Below, in pieces: positions 1 to 43,130 of a stretch of 43,130 nt of DNA; position 1 is the first letter of the stretch, and each line of letters begins with the position of its first letter. The notes under the pieces are model-generated. The model was given only the letters and a program-made list of their open reading frames with translations, did not search any database and was not told the origin of the DNA. This DNA is from Verrucomicrobiales bacterium. Its GTDB lineage: Bacteria > Verrucomicrobiota > Verrucomicrobiia > Limisphaerales > UBA9464. The DNA is taken from the NCBI GenBank assembly GCA_027483345.1, contig JAIXUV010000298.1:1-43130 (forward strand), written 5' to 3'. A program made the translations under genes and the position numbers.

Positions 1-393
1 CTGCTGGTCGTCGAGGACGAGCCGACGAACCAGAAGTTCGCCCGTCGTCTCCTGGAACGCCTGGGTCATGCGGTGCGGGTCGTGGACAACGGTGACGACG
101 CCCTCTCCGGTTGGTTGGCCGGAGACCGTTATGATGCCGTGCTTCTCGATTGCCAGTTGCCCACGATGAGTGGTTTCGAGGTCGCTTCCCGGCTGCGTGA
201 GCTGGAAGACAGGACGGGATTCCCGGGGCCCAAGGCGCACATCATCGCGCTCACCGCCAGTGTGTTGCCGGAGGACCGCAAGCGGGCGATCGAGTCGGGC
301 ATGAACGATTTCCTGTCGAAGCCCCTCCGCGTGAGCGATCTCGATACGGCATTGGATCGGGTTCCGCTGAAGAGCCATTCGATGTCGCTCTGA
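1..393 (+). CDS. Response-regulator receiver domain, 5' truncated
   Basis: An open frame runs from the first base of the window, so the start lies outside. The visible 130 residues form one CheY-like receiver domain: an acidic VVEDE pocket near the beginning, the phospho-acceptor aspartate in LLDCQLP, the switch region IIALTAS, and the conserved lysine in LSKPL. The protein ends shortly after the domain, with no DNA-binding output module following it. That is the usual arrangement at the C-terminus of a hybrid sensor histidine kinase, but a stand-alone regulator with its output domain upstream cannot be excluded. Phosphorylation of the aspartate is expected from the family. The next gene is on the opposite strand. 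Confidence 0.85.
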   Translation: MLVVEDEPTNQKFARRLLERLGHAVRVVDNGDDALSGWLAGDRYDAVLLDCQLPTMSGFEVASRLRELEDRTGFPGPKAHIIALTASVLPEDRKRAIESGMNDFLSKPLRVSDLDTALDRVPLKSHSMSL

Positions 394-604
394 TCCGGAT
401 CCATCCAAGGGAAGTGAGACGGGGCCTGGCGCGGCCACGCCGGGGCGCCAGAGGGGAATCGGATCCGAAACCGAAGTCGAGACGGCCACGGTCATCCGGT
501 ATCGGCCCCTTCCAAACCGAACCCCTCGTCTACCTTCCTGTTCCTGCGCGGCTTCGTGCTGGGGCGCCTTATGGATGGGCCCATCCGGCCTCGGTTCGGT
601 GACC
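394..604. other. Convergent intergenic spacer
   Basis: No credible gene is seen. An inverted repeat CTGGCGC/GCGCCAG (426-432 and 445-451) lies between the receiver-domain gene and engB, which converge. It could end transcription but has no T-rich tail, so this is weak. Confidence 0.3.
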
Positions 605-1327
605 TCACCAAGGGCGGGCCGAGTCCCGATCCGGTCTCCGCCGAGGCGCCGCAGGCAGCGGCTTCTTGCCCTTGGGGGGCTCGTTGGTCGGAATCTCCGA
701 GGCGACCCCTTCGGTCACGGACTTCAAGGCTTCGTCGATGACCTTCAGCAGAGCCGTCCGCCCGGAGAGCTTGCGAGCGGAGCAGACGAGCGTGTTCGGA
801 AGTCCGTCGCACCAGGAGGAGATCCGTGATTGGAAGTCCTGGATGTTCGCTTGGACTGTCCCCGGGCTGGCCGCGTCGGACTTGGTGAAAACGAGCACGA
901 ACGGCACCTCGTTTGCGGCGAGCCACTCGACGAATTCAAGATCGAGCGCCTGGGGTGGAAGGGAGCCGTCGACCAGGGCGAAGACACAACAGAGGTTTGG
1001 ACGGTCCCTGAGGTACTCCATGACCGACTTGTTGAACTTCTTGGAATCCTTCCTCGCGACGTGCGCATAGCCGTAGCCGGGCAGGTCCACGAGGCGCCAT
1101 CGGCGGTTCAGTTCGAAGAAGTTCAGCGTCTTGGTCGAGCCGGGCTTCGCGGAGACCTTGGCGAGATCCGTCGAGCCGGTCAGGAAGTTCACCAGCGACG
1201 ACTTCCCCACGTTGGAACGCCCGATGAAGGCGAACTCAGGAAGGATTTCGTCGGGACATCCCTCGAGGTCCGGGGCACTGCATTCGAATCGGGCGGAGAC
1301 GATGTTCACAGGTTCTACAACCGACAT
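605..1327 (-). CDS. engB: Ribosome biogenesis GTPase YihA/EngB
   Basis: A 240-residue TRAFAC-class GTPase of the EngB/YihA/YsxC family, which assists assembly of the large ribosomal subunit. G1 is GRSNVGKS at about residues 36-43, G3 is DLPG at 81-84 followed by YGYA, G4 is TKSD at 148-151, and the G5-like SARK lies near 187. EngB is normally about 200 residues; here a basic, proline-rich tail of roughly 35 residues extends the C-terminus. The start is the ATG at 1327, which gives the usual short N-terminus before G1. The open frame extends further upstream, but that sequence has no family similarity and crosses the rho leader. The gene is divergent from rho. Confidence 0.95.
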   Translation of the reverse strand: MSVVEPVNIVSARFECSAPDLEGCPDEILPEFAFIGRSNVGKSSLVNFLTGSTDLAKVSAKPGSTKTLNFFELNRRWRLVDLPGYGYAHVARKDSKKFNKSVMEYLRDRPNLCCVFALVDGSLPPQALDLEFVEWLAANEVPFVLVFTKSDAASPGTVQANIQDFQSRISSWCDGLPNTLVCSARKLSGRTALLKVIDEALKSVTEGVASEIPTNEPPKGKKPLPAAPRRRPDRDSARPW

Positions 1328-1571
1328 CCTTCCACGGTTTCGAGGTCCGGCACACCTCCAAATTGAACTCCCCCCGGTTCCCCTGCGCCGGATGGTCACG
1401 CCCGTTCCTGTAAAAGAAGGTTGCCGTGCCGACGTCCCCGCTCTATTTGTGGCGCGTCTGAAGCCCGTCTGCCCGCGATTCCCGCGGTGCAGCTTCCCCA
1501 AGTCAACGTTCCCGCGGCAACACTTCCGCCGCATCTGGGTTCGGGCCCTTCCGACACGCACCAAAGTTCCC
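1328..1571. promoter_or_regulatory. Divergent engB/rho upstream region
   Basis: A 244-bp spacer between divergently transcribed engB and rho must hold promoters for both. I cannot assign convincing -35/-10 boxes. The rho leader is long enough for the Rho autoregulation known in other bacteria, but no attenuator was identified here. Confidence 0.4.
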
Positions 1572-3065
1572 ATGAGCAACGAGCAGACCCCTGCGGTCCC
1601 TCCCGCCCAAAATCCGGGCGGTTCGAATCCTTCCACTTCCAACCCGCCTCCCGGACCGACATCCGCTCCGGCCTATGAGCCGGGTCCTGCCCAGGGCGGC
1701 CAAGGCAGCCAATTCCAGCCCGGACAGCAGGGCTACAACGCTCCCCGCCCAGGCGGCGGTGGTGGCGGTGGCGGTGGCGGTGGCGGTCGTCAGTTCGGTC
1801 GCGGCGGCGGACACCAGCAGCACCGTCACGGCGGCCACAACCAAGGCCGTCACGGTGGCGGTGGTGGTGGTGGTGGCGGCGGACGCCAGTTCAACAATGG
1901 CCCCCAGGGTGGCTATCAGGGCCAGGGCGGAGGAGGCGGTGTTCCTCCGCAACCGGTGGGAGAGCCGGTGATCATGGAAGGCTGGCTGGAAATCTCGGAG
2001 AAGGGCTTCGGTTTCCTCCGTTCGTCCAAGGGCAATTTCTCGCCGAAACCCATCGACGTCTTCCTCACCCCGGATTCTATCAAGCGCCTCTCGCTGCGTG
2101 AGGGCTGCCAGGTGAAGTGTTCCGTGAACCCGCCGCACCGTGGGAGCAGCCCGCAGATGCGCGAGGTGATCGAGGTCAACGGGCGCTCCTATCAGGACTA
2201 CCTGCATTCGATGCGGTTCGAGAACCTCACCACCATCGATCCGATCGACAAGTTCCAGCTCGAAACCGCACCCGACCTGATAGAGACGCGCATCATCGAT
2301 CTGGTGACCCCGATCGGAAAGGGCACCCGCGGCCTGATCGTCGCGCCGCCCCGCACCGGCAAGACCACGATCCTCAAGCAGATCTGCAACGCCATCACGA
2401 CCAACCATCCCGAGGTCCATGTGATGGTGCTCCTCATCGACGAGCGTCCCGAGGAAGTCACCGACTTCCAGCGGAGCGTGAAGGCCGAGGTCGTGGCGTC
2501 GAGCAACGACCAGGACCTGGAGACCCACGTGCGCCTGAGCCGCTTCATGATCGAGCGCTGCCGGCGGATGGTGGAATCCGGCAAGGACGTGTTCGTCCTT
2601 CTCGACTCGATCACCCGCGTGGCGCGCGCCTACAACTCCGTCCACGGAGGCTCCGGACGCACCATGACCGGCGGCGTCGACGCACGGGCGCTTGAGATCC
2701 CGCGCAAGATGTTCGCCGCCGCGCGCAAGGTGGAGGAGGGCGGTTCCCTGACGATCCTCGCGACGGCGTTGGTGGACACCGGCAGCCGAATGGACGAGCT
2801 CATCTTCCAGGAGTTCAAGGGCACCGGAAACATGGAGCTGATCCTCGACCGCAAGCTCTCCGAGCGCCGGCTGTATCCGGCCATCGACATCCCGAAGTCG
2901 GGCACCCGCAAGGAGGAGAAGCTTTTCGCCGCGAACCAGATCGACGCGATCCGCAAGCTCCGCCGCATGATGACGGACCTCCAGCCGGTCGAGGCGATGG
3001 AGACGCTCATCGCCGCCTTGAAGAAGCACAAGACCAACGCCGAGTTGCTCGGGAAGCTGGGCTGA
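1572..3065 (+). CDS. rho: Transcription termination factor Rho with Gly-rich N-terminal insertion
   Basis: A 497-residue Rho, the hexameric RNA-dependent ATPase that ends transcription; E. coli Rho is about 420 residues. Residues 1 to about 130 are low-complexity: Pro/Ser/Gln-rich, then two long polyglycine runs with scattered Arg, His, Gln and Asn (RQFGRGGG, HQQHRHGGHNQGRHGG). The cold-shock-type RNA-binding fold follows (GWLEISEKGFGFLR, about 137-150), then the RecA-like motor with Walker A PPRTGKTT (about 259-266), Walker B VFVLLDS, and the downstream R/Q-loop region. The start is the ATG at 1572; the open frame upstream of it reads through the engB/rho spacer and is not Rho-like. The gene appears monocistronic and is followed by a strong terminator. 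Confidence 0.97.
   Translation: MSNEQTPAVPPAQNPGGSNPSTSNPPPGPTSAPAYEPGPAQGGQGSQFQPGQQGYNAPRPGGGGGGGGGGGGRQFGRGGGHQQHRHGGHNQGRHGGGGGGGGGGRQFNNGPQGGYQGQGGGGGVPPQPVGEPVIMEGWLEISEKGFGFLRSSKGNFSPKPIDVFLTPDSIKRLSLREGCQVKCSVNPPHRGSSPQMREVIEVNGRSYQDYLHSMRFENLTTIDPIDKFQLETAPDLIETRIIDLVTPIGKGTRGLIVAPPRTGKTTILKQICNAITTNHPEVHVMVLLIDERPEEVTDFQRSVKAEVVASSNDQDLETHVRLSRFMIERCRRMVESGKDVFVLLDSITRVARAYNSVHGGSGRTMTGGVDARALEIPRKMFAAARKVEEGGSLTILATALVDTGSRMDELIFQEFKGTGNMELILDRKLSERRLYPAIDIPKSGTRKEEKLFAANQIDAIRKLRRMMTDLQPVEAMETLIAALKKHKTNAELLGKLG
1756..1882 (+). repeat. GGT/GGC triplet microsatellite within rho
   Basis: Two tracts of repeated glycine codons (about 1756-1788 and 1855-1881) encode the polyglycine runs of Rho. 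They are iterated GGT/GGC triplets separated by an Arg/His/Gln-coding segment. Being triplet-based, slippage would alter run length in frame rather than inactivate the gene. The tracts are also G-rich on the coding strand. Confidence 0.75.
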
Positions 3066-3087
3066 TCCCGGGGATTCCCGGCCGTGG

Positions 3088-3127
3088 AAAGGGCGTCCGA
3101 TCGCTGGATCGGGCGCCCTTTTCCTTT
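3088..3127 (+). terminator. Rho-independent terminator after rho
   Basis: A 12-bp stem with one T.G pair (GGGCGTCCGATC/GATCGGGCGCCC, 3091-3118), a GCTG loop, AAA before and TTTTCCTTTC after. It lies between the convergent rho and PVC heme-protein genes and could work in both directions. Confidence 0.85.
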
Positions 3128-3133
3128 CGTCGG

Positions 3134-6100
3134 CTAATCCTTCGCGGGAAGGGCGACCTGGGTCGGATGGCGCAGGTAGGCCACGAGGTCGCGTCGCTCC
3201 GCCGCGGTCATTCCGTCGAGGAGTCCCTCCGGCATCATCGAACTGGATTGCGTCTCGATCCGGCCCACGTCTTCGCGGGTCAGCGTCAGCGGACCGGCAG
3301 CTGTCAGCAGGGTGATGGCTCCGGGATTCGGCGACCGCAGCAGGCCATTGAGGGTGCGGCCGTCCTTGGTTTCGACCACGGTCATCCGGTAGTCGGCGGC
3401 CACGACGGAGCTGGGTGCGACGACGTTCTCAAGCAGGTAGCCCAGGTCGGAACGTCCCGATCCGGTGAGGTCCGGTCCCAGTTCGCCGCCTTCGCCGTAG
3501 AGCTTGTGGCAGGATGCACAGATCCGCTGGAACAGGCGTCGGCCCGCGACGAGGTCCTCCTTCCCGTTTGCCGCTGAGAGTTCCATTCGAAGCCGTTCGA
3601 TCGACTGGCGGAGATCCGGATCCGCAGCGCCGACCGTTCCCCAGGTTTCCCCCAGACGTCGCGAGAGCGATTCGTCGCCCAGACCGACGATTTGACGGGC
3701 CACCGCCGGGGAAATGTCCGCCGCGGCGATCCGTCGGTCGGCGACGGCTTCGACGACGGCCTTGGCGGTGGCGACGCGGGATGCGGCCGCGGCAATGACC
3801 CGAGCCCGATCCGGAGGCTGCATCCAACGCAGCTTGCCTCCGATCAACGCGGGTGCTGCGGAGTCTCCGATCCCTATCAAGCCCAAGAGCGATTCCGTCC
3901 AAAGATCCCGCTCCTCGGCCAGTTCCTTCAGCAGTTCACCGAGTCCCTCGGGGCGCGCCTCCACGATGGCGGACAAGGCGGACCTGCGGGCGGTTGGATC
4001 CGCCTGTTTGTCCCGTGCAGTCGCCTTCAGGGAGTCGATGGCTCGGCCGTCGCCGAACACGGAGCCCAGTTCGACGGCCAGCGCACGGACCCGCGGATCC
4101 TGGCTGGTGGCGAACCTCTTCGAGGCTGCGGACCAAGTGCCCGGTGCAGCAACCTTTCGTGCACCCCGCAGGCCGGTGGCAAGTGCCTCGAGGACGTCCA
4201 ATTGCTCGGTTGAAGGACGGTCCGTGACCTTCTTCAGCAGTTCTCCGAGTTGGAGATGGAAACGGGGCAGTTCTTCCGCCATCCGTCGGGCGAGGTTGTG
4301 TCTCAGCAGATGGATCCGCGAGTCGGCCGCGATGCCCAGCGCCTCGTTGGGATGTGTGTTCACCAACGGTTCCAGGGCGAACCACAACATTCGTCCCAGG
4401 TTGGCATCGGCGTCGTCTTCCTGTCGGAGGCTCAGCGCCGCAAGGATGGGGACGCGTTGCTCGTGGCGAATCCTTCCCAGGGTCGAGGCGATGTAGAGCC
4501 GGACCAGCGCGGATCGGTCGGTGCGGGAGAGAACCGTGAGTTCACCCACGGTCGGCGCGCCGGGTTCCGGGAGTTCGTCCGCGAGAAGTCGCACGGCCCA
4601 ACTGCGGACATGCTCGTCCGGGTCCCTCAGAAGACGTCGGAGCAGCTCCGGGGAGGCTCCATCCGAGGCCACCAAGGCCCAAAGCGCGCGGAGGCGTCCC
4701 AGGCGGGATGGATCCGAGGCCAACCTTTCCTGGAGAGTCGAAATGGCGGGCTCACCCAGATTTCCGGCCGCGGCCCGATCACGGAGGAGAATCCTTCCCA
4801 TGCGCCGCCGCCACTCCGATTTCCCCGACTGGCTTTCGATCAACTCCTCCAAAGTGGGGCTGGTCCCGAAGGCGGCCAAGGCGCCTGGCGCGTTGGTGTA
4901 GGCCAGGCGGTAGATGCGGCCGGAACTCCGGTGCACACCGTCGTGTTCATGGCACTCACCGGTGTCCGACCAGTCGGAGATGTAGGCGGCGCCGTCGGGT
5001 CCTTGGATGATGTCGGTCGGGCGGAACCATGGATCCGGGGAGAAGCCGAAGTCCGGGGAATGTCTTCCCACGAAGCCGGACCCTTTCCGTTCGAGGCGTT
5101 CGCGGTTGATGCGACGTCCATGGAGATTGAGCGTGAAGAGGGCTCCTTCGTATTCCGGCGGCCAGTTGCCACCCTGGTAGATCATCAGGCCGGTATGGGC
5201 ATGCCCTCCACCGAGGGAGTCGCTGCCGGACGCCACCGAACCGTCCTGTTGTCCCGCGCGGGAGCGGGTCCAACCGGCGCCGGTGTCGAAGTGGAAATGG
5301 TCGGCGTGCTGCTCGATCGGCGAATAGACGTAGGGGGTGGGATCCTCGCCGTACATCCTGCGGTAGTGGGCACCAGGAATGGCATGCCAGAGGTGTCCGA
5401 TGACGGTGTTGATGAAGAAGGGTTCGCCTTCGGGATTCCAGTCGTTGCCCCACGGATTGGTCGTGCCGTGCGCCACGGACTCGACTCGGCGTGTCTTGGG
5501 ATGGTAGCGCCAGATGCCGCCACCCATGTTGATCCGCGCGGATTCCGGGTCTCCGGGACGCCCGACCCGGGTGGGACTGGAGATCCCGACGCGGCCCCAG
5601 AGCCATCCGTCGGGTCCCCAGCGAAGGCCATTGGCGAGGGTGTGGTGGCTGCCGGTGGTGGTGTCGAATCCGTCCAGGATCGTTTCGGGCGGCCCATCCG
5701 GGATGTCGTCTCCATTGCGGTCCGGCACGAAAAGCAGGCGGGGAGGGCAGAGCAACCAGACTCCACCGAGCCCTGTCTCCACGCTGGTCAGAAGCTTGAG
5801 GCCGTCGAGGAACACCTTCCTGGATTCGGCCCGGCCATCACCGTCGTCGTCCTCCAGGATCAGGACCCGATCGTCGAGGTTGGTAGCGAAGAGCACCGGT
5901 GGTTCCGCATAGGTGAAGTTCTCGGCAACCCAGAGGCGTCCCCGGGGATCGAAGGTCAAGGCGATGGGCTGACGGACGTCGGGTTCCGCCGCCACCACCG
6001 AGACGGAGAATCCTGGCGGGAGCCTCCATCCGGCGGCGGCTTCCGATGGAGTCAGAGGTCGTGTGGTCGATCTCTCCGTGTCGGCTGGGAATGATGGCTC

Positions 6101-6166
6101 GGCTCCCTTCAGCCCGAGGCATGCGAACAGCATGGCGCCAAAGCCGCGGAAGATAGGGAAGACCAT
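3134..6166 (-). CDS. PVC-type membrane-bound dehydrogenase / CxxCH heme protein
   Basis: A 1010-residue exported protein of the type common in Planctomycetota and Verrucomicrobiota. A hydrophobic N-terminal segment (residues 1-21) looks like a signal peptide. Residues of about 45-440 match the PVC beta-propeller-like 'membrane-bound dehydrogenase' domain (LTFDPRGRLWVAE, DRNGDDIPDGPP, GPDGAAYISDW). The middle, about 460-840, is helical with HEAT-like repeats (DEHVRSWAVRLL, DPRVRALAVEL). The C-terminus is a cytochrome-c-like domain with the heme site CASCH at 883-887 and a likely methionine ligand in SSSMMPEG near 977. It probably acts in periplasmic electron transfer or oxidation of a carbohydrate-type substrate. 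The substrate is unknown. Confidence 0.9.
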   Translation of the reverse strand: MVFPIFRGFGAMLFACLGLKGAEPSFPADTERSTTRPLTPSEAAAGWRLPPGFSVSVVAAEPDVRQPIALTFDPRGRLWVAENFTYAEPPVLFATNLDDRVLILEDDDGDGRAESRKVFLDGLKLLTSVETGLGGVWLLCPPRLLFVPDRNGDDIPDGPPETILDGFDTTTGSHHTLANGLRWGPDGWLWGRVGISSPTRVGRPGDPESARINMGGGIWRYHPKTRRVESVAHGTTNPWGNDWNPEGEPFFINTVIGHLWHAIPGAHYRRMYGEDPTPYVYSPIEQHADHFHFDTGAGWTRSRAGQQDGSVASGSDSLGGGHAHTGLMIYQGGNWPPEYEGALFTLNLHGRRINRERLERKGSGFVGRHSPDFGFSPDPWFRPTDIIQGPDGAAYISDWSDTGECHEHDGVHRSSGRIYRLAYTNAPGALAAFGTSPTLEELIESQSGKSEWRRRMGRILLRDRAAAGNLGEPAISTLQERLASDPSRLGRLRALWALVASDGASPELLRRLLRDPDEHVRSWAVRLLADELPEPGAPTVGELTVLSRTDRSALVRLYIASTLGRIRHEQRVPILAALSLRQEDDADANLGRMLWFALEPLVNTHPNEALGIAADSRIHLLRHNLARRMAEELPRFHLQLGELLKKVTDRPSTEQLDVLEALATGLRGARKVAAPGTWSAASKRFATSQDPRVRALAVELGSVFGDGRAIDSLKATARDKQADPTARRSALSAIVEARPEGLGELLKELAEERDLWTESLLGLIGIGDSAAPALIGGKLRWMQPPDRARVIAAAASRVATAKAVVEAVADRRIAAADISPAVARQIVGLGDESLSRRLGETWGTVGAADPDLRQSIERLRMELSAANGKEDLVAGRRLFQRICASCHKLYGEGGELGPDLTGSGRSDLGYLLENVVAPSSVVAADYRMTVVETKDGRTLNGLLRSPNPGAITLLTAAGPLTLTREDVGRIETQSSSMMPEGLLDGMTAAERRDLVAYLRHPTQVALPAKD

Positions 6167-6729
6167 GCCTCAGGCTGCCGCGCGGCGGAAACCAAGGCAA
6201 CGTGGCAGAGCCCTTGGGAACCCTTCGGAACGGCCGGCGCCGCGGACGGCTTCTCCCGACTTCAGCGCGATGCGGGATCCGGTGCAGGCCAACCCCCATT
6301 CCAGATCCTGGAAACGAAAACTGCGGAAGACTAAGCGAAGTCCCGGCCTTTGGATGCGTTGCATCGACCAGGAGGTGAAGGAGTCCGGAAAGAAAGAAGC
6401 CGGGCGCAGTTGGTTGAAGGGACAATCATGCGCCCGGCTCCGGACCATCACCCGATGACCCGCGGAGAAGGACGGAAGGATAGAAGTAAGGGTTACGTTT
6501 GTTCCCAAAGACGGCCTGCGCCGACAAGCTGCTGATTCCAAGGCATTAAAAGCATCGGTCCTTCCTGGTTTCCTGCTTGGGCGCTGGTTGCCCATCAGGA
6601 TGGAAATTGAAGTGAGACCCTGGTTGGAGACCCAAGTGGCGAAGGGAGCCGGTAGGGCGCCGACCCTGTCGATTGGGCGCGGCAGAGGTGCCACTGACAA
6701 CCGGAAGCACTGGGCTGTCGAAGCCTGAA
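6167..6729. other. 563-bp intergenic region
   Basis: This spacer lies upstream of the PVC heme protein and downstream of the BlaR-like gene. Several open frames cross it but none has recognisable domains or a convincing start. The only clear structure is the 6383-6445 inverted repeat, listed separately. It should contain the promoter for the PVC heme-protein gene, which I could not locate. Confidence 0.5.
6383..6445 (-). terminator. Probable terminator on the minus strand
   Basis: A perfect 11-bp inverted repeat, AGCCGGGCGCA (6398-6408) and TGCGCCCGGCT (6429-6439), with a 20-nt loop. Read on the minus strand the stem is followed by TCTTTCTTTCC, a U-rich tail. An outer pair, GTCCGG/CCGGAC (6383-6388, 6440-6445), can extend the structure around that tail. 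It sits about 290 bp after the BlaR-like stop codon, so it may end the BlaI-BlaR transcript. Confidence 0.55.
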
Positions 6730-7737
6730 CTACGATGTGGCCGTCGCTGAAACCGCGGTTCCCGGGTTTGGGTGACCTGTGGGGGTGGGTTCCCCATCGG
6801 TCAGTCCGACCAAGATGAACGCCAGCACCGTGCAGAAGCCCACCACCCAGGTCCGGTGTTCGGTTCGGAATCGGGCGATGGCACGCACCCGGTGCACCAG
6901 CGACTCCGGGGCTTCCGCTCCGCCGTCGAATCGGAGGAGGGCCTGACCGATCCGAGTCGGACCGGCCGACATCAACTCCAAGACCCGAAGGAGGACCCTT
7001 CCATAGGTCTGGTTGCAGCCCGGTGTGGAAGACAATGCGTCGGCGTCACACGCCTCTTCGCGATCCTCACGCAATTTGCGGTAAACGGTCCAGACGACCG
7101 GATTGAACCAATGGACCGCGCGGACGATCTCGAGAAGCCAGTTCCAGAGGAGGTCCCCCCGTCGGAGATGGCCAAGTTCGTGGAGGAAGACCAGCCGCAT
7201 CTCCTCCTGGGAAAACGTCGTTGAAAAACCGACCGGAACGAGGAGGCGCGGATGGATGGAGCCGATCAGGCAGGGGCTTTGAACCCGACCGGTTTCCATG
7301 AGGTGAACCGGTGCGGAAATGCCGGACTCAATGCGGCAACTCTCCCACAACCACCAAACCTCCCAGGAGTCGATCGGCTTGGAATCGCGAACCATCCACC
7401 ACGCCTTGGCATGCCCGAAGAGTGTGCGCATCAACAGGATGGATGCGCCGAAAAGCCAGGCCAACGCCATGCCATTCCAATGTTCGGCTGGGATCTCCGC
7501 AGCCGAGAGCCGGGGCAGGAGTGGGCCGGTGAGGTTGAACAGGCTGACTGGACTGGGAAGCTGGATGGGCCAGGCCAATCGGACGATCACCACCAGCCAA
7601 AGGAGACAGCGCCATTCCGGTCCCAGATGGCGTCCAAGCAGACTACGGACGCCGAAGATGGCCATTCCAAGAATGGCGGCGTGGGACGATGCCCCAAGGA
7701 GGGCGAGGCCAAGATCGCGCACGGTTTCCGGGTTCAT
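6730..7737 (-). CDS. M56 family (BlaR1-like) membrane metallopeptidase
   Basis: A 335-residue integral membrane protein of peptidase family M56. Transmembrane segments are visible near residues 17-34, 43-60 and 92-107. The zinc protease motif HELGH is at 186-190 with the downstream RRGDLLWNW, and another membrane segment (FCTVLAFILVGL) lies near the end. It stops a few residues after that segment, so the extracytoplasmic penicillin-binding sensor domain of classical BlaR1/MecR1 is absent. In the family, the activated protease leads to loss of the partner repressor. The BlaI-type gene is 33 bp upstream on the same strand, so the two are almost certainly co-transcribed. The inducing signal is unknown. 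Confidence 0.88.
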   Translation of the reverse strand: MNPETVRDLGLALLGASSHAAILGMAIFGVRSLLGRHLGPEWRCLLWLVVIVRLAWPIQLPSPVSLFNLTGPLLPRLSAAEIPAEHWNGMALAWLFGASILLMRTLFGHAKAWWMVRDSKPIDSWEVWWLWESCRIESGISAPVHLMETGRVQSPCLIGSIHPRLLVPVGFSTTFSQEEMRLVFLHELGHLRRGDLLWNWLLEIVRAVHWFNPVVWTVYRKLREDREEACDADALSSTPGCNQTYGRVLLRVLELMSAGPTRIGQALLRFDGGAEAPESLVHRVRAIARFRTEHRTWVVGFCTVLAFILVGLTDGEPTPTGHPNPGTAVSATATS

Positions 7738-7770
7738 ACCGAGAGGGGTTACGCGGACCCTCCAAGCAGT

Positions 7771-8148
7771 TCACTTGCCGGCGTCTTCTTCCAAGGCCTG
7801 CTTCAGTTCGCGGATCTGCTTTTGGGACAATTGCCGTCCGTCGACGAAGTGGGCCAGCATGGTGGCCACGGAGCCGCCGAAAACCCGGTCCAAGAACGAA
7901 CTGGAAACCGAAGCCACACAGTCCTTCTCGTTGACCGTGGCACTGTAGAGATAGGCCCGTCCTTGCGGGCTGTAGCTCAGGGCGCCCTTCTTCACGAGGC
8001 GGTTGAGCAGGGTTTTCGCGGTGACCGGGTGCCAGGAAGAGTCCTCGGATTGGAGATCCGAGATGATGTCGGCCGCCGTGATGGGTTGCCGACGCCAGAC
8101 GATCCGCATGATTTCCCACTCCGTTTCCGAGATGCGAGGCAAAGACAT
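7771..8148 (-). CDS. BlaI/MecI-family transcriptional repressor
   Basis: A 125-residue winged-helix repressor of the BlaI/MecI (penicillinase repressor) family. It begins with the typical MSLPRISETEWEIMRIVW helix, continues with the recognition region (HPVTAKTLLNRLVKKGAL) and the wing GRAYLYSA, and ends with the dimerisation helices after SSFLDRVFGGSVATMLAHF. The ATG at 8148 is chosen over the ATG-less extension upstream because AGGAG lies four bases before it and it begins exactly at the family N-terminus. It is followed by the M56 protease gene. It is expected to repress its own operon and release it when the protease is activated. Confidence 0.92.
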   Translation of the reverse strand: MSLPRISETEWEIMRIVWRRQPITAADIISDLQSEDSSWHPVTAKTLLNRLVKKGALSYSPQGRAYLYSATVNEKDCVASVSSSFLDRVFGGSVATMLAHFVDGRQLSQKQIRELKQALEEDAGK

Positions 8149-8163
8149 GGAACTCCTGGATTT

Positions 8164-8211
8164 GAGGTGAAGCACTGGCGACCCCAAACGAGTACGCCGA
8201 GGATTCACCTC
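8164..8211. promoter_or_regulatory. Inverted repeat upstream of the BlaI-type gene
   Basis: Perfect 8-bp arms GAGGTGAA (8164-8171) and TTCACCTC (8204-8211) flank 32 bp, directly upstream of the blaI-type start. The position suits a repressor operator or promoter architecture. The sequence does not match the TACA-N-TGTA core of known Bla/Mec operators, so the assignment is speculative. Confidence 0.3.
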
Positions 8212-8257
8212 TGTCAACGATGGCTCCCGATCTCTGCAGGGCGCACCGCAGGAGACC

Positions 8258-8818
8258 TCAAACCGTGAGGATTTCCTTCTCCTTCACCGCCAGATGCTGG
8301 TCGATCTTGGCGATGAAACCGTCGGTGAGCTTCTGGACCTCGGTCTCGGCGTTCTTGATGTCGTCCTCGGAGACGCCGCCGTCGTTTTTGAGCTTCTTGA
8401 GCGATTCGATCGCCTGACGGCGTTCGTTGCGGACGGCGACCCGGCCTTCTTCGGACATCCGTTTGCAGATCTTGACGTATTCCTGGCGCCGCTCGGTGCT
8501 CAACTCGGGCAGGACCAGTCGGATGAAGCGACCTTGGACGGCGGGATTGAGGCCCAGTCCTGCCGACTGGATGCCTTTCTCGATCGCCTTCATGTTGGCC
8601 GTGTCGAAGGGCTGGACCATGAGCATCCGCGATTCCGGGGCGGCAATCGTGGCGAGCTCCTTGAGACGCATCATCGAGCCGTAGGCCTCGATCATCACGT
8701 TTTCGATCAGGGAGGGCGTCGCCTTGCCGGTGCGGACGCCGCTGAACTGGTGGACCACGTGGTCCTCGGTCTTCAGCATCTTCTCCTCGGTCTCGAAAAG
8801 CACTTCGTCGATGGTCAT
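8258..8818 (-). CDS. frr: Ribosome recycling factor
   Basis: A 186-residue RRF, the expected family length (185 in E. coli). It releases ribosomes from mRNA after termination together with EF-G. Recognisable features are the opening helix (MTIDEVLFETEEKM), the FSGVRTGKATPSLIENV segment, IQSAGLGLNPA, LPELSTERRQEYVK and the closing long helix. The start at 8818 places the protein 37 bp after pyrH on the same strand. pyrH-frr adjacency is a very common bacterial arrangement, which supports both calls. Confidence 0.97.
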   Translation of the reverse strand: MTIDEVLFETEEKMLKTEDHVVHQFSGVRTGKATPSLIENVMIEAYGSMMRLKELATIAAPESRMLMVQPFDTANMKAIEKGIQSAGLGLNPAVQGRFIRLVLPELSTERRQEYVKICKRMSEEGRVAVRNERRQAIESLKKLKNDGGVSEDDIKNAETEVQKLTDGFIAKIDQHLAVKEKEILTV

Positions 8819-8855
8819 GGGATGTTGGGTGATGGGGTATCGGGCGGGACGCCGA

Positions 8856-9590
8856 TCAGGTGGTGACGAGGGTGCCGACCTTCTTCCCGAGGACCACGTT
8901 GCGGAGGTTGTGGGCCTTGAAGAAGTCGAACACGATGATCGGCATCTTGTTGTCCATGCAGAGGGCGAACGCCGCGGCATCCATCACCTTCAACTGCTTT
9001 TCCAGCGCCGTGGAATAGGCCACCTGTTCGTACCTCTTGGCATCCTTGTGCTTCACCGGATCCTTGTCGTAGATGCCGTCGACCTTGGTCGCCTTGAGCA
9101 CGACTTCGGCGCCGATTTCGTTGGCCCGTAGAGCGGCGGCGGTGTCGGTGGAGAAGTAGGGGTTGCCGGTTCCGGCGGCGAATATCACCACGCGCCCCTT
9201 CTGCAGGTGGCGCACTGCACGGCGGCGGATGAACGGTTCGGCGATCTGGGTCATGTTGATGGCGCTTTGGACCCGCGTCTGGACCCCCTGCTTCTCGAGA
9301 GCGTCCTGCAAGGCCAAGGCGTTGATCACCGTGGCGAGCATGCCCATGTAGTCGCCGGTCGCGCGTTCGATGCCCTTCTCGGAGCCCTGAAGGCCGCGGA
9401 AGATGTTGCCTCCGCCGACGACGACGACGACCTCGACTCCGAGGCGTTGGACCTCCGCCACCTGGGCGGCCATGTCGTGGACACATTCCGGGTCGATCCC
9501 GGAACCGCCGACTCCTCCCAACGCCTCGCCGCTCAGCTTCAACAGAATGCGCCGGAAACGTGGGGAGGGGGATGCGGGTGCCTTCTTCAT
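8856..9590 (-). CDS. pyrH: Uridylate kinase (UMP kinase)
   Basis: A 244-residue amino-acid-kinase-fold UMP kinase that phosphorylates UMP to UDP in pyrimidine nucleotide synthesis. Motifs include [10 protein letters not shown] near the start, [12 protein letters not shown], the UMP-binding [14 protein letters not shown], and [20 protein letters not shown]. The ATG at 9590 gives the usual short N-terminus. A TTG at 9632 overlapping the dprA stop would add 14 residues without family similarity. The gene is between dprA and frr and likely shares a transcript with them. Confidence 0.97.
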
Positions 9591-9628
9591 CAGAACGCGT
9601 CGGTGATAGCAGCCGGAGCTTGCCGACG

Positions 9629-10759
9629 TCAACGGACCTGACCCGAAGGTCCGATCCGTGTGAACCGTCGTCCCGGTGCCTGACGTACCAGCCGCTTCAT
9701 CTCGAGCGAGAACAGGGCGACGTTCGCTGCGCTGGTCGACAGGCCGCTGGCCCGGATGAGTTCGTCGGCTTCCATCTCACCTTGGCCGAGGACGGAGTAG
9801 AGTGCCTGCTCGGCAGCCCCGAGTGGGACTGTGGCGACGGTCTCGGTCTCGGAATCGGGCCTGTTCGAAGGGGGGAAGAGGTATTCGAAGTCGCCGAGGA
9901 TGTCCTCGATGCCCTCACAGAGCTTGGCCCCCTTCTTGATCAGTTCGTGACATCCGCGGCTGCGTGGGGAGTCGATCCGTCCCGGGACCGCGAACACCTG
10001 TCTTCCGTACTCCACCGCGAAGTCGGCGGTGATCAGTGCGCCGCTGCTCAGGTTCGCTTCGATCACGGCAGTGCCGAGGGTCATCCCGGCGACGATCCGG
10101 TTGCGGATGGGGAAGGACTGCTTGTCCGCGGGCCGATCGAAAGGAAACTGGGTGATCACCGCCCCTTTCTCCGCGATCTGGTGGAACAGGTCCGCGTTCT
10201 CGGGTGGGAAGACGCGGTTGATGCCGGTCCCGAGCACGGCGATCGTGCGGCCCTTGGCGCTGAGGGCTCCCTGATGCGCCGCGGTGTCGATCCCCCGTGC
10301 CCCGCCGCTGACCACGGCAACCCCGGCGTAGGCGAGTTGGTAGCCGAAGCGCCGTGCCATTTCGATGCCGTAGGCGGTCGTCAGGCGGGAGCCGACCAAG
10401 GCCACCGCATTCCGGTCCGATGCGAGCAGCGTGCCTCGGACGTACAGGACGATCGGCGGATCGTAGATCTCCCGGAGCAACGGTGGGTATTCGGGATCGC
10501 GGTCGCAGAGAACCCGGACACCCGACTGCTGAATGCGTCGGAGTTCCCCGTCGAGATCCGCGAGTTCCCGCCATCGCGAGATCGAATCGGCGGTCTCGGC
10601 GCCGACGCCATGGACCGTCCGGAGCACCTCCGACGGGGAGTGGAGTACGGCCACCGGATCGTCGTCGAAGTGCCGGAGGAGTTGTCGCAGCCGAATGGGG
10701 CCGACGTGTTCGAGGCGGTTGAGGGCGATCAGGGCTTCGAGGCGTTCCATTCCGCCCAT
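9629..10759 (-). CDS. dprA: DNA processing protein DprA
   Basis: A 376-residue DprA/Smf protein, which loads RecA on incoming single-stranded DNA during natural transformation. An N-terminal helix-hairpin-like region (about 1-65) precedes the Rossmann-like core with [45 protein letters not shown] and [18 protein letters not shown]-terminal winged-helix domain (about 305-365) ends the protein. pyrH begins 38 bp downstream, and the sulfatase gene lies 48 bp upstream on the same strand. It is full length, with no sign of decay. Other competence genes are not in the window. Confidence 0.95.
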
Positions 10760-10807
10760 CCGAAACGCACCCCCAAGCCGCGGGCAACGGGCAGCTGGTG
10801 GGCGCGT

Positions 10808-12226
10808 TCAGTCGGTCCGGATTCCCGGGGGACGAATGCCCCGGCCAACCCGTGGCGGGGACGAATCGCCGAGCTCGTCGCGCATGGACTCCGCGAGTGA
10901 ACTCAGGTGGGACACGACCTCCGGATGGAGTCCAGCGACGTTCCGCGATTCGGTTGGATCGTTCGAAAGATCGTACAAGGAAAGGCCGATCTGACCGTTC
11001 CGAAGCACGCCCGGCCATCCGCCTGATCCGGTCTTCTCGAGGACCAGGTGTGGGTGCGGAAAATGGAGTTTCCAACGGCCTGCGCGTACGGCGTCGAGGT
11101 GGGTTCCCCAGTACATGAACTGCGCCCGACGCGGCGGCCGCGCGTCCGTTTCCTGGAAGAGCAGGGGAGACAGGTCGCCTCCGTCGATCACTGGTGTGGC
11201 GGGGATCGAAGCACCCGCCACGCGGGCGAGCGTCGGAAGGATGTCGATGGTGCCCGCCACCTCCCGGCAGACCGTTCGGGACGGAATCTTCCCCGGCCAT
11301 CGGAAGATCGCCGGAACTCGCATGCCTCCTTCGAAGCTGGTGCCTTTCGTTCCCCGCAGGCCGCCGGTGGAACCCGCGTGGTCGCCGTACACCGACCAAG
11401 GACCGTTGTCCGACGTGAAGATGACCAGGGTCTCCCGGTCCAGTCGCTCCTCTTTCAGGGTCTGCATCACGGTCCCGACCGAAGCGTCGATTTCGTGGAT
11501 CACGTCCGCATAGCTTCCGAGACCGGTGCGACCGGCGAATTCCGGCGACGGGAAGATGGGGACGTGCGGCATGCTGTGGGCAAGGTACAGGAAGAACGGG
11601 CGGTCCCGGTTGCGGCGGATGAAGTCCACGGACCGCTGTGTGTAGCGCCGCGTCAGCCGCGCCTGTTCGGGCATCTTCTCCGCCACCCGTTCACCGTCGT
11701 AGAGCGGCAGGTCCGGATACTGGCGAGCTGTCGGGTGATGCGGCCACATGTCGTTCGAGTACGGCAGTCCCAGCCATTCGTCGAACCCATGCCGCGTGGG
11801 CAGGAACGCAGGCGAGTCCCCGAGATGCCATTTGCCGACGATCGCGGTCGAGTAGGCACGCGTCTTGAGGAGCTCCGCGATGGTGGTTTCGGCTGCCGAA
11901 AGGCCGGTCTTCGAACCCGGGCCAAGCGCGCCTTGGATCCCGACCCGCCCGGGATAGCAACCGGTGAGCAACGCAGCCCGGGAGGCGGAGCACACGGCCT
12001 GGCCCACGTAGAAGTCCGTGAACCGCATGCCCTGCGTGGCGAGGCGGTCGATGTTCGGGGTCGGGATGCGCGAGCCGTAGCAGCCGAGGTCGCCGTAGCC
12101 GAGGTCGTCGCAGAAGATGAGGACCACGTTCGGCGGCCGGCGGGAGGCCTCCGCGGCCTTCAGGCGGAATCCGGCGGCGAGCAGGAGGAGGATCAGGAAT
12201 CGGAGTGCGACTTGGGACCAAGGCAT
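10808..12226 (-). CDS. Sulfatase with CSASR active-site motif
   Basis: A 472-residue exported sulfatase of the alkaline-phosphatase superfamily. A signal peptide (residues 1 to about 25, LILLLLAAGF) precedes the N-terminal metal site (VVLIFCDDLGYGDLG). The active-site cysteine is C79 in CSASRAALLTG, where alanine replaces the usual proline of C-x-P-x-R; this variant occurs in the family. Further family features are VGKWHLGD, TSDNGPW and GGLRGTKGTSFEGGMRVP, as in arylsulfatase A-type enzymes. The ATG at 12226 is chosen because it begins directly at the signal peptide; the open frame upstream overlaps the divergent sulfatase gene. It likely removes sulfate from polysaccharide in the periplasm. 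The substrate is not deducible. Confidence 0.93.
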   Translation of the reverse strand: MPWSQVALRFLILLLLAAGFRLKAAEASRRPPNVVLIFCDDLGYGDLGCYGSRIPTPNIDRLATQGMRFTDFYVGQAVCSASRAALLTGCYPGRVGIQGALGPGSKTGLSAAETTIAELLKTRAYSTAIVGKWHLGDSPAFLPTRHGFDEWLGLPYSNDMWPHHPTARQYPDLPLYDGERVAEKMPEQARLTRRYTQRSVDFIRRNRDRPFFLYLAHSMPHVPIFPSPEFAGRTGLGSYADVIHEIDASVGTVMQTLKEERLDRETLVIFTSDNGPWSVYGDHAGSTGGLRGTKGTSFEGGMRVPAIFRWPGKIPSRTVCREVAGTIDILPTLARVAGASIPATPVIDGGDLSPLLFQETDARPPRRAQFMYWGTHLDAVRAGRWKLHFPHPHLVLEKTGSGGWPGVLRNGQIGLSLYDLSNDPTESRNVAGLHPEVVSHLSSLAESMRDELGDSSPPRVGRGIRPPGIRTD

Positions 12227-12320
12227 GGTGCTGGGCCCATCGGGCGCCTTCGATGGGTCCGGCTGCAAGTCCGGAGAGGCTGGCGGTGCATTTTGCTCCC
12301 GATCCGAAAAATCCGGCCAC
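12227..12320. promoter_or_regulatory. Divergent promoter region of the two sulfatases
   Basis: The 94-bp spacer between two oppositely transcribed sulfatase genes should carry both promoters and could allow joint control. No clear -35/-10 pair or operator dyad was recognised. Confidence 0.4.
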
Positions 12321-13928
12321 ATGCTTCGCCAGATGAACTCCCCCTCGATGCTCCGGTTCCTCGGAGGGTTCCGACGCTTCCTGTCGTTGCTGACCGCGCT
12401 CCTGTCGGCCGCTGGATCGAGGACGGATGCCGCACCCAGCCAACCCAACATCCTGTTCATCCTCAGCGACGACCATGCGGCCCAGGCCATCAGCGCCTAC
12501 GGGAGCCCATGGAACAAGACGCCCGGATTGGATCGGTTGGCGCGGGAAGGCATGCGGCTGGACCGCTGCTATGCGGTGAATTCCATCTGCACACCCAGCC
12601 GCGCCTCGATCCTCACCGGCCAATACAGCCATCGGAACGGCGTTCCGGTCTTCAACAACCTCGATCCTTCCGCGACGACCGTCGCCCACCGGTTGCGGCA
12701 AGCCGGGTATCACACGGCCATGTTGGGCAAGTGGCACCTGGGGTCCGAACCTCAGGGCTTCGACGAATGGAACATCCTCCCTGGGCAGGGCCGCTACCAG
12801 GACCCGGTGTTCTACGACCGCGACGGCCACCGCATCTACCGCGGACACGTCTCGGACGTCACGACGGACCTCGCGATCCGGATGCTGGAGAAGCGCCCGA
12901 AGGACAAGCCGTTCTTCCTGATGTGCCATCACAAGGCTCCCCATCGGAATTGGTCGCCGGCGGAGCGGCACCGGCTCCAGTTCGCCGGAAAGGAGATCGC
13001 CGAGCCCGCAACGCTGCGGGACGACTATCGTGGTCGGTCGGACGCCTTGAGGCAGCAGCGGCAGAGCGTCTTCCGCGACCTGACCCGCAGGGACCTCAAG
13101 CTGGTCCCGCCGACGGATCTTCCAGCCAAGGGCGTGGGAGCCTGGCTGGATGAGGTGCCCGATGAGGTGGTGGTTCCCTCGGCGACGGGGCCGTTGACCC
13201 TCCGTGACGAGGCGCTCGACCGGTGGAAGTACCAGCGCTACATGCAGGACTACCTCGCCTGCGTGCAGGGAGTGGACGATGGCGTCGGCCGGTTGCTCGA
13301 CTGGCTGGACGGCCAAGGACTGCGTGAGAACACGGTCGTGATCTACACCAGCGACCAAGGGTTCTTCCTCGGCGAGCACGGGCTCTATGACAAGCGGTTC
13401 ATGTATGAGCCCTCGATCCGGATGCCGTTCCTGATCCGTTGGCCGGGCGTGATCGCCGCCGGTTCCACCAGCAAAGCGTTGTCCATCAACTGCGACTTCG
13501 CACCGACCTTCCTCGAGATGGCGGGTGCCCCGGCGGCTCCGGAAATGCAGGGGCGGAGCCTGGTCCCCGTCCTGAAGGGCCGCCGTCCCGCCGACTGGCG
13601 ATCCGGGTTCTACTACCGCTACTACCACGATCCCGGCCACCACGACACGCGGGCGCACTACGGGATCCGGACCGACACCCACAAGCTGATCCACTACTGG
13701 AAGCTGGACCAGTGGGAGATGTATGACCTCGTCGCGGACCCGAACGAGATGACCAACCGGGTCGCCGATCCCTCCATGGCCGCGGTGTTGACCGACCTCA
13801 AGTCGAGGCTCGTGGCGGAACGGCAGCGGCTCGGCGACACCAACCAGTTCGCCAACCTGCTTCCCCGTGACACGGTGGACCAGCGGCCGAAGCAGATGGA
13901 CCGGAAGCATCCGGATTCCGAACTCTGA
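12321..13928 (+). CDS. Sulfatase with canonical CTPSR motif
   Basis: A 535-residue exported sulfatase. A hydrophobic signal segment (about 14-37) is followed by the metal-binding NILFILSDDH and the canonical active-site cysteine C90 in CTPSRASILTG. MLGKWHLGS, CHHKAPHRNW and YTSDQGFFLGEHGLYDKRFMYE follow and complete the catalytic site. The YTSDQGFFLGEHGLYDK block resembles glycosaminoglycan and N-sulfoglucosamine-type sulfatases, so a sulfated polysaccharide is a reasonable substrate guess. Starts at 12333 and 12348 are possible alternatives. The gene is divergent from the other sulfatase, and an FGE gene converges from the other side. Confidence 0.93.
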   Translation: MLRQMNSPSMLRFLGGFRRFLSLLTALLSAAGSRTDAAPSQPNILFILSDDHAAQAISAYGSPWNKTPGLDRLAREGMRLDRCYAVNSICTPSRASILTGQYSHRNGVPVFNNLDPSATTVAHRLRQAGYHTAMLGKWHLGSEPQGFDEWNILPGQGRYQDPVFYDRDGHRIYRGHVSDVTTDLAIRMLEKRPKDKPFFLMCHHKAPHRNWSPAERHRLQFAGKEIAEPATLRDDYRGRSDALRQQRQSVFRDLTRRDLKLVPPTDLPAKGVGAWLDEVPDEVVVPSATGPLTLRDEALDRWKYQRYMQDYLACVQGVDDGVGRLLDWLDGQGLRENTVVIYTSDQGFFLGEHGLYDKRFMYEPSIRMPFLIRWPGVIAAGSTSKALSINCDFAPTFLEMAGAPAAPEMQGRSLVPVLKGRRPADWRSGFYYRYYHDPGHHDTRAHYGIRTDTHKLIHYWKLDQWEMYDLVADPNEMTNRVADPSMAAVLTDLKSRLVAERQRLGDTNQFANLLPRDTVDQRPKQMDRKHPDSEL

Positions 13929-14105
13929 GTCGGACGCAGGCGGAAGGGACCTTTGCGCCAGACGTCATCGCCGCGATGCAACGGCGGGTGATCCGCGGAT
14001 CTTGCGATGGCAAAAGGACACCGTCTGTCGGTCTTCGTCTCGGCTGCGGTTCCGGGTCCCGGTTGGCGACTCGCTCCCAGTTGAGGGGATACGGCTCAAC
14101 CGGCC

Positions 14106-15266
14106 TTACGAAGTGGGTACGGCAGGCGTTCTCGGAGCAGCGACGCGGACGCAGCGGAAGCCGACATGGTTGGAGCCCGTGTCGACGGCGCCCTTGCCGC
14201 GGGTTCCGACGAGGAACCTCGAGCAGTATTGCGCCGAACAGAGGAAGGAACCTCCGCGGTGCACCCGCTTCCGTACGCCCGGTTCGTCGGGGTCGAAGCT
14301 GGTGGGAGGACCTTGGGGATTGACCTCGGAAGCGACCGCGGCGAGCCGGTAGGTGTCGGGCCGATACCAGTCGGAACACCATTCCCAGACATTGCCGGAC
14401 ATGTCCCGAAGGCCATAGCCGTTTGGCCGGAAACTCCCCACCGGAGCCGCTCCCCGGAAGCCGTCCTCGCCGTTGTCTCCGCCCGGGAAGGGGCCTTGGA
14501 ACGCGTTGCATTGCCAACGTCCGTCGACGAGCAGCGTGTTTCCCCATGGGTAGGGCTGGCCTTCGAGCCCACCGCGCGCGGCGCGTTCCCATTCCGCCTC
14601 GGTCGGCAAACGCTTCCCAGCCCATCGCGCGTAGGCTTCGGCATCCTCGAAGGCCACATGGACCACCGGATTTCGCATCCTTCCCTCGATGGAGGATCCG
14701 GGTCCTTCGGGATGACGCCAGCTGGCGCCGGGCACATAGCGCCACCAGGCGAGTGGATTCTCGTGGGTGACGGGTTCGGTCGGCGGATGGAACACGACCG
14801 AGCCCGGCACCAGAAGGGAGGGGTCGGCATCCGGGAACTCGGCCGGATCCGGGCGCCGTTCGGCCACGGTGACATAGCCGGTGGCGTCGGCGAATCGCCG
14901 GAACTCGTCGTTGGTGACCTCCGTGCGGTCCATCCAGAAGCCGTCCACACGCACACGGTGCGCGGGGCCTGAGTCCCGGAATCCGTCGACCAGACCGCTG
15001 CAGACGGGTTCGCCGGGCTGCAGCCGTGAACGGACCGCCGAGATGGAGGCGTCGTCGGGGCCTCCCATCCAGAACTCTCCGCCCGGGATCCACACCATGC
15101 CGTCGTCGGCCACGGACCCCGTCGCCACCGTGTTCGTGGCGATCACCGGCGCCGGAGACGGCTGGACAGGGGAAGCCGGTTCCGAAGGCCCACATCCCGT
15201 CAGCAGGGCGGCGAACAGCGCCGCTATCTGGTGCGGCTTCGCACTTTGGCGTGGGCGACGCTTCAT
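14106..15266 (-). CDS. Formylglycine-generating enzyme, lipoprotein
   Basis: A 386-residue FGE-sulfatase-fold protein that converts the active-site cysteine of sulfatases into formylglycine. The N-terminus is a lipoprotein signal with lipobox LLTGC (C25). Family blocks include MVWIPGGEFWMGG, VDGFWMDRTEVTNDEFRRF, GKRLPTEAEWERAARGG and YGLRDMSGNVWEWCSDW. The two copper-binding catalytic cysteines are present as LCSAQYC (C343 and C348), the same spacing as in human FGE, so this looks like a true enzyme rather than one of the many inactive fold relatives. The ATG at 15266 starts the lipoprotein signal exactly. It is 14 bp after an EboE-family gene and near two sulfatases. Lipid anchoring implies modification outside the cytoplasm. 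Confidence 0.92.
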   Translation of the reverse strand: MKRRPRQSAKPHQIAALFAALLTGCGPSEPASPVQPSPAPVIATNTVATGSVADDGMVWIPGGEFWMGGPDDASISAVRSRLQPGEPVCSGLVDGFRDSGPAHRVRVDGFWMDRTEVTNDEFRRFADATGYVTVAERRPDPAEFPDADPSLLVPGSVVFHPPTEPVTHENPLAWWRYVPGASWRHPEGPGSSIEGRMRNPVVHVAFEDAEAYARWAGKRLPTEAEWERAARGGLEGQPYPWGNTLLVDGRWQCNAFQGPFPGGDNGEDGFRGAAPVGSFRPNGYGLRDMSGNVWEWCSDWYRPDTYRLAAVASEVNPQGPPTSFDPDEPGVRKRVHRGGSFLCSAQYCSRFLVGTRGKGAVDTGSNHVGFRCVRVAAPRTPAVPTS

Positions 15267-15280
15267 GGGACTGCCCGCGT

Positions 15281-16456
15281 TCAAGGCCTTTGGAAACCGC
15301 GTTCGGCAAAGCGGGCGAGCGTCCACTCGTATTCGCCGACCAGCTGGTCGACGACGTTGCGGTGCTTCAGGTCCGCGGGCATGACCTCCCAGGTGTAGGT
15401 CTCCATCTCGAAATGCTGGCAGAGGGAAGGCTGTTGACGGAGGACGTCCAGCACGCCCGTGAGGTGGTCGGCCGTGGTGCCGAACAGCGGCGTCGGGGCG
15501 GCGTGGAGCGGGATGTGGAAATGGATCCGCCACTCGCGTTCGAACTGCGGGCCGTCCGCGGGCAGGGTGGCCAAGGCCTCGTCGAGGTCCCCGTAACGCA
15601 CCAGTTCGCCATCCGGGCGGCGCTCGATCACCTGGTGGAAATAGATGTCGTCCGCGAAGCGCGCCAAGGCCTCGCGCGCCTCCGGGGTGGGGCGTACGGA
15701 GAGGGCGTTGCTGAGGTGGATCTTGCTAATGCGGATGCCGGCGCGGGTCAGGCGCGCGAGCGCCTCCTGGGGGCGTTCGTATTCGATCGCGAGGTGGCAG
15801 CAGTCGTAGTTGACGCCGAGGTGGGCATCGAGGCGGAGATCCCCGGGACGGTCCGCGCGCATGAGATGGAAAAACTCGACGCATTCCGGGGTGGACTCGA
15901 GTAGGCAGAGCGGTTCCGGTTCGAGGCCGAGATGAAGGTCCTTGCCGGTCTCTCGGGAGAGCCGTTCCAGGAACTCGACGCAGCGCCACAGTTGGTCGCG
16001 CGCCGTCTGGAGTTCGCGTTGGCTTCTCCGGAAGCCCTTGAACGAAACCGGCACCGTGCTCACCGAGCCCGACACGCCGTCAGGCACGAGTTGGGCGAGG
16101 ATCCGGAACAGCCGTTCGGTATAGGCCAGCCGTTCCGGCTGGCACCAGTCGGGAGCGTAGACCTGTTCCTTGACCCGGCCTCCATGGAATCGGCCGTAGG
16201 GGAATCCGTTGATCGTGAACACGTAGGCGTCGTGCCGGGCGAGCCAACGCCGGAAGGCTTCCAACGTTCCGGGGTTCGAAAGTTCCGTGGCGGCGACGTC
16301 CCCGAGGCGGAGGCCGATCGCGTAGGGCCGTTCGCCTCCGATCCTCCGTCGTACCGCGAGGGTGTGCTTCTCCAGCCCCGCGAAGGTCTCGGCCCACGTC
16401 TCGCCCCGGTGGATGTTCGTGCAGTAGGCGAGATGGACGCCGTGGGTGAGTTGCAT
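15281..16456 (-). CDS. eboE: EboE-family TIM-barrel metabolite-traffic protein
   Basis: A 391-residue xylose-isomerase-like TIM-barrel protein. The N-terminus (LTHGVHLAYCTNIHRGETW), IGLRLGDVAATEL, VFTINGFPYGRFHGG and VKEQVYAPDW are diagnostic of EboE, a member of the eboABCDEF set. That set helps move scytonemin-type precursors across the membrane in cyanobacteria and occurs scattered in other bacteria. Likely metal ligands lie in LGLEPEP, DAHLGVNYDCCHLA and FHIPLH. The start at 16456 begins at the conserved N-terminus. It is upstream of and probably co-transcribed with the FGE gene (14-bp gap), an unusual partner for it. EboD is encoded 9 kb away. The biochemical activity of EboE is not established. 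Confidence 0.88.
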   Translation of the reverse strand: MQLTHGVHLAYCTNIHRGETWAETFAGLEKHTLAVRRRIGGERPYAIGLRLGDVAATELSNPGTLEAFRRWLARHDAYVFTINGFPYGRFHGGRVKEQVYAPDWCQPERLAYTERLFRILAQLVPDGVSGSVSTVPVSFKGFRRSQRELQTARDQLWRCVEFLERLSRETGKDLHLGLEPEPLCLLESTPECVEFFHLMRADRPGDLRLDAHLGVNYDCCHLAIEYERPQEALARLTRAGIRISKIHLSNALSVRPTPEAREALARFADDIYFHQVIERRPDGELVRYGDLDEALATLPADGPQFEREWRIHFHIPLHAAPTPLFGTTADHLTGVLDVLRQQPSLCQHFEMETYTWEVMPADLKHRNVVDQLVGEYEWTLARFAERGFQRP

Positions 16457-16540
16457 GGGGGTAGATTGCACCGCGGCGACGTCGCGGGAAAAAGGAAAAG
16501 CCTGCCTTTGCCGGGCATGGAAATGGCTTAAAGTCCTCCC

Positions 16541-18358
16541 GTGATTCGAAGCGGCACCTTGGCGGTCCTGTCTTTCTTGGGGGCCATGTTGGACGTGAGC
16601 CTGGCCCAGCCGGTGGTGATCAGTGAAATCCTCTACCAGCCGCCCGGAGGATCGGACTTTGCCGAGGCGGAATTCGTCGAACTGCTGAACCCGGGCTCCA
16701 CCCAGACCCAACTCGGCGGCGCCACCTTCACCGCTGGAATCACCTATACCTTCCCGGCCGGCACGGTGTTGGCGCCCGGCGCCCGAATCGTGGTGGGGAG
16801 GAACCTCGCCCTCTTGCGTTCCCGCTACGGCACCCTACCGGGGCTGATGTCGTCCGCCTTTTCGGGGGCCCTGAACAACTCAGGTGAGAACCTGACCCTG
16901 AGCTCGGCAGCCGGCGCAGTGCTGGCCACCGTCCGGTTTGCCGCCAGTGATGACTGGCCCGTCCGACCCGCGGGAAACGGGGGCTCCGTCGAACTCGTGG
17001 ATCCTCGCGGTTCGCAGTCCGACGCCGCCAACTGGCGTGCTTCATCGGAATACCTCGGAAGTCCAGGCACCGCCGGATCGGGGCCCTTGAACCGCGTGGT
17101 CGTCAACGAACTGCTCGCCCACACCGATCCGCCGCTCGAGGACGCTGTCGAACTCCACAACCGGACCGACTCCCCGATCGACGTCGGTGGCTGGTATCTT
17201 TCCAACTCGATGGAGGATCCCCTGAGGTTCCGGATTCCCGCTGGGACCGTCGTTCCCGCGCGCGGCTTCCGCGTGGTCTACGAGTATCAGTTCAATCCGG
17301 CCAATCCTCCCGCCGGACGCACCGCCTTCACCTTCAGCGCCGCGCGGGGCGACGACGTCGTGCTGCTTTCCGCGGACGCCGTGGGCAATCCCCTTCGCTG
17401 GGAGGATGACCAATCGTTTCCGGCGAGTCCCAACGGCGTCAGCTTCGGCCGCTATCCGGATGGAGAGGGCCCGTTCCTGCTGATGTCTCGGACGAGCCTC
17501 GGCACCGCGATCTCCAACACCGACCCGGAGTTCTGGATCGAGTTCTTCCGACAAGGTGCCGGTGCCGCGAACCCGCAGCATGCGCTCGGACCGGTGGTGT
17601 TCGAACGGATCCGGTATTCGGCCACCGCGGACGGGATCGAGTTCGTCGAACTCAGAAACGTCGGAGACATCGAGATGCCGCTCTACGATCCGGCCTACCC
17701 GACCAATACCTGGGGATTGGAGGGGGGAGTGACCTTCCGGTTTCCCGAGGGTCTGATCCTCGCTCCCGGCGGACGCATCGTCGTGGCCAGTACGGCCAAT
17801 GCCGCGGCGGTACGATCCCTCCTGTCCCTTCCGGCCTCCGTGCCTGTGGTCGGACCGTATTCCGGTCAGCTGTCGTCGGAAGGGGAGCGGATCCAACTCG
17901 TCCGACCGGACACCCCTCAGCTCCCTCCGAGGGAGGACGCGGGTTTCGTCCCGTATTACGTGGTGGAGCGGATCGACTACTCCGCTTCTTCACCTTGGCC
18001 CGTCCTTGGAACTCCCGGAAGCCAGCTCATCCGGCGCAGGTCGGTAGCCGAGCCCGGATACTTGGCATCCAACTGGGAAGCCGCGCCGGTGGAGTCGGTC
18101 CCGCCGCGTGTGGATCTGGCGGTCTCGGGATGGAATGCCGGTGTCCTTCGGCTTCAGGCGACCGGTCCGAGCGGGTCGGCCTTCCGGATCCAGTCCGTGG
18201 CGATCTCTGGATCCGGGGTGGTGACGGTCTTGGCGGACTCGGCCACCGGAACCTTTTCGGCGGCCACTGGCGTGGTGCGGCCCGATGGCCGGTTCCGTGT
18301 GGAGGTCGAAGTCCCGGCGGGTTCCGCCGGCGCGCTGTTCCGAGCCTTGATCCCATGA
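16541..18358 (+). CDS. Secreted protein with lamin-tail-like domains
   Basis: A 605-residue exported protein starting at a GTG with a signal peptide (residues 1 to about 22, ending SLAQP). Three lamin-tail-type (LTD) immunoglobulin-like modules can be recognised by the repeated pattern 'VVISEI...EFVELLN', 'VVVNELLAH...AVELHNRT' and 'VVFERIRY...EFVELRNVG', beginning near residues 25, 184 and 345. Each is followed by a 'P.G..L.PG.R.VV' strand. A short beta-rich domain ends the protein. Such proteins are abundant in Verrucomicrobiota and often carry CotH domains, which I do not see here. A cell-surface or adhesive role is possible but inferred. It is divergent from eboE. Confidence 0.8.
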   Translation: MIRSGTLAVLSFLGAMLDVSLAQPVVISEILYQPPGGSDFAEAEFVELLNPGSTQTQLGGATFTAGITYTFPAGTVLAPGARIVVGRNLALLRSRYGTLPGLMSSAFSGALNNSGENLTLSSAAGAVLATVRFAASDDWPVRPAGNGGSVELVDPRGSQSDAANWRASSEYLGSPGTAGSGPLNRVVVNELLAHTDPPLEDAVELHNRTDSPIDVGGWYLSNSMEDPLRFRIPAGTVVPARGFRVVYEYQFNPANPPAGRTAFTFSAARGDDVVLLSADAVGNPLRWEDDQSFPASPNGVSFGRYPDGEGPFLLMSRTSLGTAISNTDPEFWIEFFRQGAGAANPQHALGPVVFERIRYSATADGIEFVELRNVGDIEMPLYDPAYPTNTWGLEGGVTFRFPEGLILAPGGRIVVASTANAAAVRSLLSLPASVPVVGPYSGQLSSEGERIQLVRPDTPQLPPREDAGFVPYYVVERIDYSASSPWPVLGTPGSQLIRRRSVAEPGYLASNWEAAPVESVPPRVDLAVSGWNAGVLRLQATGPSGSAFRIQSVAISGSGVVTVLADSATGTFSAATGVVRPDGRFRVEVEVPAGSAGALFRALIP

Positions 18359-18392
18359 AAAAGGCCGCCCCTCCAGTGGGCGGCCTTGATGT
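18358..18392 (-). terminator. Rho-independent terminator of the ThuA-like gene
   Basis: A perfect 10-bp stem AAGGCCGCCC/GGGCGGCCTT (18361-18370, 18378-18387) with a 7-nt loop. Read on the minus strand it is followed by a run of five Ts. It abuts the stop codon of the convergent lamin-tail gene and ends the ThuA-like transcript. Confidence 0.85.
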
Positions 18393-18410
18393 GCGAAAGC
18401 GTTCGAGGGA

Positions 18411-19388
18411 TCAGTGCAGCTCGTGCGACTCCACCTTCACGCCCTTCTTGTAGCCCTTGAATCCGAACGGTGACGGATCGAACTCGCCGACTGGGGTGAC
18501 ATCCGCCGACTTCGGCACCTCGAGTCCCGTGAGGTGGTACGCGGCGTTCACGAAGAGGCGACGGAGATCGTCGCTACGCATGTCGCTGGCCGCACCGATC
18601 GTGGAGGCGAGGATCTTGGAGGTTGCGCCCGTCGGGGTCTTGTAGTCCCGGAGCCAGACCAGAGGCATCACGGCCTTCTTCAGGTTGGGCGGATCGGTCG
18701 GCTTCATGCCGGTCAGCACCTGTCCGTGAAGAAGCACCGTCGTGTCGGACGGGAAGTCGGGGTTCACACCGTAGACGTCGGTCGGCCCGAAGACGTCGTT
18801 CACGCCGCGCAGGAGCGGGTGACTGCGGTTCTTGCCGTCGATCACGCCCCGGGTGGCCTCGCGACCGTGGTCACCATGATGGTAGGTCCAGGTCTCACCG
18901 ACCGTCATGCCACCAAATCCGCCACCCTTCGCGGTCCACGAGTACTTCGCGAACGGGCTCTGCTTGTTGCGCTCGTAGTTGAAGGAATGGGTTGCGGTGC
19001 GCAAAACCATCATGGGCTTCCCGGAGTCCAGGTAGGCCACGAACTTCGCCATGTCCTCGTCGGGAAGCTCACGGAAGCGGAACTGGTTGATGACGAGATC
19101 GGCGCCGGCGAGCAGGTGCATGCCGGGCACGTTCGTCTGGTTGTCCGGATTGATCGTACCGTCGGGATCCTGGCTGAAGAGGACGGTGCAACGGAATCCA
19201 TGCCGCTGGCTGAGGATCTTGCCGAGCTGGGGCAAACCCTCCTCGGACCGGTATTCCTCGTCCCCGCTGAGCATCACCACGTGCTTGCCATTCGAGGTTC
19301 CCGCCTTGGGTTCATAGGTCACCCATTGGGCGGCTTGGGCGTAGAGGCCGGTGGCTACCAGCATCGCGGAGGTCAGGAATGATTTCAT
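18411..19388 (-). CDS. Secreted ThuA-like domain protein
   Basis: A 325-residue exported protein with a ThuA-like (type-1 glutamine-amidotransferase-fold) domain, a family abundant in Planctomycetota and Verrucomicrobiota. The signal peptide spans residues 1 to about 20 (MKSFLTSAMLVATGLYAQA). The domain shows HVVMLSGDEEYRSEEGLPQL, LLAGADLVINQFRFRELPDE, GKPMMVLRTATHSF and YHHGDHGREATRGV. A role in sugar or trehalose-related metabolism is suggested by the family name only; the enzymatic activity is unsettled. The ATG at 19388 is preferred to one nine codons upstream because it starts the signal peptide. It is followed by a clear terminator. Confidence 0.85.
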   Translation of the reverse strand: MKSFLTSAMLVATGLYAQAAQWVTYEPKAGTSNGKHVVMLSGDEEYRSEEGLPQLGKILSQRHGFRCTVLFSQDPDGTINPDNQTNVPGMHLLAGADLVINQFRFRELPDEDMAKFVAYLDSGKPMMVLRTATHSFNYERNKQSPFAKYSWTAKGGGFGGMTVGETWTYHHGDHGREATRGVIDGKNRSHPLLRGVNDVFGPTDVYGVNPDFPSDTTVLLHGQVLTGMKPTDPPNLKKAVMPLVWLRDYKTPTGATSKILASTIGAASDMRSDDLRRLFVNAAYHLTGLEVPKSADVTPVGEFDPSPFGFKGYKKGVKVESHELH

Positions 19389-19753
19389 CGGGAGTAGGTG
19401 GAGGGATTGAAACAACGTTCACGCCCATCGACCAGCCCCGGATGCGGCAGATTCAATCCGACAGCCCGGTTCCACCTGTGCCACCCGGCACCTTCCGGTG
19501 GGGCTCCGGTGTGTCAAAGGTGGCACAAACCGCCCCGCGTCATGGCATCTGTACGGGTTCCGGACCTGGTAATGGGCCCCAAAAACGGGCTTGAGGCGGC
19601 CAATTGCGGTGCAGGTGGCGGGTGGGGAAGAGCTGGCCCCGAGGCTGCTTAACAGGTGCAAACAAACCGGAACCCCACGTGTCCGGCGTGGAATCCGCGA
19701 GGCCGGTTTCCAGTGAACAATTGCGGTTCGGTGGACTCCAAACAGCAACGATC
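19389..19753. other. 365-bp divergent spacer upstream of the sigma factor
   Basis: No gene is seen. A 9-bp inverted repeat TGTGCCACC (19477-19485) and GGTGGCACA (19519-19527) with a 33-bp interior lies between the divergent ThuA-like and sigma-factor genes. It might be an operator or a leader hairpin for either gene. AACAATTGCG and GGCCAATTGCGG sequences occur later in the spacer, but no convincing promoter could be assigned. Confidence 0.4.
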
Positions 19754-20899
19754 ATGAAGGCGAACTCCAAGTCGAAGGCCAAGAACGCATCCTCCCGCGG
19801 CGCCACCCGTCGTCGTGAGGTCCGGCGACGGAAGGAGGCTTCCTGTTCCCAGGCGGCCAAGGCGGCGAAGCTGCCGGTTTCTCGTCGCCGCGCCGGCGTC
19901 AAGACCGTGGTCGCGGCGGCCAAGCCGTCGACTCCGGTTCCGCCAATCGAGGTCATCATCCCGGTCGAGACCTTGGCAACCTCGCGGACGATCCCGGTGA
20001 AGACGGAGCACGTGCCCGCGGCGGCCCGCATGCCCAAGGTTCCCGAACCCGTCCTTCGCGGCATCTGGGATGAACACTCCTCGCTCCGGCTCTACCTGCG
20101 GGATGCGGTGGAGACCCCGCTGCTTTCGCCGCAGGAGGAGATCGAGTTGGCGAACAGGATCCAGCGCGGAGACGACGCGGCCCGCGAACACATGATCCGC
20201 GCGAACCTCCGTCTGGTGATCAAGATCGCCCGCGAGTACGAGGACTACGGACTGCCCCTGCTCGACCTCATCAACGAAGGCAACATCGGCCTGATGCGGG
20301 CGGTGGAACGCTTCGACCCGACCCGCGGGGCCAAGCTCTCCACCTATGCCGCATGGTGGATCAAGCAGTCGATCAAGCGCGCCCTCTCCAACCAGTCCAA
20401 GTCCATCCGCCTTCCCATCCACATCGTCCAGGAACTGGCCCGGATGAAGAAGGCGGAGGTCCGGCTCGAGGCCGAACTCGGCCGCCCGGCGACCGACGTC
20501 GAACTGGCTTCGGAACTCGAGGCGCAGGTCGAGGACATCACCCGCTGGCGCGAGGCGGCCGCCATCGGTGCCACGTCGCTCGACGCCCCGCTGGGATCCG
20601 ACCCGGATTCCAACCGCATCGCCGACATCATCGCCGACGAGGCCGCGGTGATGCCTTGGGCCGGCGTGAGCGAAGAGAGCAATGCGGAACTCGTCCGGGA
20701 GCTTGTGGGAACGCTGAACCGCCGCGAGCAGGTGATCCTGAACCAGCGCTTCGCGCTGGAGGGCGGCGAGCCGCGCACGCTGGAGGAGATCGGGGCCGAC
20801 TTCGGCCTCACCCGCGAGCGCATCCGCCAACTGGAGGCCGCGGCCCTGAAGAAGCTGCGCGACCGCTACCGCACCCGCGAATCCATGGCCGAGGCCTGA
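19754..20899 (+). CDS. Sigma-70 family RNA polymerase sigma factor (RpoD/RpoS-like)
   Basis: A 381-residue group 1/2 sigma factor. Region 1.2 begins near residue 112 (LRLYLRDAVETPLLSPQEEIELANRI). Regions 2.1-2.4 follow (ANLRLVIKIAREYEDYGLPLLDLINEGNIGL; FDPTRGAKLSTYAAWWIKQSIKRAL), then region 3 (RLPIHIVQELARM) and region 4 with LNRREQVILNQRFAL and the helix-turn-helix TLEEIGADFGLTRERIRQLE. The first 100 residues are unlike the acidic region 1.1 of RpoD: they are Lys/Arg/Ala-rich and probably disordered. Length and lack of a large non-conserved region favour a group-2 (RpoS-like) factor. It is followed by a strong terminator, so it is probably monocistronic. Confidence 0.93.
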   Translation: MKANSKSKAKNASSRGATRRREVRRRKEASCSQAAKAAKLPVSRRRAGVKTVVAAAKPSTPVPPIEVIIPVETLATSRTIPVKTEHVPAAARMPKVPEPVLRGIWDEHSSLRLYLRDAVETPLLSPQEEIELANRIQRGDDAAREHMIRANLRLVIKIAREYEDYGLPLLDLINEGNIGLMRAVERFDPTRGAKLSTYAAWWIKQSIKRALSNQSKSIRLPIHIVQELARMKKAEVRLEAELGRPATDVELASELEAQVEDITRWREAAAIGATSLDAPLGSDPDSNRIADIIADEAAVMPWAGVSEESNAELVRELVGTLNRREQVILNQRFALEGGEPRTLEEIGADFGLTRERIRQLEAAALKKLRDRYRTRESMAEA

Positions 20900-20924
20900 T
20901 CGGCGATTCCAGCCGGTTTCGTTG

Positions 20925-20962
20925 ACGGGGGACGATGGCGAAAGCCGTCGTCCCCCGTTTTC
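20925..20962 (+). terminator. Strong rho-independent terminator
   Basis: A 15-bp stem with one T.G pair (20925-20939 with 20944-20958), a GAAA tetraloop and a TTTTC tail. It separates the sigma factor gene from the convergent RND transporter gene. Confidence 0.92.
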
Positions 20963-20992
20963 TGGCCGCCTCCGTTTTCCGACGGCCGGAGT

Positions 20993-23893
20993 TCACTGCG
21001 CTCCGCGCCGGTCACCCTTCAACGTCAGGATCGCCGGCAACATGGTGAGGCCGGCGACCATGCAGGTAGCCGTTCCCACCGCCATCACCCAGCCGAGGCT
21101 GCGGATGCCCTGGTGGTCGGCGATGATCAGGCTTCCGAAGCCCGCGATCGTGGTGAGGCCGGAGATCAGGACGGCCTTGCCGGTGCTCTTGGCGAGAAGG
21201 CTCGGATTCCGTTCCTCGGCGAAGCGGTTCAGGATGTGGATCCCGTTCGTCACGCCGATGCCGATCACCAGCGGCAGCGTCATGATGTTGGCCGGATTGA
21301 AGGGAATGCCGGTCCAACCCATGAATCCGACCATCCATACCGTCCCGATCGCGACCGGGAGCAGCGACAGCAGGACCTGCGACAGGGAGCGGAAGTGGAT
21401 GAAGACAAGCACCACGATCGCGCCCAGCGCCCACCAGGCGGCCTCGATGTAGGAGACTTTCAGCAGTTCGGTGTAGTAGTAGAGCTGCACCGGGGTCCCG
21501 GTTGCGGTCGGCGCGACCGTCTGCAGGTCACGGACGAACGCCTCCTGTGCGCTCCGCTCCCAGACGTCCTCCTTCGGGTACACCTGGATGAGGTGTTTCC
21601 CGTGGATGCCGATGAACCGGTTCCGCAGGGCCATCGGAAGGTCCTCGGTCCGGAGTCCGCCCTCCACCGTCTGACCTTGCAGGATGGCGAAGGTGTCCCG
21701 GATGTCGTCGAACAGCGCCTTCTGGAAGGCGCCCAGTTTCCGTGCGTTGGCGTTGGTGTTGCCCCGGAACATCGCGACGCGGAGTTCGGTGATCGCGTCG
21801 CGCAAGGCGATCAGGTTGGTGTGGAGTGCCCGTTCTTCCGGAGCGGTCCGGACCACCTCGTCCGCGGCAAGTCCCAGCAGTCCGCCCAAGCCCCAGAGTC
21901 GGCTGCTGAGCCCGCCGAGGTCCGCCGGCCCGGCCGAAGGTCGTTCGAAACGGATCGGACGGGATTCCTCGGCGATCTCGCGGATCAACGGCGCCTTGGC
22001 CTTCGTGTCCTGTCCGAGGAACTGGACCATCGAATCCGTCCCGGCGACGGTCGGCAGCGCCCGCAGCTTCGGCTCCAGCGCGGCCGCCTCGGCTTCCGAA
22101 TCGACCATGACCGCGCCGAAGAGGACCGACTTCGCCCGTTCGTCGCTGCCGGGTCGGATCCGGGTCGCCTCGATCAGCTTCTTCTCGAACACCACCGCCG
22201 AGAGCCCGTCGCTCTGCATGTTCAGGAGGTTGTAGTCGAACGTCACCGACGGGATCCGATAGGCCGCGAACAGGCTCAGGGCCGTGGTGATGCCCAGCAC
22301 CAACCACGGCCGGTCGAGCCAAAGCCGCTCGAGTTGCGCGCGGCGGTCCGGCTTCTCCGCGTCGGTGTTCTCCGGATGCCGGCGCGCCGCCCCGGCCGCC
22401 ATCCGCCCCGCGACATGGTCCAGGTGCAGTTGACGTCCCTTTTTCAGCAGCAGGACCGGCAGCACCGTCATCATGGGCACCAGGCAGATCAGCAGCGCCC
22501 CACCGGTGATCACACCCATTTCCTGGATTCCCCGGAAGTCGGTGAACGACATCGCGAGGAACGCGCCGGCGGTGGTGAAGCATCCCGTGAAGATGCCCTG
22601 GCCGGTGTTCACGACGGCCCGGTTCAAGGCCTCCAGGTCGGAGGCGCCTTGGCGGAGTTCCTCCTCGAAACGGGTGATGAGATGCACGCCGAAGTCGATG
22701 GCCAGGCCGATCAACATCGGCACGAAGGTGATCGTGAGGATGTTCAGGTGGCCCACCACCACGGTGGTGTAACCCATGGTGTAGCAGAGGCCGATCAGGA
22801 GACATCCGACCGCCTTCAGCGGACGTCCGGTCTCGCTGTAGCCCAGGATGAAGATGACCGCGCAGATCACCAGCGACAGGACGGAGGCCACCGTGGAATC
22901 GCGGGTGGACTGCTCCATCTCGTCCACCTCGAGCACGGACTCGCCGGTGAGGCCGACGTTGACCCCGGGGACCTCGCGCGCGGTCTCCGCGACCAGTTCC
23001 CGGAAGCGCCGGACGGCCGCCTCGTTGATGCCGCCCTGGAACCCGTTGCGCTCCATCTCGACCTCCTCCGCCGAGAGCGGTCGTTCCATCCCGAGCATCC
23101 TCCGCCAGGGCGAGGTGCGCAGGTGCGGGAAGTCGTTGGTGCGGGCCGCCCGGGCCTTGGCGTTGACGAGGTAGAGGCGGCCCCGGTCGAAGGTGATGTA
23201 CTTCTCACGCTCCGCCTCGGGACCCGCCGCGAAGAGGGCGTCGACCCCCGGCGAGGGCGGGGTTCCTGGCCGCTGCAGGCTCTCGGCTGCGCGACGGACG
23301 ACGCGTTCCATGGCCGGCAGGCCCTGGATCATCGCCTGGTTGTCGGCGTTGGTGGAGCGGTCGGCCGACCGGATCGTGAGGCTGATCTGGTGGAAGAGCG
23401 ACTCGAGGTTCGTGGCCGAGGAAAAGCGCCCGATGAACGGCCGGGCCTCGCGGAGGGCCCGGAGCAGCTCCCGCAGATCCGGCTCGGGAACGAACAGGAG
23501 CGCCTTCTTGCCCAACATGGTGAGGTCGCCCTTGTAGAAGACGTCGGTGAAGAGGTTGGTGGGTGATGTGAGGGTGGATTCCGCTTCGAGCTTCGACCCC
23601 AGCCGCTCGACGAACTGCCGGTTCTTCTCGAGGTGGTCGCTCTCGACCACCGCCACCAGGTCGTCCTGGGCGGGGAACTCCGCTTTGAAGCGCAGGAAGT
23701 TGCGGTGGTACTCCTTCTCGGATCCGACCAACGCGTTGCGGTCCGTGTCGAACTCGAGCCGGAACACGGTGATCCAGACGCAGGCGAAGGCCAGCAGCAG
23801 CTGCGGCCAGACGTAGAGCCAGCGTCTCCGGTAGAGCGACGAGGCCAGTCTGGAAAGCAGGCGTACTGCGATCGATGGTTTCGGTTCCGACAT
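20993..23893 (-). CDS. MMPL/RND-superfamily transporter, HpnN-like
   Basis: A 966-residue RND-type membrane protein with two repeats, each a transmembrane helix, a large periplasmic loop and a five-helix block. The first helix is at about 25-43, the first block at about 335-500 with GLAIDFGVHLITRFEEEL, and the second block after about 800 with MTLPLVIGIGVTNGIHILNRF. This architecture and these signatures match the MMPL family, and particularly the hopanoid-associated transporter HpnN. Likely cargo is a lipid or polyprenyl-type compound, but no hopanoid genes are visible here. It follows a glycosyltransferase and a 28-residue ORF on the same strand with almost no spacing. Confidence 0.88.
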   Translation of the reverse strand: MSEPKPSIAVRLLSRLASSLYRRRWLYVWPQLLLAFACVWITVFRLEFDTDRNALVGSEKEYHRNFLRFKAEFPAQDDLVAVVESDHLEKNRQFVERLGSKLEAESTLTSPTNLFTDVFYKGDLTMLGKKALLFVPEPDLRELLRALREARPFIGRFSSATNLESLFHQISLTIRSADRSTNADNQAMIQGLPAMERVVRRAAESLQRPGTPPSPGVDALFAAGPEAEREKYITFDRGRLYLVNAKARAARTNDFPHLRTSPWRRMLGMERPLSAEEVEMERNGFQGGINEAAVRRFRELVAETAREVPGVNVGLTGESVLEVDEMEQSTRDSTVASVLSLVICAVIFILGYSETGRPLKAVGCLLIGLCYTMGYTTVVVGHLNILTITFVPMLIGLAIDFGVHLITRFEEELRQGASDLEALNRAVVNTGQGIFTGCFTTAGAFLAMSFTDFRGIQEMGVITGGALLICLVPMMTVLPVLLLKKGRQLHLDHVAGRMAAGAARRHPENTDAEKPDRRAQLERLWLDRPWLVLGITTALSLFAAYRIPSVTFDYNLLNMQSDGLSAVVFEKKLIEATRIRPGSDERAKSVLFGAVMVDSEAEAAALEPKLRALPTVAGTDSMVQFLGQDTKAKAPLIREIAEESRPIRFERPSAGPADLGGLSSRLWGLGGLLGLAADEVVRTAPEERALHTNLIALRDAITELRVAMFRGNTNANARKLGAFQKALFDDIRDTFAILQGQTVEGGLRTEDLPMALRNRFIGIHGKHLIQVYPKEDVWERSAQEAFVRDLQTVAPTATGTPVQLYYYTELLKVSYIEAAWWALGAIVVLVFIHFRSLSQVLLSLLPVAIGTVWMVGFMGWTGIPFNPANIMTLPLVIGIGVTNGIHILNRFAEERNPSLLAKSTGKAVLISGLTTIAGFGSLIIADHQGIRSLGWVMAVGTATCMVAGLTMLPAILTLKGDRRGAQ

Positions 23894-23896
23894 GGA

Positions 23897-23983
23897 TCAG
23901 GAGGCCTGAAGGTAGGTCATGAGGCCTCCGATGTCTGCCCTTCTTGGGGCGGCCGGCGGTCGGGCGGTTGCCGTCGGATTCAT
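23897..23983 (-). CDS. Possible 28-residue ORF between glycosyltransferase and transporter
   Basis: An ATG overlaps the glycosyltransferase stop codon as ATGA (23980-23983), and the frame ends TGA only three bases before the transporter ATG. The encoded peptide is 28 residues, begins MNPTATARPPAAPRR and ends GGLMTYLQAS. It has no recognised domain. Its exact fit to the gap suggests translational coupling, but an 84-nt frame can arise by chance in GC-rich DNA. An inverted repeat GGAGGCCT/AGGCCTCC (23900-23907, 23922-23929) lies within it. Confidence 0.3.
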   Translation of the reverse strand: MNPTATARPPAAPRRADIGGLMTYLQAS

Positions 23984-25140
23984 GGAAGTCGGACTAGGAG
24001 CCGCTGGGCCACGACGTCCCAGGAATACGCCTCGCGATAGGCCTCCTTGGCGAGATGGGAGATCCCGAGGCGTTCCGGCGCGGAGGCCAGCAGGCGGACT
24101 GCTTCCTTCTGGTAGGCGCGGGGATCGGCCGCGTCGACCGAACGGAGGAACCGGGCGGCCCGCAACGTCTCCCCGGTGCTGGGGCCCACGGTGGTGAGGA
24201 TCGGGGTCCCGTGGGCCAGGCCGGCGGTGATCGTGGTACGGCGTTCGGCGACCCCGTCGGAGAAGGGGAGCAGGAGAAGGTCGACGGCCTGCAACGCCCG
24301 CGAGACGGAGGCGGCATCCAGGAAACCAAGGGGCCGGTAGTACGGTTTCTCCTCCGGCGACAGGACCGGGGACGGCTTACCGCCGATCACGGCCAGCGCC
24401 GTCGGGATGCCCGCGCTCCGGGCCGCGCGCCAGGCGGCGAAGACCCAGTCCGGCTGCTTCGCGGCGTTGAGGGTTCCGAAGTAGGCGAGGACCGTGGTCT
24501 CCGGCGGCAGCCCCAGTTCCGCCTTCCAACGCGTCCTATGGTCCGGGGGCACCGGCATCACCGGGAAGTTCGATGGGGACGGCAGCAGGAAGACGTCGCC
24601 GCCGGGTACGTCCGCCCAGTGGTTGCTCCAGTGTGCGATCCATCCCTCGGTGGAGACCCCCACGGCGTCGACGGATCGACGGATCCGTTTCCAGGCCCAT
24701 CGGTGCCACAGGGCGTAGGCGAGCCAATGCGGCTTCCAATGCAACGGCGCCATGATCTCGTGGGCGATGAGCACCTGACGGCGTCCCTGGCGGCGGAAGC
24801 GTTCCACCAGGTTCGGAACCGCACGGTTGACCCCGCCGCGGCCGTACATGTGGGGCACGTACTGCCACAGCAGTGCGGCACCCGGGGAACAGGCACCGAC
24901 CGCGGCCTCGACCTCCGCGTCGTCGTGCCAATCGGATACCACGGCCCGCACTTCGAATCGCGGGTCCATGGCGGCGCCCGGGGAGGTCAGCACCTGGACG
25001 TCCCGGTGTCCCGCCAAGGTGGCGGCGAGGTTCGCGGTATGGTCGGCGAGTCCACCCGGGGCGGGTGGCATGAGGGGGGAGACGATCACCACCGGAGCCG
25101 GCACGCGCTGATGGAAGCGGAAGGGTGGCGGGTCGGGCAA
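23980..25140 (-). CDS. Glycosyltransferase family 4 protein
   Basis: A 386-residue GT-B-fold glycosyltransferase of the GT4 type. The N-terminal half begins with VVIVSPLMPPAPGGLADHTANLA. The C-terminal, nucleotide-sugar-binding half has TVLAYFGTLNAAKQPDWVFAAW, VIGGKP, a LLLLPFSDGVAERRTT stretch corresponding to the E-x7-E region, and AGLAHGTPILTT. The only nearby start giving the conserved N-terminus is a TTG at 25140, so the exact start is uncertain. Its stop overlaps the next small ORF, and the RND transporter follows, consistent with sugar addition to a compound exported by that transporter. This link is inferred. It is divergent from eboD. Confidence 0.85.
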   Translation of the reverse strand: MPDPPPFRFHQRVPAPVVIVSPLMPPAPGGLADHTANLAATLAGHRDVQVLTSPGAAMDPRFEVRAVVSDWHDDAEVEAAVGACSPGAALLWQYVPHMYGRGGVNRAVPNLVERFRRQGRRQVLIAHEIMAPLHWKPHWLAYALWHRWAWKRIRRSVDAVGVSTEGWIAHWSNHWADVPGGDVFLLPSPSNFPVMPVPPDHRTRWKAELGLPPETTVLAYFGTLNAAKQPDWVFAAWRAARSAGIPTALAVIGGKPSPVLSPEEKPYYRPLGFLDAASVSRALQAVDLLLLPFSDGVAERRTTITAGLAHGTPILTTVGPSTGETLRAARFLRSVDAADPRAYQKEAVRLLASAPERLGISHLAKEAYREAYSWDVVAQRLLVRLP

Positions 25141-25238
25141 CTCCGGGCTCGGCGAGTTTCCTCCGGTTGCCGGATTTCGGACATGCGCTCAAATATTCTT
25201 CGCCGCGCAGCGTCTGAACGTCACTATTTCGACACCGC
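25141..25238. promoter_or_regulatory. Divergent region between glycosyltransferase and eboD
   Basis: A 98-bp spacer with a locally AT-rich stretch (AAATATTCTT, 25201-25210) in otherwise GC-rich DNA. It must drive the divergent glycosyltransferase and eboD genes. Individual promoter boxes are not assignable with confidence. Confidence 0.35.
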
Positions 25239-26447
25239 ATGTCCGTCGTAGAGCGCACCATCACGGTCCAATATCGGCACCAGGTCCATTTCACGGAGGG
25301 ACTGTTCCAACCGTCGAACCCGGTCCTGCCTGACGTCTTCAGTGCCGGCGCCGGAGCAGGTCCGCGGCGTTGCGCCCGGGTCCTGCTCTTCGTCGACGAG
25401 GCCCTGCTCACTGCACGTCCGACCCTTGCGGCGGAGATCGAGTCGCGGTTCCAGGCGATGCCGGAGGCCGCCCGTTTGGTCTGTCCACCGGTTCCGATTC
25501 CCGGTGGCGAGGCGGTGAAGAACGCTTTCTTCCGGATCTCCGAGATCCACGCGCTGGTAGACCGCCACCACATCGACCGCCACAACTACGTCGTCGCGGT
25601 CGGCGGCGGGGCGCTCCTCGACATGGTCGGCCTCGCCGCGGCGACCGCCCACCGCGGCGTGCGGCACATACGCATCCCGACCACGACGCTCGCCCAGGAT
25701 GATTCCGGCGTGGGGGTGAAGAATGGCATCAACGCCTTCGGGAAGAAGAACTTCATCGGGACCTTCGCCCCGCCGTTCGCCGTCATCAACGACTTCGACC
25801 TCCTGTCGACGCTGCCCGACCGCGACAAACGTGCGGGCTACGTCGAGGCGGTGAAGGTGGCCTGCATCCGGGACACGGACTTCTTCAACCGGATCGAGGC
25901 CGACGCGCCCGCCTTGGCCCGGTTCGAGGCGGAGCCCATGAAGCGGCTCATCCGGCGCAGCGCGGAGCTCCACCTCGACCACATCGCCACGGGCGGCGAT
26001 CCGTTCGAGATGGGCAGCGCCAGACCCCTCGACTTCGGCCATTGGGCTGCCCACAAGCTGGAGCAGGTCTCCGATTACCGCCTCCGTCATGGTGAGGCGG
26101 TCGCCATCGGCATCGCCCTCGACGTGATCTATTCCCGTCTCCGCGGCTTCCTGCCGGCGGCCCCGGCGGAACGGATCCTCCGGCTCCTCGAGCGCTTGGG
26201 CTTCGAACTCTTCGCGGACGAGCTCCTGCTCGCGGACGAGTCCGGCAACCTCCGCATCACCGCCGGTCTCGAGGAGTTCCGGGAACATCTCGGCGGGGAA
26301 CTGACCATCACCTTGCTCCGCGACATCGGACGGGGGTTCGAGGTCCATGAGATGCTCCTGCCGGTGGTCCATGGGGCGCTTCAGGAACTCCGCGCCCGCC
26401 ATCTTGCCCGGTCGGGTGTCCGTGTGGTGCCGATGGCGGCGGCTTGA
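25239..26447 (+). CDS. eboD: EboD-family sugar-phosphate cyclase (3-dehydroquinate synthase-like)
   Basis: A 402-residue member of the dehydroquinate-synthase superfamily, closest in pattern to EboD. NAD-binding and core motifs are VAVGGGALLDMVGLAAATAHRG, PTTTLAQDDSGVGVKNGIN, FGKKNFIGTFAPPFAVIND and SARPLDFGHWAAHKLEQ. Metal ligands expected from the family are the Glu in GYVEAVKVA and the His residues in FGHWAAH and LRHGEAVAIG. EboD proteins are distinct from the shikimate-pathway enzyme AroB and are thought to cyclise a sugar phosphate, but the product is not established. No UbiA-type EboC follows; a small unrelated membrane protein does. Confidence 0.9.
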   Translation: MSVVERTITVQYRHQVHFTEGLFQPSNPVLPDVFSAGAGAGPRRCARVLLFVDEALLTARPTLAAEIESRFQAMPEAARLVCPPVPIPGGEAVKNAFFRISEIHALVDRHHIDRHNYVVAVGGGALLDMVGLAAATAHRGVRHIRIPTTTLAQDDSGVGVKNGINAFGKKNFIGTFAPPFAVINDFDLLSTLPDRDKRAGYVEAVKVACIRDTDFFNRIEADAPALARFEAEPMKRLIRRSAELHLDHIATGGDPFEMGSARPLDFGHWAAHKLEQVSDYRLRHGEAVAIGIALDVIYSRLRGFLPAAPAERILRLLERLGFELFADELLLADESGNLRITAGLEEFREHLGGELTITLLRDIGRGFEVHEMLLPVVHGALQELRARHLARSGVRVVPMAAA

Positions 26448-26529
26448 GGTTGGAAGGCGGATTGCCGCGCGGTCCCGACTATTCGCTGGCCCGAAGCCGG
26501 CTTTTCCCGACACTCCGCCGACGTTCTCG

Positions 26530-27078
26530 ATGAAGTTCCCGCTTTCCCAACTGGCGCTGGTCCTCGGTTCCGGCTGCCTGCTGGCCCACCTCTGGCCCCT
26601 GTTGAGCCCCGGTAGCTGCGCCGCCTGGTTGCGCCGCTTCCATCGCAACACCGCCGTCGGCGTGTTCCTCGTCCTGCTCGGCACCGCCTGGTTCGAGTGG
26701 AACCTGATCACCACCGACATCTCCGACTTCTCGGAGTTCCGGACTCCCTTGCTGGTGGGATTTGTCGTCCTCGGGATCGGATGCTGCTTCTTCGTCCGCG
26801 ACTACCTGTCCATCCGCGGCCTGGCCATCGTGGCCTGCCTTGCTGCGGACGTGGTCCTCGACTCCCAACGTTGGCATCCCAGCCCGTTCAAGAACGTGGT
26901 AACGGCCTGGGCCTACGTGTGGGTGGTCGCCGGCATGTGGTTGGCCGTCGCCCCTTGGCGCGCCCGCGACTGGCTGGCCTGGTGCACCGCACAGGAAAGC
27001 CGGTTGCGCGCGTTGGGTCTCGCAGGCGTCGCCTGGGGCGCGTTGGTCGCGGTCCTTGGCCTTACGGCCTACCGCTGA
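26530..27078 (+). CDS. Six-helix membrane protein of unknown function
   Basis: A 182-residue, very hydrophobic protein with about six transmembrane segments: near residues 5-25, 43-60, 72-90, 95-110, 125-143 and 160-178. Tryptophan is frequent and the loops are short. No domain is recognised. In particular it lacks the DxxxD motifs of UbiA prenyltransferases, so it is not EboC. The ATG at 26530 starts the first helix; the open frame upstream has no similarity. It lies 82 bp after eboD on the same strand and may share its transcript. A membrane partner for the EboD product is an untested possibility. Confidence 0.65.
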   Translation: MKFPLSQLALVLGSGCLLAHLWPLLSPGSCAAWLRRFHRNTAVGVFLVLLGTAWFEWNLITTDISDFSEFRTPLLVGFVVLGIGCCFFVRDYLSIRGLAIVACLAADVVLDSQRWHPSPFKNVVTAWAYVWVVAGMWLAVAPWRARDWLAWCTAQESRLRALGLAGVAWGALVAVLGLTAYR

Positions 27079-27875
27079 TCCCTGCGGTCTTCGACGTCTC
27101 CCTCGGACTCCGGTCCCGGGAGTTGCACGATCAGTAGGGCTTCCGCGTCGTCGCCGGCGGGAGCAAGGGCGAGCACCTCACCCTGCGGTCCCACCACCAT
27201 CGACGAACCGATGCAGCGCCATCCCGTCCACGCTCCGGCCACCACCGGTCCCACGTTGCTGCAGCCGGCGATCGACATGCCGAATTCCCGGCAGACCCGA
27301 CCGTAGCTTTCCTTCCAGAGCCCGCCATAAGGCTCCGACACCAGATCCCGCTCCGGCGGTACCGCCCAGGCGCAGGGCGAAAGGATCCACCGGGCGCCGC
27401 GTCGTCCCAACTCCCGCGTGTGCACCAACCCCTCGGCGAAGGCGTCCGCGCAGATGACCACGCCGCCCCGGCCCCAAGGCGTCTCCACGGTCTCCACCCG
27501 GTCGCCGACGTCATAGAGCTCCTGGGCGAAGTCGAGTTCGTGGATCTTGCGATGGTGGTGGACGACGGTTCCTTCCGCGGACACGAGGATTGCCGCGTTG
27601 TGCAGTCGAGCCCCGTTCCTCTCCACCAGGCCGGCGCAGACCCAGATGCGGTGGCGCCGTGCGGATTCGCAGAGCCGAACGCAGGCCTCGCCGTCGGGAA
27701 CGCCACCCGCCAGGATCCGTGCGCTGGGGTGGGTCCAGCCGCAGTCCAACGTCTCCGGCAGCACGACGATCTCCGCGCCCGCGCGGGCCGCCTCGCCGAT
27801 CGCCCGATCCGCGCGGGCGAGGTTCGTTTCCGGGAGGCCGGGTTCCACCCGGATCTGGGCCAGGGCAAGTCGCAT
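27069..27875 (-). CDS. Carbon-nitrogen hydrolase (nitrilase superfamily)
   Basis: A 268-residue nitrilase-superfamily amidohydrolase. The catalytic triad is visible: E41 in VVLPET, K110 in HHHRKIH and C142 in GVVICADAF. The order and spacing match aliphatic amidases, N-carbamoyl hydrolases and related C-N hydrolases. The substrate cannot be told from sequence alone. The ATG at 27875 gives the standard MRLALAQIRV beginning. Its 3' end overlaps the convergent membrane-protein gene by about ten bases. Its start is 58 bp from the divergent PrcA-like gene, so the two share a promoter region. Confidence 0.9.
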   Translation of the reverse strand: MRLALAQIRVEPGLPETNLARADRAIGEAARAGAEIVVLPETLDCGWTHPSARILAGGVPDGEACVRLCESARRHRIWVCAGLVERNGARLHNAAILVSAEGTVVHHHRKIHELDFAQELYDVGDRVETVETPWGRGGVVICADAFAEGLVHTRELGRRGARWILSPCAWAVPPERDLVSEPYGGLWKESYGRVCREFGMSIAGCSNVGPVVAGAWTGWRCIGSSMVVGPQGEVLALAPAGDDAEALLIVQLPGPESEGDVEDRRDQR

Positions 27876-27933
27876 GCGGGAATCGTTTCCGGCCCTTGGC
27901 GAAGCCGGCGTTTGGGGTGAGTCTCGGGGCGAC

Positions 27934-28647
27934 ATGACCGACGAACCGTACCGTTGGCTCGAGGCCGTCGCCCAACGACGCGAGTATGTCCGCGACCAGA
28001 TCCGCGACGCCACCCCGGCGTTCGCGGTGGGACTTCCGGACGGCATCCTCGTCCTTGGCCTCGGCACCCCGGGCACGAAGGTCTTCGAGGTGCATGACCG
28101 CCACGCGGTGGCGGCGCTGGGACATCCCTCCGACATCGAACGGATCCGTCAGGCCGCGATCGACGCCGCCCACCTGGAAGCCTTCACCCGCGCGCCGGAG
28201 GACCTCAGCCTGAGGCGTCTCGTGGGCTTCAGCCTCAGCGCCGCGTTGAAGGGCGCCTTCGAGGACCTCCGCGCAGCTCCGGTCCTCGCCGAGTTCCTCT
28301 TCGTCGAACTGGCCGACACCCCGGCCAAGGACGTGTTCGCGCGACTCCACGCCGACGGTGGCTTCACTTTTTCCAGTCGGTTCTCGGTGGCCGCCGCCCA
28401 GGGCGAAGCCGAGATCCGGGCTGCGCTGGAGACCTCGCTGGAGGGCGTGGTGGACCGCACGGAAGCGGCCCGTCGATGTCTGGCAGCTTGGGAAGGCTGG
28501 GTCGCGGGTGAGGCTGGACGTCGGGTCGCTCCGAATCCGGTCCGGGGTGTCGACAGCCCTTCGTGGGAGGCCGCGTGGCTGCGTCGTCATGGCGGACCTG
28601 CGGCCCGGTTCGAACCGCTCCCCGTCCAAACGCTCGGCCTTCCCTGA
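27934..28647 (+). CDS. prcA: Proteasome alpha-subunit-like protein (PrcA-like)
   Basis: A 237-residue protein of the Ntn-hydrolase proteasome fold, closest to bacterial alpha subunits. The N-terminal helix (YRWLEAVAQRREYVRDQI) followed by TPAFAVGLPDGILVLGLG corresponds to the actinobacterial PrcA start (MRERSELARKGI, then VVALAYAGGVLFV). Later segments VAALGHPSDIERIRQAAI, RLVGFSLSAALKGAFED and VLAEFLFVEL follow the PrcA pattern. Like other alpha subunits it has no N-terminal catalytic threonine. The PafA/Dop-like gene starts 13 bp downstream, the pairing seen in bacterial proteasome loci. No beta subunit (PrcB) is in the window. The assignment is from pattern recognition and is fairly secure because of the neighbour. 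Confidence 0.78.
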   Translation: MTDEPYRWLEAVAQRREYVRDQIRDATPAFAVGLPDGILVLGLGTPGTKVFEVHDRHAVAALGHPSDIERIRQAAIDAAHLEAFTRAPEDLSLRRLVGFSLSAALKGAFEDLRAAPVLAEFLFVELADTPAKDVFARLHADGGFTFSSRFSVAAAQGEAEIRAALETSLEGVVDRTEAARRCLAAWEGWVAGEAGRRVAPNPVRGVDSPSWEAAWLRRHGGPAARFEPLPVQTLGLP

Positions 28648-28660
28648 GCCCTCCACGCCG

Positions 28661-30103
28661 ATGCATCGCCTCGTCGGACTCGAGACCGAATACGGCTGCC
28701 TGAGCTCCGATCCCTCCGGCCCCGGTCCCGCGGTCGCCCGGCTTCGGGACTGGATCTTCGGCGGGAACCGGCTCGGACTTCTCGACCGACACCAGCGCGA
28801 CTGGGATGAGCCGGCCGGGAACGGCGGCTTCCTCTTCAACGGTGGCCGTGCCTACGTGGACATGGGCCACCTGGAGATCTGCACGCCCGAGTGCCTTGGG
28901 ATCGCCGACCTGGTCCGCTTCGACCGCGCCGGCGACCGGATGCTCTCCGAGGGCGTGGCGGAAACCGGGTTGGGCGACGTGGCGGGATTCCTGCGCAACA
29001 ACGTCGACCACTTCACCGGCGCCACCTTCGGATGCCACGAGAACTACCTCGTGCGCCGGACCGTCCCGCTGCATGAGCGGAACGTCATCTCCCTGCTGGC
29101 CTTCCTGGCGTTGCGCACCCTCTACACCGGAGCGGGGAAGGTGGGCGGGGTACCCGGCGTCGAACTGGGCGGCGGCGGCGAGTCCCCGCCCGTTCCAATC
29201 CAATTCCAGGTCAGCCAACGCGCCGACTACATCCAGAATGAGCTGTTCGAATGGGTGCAGTTCAACCGTTCCCTGATCAACACCCGCGACGAGCCGCTCG
29301 CGGATTCCCGGCGCTTCCGTCGGCTCCACCTGCTGCACGGCGACACCAGCGTGCTGCCCTGGACCCTGGCCATGAAGGTCGGCACCACGGCGCTCGTGCT
29401 GGACCTGCTGGAGATCGACCATCTGCCGCCGGTTTCCCTGCAGGACTCTGTCGCCGTCCTCCGGCGTCTTTCGAGGCAACCCGACGGACCGTGGAGGGTG
29501 CCCATCGAGGGCTCGTCCGAGGCCGAGGCCGTCGAGGTGCTCGCCCGCTATCAGCGGCTTGCGGAATCCGAGTTCCGGGGACGCGACGCGGAGACCGACC
29601 TCGTGCTTTCCGAATGGCGCCTGGCCCTCGAAGCCTTGGAAAGCGGCCCGGAGACGCTGGTCGGTCGCGTGGACTGGATCACCAAGCGGTGGCTTCTCCG
29701 CCAGTTCGTCGAGTCCGAGGGGCTCGACTGGTCGGACGACTGGCTGAAGTCGCTCGACCTGGAGTTCCACCGCGTGGATCCCGAACGGAACCTCGCCTGG
29801 CCGACGGTTGCCGAGGGGACTCCGTGGACGCCGTCCCCGGAAGCGGTCGCTTCGGCCATGGACCAGCCTCCGGCCGACACGAGGGCCGCGGTGCGGGGCA
29901 GGGCGGTGCGCGAACTCGCGGGCCGGAAGGTGGCCGCGTTCCTCGACTGGGAGGTTGTCGACGCCGAAGGGGTCAATCCCCTCATGCTCCCGAATCCGTT
30001 CGATCCCGATCCGGCGCCGCTCGCCGAATGGCTGCAGGGTCTCGACCAGGCCCGGCCTGCGGCGTCGCCCCCGGAGAACGTGCCGCCAGTGGATCCGGAT
30101 TGA
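28661..30103 (+). CDS. Pup/UBact ligase-deamidase family protein (PafA/Dop-like)
   Basis: A 480-residue protein of the PafA/Dop carboxylate-amine-ligase fold. Active-site elements are VGLETEYG (E8 and E10), GGRAYVDMGHLE (D67, the family catalytic aspartate), PEC at 76-78, RNNVDHFTGATFGCHENYL (112-130), SQRADYI and INTRDEPLADSRRFRRLH (206-223), and KVGTTALVLDLLE. It resembles both PafA (ligase) and Dop (deamidase/depupylase). The RRDW-like insert before GGFLFN and the PPADTRAAVRGR segment lean to Dop, but this is not decisive. The gene follows PrcA. No Pup or UBact tag and no Mpa/ARC ATPase is nearby. The start at 28661 fits the conserved N-terminus. Confidence 0.85.
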   Translation: MHRLVGLETEYGCLSSDPSGPGPAVARLRDWIFGGNRLGLLDRHQRDWDEPAGNGGFLFNGGRAYVDMGHLEICTPECLGIADLVRFDRAGDRMLSEGVAETGLGDVAGFLRNNVDHFTGATFGCHENYLVRRTVPLHERNVISLLAFLALRTLYTGAGKVGGVPGVELGGGGESPPVPIQFQVSQRADYIQNELFEWVQFNRSLINTRDEPLADSRRFRRLHLLHGDTSVLPWTLAMKVGTTALVLDLLEIDHLPPVSLQDSVAVLRRLSRQPDGPWRVPIEGSSEAEAVEVLARYQRLAESEFRGRDAETDLVLSEWRLALEALESGPETLVGRVDWITKRWLLRQFVESEGLDWSDDWLKSLDLEFHRVDPERNLAWPTVAEGTPWTPSPEAVASAMDQPPADTRAAVRGRAVRELAGRKVAAFLDWEVVDAEGVNPLMLPNPFDPDPAPLAEWLQGLDQARPAASPPENVPPVDPD

Positions 30104-30159
30104 TCCCGTGACGCGTTGCGTCAGGCTGCCGCCGTCCCCGATCCAGCCACCGCCACGCC

Positions 30160-31188
30160 ATGATCCGCTCCCGATCCTTCCTCTCCGCCGCCCTCCGTTT
30201 CGCCTTGGCGGCGTCTCCGCTGTTGTGCGCCCGTGCGGACGAGTCGACTCCGGCCACCCGCACCGTCGCCGCCGCCGAGGCGTTGATCTCCACCCTGGAT
30301 GCCGCCCAGCGGTCGGCCGTGGTCTTCGCCTACACCAACCAGGTCCAGCGCCGCCTGTGGTCCAACCTGCCCACGCCGATGGTCCGACGCACCGGACTCC
30401 GCTGGGGCGACCTCAAGCCCGACCAGTTGAAGGCGGCCGAGGGAGTGCTGAAGGCCGCACTCAGCGGCATGGGCTACGAGAAGGTCATGAGCATCGTCGA
30501 GGCGGAGGAGGTGCTGAAGAACTCCCCGGGCAACCCGGGGAACCTCGTCTTCGGAAAGGACGAGTTCTACCTCTCGTTCGTCGGCGCCCCTTCTGCCGAG
30601 AAGCCCTGGATGATCCAGTTCGGCGGGCATCACCTGGCGATCAACGTCACCGTCGCCGGAACCAACGGCGTGCTCACCCCGAGCCTCACCTGCACGCAAC
30701 CGGCCAGCTTCCAGCGCGACGGCAAGACGGTCCGGCCGCTCGGACGCGAGAACGACCTCGCGTTCCAGCTGATGGGGACCCTCGACGCCTCCCAGAAGTC
30801 CGCGGCGGTGCTCGGCGCGCGGTTCCGCGACATCGTCCTCGGGCCCGGTCAGGACGGACGCCGCATCGCCCCGGAGGGTGTGAAGGTGTCCACGTTCACG
30901 CCGGCCCAACGGAAGCTGTTGCTGGAACTTGTCTCGCAATGGGTCGCGATCATCCGCGACGACGCCGCGGCCGCGAAGATGTCCGAGATCGAAGGCAACC
31001 TCGACCAGACCTGGTTCGCCTGGAGCGGCCCGACGGAGCCGGGATCGGCCGCCTACTTCCGCATCCAGGGCCCCACGGTGGTCATCGAGTACGCTCCCCA
31101 GAGCCTCGGCGGTTCCGCGTTGAACCACACCCACACCATCTACCGGGACCCCACCAACGACTACGGCAGCCGCTTCGGCGGCTTCTGA
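30160..31188 (+). CDS. Secreted DUF3500 family protein
   Basis: A 342-residue protein with a signal peptide (residues 1 to about 26, ending LLCARA) and a DUF3500-type body. Recognisable family segments are FAYTNQVQRRLWSNLPTPMVRRTGLRWGDL, GKDEFYLSFVG, WMIQFGGHHLAINVT and LNHTHTIYRDPTNDYG. The conserved His-rich stretches (FGGHHLA, NHTHTIYRDP) could bind metal, but the family function is unknown. It lies 56 bp after the PafA/Dop-like gene on the same strand and 16 bp before the HupE-ectodomain-like gene. The latter two are probably a functional pair. Confidence 0.85.
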   Translation: MIRSRSFLSAALRFALAASPLLCARADESTPATRTVAAAEALISTLDAAQRSAVVFAYTNQVQRRLWSNLPTPMVRRTGLRWGDLKPDQLKAAEGVLKAALSGMGYEKVMSIVEAEEVLKNSPGNPGNLVFGKDEFYLSFVGAPSAEKPWMIQFGGHHLAINVTVAGTNGVLTPSLTCTQPASFQRDGKTVRPLGRENDLAFQLMGTLDASQKSAAVLGARFRDIVLGPGQDGRRIAPEGVKVSTFTPAQRKLLLELVSQWVAIIRDDAAAAKMSEIEGNLDQTWFAWSGPTEPGSAAYFRIQGPTVVIEYAPQSLGGSALNHTHTIYRDPTNDYGSRFGGF

Positions 31189-31204
31189 TCGGCGGCTTCC
31201 CCTC

Positions 31205-31921
31205 GTGACCGTCTCACGTCGATGGCTCCGGGCCGGCCTCGCCGCGCTGCTCTGCGCCGCCTCGCCGGCCTTGGCCCATCGCACGGACGAGTACCTCCAG
31301 GCGGTGTTGATCGGCGTGGAGCCGACTTCGATCCTGGTGGATCTCGCCCTGACCCCGGGAAGCGGGGTGGCCGGCCCGCTGTTGCGTCTGATGGATCCCG
31401 ACGGCGATGAGGTGGTCTCGGAGACGGAAGGTCGGCGGTACGCCGAGTCCATCCGGCGGGACATCGGTCTGCGCCTCGACGGCAAGTCGCTGGACCCCGG
31501 GGAAGCCGAGTGGTTCTTCGCCGCACCCGCTTCGATGAAGGATGGGACCGGAACCAGCCGGTTGGTGTGGAAGTTGGCTGTTCCGCCGCTGCCGCCGGGG
31601 GAACACCGCCTTGGGTGGCACAACCGCCATCTTCCCGGCCTCAGTGTCTATCTCGCCAACGCGCTCCAGCCGGAGTCCCCGCGCATCGCCGTCCTCCAGC
31701 AGGTCCGCAGCACGAACCAGTCGGAACTCGAGGTGCGGTTCCGCGTGGAGCCGGCTCCGGATTCCGATTCCATTCCGGCGTCGACGCCGGACGTTTCCGT
31801 GGCGCCGGTTCCGGAGACCTTCGGGCCCAAGCCCACATGGATCGTGGTCGCCGCGTCCACGTTGGTGGCCTTCGGGTTGGTCCCGGCTTGGATCCTCCTG
31901 GCACGCCGCGGACGGCGGTGA
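31205..31921 (+). CDS. Membrane-anchored protein resembling the HupE/UreJ ectodomain
   Basis: A 238-residue protein starting at GTG. A signal peptide ends ASPALA; the mature N-terminus begins AHRTDEYLQAVLIGVEP, the pattern found at the start of the extracytoplasmic domain of HupE/UreJ_2-type membrane proteins. A beta-rich region (about 30-190) follows, then a low-complexity Ser/Pro linker and one C-terminal helix (WIVVAASTLVAFGLVPAWILLARRG) with a basic end. The multi-helix permease-like domain of HupE is absent. It is tightly coupled to the DUF3500 gene. The function is unknown. Confidence 0.65.
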   Translation: MTVSRRWLRAGLAALLCAASPALAHRTDEYLQAVLIGVEPTSILVDLALTPGSGVAGPLLRLMDPDGDEVVSETEGRRYAESIRRDIGLRLDGKSLDPGEAEWFFAAPASMKDGTGTSRLVWKLAVPPLPPGEHRLGWHNRHLPGLSVYLANALQPESPRIAVLQQVRSTNQSELEVRFRVEPAPDSDSIPASTPDVSVAPVPETFGPKPTWIVVAASTLVAFGLVPAWILLARRGRR

Positions 31922-31939
31922 GGCGGCGCGGTACCGACG

Positions 31940-33442
31940 TCAGGAATCCATCGCCGTGGAATCCCCGACCGCGGCGGCGAGGAGCTCGGCTTCGGTCCAT
32001 TCGCCGACAGGCTTGACTGCGACGAGGCGTCCGCGGTGGAAGACCCCGATCGTGTCGCACACGCCCATGAGTTCGGGCAGATAGGAGCTGGCCATCACGA
32101 TCGCCTTGCCTGCGCCCGCGGCCTTGTCGATGCGTCGGTAGATGTGGACCTTGCTGCCGACGTCTATGCCCCGGGTCGGCTCGTCGAGCAGCAGCACGGG
32201 AACCTGATGGTAGAGGAGCCGGCCGAAGGCGACCTTCTGCTGGTTTCCGCCGGAGAGTTCGCCGACCGGCTGCAATTCGTCGCGGGCCCGGATGTCGAGC
32301 GGCTGCATCCAGTCGAGGGCCATGTGCCGCTCTGCGGTGGTCCTCCAGAAGCCGTAGGAAACGAGGTCGCCGGGGCGGGTGATGAGCAGGTTCTCTGCGA
32401 CGCTGCGGGCGAGCAGCAGGCCGTCCTCCTTGCGGTTCTCACTTAGGAAACCGATGCCGGTCTCCCAGTTCTGCCGGGGGTTCAGGCCGGTGACGTCCCG
32501 GCCGTCGAAGACCACCTTGCCCTTGCGGATGGCGTCGATGCCGAAGATCGCACGGAGGGTCTCCGAGCGTCCTGCGCCAACCAAGCCGAAGAGTCCCAGC
32601 ACCTCTCCGGAACGCAGGGAAAAGGTGACGTCCTCGGGCTTGCCGACGCCGCCGAGCGCGGTGACCTCGAAGACGGGATCGCCGATCTCGCGGGGTTCGC
32701 GCGGATACAGCTCGTCGACCTCGCGTCCGACCATCACCTGGATCAGGTCGGCGTTGGAGACGTCCGCGAGGTTCCCGGTCGCCACGCTGGATCCGTCCCG
32801 GAGGATGGTGAACCGGGAGCAGACTCGACGGGACTCCTCGAGGAAATGGCTGACGTAGAGCAGGCTCACGCCTTGGCTGCGCAGACGGTCGAGCACGGTG
32901 AAGAGGTGTTCCGTGTCGGCGCGGGTGAGGCTGGAGGTGGGTTCGTCGAGGATCAGCAGCCGCGGCTGGACGAGGAGCGCCCGTGCGATCTCGACAAGCT
33001 GCTGCTGGGCGATCGGCAGTTGGCCGGCCGGAAGGTCGAGCGGGATGGAATCCGCCCCGAGCATCCGAAGCGCCTCACGTGCCGTCGAGCGCTGGAGTTC
33101 GCGGTCCACCCAACCGAAGCGTCCCGGCTCCTCGCCGAGCGTGATGTTCTCGGCGACGGTGAGGTGGCCGGCCAGGCACAGTTCCTGATGAATCATCGCC
33201 ACACCCGCATGGCGCGCCCCATGCGGGCCGCCGGGCGAGTAGGGAAGGCCTTCGAAGAGGATCGTTCCCTGGTCGGCCTCGTGCACGCCTCCGAGGATCT
33301 TGAGCAGCGTGCTCTTGCCAGCGCCGTTCTCCCCGATCAGGGCATGCGCCTCACCCGGCGCCACGGTGAGCGTGACATTGCGCAAGGCGCGGGTCGCGCC
33401 GAAGGACTTGGCCACGTCCGTCAGTTCAAGCCGGGGTGTCAT
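31940..33442 (-). CDS. Sugar ABC transporter ATP-binding protein (RbsA-like)
   Basis: A 500-residue fused double ABC ATPase of the ribose/xylose (RbsA/XylG/MglA) type. The first domain has Walker A GENGAGKST, the Q-loop MIHQELCLAGHLTVAENI, a degenerate signature (LPIAQQQLVEIARAL) typical for this group, and Walker B LLILDEPTSSL. The second has the degenerate Walker A GLVGAGRSE, the signature LSGGNQQKVAFGR and LLLDEPTRGIDVGSK. It couples ATP hydrolysis to import of a monosaccharide or related compound. The binding-protein gene lies 54 bp upstream. The permease gene expected next is replaced by an unrelated gene on the opposite strand. Confidence 0.93.
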   Translation of the reverse strand: MTPRLELTDVAKSFGATRALRNVTLTVAPGEAHALIGENGAGKSTLLKILGGVHEADQGTILFEGLPYSPGGPHGARHAGVAMIHQELCLAGHLTVAENITLGEEPGRFGWVDRELQRSTAREALRMLGADSIPLDLPAGQLPIAQQQLVEIARALLVQPRLLILDEPTSSLTRADTEHLFTVLDRLRSQGVSLLYVSHFLEESRRVCSRFTILRDGSSVATGNLADVSNADLIQVMVGREVDELYPREPREIGDPVFEVTALGGVGKPEDVTFSLRSGEVLGLFGLVGAGRSETLRAIFGIDAIRKGKVVFDGRDVTGLNPRQNWETGIGFLSENRKEDGLLLARSVAENLLITRPGDLVSYGFWRTTAERHMALDWMQPLDIRARDELQPVGELSGGNQQKVAFGRLLYHQVPVLLLDEPTRGIDVGSKVHIYRRIDKAAGAGKAIVMASSYLPELMGVCDTIGVFHRGRLVAVKPVGEWTEAELLAAAVGDSTAMDS

Positions 33443-33496
33443 CAGGTTGCTGGGTGTTGTTCGGAGCCCAGAGCGGATTCCGCCCGGGCCGTCGGG

Positions 33497-34477
33497 TCAT
33501 TCACCGAGGTACTTGGCCAAAGGCGGATGCAGCAGCTCCTGAACTTCCGGATCGGTCTGGTTGGTCGCGGTGACCAACGTGATCCCGGTGTCGACCTTGG
33601 CCTCCACCGGCTGGTTCCGGATGCGGGCGACGACGGTCTTCACGCCGAGGTAGCCCATGCGCATCGGATTCTGGACCACCAGGGCCTGGACATCGCCGGA
33701 CTTGAGGTCGGCCACGGACTGCGTGCCGGCGTCGAAGCCCACCACCTTCACCCGGCCTCCGCCCTGGCCGATCTCGCGGAGGGCCTTGGTGAGCGTGATG
33801 GTGATCGGTTCGCACGGGCAGAACACGCCGCTGAGGTCCTTGCCGTACCGGTTCATGAGGTTCTGTGCGGCCTGGAACGCGGTCTCACGGGTTGCCCCGG
33901 CGTACTGGTCGGCGGAAACCAGCTCGAGTCCCGGATGCTTCTTCAGGGCGTCGAGGAATCCGGCCTCGCGGGCTTCGGTGCTCGCGCTGCCGACCTGGTA
34001 GCGCAGCATCAGGATCTTGCCCCGGCCGCTCAACAGCCCGGCGAGGTGGTCGGCCGCCATCTGGCCGCCCTTGAAGTTGTCTGTCATCACCGAGGCCGCC
34101 GGGACATCCGAGTTCAGCGCCGAGTCGATGACCACGGTGGGGATGCCCGCCTTCTTGGCCGCCCGGACCGGTGCGATCAGGGCCTGGGCATCCAATGGCG
34201 CCAACACGATCCCGCTCACGCCTCGGGTGGTGAAGTTCTCTACCACCTGGATCTGCTGGTCGCGGTCGTCCTCACGCAACGGCCCCTTCCAGAACAGCTT
34301 CACCGGCGTGCCGGCGGCCTCCAACTCGCGCTGCGCCTTCACGGCCCCGGCGTGGATCGACTTCCAGAACTCGTGGGTGGTGCCCTTGGGGATGACGGCG
34401 ATGGTCAGCGGATCCGCGGCCCACAACGGGAGCGCGAGCATCCATGCGGCGACAGCCAGGCGGCGGAGGGAGATCAC
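33497..34477 (-). CDS. Sugar ABC transporter substrate-binding protein (RbsB-like)
   Basis: A 326-residue periplasmic binding protein of the ribose/LacI-like (Peripla_BP_4) class. The signal peptide covers residues 1 to about 20 (ending LPLWA). Fold markers are IAVIPKGTTHEFWKSIHAGAVKAQREL, VSGIVLAPLDAQALIAPVRAAKKAGIPTVVIDS, VMTDNFKGGQMAADHLA and VKVVGFDAG with MGYLGVKTVVA. It delivers a ligand, probably a sugar or polyol, to the transporter whose ATPase is encoded next. No regulator or catabolic gene is adjacent, so the ligand cannot be named. It is divergent from the M14-like gene. Confidence 0.92.
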   Translation of the reverse strand: MISLRRLAVAAWMLALPLWAADPLTIAVIPKGTTHEFWKSIHAGAVKAQRELEAAGTPVKLFWKGPLREDDRDQQIQVVENFTTRGVSGIVLAPLDAQALIAPVRAAKKAGIPTVVIDSALNSDVPAASVMTDNFKGGQMAADHLAGLLSGRGKILMLRYQVGSASTEAREAGFLDALKKHPGLELVSADQYAGATRETAFQAAQNLMNRYGKDLSGVFCPCEPITITLTKALREIGQGGGRVKVVGFDAGTQSVADLKSGDVQALVVQNPMRMGYLGVKTVVARIRNQPVEAKVDTGITLVTATNQTDPEVQELLHPPLAKYLGE

Positions 34478-34575
34478 GGGGCGAGACTAGGAACCGCAGG
34501 GCTGGGCATCAAGTGCCGGTCCGGGTCCGGAGGCTTCCTGTTTGCCTGTGGATCCGGACTCCGGAGACTTGGCTC

Positions 34576-35352
34576 GTGCAACGGCTCGGACGAAACCAGG
34601 GCGGGTATCATGGCGACCGGATCGACAGCGCCGCGGTCGTGGCCGGGATGCGCCGCGACGCCGCGCGGTGCGGATTCGTGGAGGAGGTGGTCGACGCCGA
34701 CGGCATCGAGTTGGTGTTCCTCAAGCGCGTCGGAGGCGGCGGTCCGCGGTTGTATCTCTCCGCCGGAATCCACGGCGACGAACCCGCCGCATTGCTGGCC
34801 TTGGCCGAACTACTGCGATGGGATGCCTGGCCCCTCGGCGCCGAACTTTGGATCTGCCCCTGTCTCAACCCGACCGGTTGCGCCCGAACCACCCGCGAGA
34901 ACGCAGCGGGCGTGGACCAGAACCGGGACTACCTCCATGGCCGCTCCCCCGAGGTCCGGGCCCACATCGCCTGGTTGGAGCGGCAGCCGCGGTTCGACCT
35001 CCACCTGTGCCTGCACGAGGATTGGGAATCCCATGGCTTCTACCTCTACGAGGTGAACCCGGACGGGCTTCCCACCGCTTCCGAGACGGTCATCGAAGCG
35101 GTTCGCGAGGTTTGTCCGGTCGACACCGGCGCCATCGTCGACGGCCGGGAGTCGGCCTTGCCTGGAATCCTCCGGCCACCGCTGGATCCGGCGTCCCGGC
35201 CGGAGTGGCCCGAGGCGTTCTGGATCCTCCAGAACAAGACGCGCCTCGGATACACCCTCGAAGGCCCCTCGGACTGGCCGATGGAAATTCGAGTCAACGG
35301 ACTGGTCCGCGCGGTCGAGGTGATCCTTGCCGGGATTCCCAGGGCGTCCTGA
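34576..35352 (+). CDS. M14-type metallopeptidase / deacylase-like protein
   Basis: A protein of about 258 residues with the zinc-carboxypeptidase (M14, MpaA/AstE-like) fold. The metal site is visible as SAGIHGDEPAAL (H and E of HxxE) with a later histidine in HLCLHEDWESHG. NPTGCARTTREN and VDQNRDY provide substrate-binding residues, and the catalytic glutamate probably lies in GYTLEGPSDWP. The start is uncertain; the GTG at 34576 gives a sensible N-terminus with GGAG a few bases upstream. The frame further upstream overlaps the divergent binding-protein gene. Substrates in the family include murein peptides and N-acyl amino acids, and nothing here selects between them. Confidence 0.78.
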   Translation: MQRLGRNQGGYHGDRIDSAAVVAGMRRDAARCGFVEEVVDADGIELVFLKRVGGGGPRLYLSAGIHGDEPAALLALAELLRWDAWPLGAELWICPCLNPTGCARTTRENAAGVDQNRDYLHGRSPEVRAHIAWLERQPRFDLHLCLHEDWESHGFYLYEVNPDGLPTASETVIEAVREVCPVDTGAIVDGRESALPGILRPPLDPASRPEWPEAFWILQNKTRLGYTLEGPSDWPMEIRVNGLVRAVEVILAGIPRAS

Positions 35353-35418
35353 ACGTCGGCCAACGCTGGGATGCGGTGGCGGGACGCCCAGATCAACCGG
35401 TGGCGATCTCCGGTAGGC

Positions 35419-35450
35419 TTGACGAAGCAGTTGTAAAACATAGTATTACA
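35419..35450 (+). promoter_or_regulatory. Promoter and probable autoregulatory operator of the toxin-antitoxin pair
   Basis: TTGACG (35419-35424) and TAGTAT (35441-35446) are separated by 16 bp, a good -35/-10 pair in an AT-rich island. An inverted repeat TGTAA (35432-35436) and TTACA (35446-35450) spans the -10 box, as expected for self-repression by the antitoxin. The expected start of transcription is only a few bases before, or at, the first ATG. Confidence 0.6.
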
Positions 35451-35452
35451 GG

Positions 35453-35680
35453 ATGATCAAGATGGTTACCAAGGTCGGCAATTCGCAGGGCATCATCTTC
35501 GACTCCGCCTTGATGGAGTTGGCCCACTTGAAGGTTGGCGACGAGCTCAACGTGGAGGTGCACGATGGAGGCACTCTCACCCTCACGCCCATACGGCCTT
35601 GTCCTCCGCGTGAAGAGGTGACCCGAGTCATCCAGTCCACGATGAAGGACTACGCCCGGACCATGAAGAAGCTCGCATGA
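35453..35680 (+). CDS. AbrB/MazE-type antitoxin
   Basis: A 75-residue swapped-hairpin AbrB-family protein. The N-terminal DNA-binding fold is clear in MVTKVGNSQGIIFDSALMELAHLKVGDELNVEV, and the C-terminal 30 residues form a charged toxin-binding tail. The first ATG (35453) lies almost at the predicted transcription start. An ATG at 35462 has AGGA at suitable spacing and may be the true start, giving 72 residues. The stop overlaps the toxin ATG as ATGA. It should neutralise the adjacent Doc-type toxin and repress the operon. AbrB-type rather than Phd-type partners for Doc are known but less typical. Confidence 0.85.
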   Translation: MIKMVTKVGNSQGIIFDSALMELAHLKVGDELNVEVHDGGTLTLTPIRPCPPREEVTRVIQSTMKDYARTMKKLA

Positions 35681-36096
35681 GGACCGGTCCCGAAAACTGC
35701 TTTCATCTGACGGTGGAGATTGTTCGGGAGATCCACGCCGCGGCCATCGCCAACTTCGGAGGGTCCGATGGATTGAGCGAGCCGGCCCTTCTGGAATCTG
35801 CCGTGGCGGCCCCGCGGGCAACCTACGGTGGCCGGTCGCCCTACGCGGACTTGGCCGAAATCGCGGCGGCGTACCTGTTCTACATCTGCCGAAACCATCC
35901 GTTCATCGATGGAAACAAGAGGGCCGCCCTAGGAGCCTGTCTGGTCTTCCTTCGGCTCACTGGTGTTGAACCCGAGGCGGACGGCCCCGCCTGGGAGCAG
36001 CTCACCATGGACGTCGCCGGCAGCCTCTTGGACCGGGAACAGACCACCGCCCGGCTCCGGCAATTGCTGCCCGCGGTCCATCCGTCGGCCACCTGA
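35677..36096 (+). CDS. Doc-type Fic-fold toxin
   Basis: A 139-residue Fic-superfamily protein of the death-on-curing type. The catalytic motif is HPFIDGNKR (residues 74-82), matching HxFx(D/N)GNKR with the Doc-type NK in place of the second Gly of true Fic AMP-transferases. The preceding helices contain LTVEIVREIH and GLSEPALLESAVAAPRATY, the usual Doc N-terminus. Doc toxins phosphorylate elongation factor Tu and stop translation. The gene overlaps the antitoxin by the ATGA junction, and all key residues are intact. No mobile element flanks the pair. Confidence 0.92.
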   Translation: MRTGPENCFHLTVEIVREIHAAAIANFGGSDGLSEPALLESAVAAPRATYGGRSPYADLAEIAAAYLFYICRNHPFIDGNKRAALGACLVFLRLTGVEPEADGPAWEQLTMDVAGSLLDREQTTARLRQLLPAVHPSAT

Positions 36097-36266
36097 GTCG
36101 AACGCGGACGCCGAGCCCCAACGCCCGCCCGGTGTGGTTTCAGATGTCGGGTGAGCGGTCCCGCGGCGCCTTCTCTTTGAGCCGTCAAATCCGGCGGCGT
36201 TCCGATGGTGCCTCCCTGCCTTCACGGCAGAACTGGCACCTGTTGCCGTTTTCGACAGGTCTCCAC

Positions 36267-36335
36267 AACGTGTCGAATGAATCCGTCTTCTTCGACACGT
36301 TCCGCTGATTGCGGCCGCACACGTTGGAACACGTT
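36267..36335. repeat. AACGTGT/ACACGTT inverted and direct repeats
   Basis: Perfect 11-bp arms AACGTGTCGAA (36267-36277) and TTCGACACGTT (36291-36301) with a 13-bp centre. ACACGTT recurs in direct orientation at 36319-36325 and 36329-36335, and a partial TTCGACA lies at 36251-36257. Clustered half-sites of this kind suggest a protein-binding region or the remains of one. Confidence 0.55.
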
Positions 36336-36463
36336 CGCCGAGCCGCCCCCACCTCCGGGTAGGAGTCGAGGTGACGAGACTCTCGCCAAAGGGATCCAAA
36401 TCCCCCGACGCCGATTCTCAAAGGGGCCGCTGCGATCCTCCGGAACCCAGCGGAAGAGATGGG

Positions 36464-36599
36464 CACGCGGAGGCGCGGAGGCCGCGGAGGAAAAGAGGGA
36501 AGGTGCGAATGGCTCGACGCGGAACCGGATTCCGAATGGTGACCGACGTCGTTGGTCCCGGAAACCCTGTCTCCCTTCGCGTCTTGGCGGGTTCGCGTG
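36464..36599. repeat. Palindromic repeat element, copy 1
   Basis: It begins CACGCG with three GCGGAGG units (36467, 36475, 36484) followed by AAAAGAGGGA. It ends in an inverted, diverged counterpart (TCTCCCTTCGCG at about 36570, then GTCTTGGCGGGTTCGCGTG). Both halves fit a loose ACGC(R)RAG-CGC(R)RAG pattern. A second such element lies at 39218-39317. Confidence 0.5.
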
Positions 36600-36804
36600 A
36601 GGCCGCTCTTCGTTCTGGAACTCCCGGGACGGCTGGATCCGCCCATTCGCCCCAGCCGGCCATCGCGGTGATGCTGGAGAAGCACGGGATCGCCTGCGAC
36701 CGGGTGTACGGATCGGGCTGGAATGGGTTTGGGCTTGGGGTGTCCCCGAGTGGTTCGATCCAGCGGTTGCCGTCGGTCCGGCATTCGTTCTGACTCGGCA
36801 TCCC

Positions 36805-37704
36805 ATGTGGAAGTGGTTCTCCCGATTGGTGGTCGTCCTGGCGCTCCTGCTGGCCTGCGTCCGCATCGCCGACCTGGTTTCCCGACGTGGTCCGCAGCTG
36901 CCGCCGGTGCCTGCGGACAACGTCTATCCGCGCCTGCTGGCCGCGGCTGGGGCGATGGAGATTCCAAGCGGCGACGTCTCCATGATGACCGAGACGGAGG
37001 TGCGACGCCTTTCCGCCGCGAACCGGGACCGCCTTCTGCTCGTCCACGTCGACGTGCGGGGTGAATCCGGTGTTCCCCTGTCCACGACCCGCGGATGGGT
37101 GGAAACCCACGCGGTGGAGCAGCGGAGCTTCAAGCGCCTGGCCGCGGCCTTGGGGGTCCAGGCCCGGGCCGAGGAGCTCGAGGGGAGGACGAACGGCGTC
37201 GCCGCGGCGTGGCTCGACCTGTTGCTTCTCGGACCGGCCATGTCGCGGTCCGGAATCCTTTCCGATTCCCTCAATGGGCTGGCCTTGGAATCGGTGGGCC
37301 TGATGGGGCTTCGCCCGCTGGTTCCCTGCCTGGATGCCGCCTTCTGCCGTTCGGCCGCCCAGGACTTGGAGAAGCTGGAGGTACGGAGGGACGCGCTGAC
37401 CCGGGTGCTGGAAACGGAGGCGAACTGGTCCCGGGTCTCATTCGGGCTGGTGGACGTGCTTGGAAACCGGATCCGCGGCTCCGGGAAGGCGCGCAGGGAA
37501 GCGGACTTCGCCCAACGGCATCATCCGGTGGTCCGTCGGACCCGCCTGCTGGCGCTGCAGTTGGCCGCACGGGCGTTGGAATTGGAGCGGGGCACCCCGG
37601 TGAAGACGGCCGAAGAGGTGGTGCCGGCAGTGCTGAAGGCGGTTCCGTTGGATCCCGAGTCGGGCAAACCCCTGGAACTTCCGACGACGATCCGGGGCGG
37701 TTGA
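36805..37704 (+). CDS. Membrane-anchored protein of unknown function
   Basis: A 299-residue protein with one N-terminal transmembrane helix ([19 protein letters not shown], about 4-22) and a largely helical extracytoplasmic remainder. The region from 90 to 290 is rich in Leu, Ala, Arg and Glu. The C-terminus carries [21 protein letters not shown], a 'DP.SGKPL' motif found near the ends of various uncharacterised planctomycete and verrucomicrobial proteins. No known domain is recognised. The start at 36805 places the helix directly after the initiating Met. The HerA-like ATPase gene begins 35 bp downstream on the same strand, so the two may be co-transcribed. Confidence 0.65.
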
Positions 37705-37739
37705 TTTGCCGGGATTTTCCCGGACCCTTCTCCCGTCAC

Positions 37740-39200
37740 ATGAGCGACCCGATTCCCTTCGCCCGCGCCGGTTCGGAAGACCTGTTCCTTTTCCCGGAGA
37801 TGGCGAACCGCCACGGGTTGATCGCCGGGGCCACCGGGACGGGCAAGACCGTCACGCTCCAGACTCTCGCCGAGTCGTTCAGCCGACGTGGCATTCCGGT
37901 GTTCCTCGCCGACGTCAAAGGCGACCTCTCCGGACTGGGCCTGCCCGGCGGCGGCTCGGCCAAGGCCGCGGAACGGATCCAGTCGCTTGGCTTGGCCGAC
38001 TGGAGACCGGAAGCCGTCCCGGTGACCTTCTGGGACGTGTTCGGCGAGCGGGGACATCCGGTGAGGGCGACGCTTTCCGAGATGGGACCGCTGTTGCTGT
38101 CCCGGCTGCTCGGCCTGAACGAGACCCAGGCCGGGGTGTTGCAGATCGCCTTCCGGCTCGCCGACGACGAGAACCTCCTGCTGCTCGACCTCAAGGATCT
38201 CCGAGCCCTCCTGGAGCACGTGGGAAGCCGGTCCGCGGAACTCACCACGCGCTACGGCAACGTCTCCGCGGCGAGCCTCGGGGCGATCCAGCGGGGGCTG
38301 CTGACCCTCGAATCGCAGGGCGGAGACCGCTTCTTCGGCGAGCCCGCTCTCGACTTCGAAGACCTGCTCCAGGCGGTGGACGGCCGAGGTGTGGTCCACC
38401 TGCTGGCCGCCGACCGTCTCATGCAGGCTCCGAAGCTCTACGCGACTTTCCTGCTGTGGATGCTGAGCGAGCTGTTCGAGCGGTTGCCCGAGGTGGGCGA
38501 CCAGCCCCAGCCGAAGCTGGTGTTCTTCTTCGACGAGGCGCATCTGCTCTTCAGCGACCTGCCGCCGGTCATTCAGGAGAAGGTCGAGCAGGTGGTGCGG
38601 TTGATCCGGTCCAAGGGCGTGGGCGTGTACTTCGTGACCCAGAATCCGCGGGACATCCCGGAGCGGGTCCTTGCCCAGTTGGGCAACCGGGTCCAGCACG
38701 CGTTGCGCGCCTTCACGCCGTCGGAACAGCGGGCCGTGCGGGCCGCGGCGGACAGCTTCCGTCCCAATCCCCGACTCGACACGGCGGCCGCGATCACCGA
38801 GCTGGCCGTCGGTGAGGCGCTGGTCAGCGTGCTCGACGGACGGGGACAGCCCACGGTCGTCGAACGGGCGTTCATCCATCCGCCGCGCTCGCGCATCGGT
38901 CCCGCGGACGACGCGGAACGGGCCCGACTCATGGCGGGATCCCTGGTGGCCGGCGTGTACGAACGCGCGGTGGACCGGGAATCCGCCTACGAGCAACTGC
39001 GTCGGTCGGTGGAATCCAAGGCGACCTCCGCGGCGATTCCAGAGCGGGGCGCAAGTGGGCGGGGTGGGGGACGGGTGCGGGATACCCTGGTCGAGACGAT
39101 GGCCAAGACCGCGGTCCGTAGCGCCGCCACCGCGGTGGCCGGGGCCCTCGTCCGTGGATTGCTGGGCAGCCTGCTCGGCGGCACGCGACGCCGTCGCTGA
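37740..39200 (+). CDS. HerA-like/DUF853 AAA+ ATPase (YjgR-like)
   Basis: A 486-residue P-loop ATPase of the HerA/FtsK superfamily with the DUF853 (YjgR) pattern. The N-terminus [30 protein letters not shown] carries Walker A at residues 30-37. [43 protein letters not shown], Walker [13 protein letters not shown], and [30 protein letters not shown] follow. A Gly/Arg-rich linker and a C-terminal hydrophobic helix (about 460-482) end the protein. The exact role of this subfamily is unknown; a DNA-translocating or helicase activity is inferred from the fold. The start is the ATG at 37740. Confidence 0.92.
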
Positions 39201-39217
39201 GCGTGGATCGGAGAGGG

Positions 39218-39317
39218 CTCACGCAAAGCCGCAAAGCCGCTGGGGAGGGGGAGAGAAGCCGCTGAGGTGTTCCGATGGCAGACGCCATTCAGCGGCGCCT
39301 TGCCGTATCTGCGTGAG
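39218..39317. repeat. Palindromic repeat element, copy 2
   Basis: Perfect terminal arms CTCACGCA (39218-39225) and TGCGTGAG (39310-39317). The left half has a tandem GCAAAGCC (39223-39230, 39231-39238) followed by a GGGGAGGGGGAGA stretch; the right half is its diverged inverse. It resembles the element at 36464-36599 in order and base pattern. Confidence 0.55.
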
Positions 39318-39397
39318 GTCCGTCCGTGGGTCCGGGGTCGGGGAATGGAGAGGAGCCCGAAGCGTGGCCGTCGCGGCTGCCGGTGACGGAAAATCAT

Positions 39398-39419
39398 GAA
39401 TCACGGATCCGGAATCACG
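39398..39419. repeat. GAATCACG direct repeat
   Basis: GAATCACG occurs at 39398-39405 and 39412-39419, a 14-bp period with GGATCCG between. It sits in the spacer before the small membrane-protein gene. Its significance is unknown. Confidence 0.45.
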
Positions 39420-39473
39420 AATGCGTTCCCGTCTTCGGGTTTTCCGTTGGCAGGCCGTTCTCCGAGGGGTTCG

Positions 39474-39851
39474 ATGACCACGATGAAAACCGCGATGGCC
39501 GTGGTGGCGGGCTATGTTGTCTGGACCCTGCTCTGGTTGATCGGCAACCAAAGCCTGATCGCCGCCGGGTGGTTGCCGAAGGATCCCCGGCTGAAGGTGG
39601 AGTCCATGGCGGGCCTCGCCGGTCTGCTGGCGCTGTCGATCGCGTGTTCCGTTTCCGGCGGTGCCTTGGCGCGGCGCCTCGCGAAGGAATCTCGGACCGC
39701 CGTTCCCATCCTCGCGGGACTGCTGCTCGTGACCGGCCTCGGCGTGCAATGGTCGATCCGGGAGCTGATGCCGGTCTGGTACCACCTTGTGTTCCTGTTG
39801 CTCCTGATCCCTTCCACCTGCGCCGGTGCCTTCGCGGCCAGCAAGAATTGA
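39474..39851 (+). CDS. Small four-helix membrane protein
   Basis: A 125-residue protein with about four transmembrane helices: residues 6-24 (MAVVAGYVVWTLLWLIGN), 45-63, 77-94 and 101-118. The ends are short and charged, and there is no recognised domain. An ATG three codons downstream (39483) is an alternative start. The open frame upstream runs through the GAATCACG repeat and is not coding-like. It stands alone between the repeat-bearing spacer and the paralog operon. Confidence 0.6.
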   Translation: MTTMKTAMAVVAGYVVWTLLWLIGNQSLIAAGWLPKDPRLKVESMAGLAGLLALSIACSVSGGALARRLAKESRTAVPILAGLLLVTGLGVQWSIRELMPVWYHLVFLLLLIPSTCAGAFAASKN

Positions 39852-40040
39852 CCGCGAGACGGGCCTTTAGGGGCCGGACGGTTGGATTCGACTTTCGGCG
39901 CAGCCGATGCCGCCGAGGCCCATTCAGTCTTTCCTCCGGCGGTCCGACACCTTCATCCTCCCCAGCGATTCCCCGGGCCGAACGAACGCCGATTCTGAAC
40001 CGAAGGCCCCGTGGGGAGTCGAAGCGAGGTCCCGCATGCG

Positions 40041-41345
40041 ATGAAGTCCTCCAAGCTCATTCCGGTGCTCGTGTCTGTGAACCTCGTCCTCGCAGGGGTC
40101 GCGGTGTGGCAACGCCTCGGCAAATCCAGTGGCGAGGCTACAGAAGCTCCCTCAGGCACCACCTCCCGGGAAACCGCGGACGAAGCTTCCGTCTCCTCCT
40201 CCGGCGCCACCGGGAGCCAGGTCGTCGAGAAGGCCGGCTTCTCCTATCGGGACCTGCTATCGACGGATCTCCGGAAGTACATCGAGCGACTCCGGGCAGT
40301 GGAATGTCCGGAGCCCACGGTGCGGGACATCATCCTGGCCGAGGTGGACCGGCGGTTCGCGGCGCGCGAGGCGGCGCTGGCCTTGCATCGGCATCAGCAG
40401 AATCCGTGGGATCCGGCGCCGCCCAACGGGGGGCGGAGCTGGGCCAAGTGGAACCAGCTGCGGGAGCTGCGCACGGAGAAGCAGGCCTTGGTGAAGGAGC
40501 TTCTGGGGATCGACATCCCGCTGGGGTTGCCCAATTGGACCAACGACCGGGATGGCAACTTCGAGGCGGCGATGGCCTTGATCCCGGAAGCGAAGCGGCA
40601 GGCCGCCCGTGAACTGCTGGAGAAGTACCGGGATCGCCGGCGGGAACTCCAGGAGAAGACCTTCGGCTACCTGCTTCCCGAGGATGCGGAGGAGTACCTG
40701 AAGAACACCCGCGAACGGCGGCAGGAACTGGAGAAGCTGCTGGGCAAGGAGACGCTGGAGGATTTCGAGATCGCGGCGTCGCAGACCGGGATCGCGCTCC
40801 GCGAGAAGCTTGCCGGGTTCGACCTGACCGACGCCGAACGCCGAGCGATCTTCCGTGCTCGGCTCGAGGTGGATGAGCTTCAGGTTCCCGGAACCGTGGT
40901 CGGTCGGAGTCCGGAGGCGGCCGAGGAGACGGAGCGATTGCAGGCGGCGGCCGAGCAGCGTACCCAGCAACAGGTGGCCGATGTCAGGGCCGCGATGACC
41001 CCGGAGCGCCAGGCCGAATTCGACCGTGTCCAGGATCCCGCCTACCGCAACCTGCTCCAGCAGGTGAACCGCACAGGCCTTCCCCGTGAGACCGCGCTGC
41101 AGCTCTATGATTTCTCGCGCGGCCTGCGCAATGAGCTGAACACCCTGTTGACCCAACCCGGCACCGATCCGGCGCAGCGGCAGGCGTTGATCCAGCAATT
41201 CCGCGCCGATTCGGAGCAGCGGCTGAAGCAGATGATCGGCGAGGATGCTTTCCGGCAGTTGGGTGCCGGAGGACGCATTCCCGGTCTTCCCAACTTCCAG
41301 CCCGAACAGTTGCTCAACCGCTACGGAATCCCACCCAGGCCATGA
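40041..41345 (+). CDS. Membrane-anchored repeat-family protein, paralog 1
   Basis: A 434-residue protein with a single N-terminal membrane anchor (LIPVLVSVNLVLAGVAVW, about 6-23), a low-complexity Ser/Thr linker to about residue 65, and a long charged, alpha-helical, probably coiled body. A conserved block at 76-110 (DLRKYIERLRAVECPEPTVRDIILAEVDRRFAARE) is nearly identical in position and sequence to the next gene. The C-terminal half shares FDRVQDP and an oligomer-like Gln/Arg/Glu composition with it. No known domain is recognised. The stop codon overlaps the next ATG as ATGA. The family appears to be an uncharacterised extracytoplasmic protein set, possibly of helical Spy-like fold; that comparison is a guess. 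Confidence 0.75.
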   Translation: MKSSKLIPVLVSVNLVLAGVAVWQRLGKSSGEATEAPSGTTSRETADEASVSSSGATGSQVVEKAGFSYRDLLSTDLRKYIERLRAVECPEPTVRDIILAEVDRRFAAREAALALHRHQQNPWDPAPPNGGRSWAKWNQLRELRTEKQALVKELLGIDIPLGLPNWTNDRDGNFEAAMALIPEAKRQAARELLEKYRDRRRELQEKTFGYLLPEDAEEYLKNTRERRQELEKLLGKETLEDFEIAASQTGIALREKLAGFDLTDAERRAIFRARLEVDELQVPGTVVGRSPEAAEETERLQAAAEQRTQQQVADVRAAMTPERQAEFDRVQDPAYRNLLQQVNRTGLPRETALQLYDFSRGLRNELNTLLTQPGTDPAQRQALIQQFRADSEQRLKQMIGEDAFRQLGAGGRIPGLPNFQPEQLLNRYGIPPRP

Positions 41346-42640
41346 ACCCGCGATTCTGGAAAGGTCTCCTTGCAACCTCGGCCGCAATCCTTGCGGTCGT
41401 GCTCGTGTTGGGCCAACGGCGTGGCGGCGTTCCGACCGACAATTCCACCGGATCCGCCTCCTCAGATTCGCAGCCGGCGGCGTCGGGAAAACCTTCGGCC
41501 GGGGTCGCTCGCAAGGCACCGGACGCGTTCGCCACCGACTTCCGCTGGGAACGCGTGTTCACCAACGACCTGCACGTGTACATCCGGAACCTCCGGGCGA
41601 TCGCCTGTCCCGAGAACACGGTGCGGGACATCATCGTGGCGGAGGTCAACCGCCGCTTCGCTTCCCGCGAGGCGCCGTTCCGGGATCCGGGGACGGGCGA
41701 CATCGCGGCCCCCGGCGAGACGACGGCGCAACGGCGGATCCGACGGAAGGCCGACTACCAGCGACGTCGGAACCTGCGGTTGGTGGAGAAGGAGAAGTCC
41801 GCGGTCATCCTCGACCTGCTCGGCTACGAGATCCCGCTGGAGCCGTTGAAGGGCTGGTACAGCCGGAACTACGAACGCATGGAGTCGGCGATCAACGGCG
41901 TGCCGGCGGAGAAGCGCGAACGGGTCCGGGAGGTCATGGAGGCCTACTGGGAGCTTTCCGACACGCTCAACGACGAGTCGGACGTGTCGAACAAGGGACG
42001 CGACGCGGCCTTCGCCGAGCGTTACCGCGAGAACAACGAACGCCGTCGGCTCGGACTCGCGCAGGTCCTCACGCCGGACGAGTTGGAGCTGTTCGACATG
42101 CGGGCCTCGAGCGTGGCCGAGCGACTTCGGAACCAGTTGGGCGCGATGCAGCCGACCGAGGCCGAGTTCCGGGAGATCTACCGTCTGCGCCGCGACATCG
42201 AGGAGCCGTTCGGCGGCACGATGACCTTGGGCGACACGTCGGGCATCGAGGCGGACCCGGAGGCCGAGACGCGCTACCGCCAACGCGTCGAGTCGCTCCT
42301 TCCGCCGGAGCGGTTGGCGCAGTTCGATCGGGTCCAGGACCCGCGATTCCAGAATCTCCAGCAGCTCCGGGAGCGGTTCGGTCTGGACGAAGCCGTGGTG
42401 GACCAAGCCTACGGACTGCTCAGCCAGGCTAAGCCGGTGTACGTGCATTCGGAGTCCTACGAGAACGGCCGTCTTGTGCAACGGGAGGAGACCGTCGGCC
42501 CTGGGCGTCCGCCGGCGGAGCAGTGGAACCAGATGCGTACGATCCTCGGGAACCAGGCGTTCCAGGTCCTGGAGGCGATGTTTCCCGACGCGCAGGGGAC
42601 CGAAAGCCTCAACCTGCCGGTCCGGATCCGGCAACCATGA
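41342..42640 (+). CDS. Membrane-anchored repeat-family protein, paralog 2
   Basis: A 432-residue paralog of the preceding gene. It has the same plan: a membrane anchor at about 5-24 (FWKGLLATSAAILAVVLVLG), a Ser/Pro/Gly-rich linker to about 60, then the conserved block at 76-110 (DLHVYIRNLRAIACPENTVRDIIVAEVNRRFASRE) and a long helical body. The shared FDRVQDP block is near residue 330. Divergence between the two is extensive outside these blocks, so the duplication is not recent. Both junctions, upstream and downstream, are ATGA overlaps, indicating coupled translation and likely interaction. The function is unknown. Confidence 0.75.
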   Translation: MNPRFWKGLLATSAAILAVVLVLGQRRGGVPTDNSTGSASSDSQPAASGKPSAGVARKAPDAFATDFRWERVFTNDLHVYIRNLRAIACPENTVRDIIVAEVNRRFASREAPFRDPGTGDIAAPGETTAQRRIRRKADYQRRRNLRLVEKEKSAVILDLLGYEIPLEPLKGWYSRNYERMESAINGVPAEKRERVREVMEAYWELSDTLNDESDVSNKGRDAAFAERYRENNERRRLGLAQVLTPDELELFDMRASSVAERLRNQLGAMQPTEAEFREIYRLRRDIEEPFGGTMTLGDTSGIEADPEAETRYRQRVESLLPPERLAQFDRVQDPRFQNLQQLRERFGLDEAVVDQAYGLLSQAKPVYVHSESYENGRLVQREETVGPGRPPAEQWNQMRTILGNQAFQVLEAMFPDAQGTESLNLPVRIRQP

Positions 42641-43130
42641 GTCCGCGATCCGTCGGGACTCCGTGCCGGATGGTGGCTCGAACCGGGACCGGTTTCCTCT
42701 TCCTCCTTCTCGTCGTCGTTCGGGGGCTTGGCGCCCCGTTGGTTCATTCCCCGCGGTTTCCCAAGAGCGGGGAAGCCGTCCGCGTGACCGTCGACGCGTC
42801 GGTCCGTCCTGGAACGAATGGGCTGGCGCTCGAGTACCAGTTGGTGGAGCCGGGGAGCTACGTGGCGAAGGACGATCCCAAGTACAGCAAGGGTTGGAAG
42901 CGGCTTCCCCTTTCAACCGGGACCAACGGGACGTCCGTCGTCGAGGTTCCGTCGGAGGTTCAGCGACATCGGCGGCTGGTGCGCTACCGGCTCGTCGAGG
43001 CGGCTTCGGGTCGGCAGGTCCATCCCAAGCCGGATGCCGAGGAGCCGAACCTCGCCTGGTTCGTCCACGACGGGATCCCGGCCTGGACCGGTGCGATCCG
43101 TCCGTCCGGTTCCGGGAAGGAGAGTGCGCC
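42637..43130 (+). CDS. Exported protein, 3' truncated by window end
   Basis: The frame opens at an ATG overlapping the previous stop (ATGA) and stays open to the last base, giving at least 164 residues. It has a signal-like hydrophobic segment near residues 18-33 (TGFLFLLLVVVRGLGAP). A beta-rich region follows (VRVTVDASVRPGTNGLALEYQLVEPG, then a SKGWKRLPLSTG segment), and near the end is AWFVHDGIPAWTGAIRPSG. That last pattern recalls the segment ahead of the CotH-kinase domain in verrucomicrobial CotH proteins, so the full protein may be of that type. Without the rest this is tentative. It is the third gene of the coupled operon. Confidence 0.6.
   Translation, partial: MSPRSVGTPCRMVARTGTGFLFLLLVVVRGLGAPLVHSPRFPKSGEAVRVTVDASVRPGTNGLALEYQLVEPGSYVAKDDPKYSKGWKRLPLSTGTNGTSVVEVPSEVQRHRRLVRYRLVEAASGRQVHPKPDAEEPNLAWFVHDGIPAWTGAIRPSGSGKESA

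Follow-up and report, generated by a model that had tools for sequence, protein, structure and literature searches.

The proteasome-related content of the window (the whole 43 kb stretch of DNA that was analyzed) consists of two adjacent genes on the forward strand, flanked by a nitrilase-family gene on the opposite strand and by a downstream gene that is not part of the system. The ends of the two central genes are program-made ORF ends, and both start codons were chosen by the analyst.

27069..27905, minus strand: divergent nitrilase-family CN_hydrolase (PF00795, E = 4.5e-31)
27934..28647, plus strand: prcA, 20S proteasome alpha subunit of UBact type, 237 aa (TIGR03691, profile, Foldseek)
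28661..30103, plus strand: putative pafA-type Pup/UBact ligase, 480 aa (PF03136, alignment, tree, dN/dS)
30160..31188, plus strand: DUF3500 protein, downstream neighbor (PF12006, E = 1.4e-87)

The prcA stop and the pafA-type start are 13 bp apart, and 28 bp lie between the nitrilase start and the prcA start (chosen start codons). The first-pass annotation had read a PrcA-like and a PafA/Dop-like gene 13 bp apart beside a divergent nitrilase, and had seen neither beta subunit nor tag nor ATPase in the 43 kb; the coordinates, the PF03136 and PF00795 matches, and the profile and fold of PrcA agree with this, and none of the three missing components was matched in the window. Elsewhere in the window (35453-36096), a small AbrB-like ORF precedes one resembling Doc/Fic, which contains HPFIDGNKR (we assume the motif and both family assignments); the two look like a toxin-antitoxin pair.

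Judged by sequence, the alpha subunit is a divergent PrcA. The Pfam search of window proteins gave no family match for it at E ≤ 1, and the match to TIGR03691 was weak (E = 1.9e-9, 37 bits; cut-off 139). With a profile built from 15 PrcA relatives, the top eight matches were all actinobacterial proteasome chains (best E = 4e-15), of which six carry the name alpha subunit and the other two the name ‘20S proteasome, alpha and beta subunits’, and the ninth was an unrelated protein (E = 0.62). An AlphaFold2 model (51 sequences; pLDDT 90, pTM 0.88) was searched against the PDB with Foldseek; all 50 of the matches listed were mycobacterial or Rhodococcus 20S chains, the best with E = 1.1e-13 and TM values of 0.78 (query) and 0.85 (target). 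Alpha and beta are unlabeled in these rows, which include 1q5q_A, named alpha in the profile search. As modeled, PrcA has the proteasome-subunit fold, and the original PrcA call withstood the structural comparison at this level.

The genome to which the window belongs (G000) is a MAG of 5.08 Mb in 402 contigs, 95.5% complete and 5.4% contaminated. PrcB, UBact and the proteasomal ATPase gave no match in the 43 kb window (for UBact, tblastn at E ≤ 1e-4), and all own-genome matches were on other contigs; the local absence is therefore real, and genome-wide absence is not implied. These matches and a second Pup_ligase were on three contigs of 8-19 kb.

C310:5940-6113, strand not given: UBact tag, 57 aa, C-terminus RTGE (NF033388, PF20513)
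C310:6110-6910, strand not given: PrcB beta subunit (PF00227, TIGR03690)
C75, strand not given: Dop-type Pup_ligase paralogue (TIGR03688, Dop-loop, identity)
C183, strand not given: Mpa/ARC-type proteasomal ATPase (TIGR03689, AAA, both Prot_ATP_ID_OB domains)

The tag passed both NF033388 (E = 3.1e-20, 72 bits; cut-off 35) and PF20513 (E = 7.1e-21, 74 bits; cut-off 27.8), which bears out the initial assignment to the bacterial proteasome/pupylation genes and specifies the UBact type; its stop overlaps the prcB start as ATGA. PrcB matched PF00227 (E = 5.5e-22) and scored 139 bits for TIGR03690 (cut-off 192) vs. 28 bits for HslV. Counted from ...QA/TTVLAFHFRDGVLVAGDRR...DK (...QA/TTVLAF), it has T1, D17 and K33, and Thr1, Asp17 and Lys33 are what we take to be the catalytic residues. 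This genome yielded a single match to PF00227 and a single PrcA match. The Pup_ligase paralogue on C75 scored 429 bits for Dop (TIGR03688) vs. 316 for PafA (TIGR03686), and its alignment with A. cellulolyticus Dop gave 45% identity across 394 columns. For the C183 ATPase, the TIGR03689 match (E = 1.1e-111, 374 bits; cut-off 505) was far ahead of the runner-up in the same genome (E = 2.8e-40, 139 bits); Pfam AAA was found, and the OB domains PF17758 and PF16450 were above cut-off. Dop, PrcB and ATPase all scored under the NCBIfam cut-offs, the models being actinobacterial, and for TIGR03689 this was so in 18/18 genomes with a match, own included. PF00227 was positive in 11 of 14 control genomes, and TIGR03689 at E ≤ 1e-60 also in four archaeal controls and Corynebacterium. 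Bare matches to these two families are thus unspecific, and the ATPase and PrcB calls rest for that reason on scores, OB domains and residues. The genome-wide partner search proposed at first pass therefore returned PrcB with UBact on one contig, a second paralogue on another and the ATPase on a third, which is a split locus; the absence of partners read at first pass is true for the window and misleading for the genome.

The enzyme in the window matched Pfam Pup_ligase PF03136 with E = 3.7e-105 (1/14 control genomes positive, Corynebacterium) and carries a GLETE (GhExE) motif, with Asp67 (the Asp of Y-V-D) at the catalytic position. The Dop-loop, of ~40 residues, is present in 7/7 dop-position rows of alignment A2, the C75 paralogue included, and is absent from the window enzyme and 11 ligase-position relatives; the loop is described as kept in Dop and missing from PafA orthologs in PMC7947786 (Mol Biol Evol 2020). 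The PafA/Dop tree has a fully supported branch between 12/12 ligase-position and 15/15 dop-position rows. Gene position, the missing Dop-loop and elimination, with the tree not taken as the basis, favor a PafA-type enzyme. That the enzyme lies instead on the depupylase side, with another job for the C75 paralogue, is very unlikely. Its TIGR03688 score is slightly above that for TIGR03686 (252 bits, cut-off 492, vs. 237 bits, cut-off 551), and an AU test leaves a grouping with actinobacterial Dop standing (P = 0.11), as it does one with actinobacterial PafA (P = 0.47), on four references of which two are partial. Against this, C75 is clearly Dop-type and has the loop that the window enzyme lacks, the likelihood cost is lower for grouping with actinobacterial PafA (0.46 vs. 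3.29 with Dop), and gene order puts the window enzyme in the ligase position. In the best tree, its group was not joined to actinobacterial PafA; identities were 35% to A. cellulolyticus Dop and 33% to C. glutamicum PafA. These comparisons used two actinobacterial references for identities and four for the tree, which has long branches; the plasmid collection gave two records, of which one, a Nonomuraea chromosome filed as plasmid, was a reference. The alpha-loop residues YIQNELFEWVQFNR are, by eye, unlike either pattern in the published table (PMC7947786). Orthology to actinobacterial PafA is the tentatively favored reading of these sequences. The first-pass view that PafA and Dop cannot be told apart from sequence was in part too cautious, given the missing Dop-loop and the grouping with ligase-position genes, and in part sound, as for deep orthology both groupings keep standing; the phylogeny it had suggested sides with the ligase-position genes, at that depth only.

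The same four pieces were located in G004, a better-assembled sister genome (a pond MAG in 70 contigs).

G004 ATPase: C32 at 16.7 kb, contig of 21 kb
G004 Dop: C25 at 128 kb, contig of 292 kb
G004 PrcB: C51 at 16.2 kb, contig of 68 kb
G004 PrcA-PafA: C28 at 69 kb, contig of 80 kb

Even with contigs placed end to end, these pieces are at least ~12 kb apart. The main collinear blocks between G000 and G004 were 97.2% identical over 16.5 kb at prcA-pafA, 97.1% over 5.1 kb at dop, 93.9% over 11.8 kb at ubact-prcB and 94.4% over 7.6 kb at the ATPase, with two extra blocks, one of 3.0 kb (94.5%) and one of 1.3 kb (84.8%). Flanks are common to both genomes at all four loci, and the DUF3500 gene is in the same place; at dop the match stops ~80 bp past the gene, so that the upstream flank alone is common there. 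Two further sisters, both fragmented, have ATPase, Dop and PrcB each on separate contigs; in one (G013), PrcA runs off a contig end and PafA was not found, and in the other (G006, 67% complete) neither PrcA nor PafA was found. An assembly or binning origin of the split, by contig breaks or mis-binning of one ordinary operon, would fit the 402 contigs and 5.4% contamination of G000 and the small size of C75, C310 and C183 (8-19 kb). It is nevertheless extremely unlikely given the same four-way split with common flanks inside far longer G004 contigs, and the separate contigs in G013 and G006, fragmented as these are. The four-way split looks genuine from these comparisons.

The survey set comprised 59 genomes (the own genome and 58 relatives), 19 with a Pup_ligase match; among these 19, PrcA was found in 17, PrcB in 18 and the ATPase in 18. 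The common order in relatives is ATPase-dop-ubact-prcB-prcA-pafA. Within the window's genus, 4 of 19 genomes had a Pup_ligase match, own included, and most sisters are without the system. prcB adjoins prcA in 14/17 genomes with both, the exceptions being G000, G004 and G013, all of this genus; contig-separated pieces in other genera were not counted as splits, contig breaks being possible. Across 80 named loci, 69 have >1.5 kb of sequence ahead of PrcA, and in 58 of these PrcB is its immediate upstream neighbor; 69 have enough sequence on the downstream side, and in 52 of these PafA comes directly after PrcA. The 11 loci without PrcB upstream were L093 and L094 (G004 and G013 by coordinates), L149 (not followed) and eight in G060-G067, outside the genus. 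PrcB was found elsewhere in 8/8 of G060-G067, which also have two or three Pup_ligase matches each (8/8) and, except for G060, an ATPase match (7/8; 9/10 of all genomes searched). PrcB was present in 11/11 followed genomes, and no split genome that was followed had lost it. The PrcA tree had 51 rows (50 loci from the set of 80, plus the window; the split loci L094, L104 and L149 were among those left out), and its split rows comprise those of the window's genus, a clade of six rows (L097, L102, L105, L107, L117, L127) and L103. The linked and split states need three changes on it, two forced by well-supported branches, with gains and losses of linkage indistinguishable by parsimony. From these changes, operon fission looks recurrent.

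Several loci of this survey stood out for other reasons. L105, L102 and L126 are MAGs titled Klebsiella pneumoniae, Proteobacteria and Omnitrophota with PrcA among Verrucomicrobiota-labeled rows, and are probably mislabeled by this placement. Inserts between prcA and pafA in L097, L102, L127 and L159, all from other genera, were compared by eye, and none was common to all four. A similar 117-aa ORF immediately precedes pafA at L097:4915-5268 and L159:1942-2295, separating it from prcA; in L127 the ORF at that position is PIN-like, and L102 has a Sel1-like ORF. The 117-aa and PIN-like ORFs were rejected as pathway genes, as by eye they look like toxin-antitoxin parts. Seven loci (L166-L172; three labeled Methylacidiphilales, one Chthoniobacterales) have UBact, PrcB and PrcA, with Dop in 6/7 and the ATPase in 4/7. 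No separate PafA match was found in their fetched sequence, which in five extends ~10 kb downstream; possibly a single enzyme does both ligation and depupylation, or the ligase gene lies at another place. In the same family, L224 (G028:C62:6000-20000) has, in the 4190-10131 region, a divergent proteasomal ATPase and Pup_ligase stretches in two adjoining ORFs, one of them of 925 aa, and a 66-aa ORF (7478-7678) ending GGQ. The G028 genome had no match to the PrcA or PrcB queries, and by its sequence the locus is perhaps a proteasome-less tagging system.

The nitrilase (E ≤ 1e-60) was found in 3/19 genomes of the genus, G000, G004 and G013; four genomes of the genus were searched for prcA, and the three in which prcA was found are the same three. 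Among loci fetched up to that comparison, the nitrilase was beside prcA in this genus only, and on these grounds the idea that it generally stands in for PrcB or the tag gene was rejected. Given the coincidence with prcA, the nitrilase may be locally associated with it and may share its promoter region in this genus, and is probably not a general component of the system. Its dN/dS between G000 and G004 was 0.30.

For the components, dN/dS between G000 and G004 was 0.24 for PrcA, 0.15 for PafA, 0.20 for Dop, 0.08 for PrcB, 0.08 for UBact (5 differences only) and 0.11 for the ATPase. Against G013 the values were 0.20 (Dop), 0.03 (PrcB) and 0.11 (ATPase), and against G006, 0.20 (Dop) and 0.07 (PrcB). 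The compared sequences are close, so that single values are rough; with every component below 0.25, they point to purifying selection at all four loci.

A reduced two-gene form, with PrcA and the enzyme in a new role without beta subunit, tag or ATPase, had been offered at first pass as the alternative to dispersal. The two system genes in the 43 kb, their staying together in G004 and the usual placement of PafA directly downstream of PrcA are in its favor; the pair is, however, the final two genes of the usual operon, catalytic residues are kept, dN/dS is low, and PrcB is found elsewhere in all eight other-genus genomes without it upstream of PrcA. With PrcB, UBact, the Dop paralogue and the ATPase all in G000, the reduced system is ruled out, its probability being negligible, and dispersal over four loci is the part of the proposal that stands. 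The window pair is very probably part of a complete UBact-proteasome system that is divided among four unlinked places.

The UBact-proteasome system of Gram-negative bacteria was reportedly described by Lehmann et al. in 2017 with its genes in one cluster. G000 resembles it in a tag ending GE, a PrcA/PrcB core, PafA-type and Dop-type paralogues (of the two Pup_ligase paralogues, one has the Dop-loop and one does not) and an ATPase, and differs in that the genes of G000 and G004 are at four unlinked places, a single cluster being customary for the system without being required. Fold and component set are like those of the actinobacterial Pup-proteasome (Mycobacterium, Rhodococcus, Nonomuraea; Dop, PrcB and PafA are within about 12 kb at the Nonomuraea locus L214), whereas the tag is UBact, not Pup, and ligase, Dop, PrcB, PrcA and ATPase are all under NCBIfam cut-offs. 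The Mpa C-terminal tail motif is GQYL; unlike it, 18/18 ATPases listed (own included; loci L006, L040-L056) have V or I as the last residue, frequently as VV or IV, and the sequence thus suggests that docking onto the alpha ring uses another kind of tail. A docking-tail loss specific to the window's genus was rejected on this count. Plesiocystis and Rhodopirellula have Pup neighborhoods without proteasome genes, according to a 2008 study (PMC2588565); Pup_ligase-family enzymes are common to these and G000, and unlike them G000 has both 20S subunits in the genome. The same study states that PafA homologs and Pup are genomic neighbors in all bacterial lineages, the Pup gene invariably adjoining one (PMC2588565), and in contrast to that statement neither enzyme gene in G000 is near the tag gene. 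No dispersed UBact-proteasome locus was described in the literature found, as judged by title and abstract start and with the founding UBact paper not among it.

Most likely, the sequences encode a known kind of UBact-proteasome pathway, predicted to be working, with its genes dispersed. An ancestral operon of the common order ATPase-dop-ubact-prcB-prcA-pafA would have been broken in this lineage into ATPase, dop, ubact-prcB and prcA-pafA. By analogy with the Pup system and from the gene anatomy found here, the PafA-type enzyme would activate UBact at its C-terminal glutamate with ATP and join it to lysines of target proteins; as UBact ends RTGE, deamidation should be unnecessary. The Dop paralogue would take UBact off its targets, and the AAA ATPase with OB domains would thread proteins that carry the tag into the 20S core that PrcA rings and PrcB would form. 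The presence of the components, their family matches, gene order, catalytic residues, dN/dS < 0.25 and fold were established directly, and we infer the ancestral gene order, activity, 20S assembly and co-regulation in trans. The machine is a known one with a derived gene order, and the unusual feature is the gene arrangement alone; the function is not new.

A 20S particle needs alpha and beta subunits in equal numbers, and here these are encoded at separate loci. It is conceivable, if rather improbable, that each of the four units (ATPase; dop; ubact-prcB; prcA-pafA) is under separate regulation in the genus, with tag plus beta and ligase plus alpha as two separately set dials; if true, this would allow, for example, alpha-ring storage, or tagging without degradation, under some conditions. 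The result removes a candidate ‘minimal proteasome’, and indicates that a particle of two subunits, together with its own enzymes for tagging, can remain complete when its operon breaks up. For annotation in Verrucomicrobiota, a PrcA without an adjacent PrcB does not mean that the proteasome is absent.
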